34,200 nucleotides of DNA from a virus. The DNA lies in IMG/VR virus record IMGVR_UViG_3300034063_000216, positions 1 to 34,200 of that record. One strand, given 5' to 3'. The position numbers were made by a program, and so were the translations under genes. The first letter of the stretch is position 1. Each line of letters starts with the position of its first letter. Below the pieces are notes generated by a model, which searched no databases, was not told where the DNA came from, and worked only from the letters and a program-made list of their open reading frames with translations. Below, piece by piece: positions 1 to 34,200 of this stretch.

Positions 1-966
1 CTTGCGCTCTACGGCTGCAATCTGCGGCGTCACGACATCAGGGAACGCCTCAGTCGGTTGGGGCGGCTGCATCTCGGTCAGCATGTCGGAGAGGATGTCG
101 TCGCGCAGTCCTGGACGGCGACGCGGCCCACCCTGTTCACCCACCCACTCAAGAAAGGCTTCGCTGGTCAGATGTTCGCAATGGCCGTGAAAACAGAAGA
201 ACGCGCGGGACTGCGGCATATACCGCGCCTCGCCTTGACCGTCCGTATGCGCGGCGTGATTCGGGCATACAACGCCCATCCAGCCTTCGTGATTTACGCG
301 GGACGTAATAAGGTTGTTCTCATTCAGCCACGCCACGACATCATCTTTGCCGCTGTCCGTAAGCCGTATGTGATGCGTATTCGTCTCGACAGGCTCCAGC
401 GTGACGCCGAACGCTTCGACGATCTGTGCGACGGTAAACTCGCGGGAAGGATCGAACGTCACTTCGCGGCACACGAAGTCCTCGCGGCCGGGCTTGCGAT
501 TTACCGACCCTGGAAGGCGACAGTTGCGCACGGGGTTGGTAGCGCCAGGATCGGTGTAGCCGGCCTTAGCGAGCGCGGTCAGAAGTGAACAGTGTTCGTC
601 TACGGTAGGCTGGTCGCTGTAAGCGTACCAGTATTGGAAATTGCCGGGGCTTGTCTCAACGATGGCGGTAGGTGCGAGCGGTGGCTCTTTGGACTTGGTG
701 CCGATGTCATCCAGCATCAGGAATAGGACATGCGTGCAATGGTTCCTGGATGCAGATGGCTGGCCATCCTCAAACCGCTCGCGGATAAAGCTGCCGGTGT
801 TTATATAAAAAGACTCGCCTTCGCGGCGCTTACGCTTCGGATAATACGCCGGCCATGTGTAGCGCGGCGAGCCGTCCAGATACGTGCGGCCGGTAGCGAT
901 TTGCTGCACGATGAGCGCCGTCTCGCCCTCGGGCGCAAGCTTTGTGAAGTATTCAAAGAGTGTCAT
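1..966 (-). CDS. DNA primase (AEP/RepB-like, with zinc finger), 3' end outside window
   Basis: The visible part is 322 residues with no stop before the window edge. Residues 81-88 (LFLMLDDI) look like the hhhDhD metal-binding motif of archaeo-eukaryotic primases. VETSPGNFQYWY (103-114) and RLPGSVNRKPG (150-160) match the later motifs of RepB/PrimPol-type primases. Cys234, His237, Cys258, His260/262 and Cys263 form a CHC2-like zinc finger after the catalytic part. The start is ATG 966, which overlaps the stop of the preceding gene as ATGA, so the two are probably translationally coupled. It is the last visible gene of the leftward replication operon and follows the DNA polymerase, so it probably supplies primers for phage DNA synthesis. 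A helicase domain may follow beyond the edge; that is inference. Assignment rests on motif reading, not a search. Confidence 0.8.
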   Translation of the reverse strand, partial: MTLFEYFTKLAPEGETALIVQQIATGRTYLDGSPRYTWPAYYPKRKRREGESFYINTGSFIRERFEDGQPSASRNHCTHVLFLMLDDIGTKSKEPPLAPTAIVETSPGNFQYWYAYSDQPTVDEHCSLLTALAKAGYTDPGATNPVRNCRLPGSVNRKPGREDFVCREVTFDPSREFTVAQIVEAFGVTLEPVETNTHHIRLTDSGKDDVVAWLNENNLITSRVNHEGWMGVVCPNHAAHTDGQGEARYMPQSRAFFCFHGHCEHLTSEAFLEWVGEQGGPRRRPGLRDDILSDMLTEMQPPQPTEAFPDVVTPQIAAVERK

Positions 967-1688
967 TTTTCCTCGCAGAATATGCCACAGTCTGTCTGCA
1001 TGTTCTTAAGCGCGCGCCCTTTAGCGTTTTCTGGTAGCTCATCCAAAAACAACCGCCGCCCTTTATATCGTACCAGCCTAGCACCCAACACACGCGATTG
1101 CGCTGCGCGGTCGGCGTAAATCTGCGGGTATTCTTTACGCACTAAATTCCAATAAGTAGGTGATGTAGCCTTGACGCATCCTATACAGTTGGCGTTAGGA
1201 AAACCTTTGCTGTATATGCGCGGCGGCGAAATCCCGGCTGTTAATATAACGTCAAGACAGTCCTGTTTTGTCAGCCCTGCATCAATCAGCACAGGCAGCA
1301 CGTTGCTGCGCTCTGACATAATAAATCGATTAAACCGATCGCGCTCATCAACCGTAAAACCTAAAACATGCCAGTCTGCTTTATTAGTCTGTTCCCACTC
1401 TTGGCGCGCGCGTTTTTTAAGTTCTATGGTGCAGGGAGCGCCTAGCGGCCCTGACATAAATGAGCGTCGCGTCCATACATCGCGCGCGGAACATGATGGA
1501 TATTTGCTATTTACCGCGCGCTCAATCTTGACATTGAGCCACGATTCGACATCGCGCAAAAAACGCATATTGTCAGCGTCTTCTTCCATAACAGGATTAT
1601 TAATGACGCGAACATCAGTATATTTTTCAAGTGTTAATTTAGCGGCGACGGCACTGGCAGCGCCACAAGAAAACCAGACAGCAATCAT
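963..1688 (-). CDS. Phosphoadenosine phosphosulfate reductase-like protein (PP-loop family)
   Basis: A 241-residue protein. The N-terminus WFSCGAASAVAAKL is the modified PP-loop (SCGAAS instead of SGGKDS) common in phage proteins called PAPS reductases. GAPCTIELKK (83-92) is the typical second motif. Cys168 and Cys171 (CIGC) plus Cys234 and Cys238 could bind a metal or Fe-S cluster. ATG 1688 is chosen because it overlaps the polymerase stop (ATGA); the longer open frame upstream would run 57 nt into the polymerase gene. The stop overlaps the primase start in the same way. Such proteins in phages have been linked to sulfur or nucleotide-modification chemistry, but the substrate cannot be read from the sequence. 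Its place between polymerase and primase suggests a role in DNA metabolism or modification. Confidence 0.8.
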   Translation of the reverse strand: MIAVWFSCGAASAVAAKLTLEKYTDVRVINNPVMEEDADNMRFLRDVESWLNVKIERAVNSKYPSCSARDVWTRRSFMSGPLGAPCTIELKKRARQEWEQTNKADWHVLGFTVDERDRFNRFIMSERSNVLPVLIDAGLTKQDCLDVILTAGISPPRIYSKGFPNANCIGCVKATSPTYWNLVRKEYPQIYADRAAQSRVLGARLVRYKGRRLFLDELPENAKGRALKNMQTDCGIFCEEK

Positions 1689-4441
1689 TTGCCATATCTC
1701 CCCATTATGCTCGCTTCTACGTCGAGCGGTAAACCTTCGGCCCAAGCGGGCGGCGTCGTCATGGCTTCTATGAGAGCGGCTTTCGCGGCTTCCGGCTGGT
1801 CAGTCTCCAGAACAATTTCATCGTGAACATGCAGGACCACACCAGGCAAACGGCGGAGAGCCTCACGTAGAAGGTCATGGGCGGTCGCCTGTGTGACGTT
1901 CTCGCAAGCCAGCCCACGCCAGAGACGCGCACGAGGCCAAGCCTTAGCGTCCGCCGCAGGCTTCCAAGCCGCCTTCGCATAGGTAATATCGCCGTTCTCT
2001 TCAAATCGCGCGAACGGATAGCAAAGCACACGGCCAGAAGGCAGGCAATACCAGAGATGATTCTTGTCCGCGACATAGGAAATCCTGCCCGCAGTAAACA
2101 CGCGGCCCTTATTGCGCAGCGCACGGTTGTAAGCCTCTTCAAGATCACCCCAGAACGGCAGCGCCCATGCGTTAGCGCGCCGCCAAGCGTCCACCATGCT
2201 CCGCGCCTGCGCCTCGGGCAGATGCACGCCATAGACGCGGCCCATGGCTGCGAACGCGCCGATACCGCCGCCGAAGCCGCAGTTGTGGACTATCATAGGG
2301 CCGGAATTTGTAAGAACCGTAAACCTATTATTCGGCCCCGCTTCCACTATGTCGTAGACGGGCCTCCAAGTCGTCGATTCGACGCTGTAAGGCGCGGATG
2401 GACCGTTTATTGTTGCAATTCTCTCTGCGCGATACGAACCGTAAATTGCCCGGTTCGTAGCCTTTATCCACGTCGATGCGGTCCAAATCCAAGTTTGGCT
2501 GATCCCACCCATCCAATGTGACGACATAGCGCAAAAAAGCGGCTTTGTCGGTACGCCAAGGTTCATACAACTTAATCCCGCGCCCGCCATAGTTAGCATA
2601 CCCACGATCTTTTGGGTTGTGGCAGCGGTTCTTACACGCAGATAGTCTATTAAGTAGCCGCCGGCGATGCGCGTCGTCAGGACACGCCTCGGCGTATTTG
2701 AAGTAATCTTTTCGCCAGAACCCAGCCGCTTTTCTAGCGCATGAATTGCAGCGCGTAGATGCGCCTTTAAGAAGATTGTATAGTTGGACCATGTGTGGAG
2801 GCGCACCGCAGGAGCATTGGACCACAACGCATCGCGTTTTTGCCACGCCGTATTGCGCCATAACGCTGTCGACCACGGTAAGTTCGCCGAACCTGTCGCC
2901 AGGGCTTGGGTCTGGAACGCGCTTGATAAATGTACCGTCTTCGCGGCGATCCACTCGCGTTGCGCCAGAAATAGATGGTCCTCCGTGGCGTACATTCCGC
3001 ACACGGAGATAGTCGGCTTTACCCCCCGTTGAATCGGTCCTTTGTGAGTTACCCATGATATTCCGTCCCATAATTTATGATCTGTAGATACATCCACTAT
3101 AGCCATCCATCCGGCATCTGTCAAAACTAACGTATCTTCGGATACACAGGCCAATTCCTGCACCTTGCCAATCTGGCGCTGGTCCTTCGTCACAGCGTCG
3201 TAAGTCGTGCGAAACGTCTCGGCGGCGTTGACTTTGTAAACGTCAAGCCCCTCGCGGAACTGTTTAAGCTTGGCGTCGCCGCGGCCTGAGAGCCACGGGT
3301 TGACGCGGCCTTCGATAGCGGACCAGTCAGCCACTACGAACGTCTTACCTTCCGCCGGTATCAAGGCGGGCCGAAGCATCCCACGCAATACGTCGGTGAC
3401 TCGCCGCCCGTGGTGAGGCACGATGGCATGGCCATGAACCATTGCACGTCGCACGGCTTCCGGGTGCTCGGCGCACTTACGTGTGAAGTTGTGGACCTGA
3501 GCGCCATAGCTCGACGCTCTGCCCGTAGCTGATCCTCCGGCGAAAACAAAAGCGCCGCGCACACGATCATCGACCGCAGCCAGACGAGCCAGACGATCAA
3601 ACTTAGCGACGCTGGAAGCCCATAGATCATCAGCGCATTGGATAACTTCTTTGACATCGGGGGGCACCTCTTCTGGATCGTCAAGCGCAAGCAGGTTGGC
3701 GCGCACGGTTTTGTCGGTTGAATACTTGCCGTCGCGCTCCATCAGTTTAAGCGCCTGCGGGCCTACGCGCTCCATCACCCACTTGCGCATACGCGGGCTG
3801 CGCACGCTAAGGACTTCGCCGTTCGTCACCTCGCGGACGGTCGACTCGATCTCAACGCGCTCATTCTCGGCGTATTGCACGGCGGCTAGGCATAGGTCGC
3901 GGTCGATACGCACGCCGCGGTCGTTAATGCGCTCATTGACGTGGTAGTCGGCCAGCTCTTCGTCGGTTAGCTCGCGCAGCATCTTGCTGACGGCGCGCAT
4001 AGTGCGCACGTCCTGCTCGCAATATTCGTAGAGTTCCGGCAACAGGTCTTGCCGGAACGGCGGCGTGCAGCACTTGCGCACGAGATACGGCCCGCGCGTG
4101 TCCTTACGCATGGCCGCGCCGGCGAACCGGCCAACGTCTTCTAGTGATCCTGGCGCACAGTTCGCACGCGCCTGCGCGGCCGTGCAGTAGAACTGTTCCA
4201 GCGGTATCGGCATCTTCAACACGTGCCAGAAGATCAGCCGCTCGAACGCCGCGTTGTGCGCCCGCACTTGGCCTTTGATCTCCGGCATTGGCTGGCCGGG
4301 CGTCCAGGTCTGCACGTCGCCATCGTCATAGGCGTAGGACATGCACAGCACTTTAGTCGTGTGATCCTGCGCGTAGTTGTAAACACCGCGCTCCCGCAAG
4401 TCGCACTCGCTTGCGGTTTCCATATCTACCCACGTTATCAT
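1685..4441 (-). CDS. Family A DNA polymerase precursor interrupted by an intein
   Basis: The precursor is 918 residues from ATG 4441; without the 289-residue intein the enzyme would be about 629. The N-terminus has a DEDDy 3'-5' exonuclease: VDMET (Asp6, Glu8), AHNAAFERLIF, and YxxxD (Tyr140, Asp144). The polymerase domain shows motif A (VVADWSAIEGR, Asp372), motif B (Arg422, Lys426, split by the intein after Ala431, continuing as CGFGGG) and motif C (HVHDEIV, His873-Asp874-Glu875). ATG 4441 has AGAGG eight bases upstream, and translation from it begins just before the exonuclease motif. The same frame stays open 37 codons further upstream but lacks such support. The gene overlaps the next one by 4 nt. 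The enzyme should replicate the phage genome once the intein has been spliced out. Confidence 0.95.
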   Translation of the reverse strand: MITWVDMETASECDLRERGVYNYAQDHTTKVLCMSYAYDDGDVQTWTPGQPMPEIKGQVRAHNAAFERLIFWHVLKMPIPLEQFYCTAAQARANCAPGSLEDVGRFAGAAMRKDTRGPYLVRKCCTPPFRQDLLPELYEYCEQDVRTMRAVSKMLRELTDEELADYHVNERINDRGVRIDRDLCLAAVQYAENERVEIESTVREVTNGEVLSVRSPRMRKWVMERVGPQALKLMERDGKYSTDKTVRANLLALDDPEEVPPDVKEVIQCADDLWASSVAKFDRLARLAAVDDRVRGAFVFAGGSATGRASSYGAQVHNFTRKCAEHPEAVRRAMVHGHAIVPHHGRRVTDVLRGMLRPALIPAEGKTFVVADWSAIEGRVNPWLSGRGDAKLKQFREGLDVYKVNAAETFRTTYDAVTKDQRQIGKVQELACVSEDTLVLTDAGWMAIVDVSTDHKLWDGISWVTHKGPIQRGVKPTISVCGMYATEDHLFLAQREWIAAKTVHLSSAFQTQALATGSANLPWSTALWRNTAWQKRDALWSNAPAVRLHTWSNYTIFLKAHLRAAIHALEKRLGSGEKITSNTPRRVLTTRIAGGYLIDYLRVRTAATTQKIVGMLTMAGAGLSCMNLGVPTKPLFCAMSSHWMGGISQTWIWTASTWIKATNRAIYGSYRAERIATINGPSAPYSVESTTWRPVYDIVEAGPNNRFTVLTNSGPMIVHNCGFGGGIGAFAAMGRVYGVHLPEAQARSMVDAWRRANAWALPFWGDLEEAYNRALRNKGRVFTAGRISYVADKNHLWYCLPSGRVLCYPFARFEENGDITYAKAAWKPAADAKAWPRARLWRGLACENVTQATAHDLLREALRRLPGVVLHVHDEIVLETDQPEAAKAALIEAMTTPPAWAEGLPLDVEASIMGRYGK
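2282..3148 (-). mobile_element. Intein in polymerase motif B, lacking an in-frame endonuclease
   Basis: The intein covers precursor residues 432-720. Block A starts with Cys432 (CVSEDTLVLTDAGW). Block B is YATEDHLFLA with Thr486 and His489. Block F is PVYDIVEAGPNNRFTVL. Block G is SGPMIVHN ending His719-Asn720, followed by Cys721 of the C-extein. These are all the residues needed for standard class 1 splicing. Removal joins QELA to CGFGGG and restores the O-helix of family A polymerases, an active-site insertion point typical of inteins. Between blocks B and F the polymerase frame gives about 180 residues that resemble no endonuclease; the same DNA read in another frame encodes an HNH protein. 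Confidence 0.93.
2328..3071 (-). CDS. HNH homing endonuclease nested out of frame inside the intein
   Basis: A 247-residue ORF on the same strand as the polymerase but in a different frame, lying entirely within the intein. PSPGDRFGELTVV (55-67) opens the conserved part, followed by a zinc-ribbon-like CxC...CxxC (Cys86, Cys88, Cys108, Cys111). The HNH core follows: NRCHNPKDRGYANYGGRGI (148-166) and LDRID...GYEPGN (196-209) then NCNNKR (218-223). The C-terminal RRIDDLEARLR may be a short helix. The first ~50 residues overlap intein block B and look unconserved, so the true start may be internal: ATG 3071, ATG 3056, or a later non-ATG codon. No strong ribosome site is visible. It should cut intein-less polymerase genes and so drive intein homing; that is inferred from the family. 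Confidence 0.85.
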   Translation of the reverse strand: MGRNIMGNSQRTDSTGGKADYLRVRNVRHGGPSISGATRVDRREDGTFIKRVPDPSPGDRFGELTVVDSVMAQYGVAKTRCVVVQCSCGAPPHMVQLYNLLKGASTRCNSCARKAAGFWRKDYFKYAEACPDDAHRRRLLNRLSACKNRCHNPKDRGYANYGGRGIKLYEPWRTDKAAFLRYVVTLDGWDQPNLDLDRIDVDKGYEPGNLRFVSRRENCNNKRSIRALQRRIDDLEARLRHSGSGAE

Positions 4442-4465
4442 TGAAGCAACCTCTACAGATGAGAA

Positions 4466-4483
4466 CGGGGGCTTTCGCCCCCG
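4466..4483 (-). terminator. GC-rich hairpin with GAAA tetraloop
   Basis: On the transcribed strand a perfect 7-bp stem (CGGGGGC/GCCCCCG) closes a GAAA (GNRA) loop. It lies between the stop of the upstream gene and the polymerase start. No run of T follows, so it may be a weak terminator or an mRNA-stabilising element that sets polymerase levels rather than a full stop. Confidence 0.55.
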
Positions 4484-4490
4484 CTTCATG

Positions 4491-5138
4491 TTACGCCCGC
4501 CGACGACGGCCAGTGTCACCCGCAGATGCGGATTCCTCCACCGGTTCGCCATCCATCGTCATCCAGTCGATGATCTCAAAGACAGGATAGAAGATGCGGC
4601 CGTAGGTCTTGTGCTGGTAGGTCGATGATCCCAGCTTGCAGACCGCCACAGTAGCCGGCGACTGCGTATTGATGCGCTTGCCGACGTTTACGCCCAGCTC
4701 GGCGACGGCTCTCTTGCCGCCGGCTGAAGTCGTCGCAAAGCGCGCCTCAATACCTTCGTCGTCGCCACTAAGGCACTTCATGCTGAGCCCGAGCTGCTGC
4801 TCCCATCCGCGCTTTGCAGCAACGGGCGGAGCGTCGAGCTGGTCAACCGTGCGAGGCGCGGCCTTGTCATAAGCAGAAAAGATACGCTCTGCGAGGACTT
4901 CGCCTTCACCCCATGCAACCCAACCCTTCACGAACGAAGCGGGGTTAACCGCCCAACGTCCATCGGGGTCAATCAAGGTCTGGTCAGCGCCGTAAACCCA
5001 GTGGCCGGTTTTATCCATCTTGATGATGACATTACCGCCCACACCGATTTCGTCGCCAAGGCTCATTAGTGCATTGCCAAGGTCAACATCCGCCGGAAGA
5101 TTAGCGTTACCGAACTTTGTCATGCCAGTCATTGTCAT
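4491..5138 (-). CDS. Replication-operon protein of unknown function; possible ssDNA-binding protein by position
   Basis: A 215-residue protein with no motif that I can name for certain. It contains FVKGWVAWGEGEV and a C-terminus that turns polar and ends in a basic patch (GRRRRA). In many phages the cassette of PD-(D/E)XK nuclease, ssDNA-binding/annealing protein, polymerase A, VRR-NUC and SNF2 helicase is conserved, and this gene sits in the binding-protein slot. That is context only. Three start codons are close together: ATG 5138 overlaps the preceding stop (TAATG), while ATG 5132 has AAGG at a better distance (8 nt), so the protein may start two residues later. A hairpin follows its stop. 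Confidence 0.75.
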   Translation of the reverse strand: MTMTGMTKFGNANLPADVDLGNALMSLGDEIGVGGNVIIKMDKTGHWVYGADQTLIDPDGRWAVNPASFVKGWVAWGEGEVLAERIFSAYDKAAPRTVDQLDAPPVAAKRGWEQQLGLSMKCLSGDDEGIEARFATTSAGGKRAVAELGVNVGKRINTQSPATVAVCKLGSSTYQHKTYGRIFYPVFEIIDWMTMDGEPVEESASAGDTGRRRRA

Positions 5139-6208
5139 TACCTTACGTTAGAGAAAGCACGGATAAGATCGTTTCCGTGTGTAAGCACCTCCGGCCTCGG
5201 ATCGCTCTCCGGCGCGATGGTGTTACCTGTTGAGATGGCGACCGTCAGGTCTTTAGGAAGCTTGCCCGCAATCTTTTCGACTTGCGCGGGCGACTTCATC
5301 ACCATCAAATCCGAATCATCCAATCCCATTTTTGTGAGAGCCGCTCTTGCGGCGTCGGGATCGGCCCATTGTCTAGTTGCTCTCTTAGGGACAAGCTTCC
5401 AGCCCGTGACCGGGGCGTTGCTCTCCAGCATCGTTTGCGCCATTTCACGAACGCTCTTAGCCCATTCTTCCGCAACCTGCGCAAACGCCAAAGCATGTCC
5501 AATCTTCTCCGGGTCAATAGCGGCGATCTTTGTAGACACCGCGCGCTCGAGCTGTCCAGTCACCTCGGGGCACACGGCCTTGGCCGGGCACCAGCGGCAA
5601 TGATCGCCCTGCTTCAGCGGCGCGTCGGGCTTAAACGAAGCTTGCACGGCGTCGAACAGCACGCGCTCGAACGCCTTTACGCGACCGGGCGTCGTAAGCC
5701 ACCGGCTAACACGCGGCGGCTGCACGATTATCATTTCGATCTCAGTGACGCCTTCAAACGCCCAACGTGTTTCGGCGGTGCGCATAGCAGCAGCAGCGTA
5801 GAAGAGAAGCTGATCGTTCTCTTCAGCATCCACCGCCACCCCATCACCAAACTTCCAATCGAGTAGAATTGCACGATTGCCAATACGGCCAAGCAAGTCG
5901 CATGATCCGAATACGCCGGCAAGAAACCCTCCAAAATGCACCGTGATCTCGGTTTGAAACTCCATGCCGCGGTTAGGATCGATCTCATTCAAAGAGTCGA
6001 GAGCAAATCTTAACTTTTCGTTGTTGTCAAACGAGTCGATGGTTTCGTCTAGAGACAGGATCGCGTGCATCGCATTGTGCAACCGCGTGCCTTCCTCGGC
6101 GTAACTGCTTGTGGGCTTTGGGGGAACCGTCTCGACAAGCGCCCGTGAGCCGGGGCAGTTGATAAGACGCTTGGCGGTCGAACCGCCGACTATTTTGCTG
6201 TGTGACAT
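5138..6208 (-). CDS. PD-(D/E)XK nuclease, DUF2800/Cas4-like
   Basis: A 356-residue protein. SxAxRxxNCPGS near the N-terminus (STAKRLINCPGS) and the EEGTRLHNAMHAIL helix are typical of RecB/Cas4-like phage nucleases in the DUF2800 group. The catalytic core is visible as GSCDLLGRIGNRAILLDWKFG (Asp, Asp and Lys of D-xn-DxK). The C-terminal CRWCPAKAVCPE gives the cysteines that often bind an Fe-S cluster or zinc in this group. It starts at ATG 6208 with AGAGG seven bases upstream and is the first gene of the leftward replication operon. It probably processes DNA ends during replication or recombination. Confidence 0.83.
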   Translation of the reverse strand: MSHSKIVGGSTAKRLINCPGSRALVETVPPKPTSSYAEEGTRLHNAMHAILSLDETIDSFDNNEKLRFALDSLNEIDPNRGMEFQTEITVHFGGFLAGVFGSCDLLGRIGNRAILLDWKFGDGVAVDAEENDQLLFYAAAAMRTAETRWAFEGVTEIEMIIVQPPRVSRWLTTPGRVKAFERVLFDAVQASFKPDAPLKQGDHCRWCPAKAVCPEVTGQLERAVSTKIAAIDPEKIGHALAFAQVAEEWAKSVREMAQTMLESNAPVTGWKLVPKRATRQWADPDAARAALTKMGLDDSDLMVMKSPAQVEKIAGKLPKDLTVAISTGNTIAPESDPRPEVLTHGNDLIRAFSNVR

Positions 6209-6272
6209 TACCGAACCTCTCTGATGATTTGCAGACTAGACAACCGCGCGGCGCTGTGCAACAAATATTTTT
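6209..6272. promoter_or_regulatory. Divergent intergenic spacer between the two early operons
   Basis: Only 64 bases separate the first codons of the leftward nuclease gene and the rightward VRR-NUC gene, so both promoters must lie here or inside the genes. Leftward, TTGCAC is followed after 17 bases by TAGTCT, a weak match to a -35/-10 pair. The rightward gene has an A/T run (ACAAATATTTTT) directly before its ATG and no clear ribosome site, so its transcript may be leaderless or nearly so. Promoter positions are guesses. Confidence 0.35.
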
Positions 6273-6590
6273 ATGCTGGAATCAGAAATTGAAGCCTACT
6301 TCGTCAAGTCCGTCAAATCACTTGGTGGAATTGCCTACAAGTTCAACAGCTTGTCGAACCGTGGTGTAAGCGACAGGATTGTGTGCCTGCCGAACGGCGA
6401 GACGTGGTTTGTAGAACTGAAACGCGACGGCGGCAAGCTGTCCGCGCTGCAAAAGCTGTTCGCAGAAGACATGCGGAAGCTGAACCAAAACTATGCTTGT
6501 CTGTGGAATAAAGAGAACGTAGACCGATGGACTTACGACCGTATCAACACGAAGCCGCCGACTTCCTCTTCAGCCGCGACCGCGCCATGA
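6273..6590 (+). CDS. VRR-NUC domain nuclease
   Basis: A complete 105-residue single-domain protein of the size usual for phage VRR-NUC proteins. An N-terminal helix (ESEIEAYFVKSVKSLGG) is followed by KFNSLSNRGVSDRIV, with the conserved Gly-Val-x-Asp-Arg, and then ETWFVELKRDGGKLSALQ, carrying the E-x-K pair of the PD-(D/E)XK fold. It is the first gene of the rightward early operon, and its last 64 bases overlap the helicase gene in another frame. The family has structure-specific nuclease activity and is often paired with SNF2-type helicases in phages, suggesting joint action on branched DNA. Confidence 0.9.
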   Translation: MLESEIEAYFVKSVKSLGGIAYKFNSLSNRGVSDRIVCLPNGETWFVELKRDGGKLSALQKLFAEDMRKLNQNYACLWNKENVDRWTYDRINTKPPTSSSAATAP

Positions 6591-7804
6591 TCCTCGCGCC
6601 AGTCGGTGCGGGCAAAACGGCGATCACGCTCACAGCCATGGCCGACATGACGCTGCGCGGGCATTGCGACCGTTGGCTTGTGCTTGCGCCCAAGCGTGTG
6701 TGCTTGTCTGTGTGGCCGGTAGAAGTGACGAAATGGGCGTCGCATCTGTCCATCGCCGTCGCCGTTGGCACGCCCGCGCAACGCAAGAAAGCGTTTGAAT
6801 CGGACGCCGATGTTGTTGTGACGAACTACGACAATATACCGTCGATCGATCCGAAAGACTTTGACGGCATTATCTTCGACGAATTGACGCGGCTAAAAAA
6901 CCCGAGCGGCAAACGGTTTAAGCACCTGATGAAGATACTGGACCAGTTCAAGATCAGATGGGGCTGCACAGGATCGTTTACGTCGAACGGATTAGAAGAC
7001 GTATTCGGCCAGTGCAAGGTCATAGATCAGACGTTGCTTGGTCGCTCTAAAGGCGCGTTCCTTCAACAGTATTTCTACTGCACGAACCGCGAATATAACG
7101 ACTGGACGCCGCTCCCGAACGCGCTGCCTAAGGTCATGGACGCCATCAGACCGGCGACTTATGTGCTGGAGCCTGGCGAGTATAAGGACAAACTGCCTCC
7201 GCTCCACGTCGTCGAGATGCGATGCGATCTAGAGGACCGCGCGCCTTACGAGGCGATGAAGAAAGACTTCGTGATCGAGGATATTGTGTCTGCGCCGACT
7301 GCGGCCGTTGTCACTCAAAAGCTGCAACAGCTCGCGTCCGGGTTTGCCTACGATAGCGTCGGCGCGCCACACTGGTTTGGTAGCCAAAAGTTCGACGTGC
7401 TTGACGACATCCTGACCGAAAACCAGCACGACAACACCATCGTCGTTTACAATTACAAGGAAGAACTGGCAGAACTCAAACGGCGCTATAAACTTACCAC
7501 CATAGACGAAGATGGTGCCGTCGAGAACTGGAACGAAGGGCGAATACAGTTGCTCGCCATTCACCCCAAGAGCGCCGGTCACGGGCTCAATCTACAGTTT
7601 GGCGGCAACAAGATCGTTTTCCTGTCTGTGCCGTGGTCGCTGGAGCTTTACGAGCAGACCGTAGGACGGCTGCACCGCAGCGGGCAAAACCGCGATGTGT
7701 GGTGCTACGTTATCCTTTGTAACAAAACGATTGACGACCGCATCTTTGCGGCGTTACACGATAAACGGACTTTGGCTGAGCTGGCGCTGGAGGAACTGAA
7801 GTGA
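6527..7804 (+). CDS. SNF2-family DEAD-like helicase
   Basis: A 425-residue superfamily 2 ATPase. The Q-like start LRPYQHEAADFLF precedes Walker A PVGAGKT (25-31). Motif II is IIFDELTRLKN (Asp118-Glu119), so the box is DELT rather than DEAH, as often seen in phage SNF2 proteins. Motif III-like GCTGSF follows. Near the C-terminus are the motif V-like HPKSAGHGLNLQ and motif VI QTVGRLHRSGQ with its arginine finger. The start overlaps the VRR-NUC gene by 64 nt and the stop overlaps the next start as GTGA. It probably moves along or remodels DNA together with the VRR nuclease. Confidence 0.93.
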   Translation: MDLRPYQHEAADFLFSRDRAMILAPVGAGKTAITLTAMADMTLRGHCDRWLVLAPKRVCLSVWPVEVTKWASHLSIAVAVGTPAQRKKAFESDADVVVTNYDNIPSIDPKDFDGIIFDELTRLKNPSGKRFKHLMKILDQFKIRWGCTGSFTSNGLEDVFGQCKVIDQTLLGRSKGAFLQQYFYCTNREYNDWTPLPNALPKVMDAIRPATYVLEPGEYKDKLPPLHVVEMRCDLEDRAPYEAMKKDFVIEDIVSAPTAAVVTQKLQQLASGFAYDSVGAPHWFGSQKFDVLDDILTENQHDNTIVVYNYKEELAELKRRYKLTTIDEDGAVENWNEGRIQLLAIHPKSAGHGLNLQFGGNKIVFLSVPWSLELYEQTVGRLHRSGQNRDVWCYVILCNKTIDDRIFAALHDKRTLAELALEELK

Positions 7805-8034
7805 ACTGGCCGGAACTTTGCGCGAAGCTTACACGCCTAACGGAACAAGAGGTATCCGACCTCTTGGAGGACGAGCGCCATAACGCTCGGCGGTCTACGT
7901 TCATCATACGCCTGCACCAGCGTTTCACGACGCTGCGCATGTTGCGTGAGCGGGCCGATTTGTTGAGGGAAATAAATGACACCGCAAGAACTGCTAAAAA
8001 TGGCCGGCGACATCGTGACGGAACGCGGGGCTAA
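7801..8034 (+). CDS. Small conserved-looking protein of unknown function
   Basis: A 77-residue ORF with a GTG start that overlaps the helicase stop (GTGA), which suggests translational coupling. The first ~58 residues are helical and charged (MNWPELCAKLTRLTEQEVSDLLEDE, given in two parts: LCAKLTRLTEQEV and SDLLEDERHNARRS). The last ~19 residues overlap the next gene in another frame and look like read-through sequence, rich in Arg and Gly. The coupling and clean start make it likely to be real. No function is recognised. Confidence 0.65.
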   Translation: MNWPELCAKLTRLTEQEVSDLLEDERHNARRSTFIIRLHQRFTTLRMLRERADLLREINDTARTAKNGRRHRDGTRG

Positions 8035-8320
8035 TTACGGGGGGATTGAGAACAATTTCCAGTTGATCGCCGATCTCGCGTCGCTGCGACTGGGCCGCGA
8101 CTTTCACCCTTACGAGATTGCTATCATTCTGGCTTGCGTAAAGAACGCCCGTGCGTTCGCGTCGCCGTCGCATCTGGACAGCCACGTTGACGCTGTGAAT
8201 TACGAGCTGTTCGCCGCGACGTTTGCCGAAGATTACATGGCATCAAAGAACGGCACGGAATATATCGAGTATCAGAAAAAGGCGAATCGTAGGGCCGCCA
8301 AGGCGACGAAGCCTGAGTAA
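7976..8320 (+). CDS. DUF6378-like phage protein
   Basis: A 114-residue protein. LLKMAGDIVTERGANYGG...ENF-type N-terminus (here ENNFQLIADLASLRLG) and the segment EIAIILACVKNARAFA match the pattern of the widespread phage family DUF6378, which has helices resembling those of MazG/dUTPase-type all-alpha folds. Function is not established. ATG 7976 has GAGGGA upstream at good spacing. It ends the rightward early operon, just before a hairpin shared with the converging late operon. Confidence 0.8.
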   Translation: MTPQELLKMAGDIVTERGANYGGIENNFQLIADLASLRLGRDFHPYEIAIILACVKNARAFASPSHLDSHVDAVNYELFAATFAEDYMASKNGTEYIEYQKKANRRAAKATKPE

Positions 8321-8324
8321 CCTA

Positions 8325-8353
8325 AAGCGCCCTCGCTAACTGCGGGGGCGTTT
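8325..8353. terminator. Bidirectional hairpin between convergent operons
   Basis: AAGCGCCC (8325-8332) pairs with GGGCGTTT (8346-8353) through 8 bp with one G-T wobble, closing a 13-nt loop. A-rich and T-rich flanks fit a terminator read from either side. It lies where the rightward early operon meets the leftward late operon, and it overlaps the stop of the last late gene. Confidence 0.6.
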
Positions 8354-8626
8354 GTCTAGCGCCTGGCGAAGTTCTTTGATCTCGTCGCGCAGCGCCTCTA
8401 TCTCTTCTGTCAGGTCTTTTACGCGGCTCTCATAGCCGTCGATCAGTGCTTGAAAGTGCCGGGTTATGCCGTCCAGCTTGGCGGTTTCTGCGCCGATTTC
8501 CAGCGCGACTGCTTTCGCCGCGGCCTCGCGCCGGCCAAATAGGAAACCCAAGACGCCTACGGGCGCAGACATAAGCGCACCGTATTCCTTCAATGCTTCT
8601 AGGAACCGTTGGGCCTCTTCGCTCAC
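8336..8626 (-). CDS. Small membrane-associated coiled-coil protein at the end of the lysis cassette
   Basis: A 96-residue protein started at GTG 8626, chosen because it overlaps the o-spanin stop (GTGA) and has AGGGG seven bases upstream. A hydrophobic stretch near residues 17-31 (ALMSAPVGVLGFLFG) could be one membrane segment. After RREAAAK the rest is a charged helix, with VKDLTEEIEALRDEIKELR showing a clear heptad pattern. It is the last gene of the late operon, directly after the spanins. A lysis role is likely by position only. Confidence 0.7.
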   Translation of the reverse strand: MSEEAQRFLEALKEYGALMSAPVGVLGFLFGRREAAAKAVALEIGAETAKLDGITRHFQALIDGYESRVKDLTEEIEALRDEIKELRQALDKRPRS

Positions 8627-8844
8627 GATCCATCCCCTATCCGGCAAGCGGCGCGCATCTTCCCGTAATCTACCACAAGCTTGGCAACCTGACTATCTTT
8701 TGGCAACGCGCGCAGTTCTTTAGCCGCAAGCCGCTGCGTCTCCGCGCTGTAGGTCACAAGCGGGGGGCAGCCGCCGCCGGATGTCGTCTGGCACGCCGAC
8801 AGGCTAAAAGCGGCCGCTATCCAGATCGCGTGCTGTGTCTTCAA
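8623..8844 (-). CDS. o-spanin (Rz1-like outer membrane lipoprotein)
   Basis: A 73-residue protein with an N-terminal signal (KTQHAIWIAAAFSLSAC) ending in the lipobox LSAC, so Cys18 would be lipidated after signal peptidase II cleavage. The mature part starts QTTSGGGCPPLVTYS and continues as a short helix. Its first 41 bases overlap the 3' end of the upstream small coiled-coil gene in another frame, the overlapping layout typical of Rz/Rz1 pairs. It should sit in the outer membrane and bind the i-spanin to fuse both membranes at lysis. Confidence 0.85.
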   Translation of the reverse strand: MKTQHAIWIAAAFSLSACQTTSGGGCPPLVTYSAETQRLAAKELRALPKDSQVAKLVVDYGKMRAACRIGDGS

Positions 8845-9010
8845 CGGTCTTTTCCTTCAGCATCTCTTCAGCACGCTTTGCGGCTACTTCGGCGTCCTTT
8901 CCCATCTGGTCAAGTTTGGCTTGAAGCTCGCCGTCGCGTTTGATGGTTTCGATCAGCCAACGCACGACGACAAGCGCCGCGACAACGACGCCAATATAAA
9001 GAACGGTCAT
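8804..9010 (-). CDS. i-spanin (Rz-like inner membrane protein)
   Basis: A 68-residue protein with an N-terminal membrane segment (MTVLYIGVVVAALVVVRWL) followed by a charged, helical periplasmic part (KLDQMGKDAEVAAKRAEEML). It is short for an i-spanin but has the expected topology and overlaps the o-spanin gene. ATG 9010 overlaps the stop of the preceding 39-residue gene as ATGA. Confidence 0.78.
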   Translation of the reverse strand: MTVLYIGVVVAALVVVRWLIETIKRDGELQAKLDQMGKDAEVAAKRAEEMLKEKTVEDTARDLDSGRF

Positions 9011-9126
9011 GGGGATGCCAAATGCCAGAGATGGAGGCCAGTCTTGGCCATACGCTCCCCGATCACGGCGGTCAGGCCGGCCAAGATCATGATACGGATC
9101 ATGTCAAAGTGATCGGGGTGCATCAT
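9007..9126 (-). CDS. 39-residue small hydrophobic protein in the lysis cassette
   Basis: A tiny ORF with exact junctions on both sides: its ATG 9126 overlaps the upstream stop (TAATG) and its stop overlaps the i-spanin start (ATGA). The middle, IRIMILAGLTAVIGERM, is moderately hydrophobic and could be a membrane helix. The coupling on both sides is the main reason to accept it. Function is unknown; it may be a holin accessory. Confidence 0.65.
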   Translation of the reverse strand: MMHPDHFDMIRIMILAGLTAVIGERMAKTGLHLWHLASP

Positions 9127-9299
9127 TACTGCGACTTGTCACCGCCGGTGACATTCCAGTCTTTGGCGGCGATCAGGCCGACGGCGACAAGCGCGCCCTG
9201 CAAGTCTTCCCAGTTGATGTGCTTGGTCTGCCAAGCGTTCCAAAGAACGGTCATAAGCGCCAGAACGCCGGGAACAGTCGTCATCCAGTTCTTCATCAT
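9126..9299 (-). CDS. 57-residue holin-like or lysis-associated protein
   Basis: A short ORF starting MMKNWMTTVPGVLALM and continuing through a conserved-looking WNAWQT and GALVAVGLIAAKDWN, ending TGGDKSQ. ATG 9299 has AGGAG seven bases upstream, among the best ribosome sites in the cassette. Two weakly hydrophobic stretches (9-19 and 35-45) flank a polar middle. Small proteins of this type, ending near GLIAAKDW-N-V-T-GG, are common next to phage endolysins. Whether it is a holin or an accessory protein is not settled. Confidence 0.72.
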   Translation of the reverse strand: MMKNWMTTVPGVLALMTVLWNAWQTKHINWEDLQGALVAVGLIAAKDWNVTGGDKSQ

Positions 9300-9309
9300 G
9301 GTAAATCTC

Positions 9310-9546
9310 CTATCTGCACAATCCGTCTTTACATGCGTGGTATAGGCTTGCGCAGCCGGTAAGTGTCAGGATCGCCGCTGCGCAGAGCGCCAGCGCGACA
9401 AGGGACCACAACGCTGATAGTGCGGCGTCCTGACGTTCTTTAGGGTCCGTAGCGCCCAGCGACATGGAGCTGGCGACACAGAAGACAGCCGAAGCGAGCG
9501 CCAGAGCGCCAGCCGTAAGAACCCCGAGTGCGCCGCCTAGTGTCAT
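9310..9546 (-). CDS. Two-membrane-segment protein, holin candidate
   Basis: A 78-residue protein from ATG 9546, which lies one base past the endolysin stop; the longer frame would run into the endolysin. Two membrane segments are visible: residues 4-25 (GGALGVLTAGALALASAVFC) and about 46-66 (WSLVALALCAAAILTLTGC), joined by the charged loop GATDPKERQD. Size, topology and position right after the endolysin fit a class II holin. The second segment ends LTGCASL, which resembles a lipobox, so a lipoprotein is a less likely alternative. Confidence 0.72.
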   Translation of the reverse strand: MTLGGALGVLTAGALALASAVFCVASSMSLGATDPKERQDAALSALWSLVALALCAAAILTLTGCASLYHACKDGLCR

Positions 9547-9547
9547 G

Positions 9548-9916
9548 TCAGCCCTCAATCTGAAAGTGGACTCCATCCACAATGGACTTCCACGAACCGC
9601 CCCAAGTGACCGTAACGCCGGCGGTTTTGGCCGCTTTCTGCACCGCGGTGTTTATCTTACGATAGTCAGCCAGATTCCACGACACTTTGCCGCCGGGCAT
9701 AGCCACCACGTCCACGGCCTTACCGCGCAGATGGTAGCTGTTCATGGTGCGGCTCTTGCCCGTGCGGACAAGATACCGTTGACGCTCGCGGTCGCGCAAG
9801 CCCTCCGTAATCTCGAACGGGATCGGACTGGCCGCCCGCGCCGCCTTCATGACAGCCACAAGGCGGGGGTCCACGCCGCTCATGCGGCGGATGCTGGTTG
9901 CGTTGAACTTGGTCAT
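9548..9916 (-). CDS. Endolysin, M15-family peptidase
   Basis: A 122-residue single-domain enzyme. SYHLRGKAVDVVA (60-72) holds the SxHxxGxAxD zinc motif (His62, Asp69), and VHFQI (116-120) supplies the third ligand His117. TEGLRDRERQRYLVRTGKS is the usual lead-in of the M15 L-alanyl-D-glutamate/D-Ala-D-Ala peptidases. There is no signal peptide, so release would depend on a holin, which fits the adjacent membrane protein. ATG 9916 overlaps the preceding stop as ATGA. It should cut peptidoglycan cross-links or stem peptides at lysis. Confidence 0.9.
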   Translation of the reverse strand: MTKFNATSIRRMSGVDPRLVAVMKAARAASPIPFEITEGLRDRERQRYLVRTGKSRTMNSYHLRGKAVDVVAMPGGKVSWNLADYRKINTAVQKAAKTAGVTVTWGGSWKSIVDGVHFQIEG

Positions 9917-11844
9917 CGGGCCATCGCGTTCTTTTTCTCGCCGCCAGCAAGCGCATTTTGAACAGTCACGGCGGCGGTAATTTCGGGGGAATATTTACGG
10001 ATGTCTTTTCTAAACTCGCGGCCTTTTTCGCGTATTTTTGCGCCGGTCGCTTTGCTCTTTTCCGCGTAGGCAACCGCATCCTCAATTACCTGCGCCGCCT
10101 GTTGCGGGTCAAGCATTTCGGTTGCAATCTGAATGGCAAGCCGGCGGTCGATCTTACGCTCCAGCGAGCCGATGACCTTATTCGCCACGTTGAAAACGCG
10201 GTCCATAAGGTTAGCGCGGGGGAGCTGCACAGTGCGTCCGGCTTCTGGACCGGCCTGCGATGCAGCGCGGGCCATGCGGTTGGCCTCTGCCTCTCGCGCT
10301 AGATCAGCGCGGATGGCTTCAACCTTGCGGACTTCGCTCGGCGTCAGCACGTCAGACAACTTTTCGAACCGCGGCGCGCCCGCAAGAGCACGTTTGATTG
10401 TGAGAGGAGCCTGCTCTACGGCCGTCGCAAAAACGCCTGCGCGCTGCGGGGCCTCTTGCGCGAGCGGCGACAACAGTTTGGATTCAAGATATTGACCGAT
10501 TTCCATGCGGTTAATCGGGCCGGAACGCTCGGCAAACTCGGCGCGTGCGGCTTCATACAACGGCGATTTCTGTTTTAGAAACCCGAGAAATTCACCGCGG
10601 GTCTTGGCGATAGCCGCGGCTTCAGACGCGCCGATCCCGTAGCGAGTTTTAACCGCCGGATCATTTATAAGGTCATCCATCGCCAGTTTAAGATTATGCA
10701 GGCTGGTGATAGGATATTTTGCTTGCGTAGCCGGAATAGTCGTTGTCAACGGTTCGCCCGACGGCCCAAAAATAGGCGACGCGACAGTCTGTTCGGGCGC
10801 GGTCTTGCCGATCTGGAACGTCTGCCCGCGCTCGGCGGACAATTCCGCCGCACGCGATAGCGCCTTGTCCATAGACGGCCGCGATAACAATTCCGTAAAT
10901 TCCGGCGTCTCAGTCACCGGAGCGCCGGCTTCGGCCGCCTTGTAAAGCTTACCAGCTTCACTTGAACGGGCGGCTTTCGCGGCCTCGATATTAGCCTCTG
11001 TGCCGCTGACTGTGCGCAACGACGCTAAGCGCGCCGCGCTTTGCGCTTTAGCCCGCTCCATAAACTCAGTAGGCAGCACTTCAGCCGCGCTCGCGCCAAG
11101 CTGCGAGAACCGCGCGGACCCAACCGGCGCGGCAGCCTGCGCAGCCGTCGGCGCAGAGCCGGGCACAAACTCAGCGGCCGGGTTGCGGAGCGCCTGCACA
11201 ATCTCAGGCCCGCGGCCCTCTACCGCTTCAAGATAGGTAGCATAGCGCGGGGCCATGACGTTGCGGCCAAACTCATACGCCGGCGCAGCCACCGCAAACG
11301 GAGCTTGAACCGCAGCGGCCAGCACATTAGCGGGCGACGAGGCCTGCGAAAGCTGACGCAGCCCCGGTCGGCGAAGGGCCGCGCCTGCGCCGCCCGCGAG
11401 GGTGGAAATGTCAGCAAGCAAACCAACCGGATCTGTGCGCAGCGTTTCTAACGCCGCCGTCGGAGAGCCGTAACGCTCAACAGCGTATTGGGCCACCGAC
11501 TTGGCGGTCTGCACTGGGCTAAGCGCCGCCGCGCCAAGAGCTTCGACAGTCTGAACAGGATGCGCAGCCGTCTCGTAAATTCTCTGCGCAAACTTCATCC
11601 CGCTTTCAGGGATGTTTTCCAGCATAGAACCGACAAACCCCGCTGCCTGTTCCGGCAACGACTCAACCGCGCGGGGGCCGGGCATACCTTCCTCAGATGG
11701 CGCAAGGCCAAAATGCGCTGCAATCTCAGCATCCGAATAGCCGGCCTCTTTTGCCTTCGCCGCTGCGGGCTGCGAAAGCAAAAATTTACGAATTTCTTCG
11801 TCCGAATACCCAGCTTTGCGAGCGGTTTCGATCTTGGCTTTCAT
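9913..11844 (-). CDS. Large virion protein, probable internal/ejection protein
   Basis: A 643-residue Ala-rich protein. It starts with two related short motifs, AGYSDEEIRKFLL (11-23) and AGYSDAEIAAHFGL, which often open internal virion and ejection proteins of podoviruses. Much of the rest is predicted helical (for example AKAQSAARLASL and VRKVEAIRADLAREAEANRM). It forms a block with the next two upstream genes, in the position of the P22 ejection genes 7, 20 and 16, and starts with a TAATG overlap. Sequence alone does not show an enzymatic domain. The role is inferred from position and composition. Confidence 0.78.
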   Translation of the reverse strand: MKAKIETARKAGYSDEEIRKFLLSQPAAAKAKEAGYSDAEIAAHFGLAPSEEGMPGPRAVESLPEQAAGFVGSMLENIPESGMKFAQRIYETAAHPVQTVEALGAAALSPVQTAKSVAQYAVERYGSPTAALETLRTDPVGLLADISTLAGGAGAALRRPGLRQLSQASSPANVLAAAVQAPFAVAAPAYEFGRNVMAPRYATYLEAVEGRGPEIVQALRNPAAEFVPGSAPTAAQAAAPVGSARFSQLGASAAEVLPTEFMERAKAQSAARLASLRTVSGTEANIEAAKAARSSEAGKLYKAAEAGAPVTETPEFTELLSRPSMDKALSRAAELSAERGQTFQIGKTAPEQTVASPIFGPSGEPLTTTIPATQAKYPITSLHNLKLAMDDLINDPAVKTRYGIGASEAAAIAKTRGEFLGFLKQKSPLYEAARAEFAERSGPINRMEIGQYLESKLLSPLAQEAPQRAGVFATAVEQAPLTIKRALAGAPRFEKLSDVLTPSEVRKVEAIRADLAREAEANRMARAASQAGPEAGRTVQLPRANLMDRVFNVANKVIGSLERKIDRRLAIQIATEMLDPQQAAQVIEDAVAYAEKSKATGAKIREKGREFRKDIRKYSPEITAAVTVQNALAGGEKKNAMAR

Positions 11845-13379
11845 TATTTGAATATCTCATCAAGAGAAGGTCGATTAGCAGGTGCATCACTAGGAGCCGT
11901 TGCGGGTTGCCCGGTGTTTGCGTATTTTACCATCAGACCTTTAATCTGATTCCAAGCCGCAAGACGCTGATTAGCCGGGATGTTTGGGTTAGCGATGTCG
12001 CCAGTCAATTTTTCAATAAACTGACGGTCGCCTTCCGAAATGCCTGCACCAAGCTTGCCGCCCAATTTTTTAAGAACGACATCGTTCTTAATGGTTTCAA
12101 GCTTAGCAATATTCTCCATGCCTGGCGACGCGCCGCCAAGAAATCCGCGGATGCCCGCAATACCAGATTGCATACCGCCGCTGGTGGAGCCACGGATAAG
12201 CTCGCTGACTTCATCCTTGCCGGTTCCGGCGTTGAAGCCCGCAGCATCAAGAACTTCGGTGGCAAATCGTTTGTTATTATACGCCGCGCTGCCGAGGGGC
12301 GCTTCAGCCGTCGGGCGGATTTCAGCAGGGATTAGACGGCCCCGCGCGGGCGCGGCGGCCGGTGCCGGTGCCGGAGCCGCTTGCGACGGTGCGACCATTG
12401 CGTTAGCCGGTGCGGCGGGCGCGGCCATAGCGTTAGGCTGGTCTGGCGTAGTGACGCGCGAGCTGCCGGTGGCAGGATCAAAAACAATTACAGTGCCGGT
12501 ATCCGGCGGCCCCGGCATAGCAGTAAGATTTCGCGCCTTTACACCCTCTGAACCAGGCACAGCAATAGCGCCCTGTTGCGGCGCATTTTCTGGGATAGCA
12601 ACAACGCGAGTATTCCCGGCTGCGTCCGTAACTTGCTGGTAGTTAAATTTTGGCTTCGCCAGTTCAGCTTGTTTTTCCGGCGAAATGAGCTGCGACGCTT
12701 TCCATTCCGGCGTAAATTTCACATCGCGGAACGCCGAGCCGCCCGCGGGAAAATCTTTGTCCTGATCCATAAGATCGACAAGGCGATCCAGCGTTGTCTG
12801 ATTGGTTACAAAATCCTTGAAGTAATTCTTATAATATCCAGCCTTCTTAGCCAAAAACTCTTGCTCGCTAATTTTCTGTTCGCTACGCGCTTTTTCAAGA
12901 TCGGAGAATGCTTTTGGCATCTCTATCTCTTCAAACTTACGAATATCCTGCCGTAGTTTGTTGCCGCGCAGTCCAGCTTCTTCTCTTTCAAGACCAGCTT
13001 TAGGCAATTCAATTTCTGTGAACCTGCGCTCCGACTGCGCCGCCCGACGACGTGTCTCATCCGCCGCGGCGGCGGCCTGTTCAGCCATGCGGCGCTCGCG
13101 TTCGCCCGCTAACTGGCTGCCGTATAGCTGCCGAGCAAAGTCCGGGTCATACCGGAATACTTGTTCAGCAAATCGCGGGTCTTGAAAATTAGGCGACAGC
13201 CCGCGAACCGCCTGCTCAGCCTGCAATTTGCGCTGGTATTCCTGCATCTGCATCTGCGCGAGCGCGTTCTGTTGCTGGCGGTAGCTCATCGCCTGCATCG
13301 TGGCAAAAGCGTTCAGAGGATCAAAACCACCAGCGGTGGCTTGCGGAACCTGAGCGGCAATATCATAGCGAACGGGCAT
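11844..13379 (-). CDS. Virion protein, probable internal/ejection protein
   Basis: A 511-residue protein. The N-terminal third is a Gln-, Arg- and Glu-rich helical region (QQQNALAQMQMQEYQRKLQ, GERERRMAEQAAAAADETRR). The middle holds a Pro/Ala-rich linker (APAPAPAAAPARGR). The C-terminus has GGKLGAGISEGDRQFIEKL, a segment seen in internal virion proteins of other podoviruses. It lies between the gp7-like gene and the 643-residue protein, with a TAATG overlap to the latter. Probably ejected with the DNA or placed inside the capsid. No catalytic motif is visible. Confidence 0.75.
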   Translation of the reverse strand: MPVRYDIAAQVPQATAGGFDPLNAFATMQAMSYRQQQNALAQMQMQEYQRKLQAEQAVRGLSPNFQDPRFAEQVFRYDPDFARQLYGSQLAGERERRMAEQAAAAADETRRRAAQSERRFTEIELPKAGLEREEAGLRGNKLRQDIRKFEEIEMPKAFSDLEKARSEQKISEQEFLAKKAGYYKNYFKDFVTNQTTLDRLVDLMDQDKDFPAGGSAFRDVKFTPEWKASQLISPEKQAELAKPKFNYQQVTDAAGNTRVVAIPENAPQQGAIAVPGSEGVKARNLTAMPGPPDTGTVIVFDPATGSSRVTTPDQPNAMAAPAAPANAMVAPSQAAPAPAPAAAPARGRLIPAEIRPTAEAPLGSAAYNNKRFATEVLDAAGFNAGTGKDEVSELIRGSTSGGMQSGIAGIRGFLGGASPGMENIAKLETIKNDVVLKKLGGKLGAGISEGDRQFIEKLTGDIANPNIPANQRLAAWNQIKGLMVKYANTGQPATAPSDAPANRPSLDEIFK

Positions 13380-13389
13380 TAGTTATCCC

Positions 13390-14238
13390 TCAGTAAGCAG
13401 TCGGCGCGCCCATGTAGCCGGGGCGAAATCCTGCGGCCATAGTCGGTGCGCCATACATGTAGCCCGCACCGCCAGCCGCGCTCTGCGGCGCAAAACGGTT
13501 CATGATGCTATACAGCATCGCGTTCTGACCGATACCGCCGAGCGCGCCCTGTAGCGCCGACGCGCCGCCCATGTAGCTGGACGCCCTAGCCTGACCGGCC
13601 TGTTCGATGCCCTGCCCCATAGCCTGACCGGCACCGATCATGGTGTTAGCGATGTTCTGGCCGGTCTGCGTGCCGAGCTGCGCGGTCTGCGAAGCCATCG
13701 AAGCGCCAGGCGACGCAAGGCCCTGGAGCGACCGCATCTGAAGCTCGCGCTGCTGTAGGAACCGATTATAGGCGTTGCCATACTCTTGGCTGCCCATCTC
13801 CTGCCCGAAGCGCGCCGCGGCCTTCAGCGCCGAGCCTGACTGAAGCCCGGCCTGCGCCGCTGCCGAACGGTCAATAGCCTGCTGGCCCTGCTGCACGCGG
13901 AAGGCGTAACCCGGATCGGCCTGATAGTCGGCCATGCTAAACGGCTGCGCGTAAGAGCCATAGCCCTCCGCGGTCGGCTGGCCGCCGATGCCATACAGCT
14001 CCAGCATTCGGTTGGTCGCTGCGACGCCGCCCTGCCGGAACGGCTCCATGCGCTCGACGCCTTCACGATACATTCGCTCCTGCGCGGCCTGCGCGGCGGC
14101 GGCCTGCTGCGCCTGAAGCATCGCGGACATCATCGACGCCTGCGATTGAGATTGCGCCGCCTTCTGTGATGCGTTTGCGCCGAAGAGGCCGCCTATGAGG
14201 CTGGTTCCGCCCATCAGGGCTGCGGTAAACGGGTCCAT
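13390..14238 (-). CDS. DNA transfer/ejection protein (gp7-like)
   Basis: A 282-residue protein. The N-terminal glycine-rich hydrophobic segment (AALMGGTSLIGGLFGANA) and the long Gln/Ala helix are followed by YQADPGYAFRVQQGQQAIDR, SGSALKAAARFGQEMGSQEY and GNAYNRFLQQRE. These are hallmarks of the phage family usually called DNA transfer protein. The C-terminus is Gly/Ala/Tyr-rich. Its place before two further large virion proteins matches the ejection block of P22-like phages. It probably helps to move the genome across the cell envelope. Confidence 0.82.
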   Translation of the reverse strand: MDPFTAALMGGTSLIGGLFGANASQKAAQSQSQASMMSAMLQAQQAAAAQAAQERMYREGVERMEPFRQGGVAATNRMLELYGIGGQPTAEGYGSYAQPFSMADYQADPGYAFRVQQGQQAIDRSAAAQAGLQSGSALKAAARFGQEMGSQEYGNAYNRFLQQRELQMRSLQGLASPGASMASQTAQLGTQTGQNIANTMIGAGQAMGQGIEQAGQARASSYMGGASALQGALGGIGQNAMLYSIMNRFAPQSAAGGAGYMYGAPTMAAGFRPGYMGAPTAY

Positions 14239-14240
14239 TA

Positions 14241-14504
14241 TTACCTCACTAAGCGCATGTGTTGGGCGGGTTGGCTGAGCGATACAACCTCGTTCCTAAA
14301 CGATTCCGTTGCCGCTGCGCCCTGCCGCACCTCTTTAGCTACCTCGATCTGAAGCATAGGAAGCGCGCTCACCGCGCACATCCATTCATCGACTTCTTTG
14401 CCTGTATTGGGGTTTGTGCCCCGCAACAACGTAAACCACGCGCATTTCAGTTGCACGCAATCCTTCTTTATGAGCGGGCAGAAAGAGCCGTTTTTCAGTT
14501 CCAT
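14241..14504 (-). CDS. Small conserved phage protein with CPLI-x-K-x-C motif
   Basis: An 87-residue protein. CPLIKKDCVQLKCAWF holds three cysteines in a pattern seen in small proteins of many podoviruses, followed by RGTNPNTGKEVDEWMCA (fourth Cys) and ATESFRNEVV. The cysteine spacing suggests a metal site. ATG 14504 overlaps the upstream stop (TGATG). It sits between the tail collar fibre gene and the ejection block. Function is unknown. Confidence 0.78.
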   Translation of the reverse strand: MELKNGSFCPLIKKDCVQLKCAWFTLLRGTNPNTGKEVDEWMCAVSALPMLQIEVAKEVRQGAAATESFRNEVVSLSQPAQHMRLVR

Positions 14505-15403
14505 CAGTCTTTCACCGCAATGATGACATCGACATACTGGACATCTAGATTAATGGCCGTCCCAGTAAACGTATGCGTGTGAGGATCGCCGTTACCCGTG
14601 CTGCCTGTTGCGGTCAAAGTTGTTTGGTACCCCGCGCCCGCCGCAATGACACCGCCGCCGGCAACAGTAGCATAGTCATGAGTATGCGCCGGCATCTGCG
14701 CGATAGTCAGCGACGTTCCGCCAACTGTGCCGCTTACAGCTTGCGAAGTAAACGCGGACGTGAACGCCACGGAACCGCCAGACCCCGCCGCGCCTGACAC
14801 CACGCGGAGCGCCTTGTTGTCGTGCGTAGTCGATTTAGTCCAGCCAATCGGAGCGGCGGTCTGCGCGAACAGCATGGCCGTGCCCGCCGGAAGATAAGCC
14901 CACGCGCCGGTGAAGACGCCGGGCGCAGCAATTTCAAGGGCGCTAGACGGGCTGGCGGTCCCTATACCTACGTTTCCGTTAGCGTCAATCGCAAAAGGCG
15001 TCACGTCAGGGTCGGTGGCGTCTTGGACGCGGAGCGCCAAGCCAAACCCGGTCTGCGTGATTTTGAGCGCCGGGTTGGATGAATCAGAGTTAATTTCGAC
15101 GTTACCCGAAAGCGCGGGGGAGACGCCAGAGATAGGCGCGGCGATATAGTCAGCGGTCCAAATCTCAACGTCGTTGGCGTCGGTCAATTTGAACTTATAG
15201 ATACTTGCGCCCAGCCAGATAGATGCTTCGCCGCGGGCGTTAAGAATGATTGGGTTTGGGTTAGCCGACGCTCCGGTGTTGTCAGTATAGGTGACGAGTG
15301 GCGTAGTGGTGCCCGCCTGATACGTATAAACCTTTCCGCCCACCAACGGTTCGCCGTTAATGTCGAAGAATTGCATCTTGGGGGCTGGGCTAAGGACCGC
15401 CAT
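14504..15403 (-). CDS. Tail fibre/spike protein with head-binding-like start and collar domain
   Basis: A 299-residue protein. FFDINGEPLVGGKVYTYQAG (12-31) resembles the virion-attachment start of P22-like tailspikes. The centre carries the GNVGIGTASPSSALEI repeat typical of beta-structured fibres. The end is a tail collar domain: AGTAMLFAQTAAPIGWTK, then MPAHTHDY and GDPHTHTFTGTAI, whose His-x-His pairs may hold metal in the trimer. It probably mediates host recognition. TAATG overlap with the upstream gene. Confidence 0.83.
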   Translation of the reverse strand: MAVLSPAPKMQFFDINGEPLVGGKVYTYQAGTTTPLVTYTDNTGASANPNPIILNARGEASIWLGASIYKFKLTDANDVEIWTADYIAAPISGVSPALSGNVEINSDSSNPALKITQTGFGLALRVQDATDPDVTPFAIDANGNVGIGTASPSSALEIAAPGVFTGAWAYLPAGTAMLFAQTAAPIGWTKSTTHDNKALRVVSGAAGSGGSVAFTSAFTSQAVSGTVGGTSLTIAQMPAHTHDYATVAGGGVIAAGAGYQTTLTATGSTGNGDPHTHTFTGTAINLDVQYVDVIIAVKD

Positions 15404-15975
15404 TATTCACCTATATTGCACGATACGGTCAAGATGACCGATGGAATGGCAGGGCAGAAAGCGGTCGCCGGGTCGGCTAGAATCTGCACTCCAGTGTTAG
15501 TGGTCGCCCACATAAGCTCAAAATAATCACCTGTATTCATCCTTAGCACAAAATTCCAAGCGGCAACATAGGCTTGGTTAGAGCCTTGAGTATGGACTTT
15601 TGTGGCCGAGTTAGGAACGTCCGTCCCGTTAACGCGAGCCCAGATGTAAATATCTTTTGCAGTTCCGGTAGTGCTTTCGAGCTGGATTGAGAACTGGAAA
15701 TTATACGCGCCGGGCCGGTCCACATAGATACGCGACGTGGGCGTTCCTCGGTAAACGCCAGCCGACAAGTCTGTATTGTTAAACGTAATAGCATAGGCCG
15801 TATTGGTAGCGGCGGCCGTCTGGTCGGTTGTGTCAAAGAACGTGCCATAGCGCAGCGAACCGCTGCCGAGTGCCGAGAACACGTTGTAAAAGAACCGATA
15901 CCACTCCCGCGAGATCAGTTCCGTGAACGTGATCGGGACGCGCGAAGCGGGGATTTGTGAGATGTTTTCAGGCAT
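15403..15975 (-). CDS. Tail-associated virion protein, likely beta-sandwich
   Basis: A 190-residue protein. The start contains ITFTELISREWYRFFYNVF, a segment common in small proteins beside podovirus tail genes. The rest is rich in beta-strand residues with the arrangement of jelly-roll or C1q-like domains (GAYNFQFSIQLESTTGTAK, IYIWARVNGTDVPNSAT, GDYFELMW). It lies between the gp10-like and fibre genes and overlaps the gp10-like gene by 8 nt. Exact place in the tail is not known. Confidence 0.72.
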   Translation of the reverse strand: MPENISQIPASRVPITFTELISREWYRFFYNVFSALGSGSLRYGTFFDTTDQTAAATNTAYAITFNNTDLSAGVYRGTPTSRIYVDRPGAYNFQFSIQLESTTGTAKDIYIWARVNGTDVPNSATKVHTQGSNQAYVAAWNFVLRMNTGDYFELMWATTNTGVQILADPATAFCPAIPSVILTVSCNIGE

Positions 15976-17398
15976 TAGTCGGGCTCAGAATGAGTTCCGC
16001 GCCCATAATGGCGATCTTAACCGGGTCAGTGCCGGATACCTCGTAAACACGGTCGCGGATTTTCTGGGTCATGCCAAGCCGCCGCCAGATAACGCGTTTG
16101 CCGTATTGGCCAATCTGGCCCATTGATTTCCAATGTTCGTTTGACCACGTATGTCCACCGTCGTCGGACCATCGTAGCATAACCTGCGGATCGCTACCTT
16201 GGCCTGTTGTAAGCCCGACGCCAGACTCGCAGTCGAGCTGGAGGCTGTGTTGCGCCGTGCGTTTTAGGTCGTTCTGCCCAGTCGGGAGCGCCCGCCATGA
16301 CCGAAGCCAACGCTGAACAGTGTTTGCCTCGACGTAGACGTTCATATCGTAGGCGTAGAGAACGCCCGCAACGTAGTCGCCTATAACGATCTCGTTGTTG
16401 TAGTTCATCTGACACTGACCGCGGTGCCGTGTGAACTGGCTGTTTTCCCACCCGGCGCGCTCGTGCCAAACGCCCGTCGACACGTCGAACACCCAAGTCG
16501 TGTTAGCAGTCGGAAAATTCAGCACGTAAAACGCATGGCCGTCCTGCTGGTAAGTATAAGCCACCGCGTCTGCAAGCGTTGAATATTGTTGGATTTGCCA
16601 CTCGACGGCGTGCGTCGATACGCGCTCGCCGGTATAGCCCTTGGACCGGTAGACAATGCCGTTGCCGCGCGCGTCTTTACCGAGCCAAAACAAAGCGTTA
16701 TCCAGCTTGGCAACCGAATATGCCGCCTGGCACCCGATCTCGTTAAACGCGCCTTGGATGCGGGCCAACGGGAAGTCAGGAAGCCCGGCGTTATACCAGA
16801 CTTCTACGGAAGTTTCGCCAAACAACCAGACCTCGCGGTGATCCACTATTAGCGTGACAAGATTGTCCGGCGAACCTTCGGCGCTGGCAAAGTCCAGCGG
16901 GTCCACTGACGAGCCGTCATATAGCGTCGTAACCCAGAACTTCTGACTATTAGGCTCGTTAAAGACAAAATAGCCGTCGATAAACCCGACACCAACCGCG
17001 CCCGCAAAGTCCGGGTCGGTGATCTGCGCAAACACGTCCGTATTGGCATTGTAGATGTAACCAGTTGCGCCATCGGCAATAAAGAGCTGCGTGCCGTTAT
17101 CGACCATATTGACTGGGTTTGAGCCGGGGACGCCGCCTTTGTCTTCAAAGGTCCAGTCGGAAGCGATCTTGTAAAACCGATTGCCGGAGACAGCATATCC
17201 ATAATCACCAAAAGTCCATAGGCCACGGACAGGCCCGGTGGGAAACTGCAATAGTTTACGAAGCCCTGGCGTTCGCTGGAGGAACGCTGGCTGCTTGCCG
17301 CCGTCGGGCACAATCTCGGGAAAAAGATTAACCATGCGGTTATCCGCAGCGTTGACGCTGCGGGCCACATAGCTAGAGCCGAGGATGGGCGTCTGCAT
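15968..17398 (-). CDS. Tail accessory factor / packaged DNA stabilization protein, P22 gp10-like
   Basis: A 476-residue protein. The start LGSSYVARSVNAADNRMVNLFPEIV and the run QRTPGLRKLLQF are the signature of the P22 gp10 family; the middle has beta-propeller-like repeats such as RGLWTFGDYGYAVSGNRFYK. MLRWSDDGGHTWSNEHW near the end is also typical. It follows the gp4-like gene with a TGATG overlap, the same order as in P22. It should cap the connector after packaging and form the hub for the fibres or spikes. Confidence 0.92.
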   Translation of the reverse strand: MQTPILGSSYVARSVNAADNRMVNLFPEIVPDGGKQPAFLQRTPGLRKLLQFPTGPVRGLWTFGDYGYAVSGNRFYKIASDWTFEDKGGVPGSNPVNMVDNGTQLFIADGATGYIYNANTDVFAQITDPDFAGAVGVGFIDGYFVFNEPNSQKFWVTTLYDGSSVDPLDFASAEGSPDNLVTLIVDHREVWLFGETSVEVWYNAGLPDFPLARIQGAFNEIGCQAAYSVAKLDNALFWLGKDARGNGIVYRSKGYTGERVSTHAVEWQIQQYSTLADAVAYTYQQDGHAFYVLNFPTANTTWVFDVSTGVWHERAGWENSQFTRHRGQCQMNYNNEIVIGDYVAGVLYAYDMNVYVEANTVQRWLRSWRALPTGQNDLKRTAQHSLQLDCESGVGLTTGQGSDPQVMLRWSDDGGHTWSNEHWKSMGQIGQYGKRVIWRRLGMTQKIRDRVYEVSGTDPVKIAIMGAELILSPTNA

Positions 17399-18624
17399 CA
17401 GAAATTCCCGGCGTAGATGTTATACCGCTGGCGCGTGCCGACGATGCTATAAGGCAGAGCCATAATATCATCGGGGTTATTGATGCGCTTCAGGTTGCGC
17501 TTGCTATACATGGCGATGCGCTGCACTTGCGCAGACGGTTCAACGCCAAACTCAGGCGCAAGCTCGCAGGCTAGATTATAGCGGAAAGCGCGCAGATAAC
17601 CCGGCGGAAACGCCAGCGTTGTGCCGAGCGTCGCCGGATTGGCCAGTTCCTCTACCGAAACAAAGTGCCATTCCAACTGCCGCAACGGCTTTGGATAGAC
17701 ATACATTTCGATGTTTGGATAGGTCATATTAACCCATATGACCTGTGGATAAGTGCTGGTGACAGTCTTAACGGCGATGCCATCATATTGCTGTTGGTTG
17801 ATGATTTTGATGCCGTAAGACACATTGGTTTGCGGGTCGCGGAAATACGTCGCATCGTCCAGCAGCACCGGACGGTTGCCGCGAAAATCCCCAGACGGCC
17901 CAAGCGTGCGGCTAAGTTCGCCAGCCGGCCACAAAAACACTTGATCTTGAGTGGAAAACACCGCTAGCCGCTCGGTATTCCAACTGTCGATCATCTGATT
18001 AAGAGCGAACAAAGCATCCTGCGACGTTTCGGCAGACGGCGTTTCGCCTTCCGCCAGCACGCCAAGAAGTCGCAAAGCGCCGTTAATCTGGGCATTAGCC
18101 GTCGATGTTACGGTGTTTGATGTCGAAGGAACTGCAAGAGGAATGTTTTGCGCCGCGTTAAACAACGCGATCATCTGTCCTTCTGTCCACCCCTGCGACG
18201 ACTGGGTTAGAACCGAAATAGGATCGTTGAAGGTAATGTATTCGGCCGTCCAAAACTCGGCCCATTCAACGGTATCTGCATCAGCGGGGATCGCTTGATA
18301 CAGCAAATTCATATCCCCCAACTGGACTAGAGCAGTAAAATACTGCTGCCGAGTCACAGTTGCGCTGAAAGTGGTCACGGCATAAGGGTCGACAACTGGA
18401 ACAAGACTTGCCGCGTTAAACAACGCAAGCATTTGCAGGTCTGTCCACCCCTGCGACGACTGGGTTAGAACCGAAATAGGGTCATTAAGCGTGACATATT
18501 CCGCCGACCAAAATTCAATCCATTGAATCGTATCAGCGCTGGCCGGAACCGCTTGATACAATAAATTCATGTCGCCCAATTGAGCTAGGGCGGTAAAATA
18601 CTGCTGGCGGGTAACGGTCGTCAT
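17398..18624 (-). CDS. Head-tail connector, P22 gp4-like, with duplicated N-terminal domain
   Basis: A 408-residue protein. The last ~235 residues (from about INGALRLLGVLAEGETPS, including ALFALNQMIDSWNTERL, and FPPGYLRAFRYNLACELAPEFG) are gp4-like and should bind the portal ring after DNA packaging. In front are two copies of an ~86-residue unit: TVTRQQYFTALAQLGDMNLL / IEFWSAEY / DPISVLTQSSQGWT / MLALFNAA, then TVTRQQYFTALVQLGDMNLL / AEFWTAEY / DPISVLTQSSQGWT / MIALFNAA. A third, more divergent copy is the separate gene just upstream. ATG 18624 overlaps that gene's stop (ATGA). P22 gp4 has no such extension, so this arrangement is odd. The unit has no assigned function. Confidence 0.87.
   Translation of the reverse strand: MTTVTRQQYFTALAQLGDMNLLYQAVPASADTIQWIEFWSAEYVTLNDPISVLTQSSQGWTDLQMLALFNAASLVPVVDPYAVTTFSATVTRQQYFTALVQLGDMNLLYQAIPADADTVEWAEFWTAEYITFNDPISVLTQSSQGWTEGQMIALFNAAQNIPLAVPSTSNTVTSTANAQINGALRLLGVLAEGETPSAETSQDALFALNQMIDSWNTERLAVFSTQDQVFLWPAGELSRTLGPSGDFRGNRPVLLDDATYFRDPQTNVSYGIKIINQQQYDGIAVKTVTSTYPQVIWVNMTYPNIEMYVYPKPLRQLEWHFVSVEELANPATLGTTLAFPPGYLRAFRYNLACELAPEFGVEPSAQVQRIAMYSKRNLKRINNPDDIMALPYSIVGTRQRYNIYAGNF
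18182..18480. repeat. 41-bp exact direct repeat, 258-bp period, inside the gp4-like gene
   Basis: Bases 18182-18222 and 18440-18480 are identical over 41 bp, beginning TCTGTCCACCCC. The distance is 258 bp, exactly 86 codons, and the flanks are also similar. It is the DNA trace of a recent in-frame duplication, or of gene conversion between the two protein repeats. Confidence 0.88.
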
Positions 18625-18857
18625 GCGGGCACCTGCGCGGCGGATTCAAATAACGCTAACATTTGGTCTGATGTGTAGTTCAGTGTTGTTTGAACCGCCA
18701 CATATAAAGGATCGCCAACTACAACCCATTTTGCAGACCAGAACTCAATCCAATCTGGGTAATTTGCGTCCGCAGATATGCCCATATAGACGTCGTTCAT
18801 TTTGTTCGCCGCTGCAAGGGCGGCGAAAAATTGTTGTCGAGTGACGGCGGTAATCAT
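18621..18857 (-). CDS. Stand-alone copy of the gp4 N-terminal repeat unit
   Basis: A 78-residue protein that aligns along its length with the two repeats at the start of the gp4-like protein: TAVTRQQFFAALAAANKMN, then WIEFWSAKW, GDPLYVAVQ and DQMLALFESAAQVPA. ATG 18857 is chosen because it matches the start of the gp4 repeat and overlaps the stop of a 26-residue ORF (ATGA); the open frame continues 7 codons further. Its own stop overlaps the gp4 start. Perhaps the repeat was first a separate gene and was later fused and duplicated, or this is a copy released from the fusion. Function unknown. Confidence 0.78.
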   Translation of the reverse strand: MITAVTRQQFFAALAAANKMNDVYMGISADANYPDWIEFWSAKWVVVGDPLYVAVQTTLNYTSDQMLALFESAAQVPA

Positions 18858-18934
18858 GACCATCCGTTCTTTCTGCACATGGCAATGTGACCCACCATGC
18901 TCATGTAACGGCCATTACAAAACGCGCGGGTCAT
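18854..18934 (-). CDS. 26-residue ORF upstream of the repeat-unit gene
   Basis: A very short ORF with the sequence pattern FCNGRYMSMVGHIAMCRKNG, which has two cysteines, a GR pair and a basic end. It fills the only gap between the fibre gene and the repeat-unit gene, and its stop overlaps the next ATG as ATGA. No good ribosome site is visible. I accept it with caution because of the coupling and the non-random composition. Confidence 0.45.
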   Translation of the reverse strand: MTRAFCNGRYMSMVGHIAMCRKNGWS

Positions 18935-18945
18935 TTCGTGCGTCG

Positions 18946-20439
18946 TTAGTGATTGAGCCAATTGGCCCCGTTACAAAATACAGGCACTTTGTAGACGCCA
19001 CCGCCGGTTGCGAGACCGTCATATGTTGGCGGCGTAGAATCCGACACATATACAAGCTGTCCCTGCGATCCTGCATTGCAAGTTGGCAATGTTGCGACGG
19101 TATATTGAGCCAACTGAAGCGGGCCAGACAATGTAGCCCCAGCCGCAACAACGACACCCGACGTTTTTACTTCTGTAACGCTAGAATTTCCGAGAACGAC
19201 TTGATTGTTTTTTGTTGGTTCAGCCTGAAACCCAATAGATGTCGTATTAATCTGATTAGTCACGCTTTGCCCTGCATACGCGCCGATAACAGTATTATTT
19301 GCGCCGGTAACTGTATTATTGAGTGAAGCAAACCCGACAGCGACGTTACCATTACCAGTTGTCATGCCTTGACCGGAACCCCATCCTATAGCGACGTTAT
19401 AGCTCTTTGCTCCAGCGGCAAACAACGTATACCCGCCCAGACCAACATTGAACCCTCCACTGGTCATTTGCTGAAGAGCTAGATTTCCGATGGCCAGATT
19501 GCCTTGCGCGGTCGTCGTAGATTTTAGCGCGTTGAGCCCGATGCCTATATTATTATCGCCTGTGGTATTGTTGTTCAGCGCAAAATACCCAATGCCGATA
19601 TTACCCGTCGCTTTATTAGTCTGTAACGCGTTTGACCCAATAGCGATGTTTGCGGTTGCTGAACACCCTCCTGGCACACGGGTGTTATACGCGTCAAACG
19701 AACAAACTTGTGTGCTGAATCCTATTGCAACATTATCATTGCCGTCCTGGATATTCATCCCGGCGTTCATGCCTACCGCCACATTTCGTGCGCCGGCTGT
19801 AAGTTCTTGCATGGACCAACTTCCAAGAGACGTGTTGCCGGAGCCTGTCAAAGCATAATAGCCCCAATCATCGCCACCCATAGCCCCGTGGCCAAGGGCG
19901 ACATTTCCCGTTGTTGGGGCGGCGGTATCGTCAAGATACCGCATAACGGCGGTGCCAACGCCGGTGTTAAAAACGCCAGTAGTTGAGCCCTGCATAACTT
20001 GCTGGCCTATGGCCAAGTTGCCATAGCCTGTAGTCAAAGATGCAAGGGCCCAATTTCCAAACGCAATGTTCTGAAACCCAGTCGTAAGATTTGTAAGCAC
20101 ACTCACGCCATAGGCAATATTTTCAGAATTGGCGAGAGGCGTGTTAATGTTGAAATTGTTTGCGCCTAAAGCCATTACGCCGGCCGTGTAATTACGGCCA
20201 AGTTGATCGGTAGCGGTCCCAGTCCGATAATAATACAGACTTGATGTCGGGATTTGCCAGACGCCGCCAGATGTCACAGAGCCTAGAACACGCCAAGTGC
20301 CGTTAATGTTCGCGCCGAACTGATAAGGTGTTACACCCTTGTTCATTCCCCATTGCATCTGTGTGTAGGTCTGCGCCTTTAACTGGCTCGGAGACGCGGC
20401 GGCGAGAACGGTGACGAATAAACGGAACAGGCGGGTCAT
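18946..20439 (-). CDS. Fibre/adhesin with YadA-head-like repeats and signal-peptide-like N-terminus
   Basis: About 497 residues from ATG 20439, which has GGGAAAGGA nine bases upstream; the frame is open further up but that region encodes another small gene. The start MTRLFRLFVTVLAAASPSQL and the following KAQ look like a Sec signal peptide with an AxA-like cleavage zone, unusual for a tail protein. The centre has over ten units like GNVALGHGAM, NVAIGF, GNIGIGYFALNNNTTG and NNIGIGLNALKSTT, the N-x-A-I-G repeats of YadA head domains in trimeric autotransporter adhesins. The end, with two spaced Cys (PTCNAGSQ, VFCNGANW), is common at phage fibre C-termini. Probably trimeric and involved in host binding. 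Confidence 0.82.
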   Translation of the reverse strand: MTRLFRLFVTVLAAASPSQLKAQTYTQMQWGMNKGVTPYQFGANINGTWRVLGSVTSGGVWQIPTSSLYYYRTGTATDQLGRNYTAGVMALGANNFNINTPLANSENIAYGVSVLTNLTTGFQNIAFGNWALASLTTGYGNLAIGQQVMQGSTTGVFNTGVGTAVMRYLDDTAAPTTGNVALGHGAMGGDDWGYYALTGSGNTSLGSWSMQELTAGARNVAVGMNAGMNIQDGNDNVAIGFSTQVCSFDAYNTRVPGGCSATANIAIGSNALQTNKATGNIGIGYFALNNNTTGDNNIGIGLNALKSTTTAQGNLAIGNLALQQMTSGGFNVGLGGYTLFAAGAKSYNVAIGWGSGQGMTTGNGNVAVGFASLNNTVTGANNTVIGAYAGQSVTNQINTTSIGFQAEPTKNNQVVLGNSSVTEVKTSGVVVAAGATLSGPLQLAQYTVATLPTCNAGSQGQLVYVSDSTPPTYDGLATGGGVYKVPVFCNGANWLNH

Positions 20440-20545
20440 TAGGCTCAATCCTTTCCCAGCCGTTTTGCTCATCAGCTTCGGCTTCCATTTCAAGCGTAGC
20501 AATCTTAACGCCATGAATAGCATGACGCAAATAAATAACCGCCAT
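20303..20545 (-). CDS. Small conserved phage protein (MAxIYLRHxxHGxKIAT type)
   Basis: An 80-residue protein from ATG 20545, with AGGTG at short spacing upstream. The start MAVIYLRHAIHGVKIAT and EMEAEADEQNGWERIEP closely follow a small protein seen near structural genes of many phages. The last ~45 residues overlap the start of the fibre gene in another frame by 137 nt and are not conserved-looking, with many Arg. Function unknown; the position among virion genes suggests a small structural role. Confidence 0.72.
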   Translation of the reverse strand: MAVIYLRHAIHGVKIATLEMEAEADEQNGWERIEPNDPPVPFIRHRSRRRVSEPVKGADLHTDAMGNEQGCNTLSVRREH

Positions 20546-20567
20546 TTTACACCTATGGTAAGGGCCA

Positions 20568-20585
20568 GGCGGGCCATAGCCCGCC
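20568..20585 (-). terminator. GC hairpin after a virion gene
   Basis: GGCGGGC and GCCCGCC form a perfect 7-bp stem with a 4-nt loop between the stop of the decoration-like gene and the next start. There is no T run. It may reduce read-through or protect the upstream message. Confidence 0.45.
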
Positions 20586-20597
20586 CGTAAGATTGAA

Positions 20598-21053
20598 TTA
20601 AGACGCCAGAAGCGGGACAGAATACCAAGTCGTGGAGTCATACGCCACCAGAAGCGAGGACGTAAAAGCCGCCAAGACATAGTTGGAATCCGCCGCAATA
20701 GCATTTACAGCATCGCCCGAAGCCGGCCAAACCTTCAGAACAGCGTTAGCGTTGTTCTTCAGAATGACCGTGCGGCCAGCAACAGCCGCCGGCAACTTAA
20801 TGCCTTTGGTGCCATCTGCTGCCGACACAAGCGTAAAGCCATCCGAGACAGACGCGGCCGTAGCCTGATCGGTGCCCGTCGCGGCAACAGTAGCGGACTT
20901 CAAGTAAAGCCCGCCAGTCGTCGTAACATCAGCCGCCGAGACAGAGGTAGCGCCGGAGATAGTGCCTCCACTGATCGTCGCACCCGTGATGGTCGTGCCA
21001 GCCACGAGTTCGGGATCAGAGAAGGCGACGCCGACAGGTTTAGTGTTAGGCAT
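20598..21053 (-). CDS. Virion protein, decoration-like
   Basis: A 151-residue protein. The start FSDPELVAGTTITGATISGG has short Thr/Gly repeats, then TGTDQATAASVSDGFTLVSA and GIKLPAAVAGRTVILKNNANAVLKVWP, a beta-rich pattern common in small proteins coded after phage coat genes. It ends AYDSTTWYSVPLL. Probably capsid decoration or head fibre, based on location and composition. TAG/ATG spacing to neighbours is normal. Confidence 0.68.
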   Translation of the reverse strand: MPNTKPVGVAFSDPELVAGTTITGATISGGTISGATSVSAADVTTTGGLYLKSATVAATGTDQATAASVSDGFTLVSAADGTKGIKLPAAVAGRTVILKNNANAVLKVWPASGDAVNAIAADSNYVLAAFTSSLLVAYDSTTWYSVPLLAS

Positions 21054-21068
21054 TGCCTTCTCCTAGTG

Positions 21069-21536
21069 TTAGGCGACGCGGTAAAGCGTCCAAGTGCCGG
21101 AACCGGTTTTGCGAGCGCGGAACGCCTGCGCCGTGCCGGCGGTAGCCACAACGGTCATAAGACCAGCCAGCGTCCAACCAGTGTTGGTCGTCAGCGTAAT
21201 GACTCCCGAGCCCGAACCGTCGACGTTCAGAACCGAGAAATCAATCGTCGCACCAACCTTAGCCGCCGACGGAAGCGCCGTTTCAAGCGCCGCAACAGTC
21301 GGAAGCTGGTAAGACGCAGCCGACGAGCCCGGCGAACCGAGGATCAGACCCGTAAGAACCTGATCGCCGGTCAGCGTAGCACCAGAAGTCAGTGTAGCCG
21401 GAGCCGGGGTAACGCGAAACAGCATGTCGCCGCCATTGCCAGCGCCGACCTGATAGCCGCCCGTGCCCTGCGAGAGCGGCGGCGTCGGGCCGAACGATTC
21501 GAGCGGATAAGACGCGCCCTGAGTAGTGATAGCCAT
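21069..21536 (-). CDS. Virion protein, decoration-like
   Basis: A 155-residue beta-rich protein. YQLPTVAALETALPSAAKVG and IDFSVLNVDGSGSGVITLTT, followed by GTAQAFRARKTGSGTWTLYR, are typical of small capsid-associated proteins. It is the first gene after the coat gene and shares the ...TW-Y... type C-terminus with the next gene, so the two may be distant relatives. ATG 21536 has AGGAG nine bases upstream. Confidence 0.68.
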   Translation of the reverse strand: MAITTQGASYPLESFGPTPPLSQGTGGYQVGAGNGGDMLFRVTPAPATLTSGATLTGDQVLTGLILGSPGSSAASYQLPTVAALETALPSAAKVGATIDFSVLNVDGSGSGVITLTTNTGWTLAGLMTVVATAGTAQAFRARKTGSGTWTLYRVA

Positions 21537-21563
21537 GATCTATTGCTCCTTTGTCTGAGATGA

Positions 21564-21585
21564 AGATGGGGCCGAAGCCCCATCT
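21564..21585 (-). terminator. Stable C(UUCG)G hairpin after the coat gene
   Basis: A perfect 9-bp stem (AGATGGGGC/GCCCCATCT) with, on the transcribed strand, the very stable UUCG tetraloop. It starts 3 nt after the coat stop. Only a weak T-containing tail (TTCATCTC) follows. Likely a partial terminator or 3'-end stabiliser that keeps coat mRNA above downstream genes. Confidence 0.68.
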
Positions 21586-21587
21586 CG

Positions 21588-23522
21588 TTAGCCCCAAAGA
21601 CGAACCGCCATCTGCGGACGAATGACGCTGTAACCATACAGAACGTCAATACGGCAGGGCAGACGGTCGTTGTTGATGTCATACTGACGAACAACGCGGA
21701 GCGAGATGCCGTTGTGAACCTGGCGCGAAGCCATGTCGACGCCCTGCGGCATGAGCAAGTCAGCCGTGGCGAACGCAATAGCGTCACGATGGTAAATGAG
21801 GTTCTGCGGATACTGGGTCGAGGCAGCGCCGACGAAGGTGACAGCCTTACCGGACTGCGGCAGAGCGTCAACCGTCGCGAGCGCCTGGCCAGCCGAATAC
21901 ATGGCTGGGACCGTGACCGAAGCGGTCGTCGAAGCCGTAACGTCCGCCAGAGCGACAAACTGATACAGCGAACCAGTCGATTCACGGGTCTGCGGATTGA
22001 CGGCGTAACAGTCAGCGATGGTGAACACGTCGCCAGCCTTGATGGTCGTCGAGCCAAGGCCCGTCAGGACCACAGTCGTCGAACCTTCAGCCGTAACCGA
22101 AGCGTTGACCGTCACAGTGCCGGCGCGCGAACCGGTCGTGAACTGCTTGATCGACTGCGACATATTCAGCTCGTCATAGCCGAGAATGCCTTCACCGAAC
22201 ATGCCGTTCTTGAACTGTTTGCTGATGGCCGAAACCGGGTTGAACAGGCCCTTCATGCCTTCGATCAGCGCGGCATTAGCAGCCGGATTGACCGTCGCAT
22301 AGCGCGGCGACATGACAGCGGCGTTCTCGTTGAGCTTCTGCTGCGCCTGCAACAGAACCAGCGAGGTGGCCGGGGTCGTGCCGGGCGTGCCGACCGAGTT
22401 GCCGATATACTTGAAGCTGTTCGCAACGTCGGCGTCGATAGAGGCCGCAAGCTGCGAAATACGAGGCTTCAGCACGCGCTCAGCGAAATCGTCGAGCTGC
22501 ATGGTCAGTTCGGCAGTCGTGAAGTTCACGCCGATATGCTTCTGGCTGGAGACGGCGAGCGTGGTGTACTGCTCGTTGTCATCCTGAACCTGGAGCGCAG
22601 CGCCGTCCGTGACCAAAGCGCGGTCGGGCAGACGGATGCGGAGGGTCGAGCCGATCTTCGCGCCTTCAACGGCAAACGAGTCGTCATCATCGTGTTCAAA
22701 GCAGATCGCTAGTTCTGCTTCCGCTTACGCGGCTGCCGCTTTCACGGCAGATCAGACTATATCTTTAGATATGACGCCAAATACGCCCGCTACGGATCAT
22801 AGACACCAGTGAAGGCGTCACCCCGTATTGAGCCGCTATCTCGCGGTTCGTGCCCTGAAAAGCGCGGATTGCTCGCACTTGGTCTTCCGTGAGTTTTGCG
22901 TGTGCATTTCGAGTTCCAGAGGCCTGTCGATTCTTGTCCACCATGTCTTGCATGTTGGCGTCGAAATCTCCGGCGAACAGATGCTCGGGGTTCACACATT
23001 TACGGTTGTCGCATGAATGAAGAATGTAAGCCTTACCCGGGTCGCCGTAAGCCAATTCAAAAGCTACACGGTGAGCGTAGGCAGTCTTGCCGTCTTTGTG
23101 GAATTGACCGTAGCCGTTAGGCATCAGGCATCCCGTCCATTCATGGCAACCGCTCTCACGTATTTCCACCTTTGCGAAAAATCGCGTTCTCAAGTCACGC
23201 TTCATATCTACCCCGCATTTCGGGCCGCTTGGCCCTACGAGCTTTCGCTCTAGTCGTTGGACCTTCATCATATCACAGTAAGTGATAAGATGCTTGGCTG
23301 CTGATTGCCCAATCCACAGGCTTTTTAGACCGTCGCGCTTGTCATTTCTAACTACGCTGTGGTGCATGTGGCTCTAAGGGGTTTCCAGCAATTAACGGGG
23401 TTTAACGTCAGCTAGACTTACGTTTACTGACGGTTGACGGTGCGGGTCAGGACAAGATTATTCTCAAGGATTTCAAGAGCCTTGCGAGTAATCATGTCAA
23501 TAGTAAGAAGCGAATTAGACAT
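21588..23522 (-). CDS. Major capsid (coat) protein, P22 gp5-like, split by a group I intron
   Basis: Exon 1 is 23522-23426 and exon 2 is 22687-21588; the joined product is 398 residues. Exon 1 encodes MSNSLLTIDMITRKALEI and then LENNLVLTRTVNRQ, the usual P22-like coat N-terminus, plus the first base of Tyr33. It would hit a stop at once (TAA) without splicing. Exon 2 continues DDSFAVEGAKIGSTLRIRLP and ...VTDGAALQVQDDNEQYTTL, the conserved coat sequence. Splicing gives NRQYDDSFAVEG exactly as in uninterrupted homologues (known pattern). ATG 23522 has GGAG nine bases upstream. It follows the scaffold gene and is the main shell protein. Confidence 0.9.
22688..23425 (-). mobile_element. Group I intron in the coat gene, with endonuclease ORF
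   Basis: About 738 nt. P1: exon end CGTCAGT pairs over 7 bp with the guide GCTGACG (23412-23406), ending in the required U-G wobble at the 5' site. P element AATTGCTGGAAACCCC is at 23393-23378, Q (CAATCAGCAGCCAAGC) near 23307-23292, R (GTCCAACGACTA) at 23262-23251, S (AAGATATAGTC) at 22765-22755. P7 forms from GACTA in R and TAGTC in S. Two small hairpins, one with GAAA loop (22733-22750) and one with GUAA loop (22721-22732), fit P9. The intron ends in G. A 3' site three bases earlier (22691) would add one Asp and cannot be excluded. The ORF sits between R and S, in the P8 loop. Looks like subgroup IA. Confidence 0.93.
22765..23205 (-). CDS. Intron-encoded HNH homing endonuclease
   Basis: A 146-residue protein from ATG 23205, with GGGG five bases upstream; upstream of it the open frame runs through the intron core, not protein sequence. 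GCHEWTGCLMPNGYGQF (19-35) and AHRVAFELAYG are the start of the HNH_3 fold; LHSCDNRKCVNPEHLFAGD holds the His, Asn and Cys residues of the active site. NAHAKLTEDQVRAIR and REIAAQYGVTPSLVSMIRSG form a DNA-binding helix-turn-helix, as in other intron endonucleases. The stop TAA overlaps the intron's S element. It should cleave intron-less coat genes. Confidence 0.9.
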   Translation of the reverse strand: MKRDLRTRFFAKVEIRESGCHEWTGCLMPNGYGQFHKDGKTAYAHRVAFELAYGDPGKAYILHSCDNRKCVNPEHLFAGDFDANMQDMVDKNRQASGTRNAHAKLTEDQVRAIRAFQGTNREIAAQYGVTPSLVSMIRSGRIWRHI

Positions 23523-23525
23523 CCT

Positions 23526-24305
23526 TTATCTCCGATTCTGCGCTTCCCACTTCTTGATCTGCCTTAGCCGTTCCGCTTCGATCCAGTCCGAAGTTGACAT
23601 CGACTTAAGTGACCGGGGGTCAGTTGTGTCGTATCTTGGACCTGAGTTTGATCGGGTAGCCGTGACAGGAGCAAGAGGGGCGGGCGCGGTTGAGGTTTTC
23701 TTAACCGGCGGGTTAGAAGTCAGGTTGACCTCTATCTTCCCGATCTCTTTTGCCTGCAAGACGGGCGACAGACGGGATATGCGAGCCGCTTCCTTCGGAT
23801 TGGACCCTAGCCAATAAATGACTTCAGGCCCAATATCGGAAGACTGAATCGCCTGAGCCATAATGTCCGTGACGGGGAGATTGGGGTTATACGCGACCTG
23901 TTCAAAATCCTCGTATCGGTCCCTAGCTTCCTCTTCGCGGTCCTTATAGCTGTCAAGAATAGCCGCCTGTTGGGCTTCGGCTTCCCGACGCGCTAGAAGT
24001 TCCTGAGCCTTCTGTTCAGCCAATGCTTCCGCATAGTGCTGAGCTGACTCAAAATCATCCGGCGCGGGAGGAGGCGCTACAGGCTGTCTAGCCTGTTGCT
24101 CCGCAAGCCGTTGGGCCTGCTCTCTTTCCCATTTGCGCTGTTCTCTTGCAAGGCGCTTGCTTACAATCGCGTCTAACTCTTCCTGAGAGAACGATTTTGT
24201 AGGCTGCTGTTCCTCCGGCGTCGTATCAACAGATTCCGGTGCTGCCGTAGCTTCCGGTTCCGGCGCGGGGCTGATTTCCGCTACAGCCTGGTCTTTATCG
24301 CTCAC
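23526..24305 (-). CDS. Scaffold protein
   Basis: A 259-residue, highly charged and Gln/Glu/Ala-rich protein placed right before the coat gene, as in P22. The start is Pro/Glu-rich, followed by a long helix with SFSQEELDAIVSKRLAREQR and KWEREQAQRLAEQQARQ. The middle LPVTDIMAQAIQSSDIGPEV and VIYWLGSNPKEAARISRLSP is a segment common to P22-like scaffolds. GTG 24305 is the start; AAAGGAG lies six to eight bases upstream. It should guide coat assembly and leave the procapsid. It comes after a promoter-like sequence. Confidence 0.87.
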   Translation of the reverse strand: MSDKDQAVAEISPAPEPEATAAPESVDTTPEEQQPTKSFSQEELDAIVSKRLAREQRKWEREQAQRLAEQQARQPVAPPPAPDDFESAQHYAEALAEQKAQELLARREAEAQQAAILDSYKDREEEARDRYEDFEQVAYNPNLPVTDIMAQAIQSSDIGPEVIYWLGSNPKEAARISRLSPVLQAKEIGKIEVNLTSNPPVKKTSTAPAPLAPVTATRSNSGPRYDTTDPRSLKSMSTSDWIEAERLRQIKKWEAQNRR

Positions 24306-24348
24306 GCGATTCTCCTTTTACCTAGCTATCCGGCTAGTCGATTGTTCA

Positions 24349-24377
24349 TAGATATTTGTTTAATATCTATTTGTCAA
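24349..24377 (-). promoter_or_regulatory. Candidate promoter with overlapping inverted repeat, before the scaffold gene
   Basis: On the minus strand, TTGACA (24377-24372) is followed 17 bases later by TATCTA (24354-24349). Between and over the -10 lies the inverted repeat TAGATATT-5 nt-AATATCTA (24349-24369), a plausible repressor or activator site. A short hairpin CTAGC...GCTAG (in the leader) precedes the scaffold GTG. This would provide a second, stronger supply of scaffold/coat mRNA within the long late operon. Confidence 0.6.
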
Positions 24378-24380
24378 CTT

Positions 24381-24710
24381 TTAAGCCCAAGGCAATGGCG
24401 GATTGCTAATTGGAGGACGTATTTGGTCAGCAATCTGCTGGTCTAACAAACCATCGTAAGTAGCGAGCTGCTCATTTCCGATAGCAGCCGCTAACCAGCC
24501 AATTACTTGAGCATCGGTAAGGTTTTCATACGGCGTGAAAGGCGCGGAAGAATCATATTCAATTGCTTGCGAGCCATACACATCGCCATGATGGCCTTTG
24601 CCATCCGTCGCTTGCCGTCGCCAATGAATGTTAAAAACAACATTCGCGCGGCTATCTATTTGCGGGTATGTCTCTAGCTGAGAAATAACCCATGAATATG
24701 TGTTCGCCAT
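24381..24710 (-). CDS. Conserved phage protein of unknown function
   Basis: A 109-residue protein. The start MANTYSWVISQLETYPQ, then ANVVFNIHWRRQATDGK, APFTPYENLTDAQVIGWL and the end PPISNPPLPWA are typical of a small family found among structural genes of many podoviruses and myoviruses. It ends 3 nt before a promoter-like element. Function unknown; virion role likely. Confidence 0.75.
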   Translation of the reverse strand: MANTYSWVISQLETYPQIDSRANVVFNIHWRRQATDGKGHHGDVYGSQAIEYDSSAPFTPYENLTDAQVIGWLAAAIGNEQLATYDGLLDQQIADQIRPPISNPPLPWA

Positions 24711-24720
24711 CGTGTAGCCC

Positions 24721-25542
24721 TTACCAAGTCGCTATAGCAGCGCGTTTCCATGTATTTGCGGCGACACAAACATAGACATAGCTAGAGTCCCAACAAATAT
24801 CGCCGGCGTTACCCGCAGCCGTTGCAGATGCCGGTGTTTTGGTGGTGCGCAAACGAATGGTGTCGCTATTTATGTCAACTTTAGCCGTGGGCGTCGTCGT
24901 GCCAAACCCAATAAGCCCGTTTGACTTTACATAAAACGCTTCAACATCCGACGTAGTGCCGTTTCTGATGCGGTAAGCGAAATCAATTGCCGATCCCGTA
25001 TGAATTAGGTCTAGCCGAAGGCCCCAAGTCGTCGCGCCAGCGTTCCATGTCCACTTTTGCATAGCATCCGTGGTGCCGGATGCTGTTGCGCGGCCGACAT
25101 CAATCGCTGCGGTGGGAGCCGACGTAGAAATACCAAAATTCCCGGTCGATGCTTGTATTCGGGCTCGTTCAGCGGTGTTAGCAGCAAAAATAATGTCGTG
25201 GTTAGAATATGTCCCTATAGTGCCAACGCTGTTAGTGCCGTTAGACAGGACGCGCGTATCAACTGCATTAGTAGTCGATAAAGCTCGGACTTGCGGAACC
25301 GCGATACCGCCGGCGTCCAAGGATATTCCTAGCCCCGCTGTTGCGCCGACGCCCAACGCGCCAGAGAGATAGCCATTCCCGCTTTTATCAATGGAAAAAG
25401 CGCAGCTCGTGGCGCCCGAAACGCTGAAGTCGAGCAGTTTGGAGCTTGCGCCGGAAGCCGTATTGGTGACGACCATCTTGATGCCGGCAAACGTCGTGCC
25501 GGCGGCGTTCCAAGTGTCGGTTAAATTGTAAATGTAAGACAT
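24721..25542 (-). CDS. Tail fibre-like protein, beta-repeat rich
   Basis: A 273-residue protein, rich in Thr, Ala, Gly and Ser. GNFGISTSAPTAAIDVG and GLIGFGTTTPTAKVDIN are the G-x-x-G-I/F-G/S-T-x-x-P repeats found in phage tail fibres and knobs. No catalytic or chaperone domain is visible, and the C-terminus GDICWDSSYVYVCVAANTWK is a common fibre end. It sits away from the tail genes, between portal and scaffold, which is unusual. It may be a head-associated fibre. Confidence 0.73.
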   Translation of the reverse strand: MSYIYNLTDTWNAAGTTFAGIKMVVTNTASGASSKLLDFSVSGATSCAFSIDKSGNGYLSGALGVGATAGLGISLDAGGIAVPQVRALSTTNAVDTRVLSNGTNSVGTIGTYSNHDIIFAANTAERARIQASTGNFGISTSAPTAAIDVGRATASGTTDAMQKWTWNAGATTWGLRLDLIHTGSAIDFAYRIRNGTTSDVEAFYVKSNGLIGFGTTTPTAKVDINSDTIRLRTTKTPASATAAGNAGDICWDSSYVYVCVAANTWKRAAIATW

Positions 25543-25754
25543 TACGTCCTCGTCTCGATCTCTGCGCCGAAGCGATCCAACACAGGCACGTCAAAGCGGT
25601 CGAAGATCGCTTGCGACGGGATAGGCCCCGAACCGCCTTGCGCTGTGTCTGGCATGTGCGGCCCAAAGCCAGCCTCGCTTGCAGTCGGATAAATCTGCAA
25701 TTGAGGACGCAGCCGCATCTCGTCGCCGTTTATGGACCGCTGCCGGAGGGTCAT
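25542..25754 (-). CDS. Small protein of unknown function
   Basis: A 70-residue protein linked to both neighbours by overlaps (ATGA upstream, TAATG downstream). It is rich in Arg at the start (RQRSINGDEMRLRPQLQ) and ends IFDRFDVPVLDRFGAEI. No motif known to me. The tight coupling makes it likely to be a real gene. Confidence 0.68.
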   Translation of the reverse strand: MTLRQRSINGDEMRLRPQLQIYPTASEAGFGPHMPDTAQGGSGPIPSQAIFDRFDVPVLDRFGAEIETRT

Positions 25755-26026
25755 GCGTAATAACTGACGTTGAGTTTGGCGCTGGCGGTTTCTTCGATAA
25801 ATTTAATTTTATTGAAGTCGCCGTCATAGCTCAGGGACGCCCCGACAAAAATAGGCATACCAACGCTTGCCGTAGGATCAATGCCATCATCGCGCCATCG
25901 CACATTCTGCGATTCCGGCACAATAAGCGCCAAAGTCGCCCCCTGCGGAGGCGTCAGCTGGGCGGCAGAGCTAAGAGAGGTAATCTGTTGATAACCGAGA
26001 CAGACGGTGATTGATTTCAGGCCCAT
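25751..26026 (-). CDS. Small virion-region protein of unknown function
   Basis: A 91-residue protein from ATG 26026 with GAGGA four to five bases upstream; the frame is open 21 codons further, but that start would overlap the next gene more deeply. It appears beta-rich: GATLALIVPESQNVRWRDDG and GASLSYDGDFNKIKFIEE. Such Gly/Thr-rich small proteins are common between portal and scaffold. Function unknown. Confidence 0.7.
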   Translation of the reverse strand: MGLKSITVCLGYQQITSLSSAAQLTPPQGATLALIVPESQNVRWRDDGIDPTASVGMPIFVGASLSYDGDFNKIKFIEETASAKLNVSYYA

Positions 26027-26033
26027 GATGTCC

Positions 26034-26390
26034 TCACGCCAAGAATTTAAGTTTATACAGGGTTTTCCGATACAAGCCAACGATCTCATCTATGATGTTC
26101 TGCAAGGCCGTATCGTCTTCATACTCTTTTCGGGCTTTTTCGACCTCGGCCAGCGAATCCTCAAGGAACTCAACGATGTTGCCGGTCTTTTTAGCCGAAT
26201 GCAGCGTAATCGGGCCGATCAGCCCGTATTTACCCTGATAAGTCTCCGCCAGATCGTCGGCCAAGTCGATAATCCTGCCATAAAACCCGCCCAAAGCCTT
26301 ATGCTTGGCGTATGAGCGGGTGTTCAAATGGACGCTATGCGACACGTCGCGCGCCAGAAACAGATGGCCGATCAGATCAGCGCAACTCAT
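26034..26390 (-). CDS. DUF5856-like helical protein
   Basis: A 118-residue, largely helical protein. HSVHLNTRSYAKHKALGGFY and IIDLADDLAETYQGKYG fit the family DUF5856, seen in many phages and with a pattern that recalls Dps/ferritin-like helices. Function not known. Its start overlaps the portal stop as ATGA. Confidence 0.72.
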   Translation of the reverse strand: MSCADLIGHLFLARDVSHSVHLNTRSYAKHKALGGFYGRIIDLADDLAETYQGKYGLIGPITLHSAKKTGNIVEFLEDSLAEVEKARKEYEDDTALQNIIDEIVGLYRKTLYKLKFLA

Positions 26391-28519
26391 TGCTCAAACT
26401 CCGGTAAAACCTGCCCCTGCGGCACGTTGGGCACGATGTCGCCCATATCCAGCGCCGCCGCAATGGTCCCCTGCACAATATCTTGGATCTGCGCGGGCGT
26501 CATGCTGTTTGCTAACGCTTGCATTCGCCGTGTCTCGGCTTCGTAAGCCTTGATCTGGCTGTTTTGCTCGTCAATTGCCAGCTTTTGCATGTCATAGGAC
26601 TGTTGAAGCTGCTGGATCAGCGCCGTCGTCTGCTCCATCTGGTTCGCCATGTCATTCATCTGCGCTCGCATCATCTGCGCTTCCGGTGACTCGTCAGTCT
26701 TTTCCAGAACCTTCGGGTCCAGAATACGCGCAAACCGCGCCGACATTTCCTGCGCGCCAGGCCAATCCATGTTCTTGATGAACAGGTCGCCCGCTACCTT
26801 CCACAGCTCAGGATTTGACTGCAAGATCATGGACATGCCGTCCATGGCTTCCTGCCGCTTGGTCATGTAGCTCGGGCCAGTCGTGACCATAACGTCGTAA
26901 AGCCCGACGTTCGGATTATAAATCTTGTCGATTGTCTCGCCCGTGATCGGGTCCTTGATAACCCGAACGGCTTCTGTCTGCGTCGGGTTGATCTTCACCA
27001 TCCCGATCTCGCCGTCGATGCCGACGATGCGAGCCACGCGCTGCGTGTCGTAAATCTTAGGGATCAGGTCGACAAGCTGCCGCGTGATATAGCGCACCGC
27101 GCGGCTCATGTTGTCTACATAGTGAAACGTAGATGTGTCGCCCTGCCGCTCCCGTGCCAGAATAGCGCGACCCGTTCGTTCGTTGCTGGTAGCGCCAATA
27201 GAACTGTCGTATTGACCCGTGGTCGCTTTGATGTCTTCGCCTGCGCCCATCTTGGCCTGGATAAGCCCAGTCTGCGCCATCGGCGGCTGAGCGCGTTCCG
27301 GTAGTGGGAGAGTATTACCAGCCCCGTCGGTGACATCCGGGTTAACCTCCAGATACGGCCAGTTGTTCGTATTGGCCGTCTTCCACTGCATCTCATACCC
27401 TTCAAACTGGCCGCCGTAGCCAATGAAGGGTGCTTTCGGGGCCAGCGCCAGCATCTCTGCCTCTTGGCTGACCCAGTAGTTATACATGCGCTGCGCGTCC
27501 TTCGCGTTGCGCACCAGACCGCTAATGTAGAGCTGCCCGTCAACCTCGAACTCGTTGCCGATGACGCGCACGACCGGGATGTTCTTGCCTGCCCAGTCGC
27601 GTTCTTCCAGCACCTCATAACCGTTCGTCTTCAACCACTTGACCTGCCGGCGGTCACTCTCGCGCGAGCGCAGCGGCTTGCCATATGCAGCCTTCAGCCG
27701 GCGGTCCTCCGGCGTGCCGTCGAACGCCGTGATATTATCCGGGTAGAGATTGAGTGTGTGCCGCTTCGTCTCTACGTAAAAGTACTCAGCAATGCGGATG
27801 GTTTCCTGGCTCATCCACATGCTGAGCATCTGATCGCCCACGCCCTGCGCCATCATCGTCGAGATGGGCGTCGCGTCGGGGTAAAGCCGCTCATATTCCT
27901 TCTTAGGAATGTCTTCCGTGATGAAGCAATACCGCGCGTCCGAGCCGCACGGATCCTCGATCATCGGGTCCATATAGACCGAGAAGCTGTTACGAACGCG
28001 GACGATCTTGATGTCCTGATCGAAGCTGTCCTCGCGGCAATACTCGGTAATCAGCCGGATATAGCCCTCGCCGTAGGTGACCTGGTTGTCGCAGGCCGTA
28101 TCATAGGCCACGTCGGCGTCGGACAGATACTCAATATGCTTGATGATGCCGTCGAACACCTCGGCCACGGCCGGGTCGGCGTTCTCATCGGCCGGGATGA
28201 CTTTGCCCTGCGGCCGGTTCTGGCGCTGCTCGTTGGTCACGAGCCGAACGTGCTGCGGCAGCTTGTTGATGGTCAGGCACGGCCGCGCGTTGATCGTCTG
28301 GCCCTGCACCGCTCCGCGGGTCGCCAGCACGTCAGCCGGCCACTGCCACTGGTTGTCGGGCGAGCCCGCCATGAAGCGCAGATCGTCCAGCTCATCTTCA
28401 CGAGTGTCGCTATAGGCGGCCTGAGCCACCGTAAAGCGATGGCGCATGGTGGCAAGCCGTTCGTCGCCTTCGTCAGCGCTAGCTACCTTCCCGGCGTCTC
28501 TTACGTCACTTGCAGCCAC
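26387..28519 (-). CDS. Portal protein, P22 gp1-like
   Basis: A 710-residue protein, close to the P22 portal in size. [19 protein letters not shown], then [40 protein letters not shown] and [20 protein letters not shown] are the diagnostic start. [20 protein letters not shown] and [20 protein letters not shown] follow. The C-terminus has a long Gln-rich helix ([17 protein letters not shown]), probably the barrel. GTG 28519 is the start; it overlaps the upstream small gene by 14 nt. It forms the DNA entry ring of the capsid and binds terminase and the gp4-like connector. Confidence 0.95.
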
Positions 28520-28661
28520 TTGACTTGCCTTTCTTGGCCGCAGCCTTGCGCTTCACGTCGTAGGCGATTGCGGCCGCCTGAGCGGGCTTCTTTCCGCTCT
28601 TTATTTCAGCGGCAATGTTCTTGCGGAACGCGCCCTTGCTGCTGCTCTTGACCAGAGGCAT
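28506..28661 (-). CDS. 51-residue basic protein
   Basis: A small Lys-rich protein: [20 protein letters not shown] then [20 protein letters not shown], ending KGKSSGCK. It matches a small basic protein found just before the portal gene in many phages. ATG 28661 overlaps the upstream stop (TAATG); the stop lies inside the portal gene. Function unknown; the charge suggests nucleic acid binding. Confidence 0.78.
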
Positions 28662-28810
28662 TACTTTTTCCTCGTTTTAGCGGACTCTTTGAACGCCTTG
28701 GCCGTCGGAGCGCCTTTAGCGCCTGGCTTGCGCATTTTCTCGCCCGATCCGGCGGCAATGCGGGCCTTTTTGGCGTGAATGTTGGCGTATAGCCCCGGCT
28801 TACTTGCCAC
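28661..28810 (-). CDS. 49-residue basic protein
   Basis: A tiny Lys/Ala-rich protein from GTG 28810: [20 protein letters not shown] then [20 protein letters not shown], ending AKTRKK. This is a well-known pattern of small proteins in the terminase-portal interval of phages. It overlaps both neighbours. Function unknown. Confidence 0.8.
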
Positions 28811-29063
28811 AGTTCCACCTCTTTAGACTGGCCTTAGCGCGTTCGCCGTTTTTGGCTTTTGCTGCTACGGCAGACATCCGGGCACAAAATGACTCTTTGC
28901 GACCCTTGTCGGCCTCTGTCTTGGGGTTAGGGGCCGGAGCCTTCAGCTTGCTCCCCGTCGCGGCATTATATTTAGCTCGGCCTTTGGCCGTCAGGCCAGC
29001 GCCTTGCTTGGTCGGCAGCTTTTCGCCGCGGCCAACCGCGAGTGATACGGACTTCTTAGCCAT
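28800..29063 (-). CDS. DUF6321-like basic protein
   Basis: An 87-residue basic protein. SVSLAVGRGEKLPTKQGAGL then TAKGRAKYNAATGSKLKAPA, PNPKTEADKGRKESFCARM and LKRWNCGK match family DUF6321. ATG 29063 is used since it overlaps the upstream stop (TGATG); the longer TTG start is unlikely. It forms a row with two other small basic proteins before the portal gene. Role not known. Confidence 0.82.
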   Translation of the reverse strand: MAKKSVSLAVGRGEKLPTKQGAGLTAKGRAKYNAATGSKLKAPAPNPKTEADKGRKESFCARMSAVAAKAKNGERAKASLKRWNCGK

Positions 29064-29566
29064 CAACGTCTTTTCGGCGTCGAGGGCGCTGGCGTAAATG
29101 ATGGCGTCGAGGGTGCTTGCGCGTATTTATAGTATTCGTCTATCTGGTCTGGAGCCTGCATACCAAATACATCGCCAAGCGCCTGTCGCAAAACACGCGC
29201 TCTATATTGGCTGACGACATCGTTAGGGTCTTCTTTGATGAGTTCTTGAAGCCTATACATTTCCGACAGCATATCACGCGGGTTGGACATAAACTCTTCC
29301 ATATACGGCGCATTGCGCGTATACGCCCGCACGGCGGCGGGGTTAGCCATTGGCGTAGTTTCGGCGTCCGGCATACCTAAATAGCCAGCTTGGGGCGAAC
29401 GGCCCATAACGCCGTAATCTAGAGGGCCTAAAATCCCGGCAAGCCCTCGTCCTGCGCCCATTGCCGCGCCAACGTCTCGGTATATTTTGCCAGACCATCC
29501 TGATATTGGTTGATCATAAGGTTCGGTCGGCGGGGTGCTTGACATAGGAATTGCTTTTTTAGCCAT
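29063..29566 (-). CDS. Virion-region protein of unknown function
   Basis: A 167-residue protein. The first half is Gly/Pro-rich (GAAMGAGRGLAGILGPLDYG); the second half has helices (YMEEFMSNPRDMLSEMYRLQ, SQYRARVLRQALGDVFG). TAATG overlap with the terminase gene. No recognised family. It might be a minor virion or packaging protein by position. Confidence 0.68.
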   Translation of the reverse strand: MAKKAIPMSSTPPTEPYDQPISGWSGKIYRDVGAAMGAGRGLAGILGPLDYGVMGRSPQAGYLGMPDAETTPMANPAAVRAYTRNAPYMEEFMSNPRDMLSEMYRLQELIKEDPNDVVSQYRARVLRQALGDVFGMQAPDQIDEYYKYAQAPSTPSFTPAPSTPKRR

Positions 29567-31092
29567 TATGACGCCATCCAGCCAGAAGAAACAGCGCCGC
29601 CAGCATACGCTGTGCGTGGCCTATTGTCTACCCGAGCCTCTCGATGCGCTACGGGGAAAGCGAAAGTAATGGCTATCGCGTCCGCGGCGTCGGGGGATGC
29701 CAGGCCCCTGCTTTTCATATCTTTCTTGCTCTCCAGAAAGATCGTTCCCTTCGAGTCCGGCTTCATCATCGGTCCCGTCAGGTCGCTCCTCAGAAACCGA
29801 TCCTTCGGGATGCTGGCCGTCTTCAGCCATTCCTTCATCGCCCCCCACATCTCAGCCCGCTTGTTACCATACATCAGCGGCTTGATGCTCTTATTACCGA
29901 AGTTAACGCCTCTGATCTTATACCGCTGCTCTTTCAGCCGGTCGACGACGCCCGCGCCTAGCCCACCTTCGTCGATCACCACGAGCTGCGGGCTGAACTC
30001 AGTTATAACGTCAATCACCCGGCCGACCACCTCCATGGTGTCGTCGCCGCGGAACCGCCGGATAGCTAGGATGTCCCTCCCTTGGCGTATAGCGATCACC
30101 GTCGCGTCCGCCCCGAACCGCGCCGGGTCCACCCCCACGACAATCGGTGCCGATGGGTCCTTAGACGGTGCCCGCGCCATGGCCTCGTCAACGAGCAAGG
30201 TTCCGATGAACTGATCGTCGGAGGCGTTGGGGAACTCCCCGTAGACCTCGACGTGAGCGGCGCTGGAGTCGGGTCCGTATTCGTCGATGATCTGCTGATA
30301 AACGGCCTTGTCAGTTCCCTCCACACTTCGGGCGTCGACAGTCTTGGTTCGCCAGAACTCTCGCTTGCTGTTGAAGCACTCATAGAAGTAGCCGCTGTTA
30401 CGGCGAGGGTTGCTGAAAGCAAGCCAAAAACGATTAGGCGTGTTCTCTGTGAAGAAACCACTAGCCACTGACCATATGCCATCGTCGATACCACTCGCCT
30501 CGTCGAACACCAGCATGACGCCGGCGAAGTTGTGGACGCCCGCGTAGGCGTCGGGGTTCTCGGCCGACCACAAGCGCCCCTCAACGCCCCAGTAGCGCGT
30601 GCCCAGCTTCAAGTCGCGCTCTACCAGCTCAGCAATCCACTTGGCCGGCAGCACGCGGGTGGCTGATACCTCGAACCAATGGCTGTTCAACGCCATGCTC
30701 AGCCACTTGGTGATCTCGGCCCAGGTGACGCTGCGGAGCTGCGCCTCGCTGTTGGCCGACACGATGGTCGTGGAGCCGATCCGGGTCGTCAGCATCCAGA
30801 TGACCAGCCAGGAGACTAAAGCAGACTTACCGATGCCGCGGCCCGAACTGGTCGCCATGCGGAACGTATTAAAGTCCACCTGACCGTTGTTCGCCCGTAT
30901 GTGGTCCCGCAGCTCGGTCAGCACCTCGCGCTGCCACTTGCGCGGTCCCTGGTGATGCTCCAGCGGCGTGCCGGGCTTACCCCACGGAAACGCCATCCTC
31001 ACGAACGTCAGTGGGTCGTCTTTGACTTGCGACGCCCAGAGCGTCGCCATTAGCTTCTGTTCGTCCGTCGCTGAAAATATCGGCGCTTGCAT
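29566..31092 (-). CDS. Terminase large subunit
   Basis: A 508-residue protein. ATPase: Walker A SGRGIGKSA (83-91) and Walker B VMLVFDEASG (Asp197-Glu198). Nuclease: VVGVDPARFGADATVIA (Asp322), QLVVIDEGGLG (Asp374-Glu375) and SPDAADAIAITF (Asp468, Asp471), the metal-binding acidic residues of the RNase H-like fold. Start ATG 31092 lies 116 nt inside the small subunit gene, an unusually long overlap; an internal ATG 31053 is possible. It packages DNA into the procapsid and cuts it. Confidence 0.94.
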   Translation of the reverse strand: MQAPIFSATDEQKLMATLWASQVKDDPLTFVRMAFPWGKPGTPLEHHQGPRKWQREVLTELRDHIRANNGQVDFNTFRMATSSGRGIGKSALVSWLVIWMLTTRIGSTTIVSANSEAQLRSVTWAEITKWLSMALNSHWFEVSATRVLPAKWIAELVERDLKLGTRYWGVEGRLWSAENPDAYAGVHNFAGVMLVFDEASGIDDGIWSVASGFFTENTPNRFWLAFSNPRRNSGYFYECFNSKREFWRTKTVDARSVEGTDKAVYQQIIDEYGPDSSAAHVEVYGEFPNASDDQFIGTLLVDEAMARAPSKDPSAPIVVGVDPARFGADATVIAIRQGRDILAIRRFRGDDTMEVVGRVIDVITEFSPQLVVIDEGGLGAGVVDRLKEQRYKIRGVNFGNKSIKPLMYGNKRAEMWGAMKEWLKTASIPKDRFLRSDLTGPMMKPDSKGTIFLESKKDMKSRGLASPDAADAIAITFAFPVAHREARVDNRPRTAYAGGAVSSGWMAS

Positions 31093-31483
31093 CCAGAACG
31101 ATCCCTTCGATCACCCGCTGTTTCGCCTCTTCCAGCGCCGCGGTAATAGATATGGTCTGATTAACCTCAACCTGCACCGACTGCGGCGCGGTCCACTTGT
31201 GAGCATACTTTAGCATGTCCATAGCGGCCTTGGTGTCGCCGCTGCGGGCTGCGTCCATCATAATGCCCGCCAGCTCAGCCTCGCCGTCAGCGCGGCCGCG
31301 CTGCTCGAAATGCTCTGCGATAGGGTCGAGCTGCACAAGCGTGCGATACTCGTGTGGCGTGAGCCCCGCCGCCAATGCCAGCGAGTCACCCTTCAGACCT
31401 TTCTTGGCCGATTCATAGATGCGCGTCAGCACGGCCTCAGTGGCCTTTATAACGCGCGGTTCGTAAGGGAGTGAGTCAAACAT
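30977..31483 (-). CDS. Terminase small subunit
   Basis: A 168-residue protein. YESAKKGLKGDSLALAAGLT then PHEYRTLVQLDPIAEHF is a helix-turn-helix, followed by the helix AELAGIMMDAARSGDTKAAM and YAHKWTAP, the usual layout of small terminases that bind the pac site. The C-terminal part overlaps the large subunit gene. The start ATG 31483 lacks a clear ribosome site and follows an AT-rich region with TATAAC close to the gene. It is the first late gene. Confidence 0.85.
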   Translation of the reverse strand: MFDSLPYEPRVIKATEAVLTRIYESAKKGLKGDSLALAAGLTPHEYRTLVQLDPIAEHFEQRGRADGEAELAGIMMDAARSGDTKAAMDMLKYAHKWTAPQSVQVEVNQTISITAALEEAKQRVIEGIVLDASADIFSDGRTEANGDALGVASQRRPTDVREDGVSVG

Positions 31484-31649
31484 ACTTTGTTATAGCACTT
31501 TTTTTGAATTTTAAAAATTTTATGCCGGCGTGGTTTTTAAAAATTAAAAAATTTCTTGCGGACGCTGCGTATTTTTACAAGGAGATCCCTCGGCCCAGCC
31601 CCCCGGCCTCGCTCCCGCTTGCTACGTTATAACGTTACAGCAACGCGCC

Positions 31650-31712
31650 AGCGATCGGCGAGCGATCGGCGAGCGATCGGCGAGCGATCGGCGATCGGCG
31701 AGCGATCGGGCG
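31650..31712. repeat. 11-bp tandem array, AGCGATCGGCG
   Basis: Four perfect copies of AGCGATCGGCG (31650-31693), a shortened copy ATCGGCG (31694-31700) and one with an extra G (31701-31712). Each contains GATC, and five of the six contain the palindrome CGATCG. A unit of 11 bp places each site on nearly the same face of the helix. It looks like an iteron array or methylation-sensitive control region. Confidence 0.9.
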
Positions 31713-31738
31713 ATTGCTTGTGCCTAAGTGCCCAACAT

Positions 31739-31755
31739 CTTGGTAGCCTACCAAG
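31739..31755. promoter_or_regulatory. 17-bp palindrome, operator-like site 1
   Basis: CTTGGTAG-C-CTACCAAG, a perfect inverted repeat with 8-bp arms and one central base. It has a near copy 82 bp to the right, and its arms contain the same GGTAGG/CCTACC core as the nearby boxes. Probably bound by a dimeric protein. Confidence 0.72.
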
Positions 31756-31820
31756 ACGCCAACACGGTTGCGTTTTAGGTTGGCCTCAAATCGCCTATCA
31801 GACGTGGGCGCGGCAATAGA

Positions 31821-31837
31821 TTTGGTAGGTTACCAAG
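31821..31837. promoter_or_regulatory. 17-bp palindrome, operator-like site 2
   Basis: TTTGGTAGGTTACCAAG, a slightly imperfect version of site 1. Three CCTACC boxes (31853, 31864, 31872) and a GGTAGG box (31895-31900) follow on its right, so the full cluster runs from 31739 to about 31910. Confidence 0.68.
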
Positions 31838-31961
31838 TGCAAAGAATTAACACCTACCCAAAACCTACCCGCCTACCAGCGCAAAAGAGGGTGCGGTAGG
31901 CGAAAGTAGGCGGTTTATGCGGTTTTAGACCGTCTACGAAAACGCGCCACAGTTTTACTAT

Positions 31962-31983
31962 TATATTAGCATATTCTAATATA
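31962..31983. repeat. AT-rich inverted repeat
   Basis: TATATTAG (31962-31969) and CTAATATA (31976-31983) form an 8-bp inverted repeat around CATATT, in an AT-rich stretch. It could be a DNA-unwinding element or another protein site. Confidence 0.55.
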
Positions 31984-32084
31984 TTACTTTTCAACCTTTT
32001 TTTATTTGTAATACAGCATATTTAGCATAACGCATTGATATCCGGGCGCCTCGGTTGTTTCTTCCGCCACCTAACAAACACCTA

Positions 32085-32113
32085 TTGACATTCGCTCTAC
32101 TTGTGTCTACATT
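32085..32113 (+). promoter_or_regulatory. Sigma70-like promoter of the rightward operon
   Basis: TTGACA (32085-32090), 17 bases, TACATT (32108-32113). This is a perfect -35 box with a good -10 box at ideal spacing, 28 nt ahead of the first small gene. It should be recognised by host RNA polymerase early in infection. Confidence 0.8.
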
Positions 32114-32140
32114 ACACAGATCAACAACGGAGACAGTCCA

Positions 32141-32206
32141 ATGCTAACAACCCTCGAAGCCCTGCAAACATTCGCCGCGTGCGGTCTGATCGCCGCTATC
32201 CCGTAA
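32141..32206 (+). CDS. 21-residue hydrophobic micro-peptide, copy 1
   Basis: MLTTLEALQTFAACGLIAAI plus a final Pro. GGAG lies eight to nine bases upstream. It is the first ORF after the promoter, and 20 of its codons repeat exactly in copy 2. It is probably truncated or early-terminated compared with copy 2, where the hydrophobic run is longer. The role is unknown; a membrane peptide or leader peptide is possible. Confidence 0.5.
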   Translation: MLTTLEALQTFAACGLIAAIP

Positions 32207-32232
32207 CTTATCCACACAACGGAGCAAACGAC

Positions 32233-32319
32233 ATGAACGCCTACACCATCCTGGAACTGGTCGCCGCCGCGCTTGTCGCGGCTGTCGTCTTCACGCACGC
32301 CATCCCGGCGCTTATCTAA
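32233..32319 (+). CDS. 28-residue single-membrane-segment micro-protein
   Basis: NAYTILELVAAALVAAVVF then THAIPALI, almost entirely a membrane helix. Its leader ACAACGGAGCAAACGAC resembles the one in the 77-bp repeat, with GGAG nine to ten bases upstream of ATG 32233. Proteins of this sort are often toxins, lysis modulators or superinfection-exclusion factors, but no function can be given. Confidence 0.58.
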   Translation: MNAYTILELVAAALVAAVVFTHAIPALI

Positions 32320-32349
32320 TCGTAACCAATCCACAGAAGGAGCAGAACA

Positions 32350-32631
32350 ATGAAACTAGCAGCCATCAAAGACGTGATTCGCTCGAACGGCTACGCGTGG
32401 CCGGGCGGTTATCCAATCTATTTCGTGACCAGCGACTGCGACGCATTATCTGTCGCCGGCGCGCGTGCGCATTGGCGCGAGATAGTCGCAGCGCACTTGG
32501 CCAATGACACGCACAGCGACTGGAATATACGACGCTGGTATATAGTCGGCGCAGACATTAACTGGGAAAACGAAATGCTCTATTGCGCCTACACCGGCGC
32601 GCGTATCGAATCGGCTTATGGCGAATCGTAA
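32350..32631 (+). CDS. Small protein of unknown function
   Basis: A 93-residue protein with AAGGAG seven bases before ATG 32350. It contains VIRSNGYAWPGGYPIYFVTS, WREIVAAHL and EMLYCAYTGARIESAYGE. The C-terminal CAYTGxRIESAYG is seen in other small phage proteins. It is a soluble protein with many aromatic residues. No family known to me by name. Confidence 0.78.
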   Translation: MKLAAIKDVIRSNGYAWPGGYPIYFVTSDCDALSVAGARAHWREIVAAHLANDTHSDWNIRRWYIVGADINWENEMLYCAYTGARIESAYGES

Positions 32632-32657
32632 CCAATCAACACAACGGAGACAGTCCA

Positions 32658-32741
32658 ATGCTAACAACCCTCGAAGCCCTGCAAACATTCGCCGCGTGCG
32701 GTCTGATCGCCGCTATCGTCGCCGCTATCGTCACGCCCTGA
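32658..32741 (+). CDS. 27-residue hydrophobic micro-peptide, copy 2
   Basis: Same first 20 residues as copy 1, but continuing VAAIVTP, so the hydrophobic part GLIAAIVAAIV is longer and could cross the membrane. The same ribosome site GGAG is used. The extra residues may come from a small internal repeat, since GCCGCTATCGTC occurs twice in a row. Confidence 0.55.
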   Translation: MLTTLEALQTFAACGLIAAIVAAIVTP

Positions 32742-32755
32742 CAGGAGTATAACAA

Positions 32756-33097
32756 ATGAACAACCCATACACTGGCACTTGCGCCGACGCCTACGCCCGC
32801 GGCTGGAACCATGGTCACGGGCTCGCCTGCCATAACGTCCCGACGCTAGGTGAGACGGTCTGGTGCGACGCGCTAGGGCGCGTCACTGTGGACGCGGACA
32901 ACCTCCGCGAAGTGCATCAGGCATTCTGTTACGACGCAGAGTCTAACTCGCGCTCTTACTCTCCATTTGAGTTTACGGCGCATGAGTTTAATGAATCCGA
33001 CGAATCGGAGGCGTTATGGGAAGCTTTTGACCACGGCGTAAGCGACGCCATCGAAGCGGACCTGGCGACCTACACTGACGAAGATTATGGAGTCTAA
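32756..33097 (+). CDS. Acidic small protein of unknown function
   Basis: A 113-residue protein with AGGAG eight bases upstream. The second half is very acidic (FNESDESEALWEAFDHGVSD, AIEADLATYTDEDYGV), with net negative charge overall. DNA-mimic proteins such as anti-restriction factors share such composition, but no family motif is seen. Alternative: a host takeover factor. Confidence 0.78.
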   Translation: MNNPYTGTCADAYARGWNHGHGLACHNVPTLGETVWCDALGRVTVDADNLREVHQAFCYDAESNSRSYSPFEFTAHEFNESDESEALWEAFDHGVSDAIEADLATYTDEDYGV

Positions 33098-33099
33098 CC

Positions 33100-33402
33100 A
33101 TGGAACTGGAATACATCGTAACGCTACACCGTGAAGGCCAAGCAGTGTGGCGCGCGCGCATCCCTGCTAAACAGTGCGGGCTCGTGGGCGACTACCACAA
33201 CGGCTTGCCGTATCAGCCGGACGCGGAGGCGCTTGTGAAGGCGCTCCCGCACTCGCACAAGAAGGCGTTCGAGCGGGCGCTAGGATGGTGGCAGTCTCAC
33301 TTCCCAGGCTCACGCCCGGTCCCGCTGAAGTGCGAATTAACGTCCACCAAAGGCTACGGGATAGGCGTGCTGTTCGCCACGCCCGACTGGCCGGTTGTGT
33401 AA
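33100..33402 (+). CDS. Small protein of unknown function
   Basis: A 100-residue protein with GGAG seven bases before the ATG. It has ALPHSHKKAFERALGWWQSH and a beta-rich start (MELEYIVTLHREGQAVW). It is soluble, weakly basic and not recognised. Confidence 0.72.
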   Translation: MELEYIVTLHREGQAVWRARIPAKQCGLVGDYHNGLPYQPDAEALVKALPHSHKKAFERALGWWQSHFPGSRPVPLKCELTSTKGYGIGVLFATPDWPVV

Positions 33403-33435
33403 TCTGGGTAACAAACACACAAAGGAACGACGACA

Positions 33436-33960
33436 ATGGACGATAGATTGAAAGAAACCGGCCGCAGCGCATATGCGTCCATCTCGCAGATGGTGGCGGC
33501 GCTAGAGGTTGACTATGATCGGCTTATGGAGCTCCGAGAGGAGCGCCAGGCGTTGCTCGACATGATTGCGGACGCTGAATCGCACGAGAAAGCCGACGCG
33601 CGCGCCGAACTTGCCCAGTGGGACGAAGAGAACAAAGACGAACTGGACGAATTAAGCGCCGACGCCGGCGAGTGTGTAAGCTTGGAAGAGGCGCAAACGC
33701 GAATCCAGGAAGACGCGCTATTAATCGAAGTCCGCAGCGGGTGGTGCGCGCTGGGCGACACGCTAGAGGCGGGGGAATTTAGCATTCTGCTAACCACGGG
33801 AGGCCCGGCCGTGTGGATTCGCGGCGAGCTAGACGACAACCGCGAGCCTTCCCGCGCATGGTTAGAGGTTCAGGACTGGGGGACGCCTTGGACGCGCTAC
33901 TATGACGCCTCGCAAGAGGTGCTGCTCGCCTATGCGCGTTGTTTCTATTTCGGAGAGTGA
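33436..33960 (+). CDS. Conserved phage protein of unknown function
   Basis: A 174-residue acidic protein. The first half is a helix with heptads (DYDRLMELREERQALLDMIA). The second half carries EFSILLTTGGPAVWIRGELD and WLEVQDWGTPWTRYYD, ending LLAYARCFYFGE, a set of motifs found in small proteins of many unrelated phages. AAGGA lies nine bases upstream. Function not known. Confidence 0.82.
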   Translation: MDDRLKETGRSAYASISQMVAALEVDYDRLMELREERQALLDMIADAESHEKADARAELAQWDEENKDELDELSADAGECVSLEEAQTRIQEDALLIEVRSGWCALGDTLEAGEFSILLTTGGPAVWIRGELDDNREPSRAWLEVQDWGTPWTRYYDASQEVLLAYARCFYFGE

Positions 33961-33964
33961 GCTA

Positions 33965-34180
33965 ATGTCAAAATACAAGCCAATGCCGATAGCCGTGGCG
34001 CTACGCCAGCGCCGCAAGCAGCTACGGCTGTCACAAGCCGTAGTCGCAGAGAAGGCCGGTTACAACGCCAACGCCATATGGGCGTGGGAGACAGGATACT
34101 GCAAACCGTCGATCCCGCGCCTAATGGACTGGTGCGGGGCTCTTGGGCTCGAGCTAACAGTAAAGGTGAAAGATGGATAA
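33965..34180 (+). CDS. XRE/Cro-like transcriptional regulator
   Basis: A 71-residue protein from ATG 33965, with GGAG nine bases upstream; the open frame further up is within the previous gene. VALRQRRKQLRLSQAVVAEK then AGYNANAIWAWETGYCKPSI is a Cro/C1-type helix-turn-helix. It has no protease or dimer domain, so it is Cro-sized. It could act on the palindromes in the upstream control region or on the scaffold promoter; that is only inferred. Confidence 0.82.
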   Translation: MSKYKPMPIAVALRQRRKQLRLSQAVVAEKAGYNANAIWAWETGYCKPSIPRLMDWCGALGLELTVKVKDG

Positions 34181-34200
34181 CCCCCGCGAAATATTGAGCG
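34173..34200 (+). CDS. Start of a further gene, cut by the window edge
   Basis: ATG 34173 overlaps the end of the regulator gene and has AAGGTG four bases upstream. Only nine codons are visible (MDNPREILS). Too short to identify. Confidence 0.45.

Follow-up and report, generated by a model that had tools for sequence, protein, structure and literature searches.

Why would a tailed phage furnish a receptor-binding spike with an export signal? To our knowledge, tailed phages are taken to assemble wholly in the cytoplasm. The locus that raises the question lies in IMGVR_UViG_3300034063_000216, a complete virus record of IMG/VR with 34,200 bases and 56% GC, referred to here as the window. By its gene content the contig is a P22-like podophage: P22-like podophage genes surround the spike gene, among them those for the coat protein (PF11651, E 1.9e-34, Pfam) and the head closure protein Hc3 (phrog_578, E 1.8e-135, PHROG), and the gene itself sits between the coat region and a gp4-like adaptor. 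One phage recorded from Gammaproteobacteria is found among the nearest relatives of its neck proteins. The original prediction had placed the open reading frame at 18946-20439; the coordinates are right and the gene is real, although its position on the minus strand, with the ATG at 20439 and the stop at 18946-18948, had been left unstated. The features discussed below are these:

18946..20439, minus strand: signal-bearing spike/fibre gene, 497 aa, its ATG at the position of gp4's own start in spike-less relatives
20449..20454, minus strand: Shine-Dalgarno-like AAAGGA, 9 nt 5' of the spike ATG, read from the sequence, with a near-identical context before gp4 in the spike-less L120 and L142
20374..20439, minus strand: predicted signal peptide, residues 1-22, predicted cut A22/Q23 (crude score)
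20242..20373, minus strand: conserved N-terminal module, residues 23-66 (comparison of relatives)
19231..20070, minus strand: N-x-A-I-G-type repeats, period 17 (motif count)
18949..19104, minus strand: C-terminal domain with the Cys pair C454 and C489 (sequence and C-terminal-domain survey)
20303..20545, minus strand: small upstream gene (MAVIYLRH...NGWER...) that overlaps the signal-peptide region in a different frame (frame constraint in relatives)
18621..18863, minus strand: free TRQ-domain open reading frame (sequence comparison)
18133..18624, minus strand: two TRQ domains fused to the adaptor N-terminus (predicted helical, mostly pLDDT 80-94)
17398..18123, minus strand: gp4-like head-tail adaptor core (phrog_637, E 1.1e-8; Foldseek to P22, Sf6 and Pam1 adaptors)
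14504..15403, minus strand: separate signal-less tailspike-like gene, a contrast to the spike, no Cys (sequence, crude signal score)

Elsewhere in the window, an HNH-like open reading frame (22765-23367, minus strand) adjoins the coat gene. A DNA polymerase-like open reading frame (1685-4552, minus strand) is apparently split by an intein (motif CVSEDTLVLTDAGW ... IVHN/C), and it contains in another frame a 247-aa HNH-like open reading frame (2328-3071, minus strand).

The N-terminus of the spike (MTRLFRLFVTVLAAASPSQLKA, followed by QTYTQ) has a basic n-region, a hydrophobic core and Ala at -1, with Leu at -3, in agreement with the signal-peptide-like character originally assigned to it. In a crude home-made score on the n-, h- and c-regions with the (-3,-1) site, all of which are present, it came top of the 40 window open reading frames tested (core 2.61), two others with doubtful starts passing weakly (1.82 and 1.73). 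The alternative upstream ATG at 20472 retains the same hydrophobic core. A whole-protein scan returned 36 loci. What most of them share with the window spike is little more than residues 22-68, which form an almost unvarying module of ~45 aa (AQTYTQMQWG...; AQTYTQMQWGMNKGVTPY-FGANINGTW--LGTVS--GVW-IP). The same contigs gave loci repeatedly, and counts are stated here as loci and, where computed, as distinct sequences. In every module-bearing open reading frame with its start covered, a signal-like leader precedes the module, and at least four sequence-unrelated kinds of leader stand before it (the window, MTNRMVG, MKK and MRLIY types; MTRLFRLFVTVLAAASPSQLKA, MTNRMVGSVLTLVTLLFSAEAAVA, MKKLLILILTLISTSLQA and MRLIYALLAVLIPQIAQS are examples, each followed by Q). 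The three-region property is kept across these unrelated leaders, the residue at the predicted cut is small, Ala or Ser, and all tested representatives of the module proteins pass the crude score.

A start codon further downstream, removing the hydrophobic part, had been named as a finding that would speak against a signal. The relatives contradict such a start, and we rule it out: the AQTYTQ codons, which lie 5' of the first downstream Met (M28), have a spike-frame pN/pS of 0.02 (13 distinct sequences), and the position of M28 is Ile in L212 and Leu in L225 and L244, the last two also lacking the next downstream Met. In spike-less relatives, L120 and L142 among them, the homologous ATG opens the adaptor gene and is preceded by nearly identical sequence, and in the MKK type the same takeover of the ATG is seen at another position (L033 vs L178). 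Taken together, the constraint on AQTYTQ, the Met missing from relatives and the identity of the spike ATG with that of gp4 show that translation begins upstream; the start site of the adaptor has been taken over by the spike. The N-terminus has the look of a genuine Sec signal peptide, with support from well beyond one sequence, and Sec export of the spike is a well-supported prediction.

What kind of protein follows the signal? Behind the module, the bodies differ widely, being tailspike-like and unrelated to each other. A Pfam match at E<=0.1 was obtained for 4 of 10 module proteins tested, the clear matches being to pectate-lyase-like and beta-helix families and two others weak, and a PHROG match at E<=0.01 for 5 of 10, mostly to tail families, the rest matching nothing. 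The window spike itself is similar in sequence to phage tailspikes and tail fibres (phrog_4636, tail spike, E 1.7e-31, and more weakly two virion structural families). Such an arrangement, in which the N-terminal module stays the same and the bodies are exchanged, resembles the organisation of phage receptor-binding proteins. The module had no significant match in the phage collection.

The original prediction had also counted more than ten N-x-A-I-G repeats and suggested capture from a bacterial adhesin of the YadA kind. A relaxed motif, N-x-[AVIST]-[IVLF]-G, does occur 11 times, far above its frequency in shuffled sequences (mean 0.70, maximum 6 in 10,000 shuffles), but exact matches number only 5, and the main repeat period is 17 residues. 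Like the YadA-family trimeric autotransporter adhesins, the spike combines N-x-A-I-G-type motifs with a signal peptide; unlike them, it has this 17-residue period and a phage C-terminal domain, and it matches 0 Pfam and 0 NCBIfam families at E<=1, the YadA head repeat and YadA anchor profiles included. A search of PDB sequences likewise returned no match. Since its matches are to phage tailspike and structural PHROG families, with none in Pfam or NCBIfam at that threshold, we read "YadA" as a motif resemblance only, and membership of that family is unsupported. Capture from a YadA adhesin finds no support either; as a test of bacterial origin, one genome-contig scan with the module and another with TRQ, the domain described below, turned up no confirmed relative. 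The AlphaFold model of the spike is poor (pLDDT 63.5), and Foldseek with it gave no significant match. In VIA-align, this low-confidence model aligned with beta-helical tailspikes among the matches listed (Sf6, P22 and phi29 spikes, Z about 12-16), which may reflect just a common solenoid arrangement; no YadA structure was among the matches listed, which proves nothing. Repeats related to those of the window also occur in signal-less tailspikes (L084, L089 and L151), in whose homologous C-terminal domain Ala or Ser replaces the two Cys.

The spike gene belongs to a cassette whose insertion point is the gp4-like adaptor's start codon. TRQ, a ~75-aa helical domain, lies 3' of all module genes within reach, as one free open reading frame in nearly all cases and as one or two copies fused to the adaptor N-terminus (L032 has the fused copy alone). 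The window adaptor (17398-18624, minus strand) carries two tandem TRQ domains, vs one in most relatives, and the adjoining free open reading frame is a third copy. In the first set of loci, TRQ was found in 43/43 with module and adaptor vs 1/140 without the module, the exception (L118) being cut inside what reads as the spike of L204. After a scan with TRQ, the domain was present in 69/69 loci having both module and gp4, which represent 31 distinct gp4 contexts, and in 0/121 (115 distinct) in which small gene and adaptor were both seen and no module turned up; where TRQ was seen and the module was not, the small gene was missing too in all 15 loci, the spike start lying outside the covered stretch. 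Because spike-bearing and spike-less phages can both have coats 96-97% identical to that of the window (L027 vs L038 and L039), we take the cassette to move among close relatives. TRQ is predicted with confidence as a helical domain and had no significant match either among PDB sequences or in the phage collection. The adaptor core is P22 gp4-like in profile and fold, matching the P22 gp4, Sf6 and Pam1 adaptors in Foldseek with modest TM, and its score against Pfam P22_Tail-4 is 17 bits, below the cutoff of 21. Between module and fused TRQ the distances show no covariation (r 0.09; partial r, controlling for the gp4 core, -0.23; 1894 of 2000 permutations gave at least as high a value), a negative result for their co-evolution.

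The cysteines bear on where the protein might fold. Exported bacterial proteins prefer an even Cys number (PMC7678975). The window spike has four (C246, C259, C454 and C489), the even number typical of a periplasmic disulfide protein. With near-duplicates removed, 24/25 mature module proteins have an even number; with stricter duplicate removal, at which the odd-Cys L198 drops out, the number is even and non-zero in 22/22 distinct proteins. Since bodies and C-terminal domains recur among these, they do not amount to 22 events independent of each other. By our own reading, the C-terminus of L198 differs from that of L014 as if frameshifted. Proteins of the stricter set have 2 to 16 Cys, ~1.2 per 100 residues, and the Cys of module proteins form consecutive, mostly short-range pairs, as in L032 (124/129, 173/180, 251/259 and 583/590). 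Among the signal-less tailspikes with a head-binding-like N-terminus in the same set of loci, 16/21 are without Cys, and the density is ~0.34 per 100.

A scan with the last 52 residues of the spike kept 80 loci, 76 of them on new contigs, and the survey drawn from it comprised 62 open reading frames by script, 53 intact on the 5' side. All 7 with both Cys have a signal-like N-terminus (5 by script and 2, L286 and L309, by eye, the latter with a GTG start); outside the leader, the Cys number is even in 6/7. The query carries both Cys and biases the survey towards such rows. Of the remaining 46, 10 scored positive for a signal: L305, which is marginal, and 9 that lie in low-GC stretches (0.32-0.41) and have MKK...GQ-like leaders. 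Viral contigs of low GC with long spike-like MKK...GQ open reading frames (L270, L275, L281, L284, L285, L291, L303, L317 and L324) are possibly Bacteroidetes phages. On two phage contigs (L264, 3492-9529; L282, 2325-5153), 3-4 consecutive open reading frames have a signal-peptide-like N-terminus or internal start. Of 10 proteins tested that neighbour survey open reading frames, 7 matched head/tail families, 2 endolysins and 1 nothing. The 4-Cys C-terminal domain had no match in the phage collection.

One protein of this kind comes from a cultured phage. CDS_0099 of Burkholderia phage Bm1 (PP183292), a hypothetical protein, resembles the window spike in its signal leader (MKKLVSALLLFAASVGVLA) before Q and in a C-terminal domain with both Cys, and its 10 Cys form consecutive pairs; it differs in that it is without the AQTYTQ module, has 1001 aa and lies far from the tail genes. 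Homologues in BcepF1 and Lbo402-yong5, which do not have both Cys, show no signal. Given the distance of the Bm1 gene from the tail genes, not every signal-bearing protein of this sort need be virion-bound.

How might signal, cysteines and cassette fit together? We propose, with a probability of roughly 0.45, that the window protein is a Sec-exported, periplasm-oxidised receptor-binding spike that docks on the virion after lysis. It would be made with a cleavable Sec signal peptide and pass to the periplasm, where signal peptidase I would cut after A22 and the protein would fold and form its disulfides; virions would assemble in the cytoplasm, their necks bearing TRQ domains displayed by the ring of gp4-like adaptors, and at lysis the periplasmic spike would dock on TRQ/adaptor through its conserved N-terminal module. 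Binding to the neck is suggested by the constant association of the spike with a domain grafted on a neck protein, and periplasmic passage by the signal peptide and paired cysteines; if both hold, attachment would occur during or after lysis. The sequences support the start codon, the signal peptide, the paired cysteines and the linkage of the cassette to the adaptor fusion; from them we infer actual export and cleavage, disulfides, trimerisation, docking and timing. P22 tailspikes can be added to finished heads in vitro, which provides a precedent, whereas normal tailspikes are not known to need export, which counts against the proposal. Slightly more tentative is the wider idea of a class of tailed phages that would route the receptor-binding spike via host Sec, form its disulfides in the periplasm and join it to finished virions only at lysis, on an adaptor-grafted domain.

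The chief rival takes the protein to be exported and never to join the virion: periplasmic or released at lysis, it would act on receptors, surface sugars or competing phages, in superinfection exclusion or as a decoy or depolymerase. The original prediction had raised one form of it, export to block receptors on the infected cell. Signal peptide and cysteine pattern fit the rival as well, a tailspike-like gene with no signal (14504-15403) is already present in the phage, and both the missing co-variation of module and TRQ and the Bm1 protein apart from the tail genes speak for it. We nevertheless hold it less likely, in view of the strict linkage to an adaptor-fused domain, the location of the gene inside the coat-adaptor cassette and a spike sequence in which no outer-membrane anchor or lipobox was seen. 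Another reading, raised in the original prediction, leaves the hydrophobic N-terminus uncleaved, its helix anchoring the fibre in virion or membrane. Its N-terminal position would suit such a role, phage fibres being attached at that end, but the leaders are unrelated while the next block of residues is nearly invariant, the listed leaders have a small residue at the predicted cut and the cysteines are paired, all of which makes an anchor improbable.

By far the least credible is that the signal-like stretch is an accident of its overlap with the small gene's arginine-rich end and that translation starts downstream. What lends this some colour is the MTNRMVG type, in which the small-gene frame is constrained (pN/pS 0.03 and 0.34) and the spike frame stands at 1.12 in the C-terminal half of the leader; this leader being overprinted on a conserved, constrained gene, its substitution pattern gives the signal no support, which on our reading is the sole neutral result among the comparative tests of the signal. 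In spike-less relatives, however, the alternative frame is equally hydrophobic in just 1/108, so chance hydrophobicity of the overlapping frame is rejected for most leaders. Leaders of the MKK type lie for the most part past the small gene's conserved stretch, with a pN/pS in the signal region of 0.36 in the spike frame vs 1.32 in the overlapping one, and the constraint on AQTYTQ and the Met missing from several relatives tell against a downstream start here too.

The proposed periplasmic spike invites comparison with known systems. The P22 gp9 and Sf6 tailspikes resemble it in their tailspike-like body and adaptor/gp10 neighbourhood; the window system is set apart by its signal, its new 45-aa module and its adaptor-fused TRQ domain. 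We know of no Sec signal in the P22 gp9 and Sf6 tailspikes, which use a different head-binding domain. In phages of Porphyromonas gingivalis, some proteins are predicted Sec substrates that have Gln at +1 (the 'Q rule'), their function being given as unknown in the accessible text of PMC10367356. They share the Sec signal and the Gln at +1 with the window spike, but are not described as spikes in that text, and the window has 56% GC and its Gammaproteobacteria-phage neck relative. In the available parts of two further papers, phage DGR target proteins are without detectable signal peptides (PMC6199706) and signal peptides were counted in two Bacteroides phages (PMC5723332); those of PMC8144416, PMC3556154, PMC4615864 and PMC3765740 contain nothing decisive. 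We found no description of Sec-exported tailspikes in the literature searched, most subscription papers lying outside it.

What appears to be new is a tailspike with an export signal together with an adaptor-fused partner domain, a combination which suggests that part of this virus may be finished outside the cytoplasm, the usual site of particle building. If this is true, some receptor-binding proteins would be completed in a different compartment and join the particle at lysis, or would serve as exported weapons, and a signal peptide on a phage gene would be no ground for its dismissal as misannotation or bacterial contamination.
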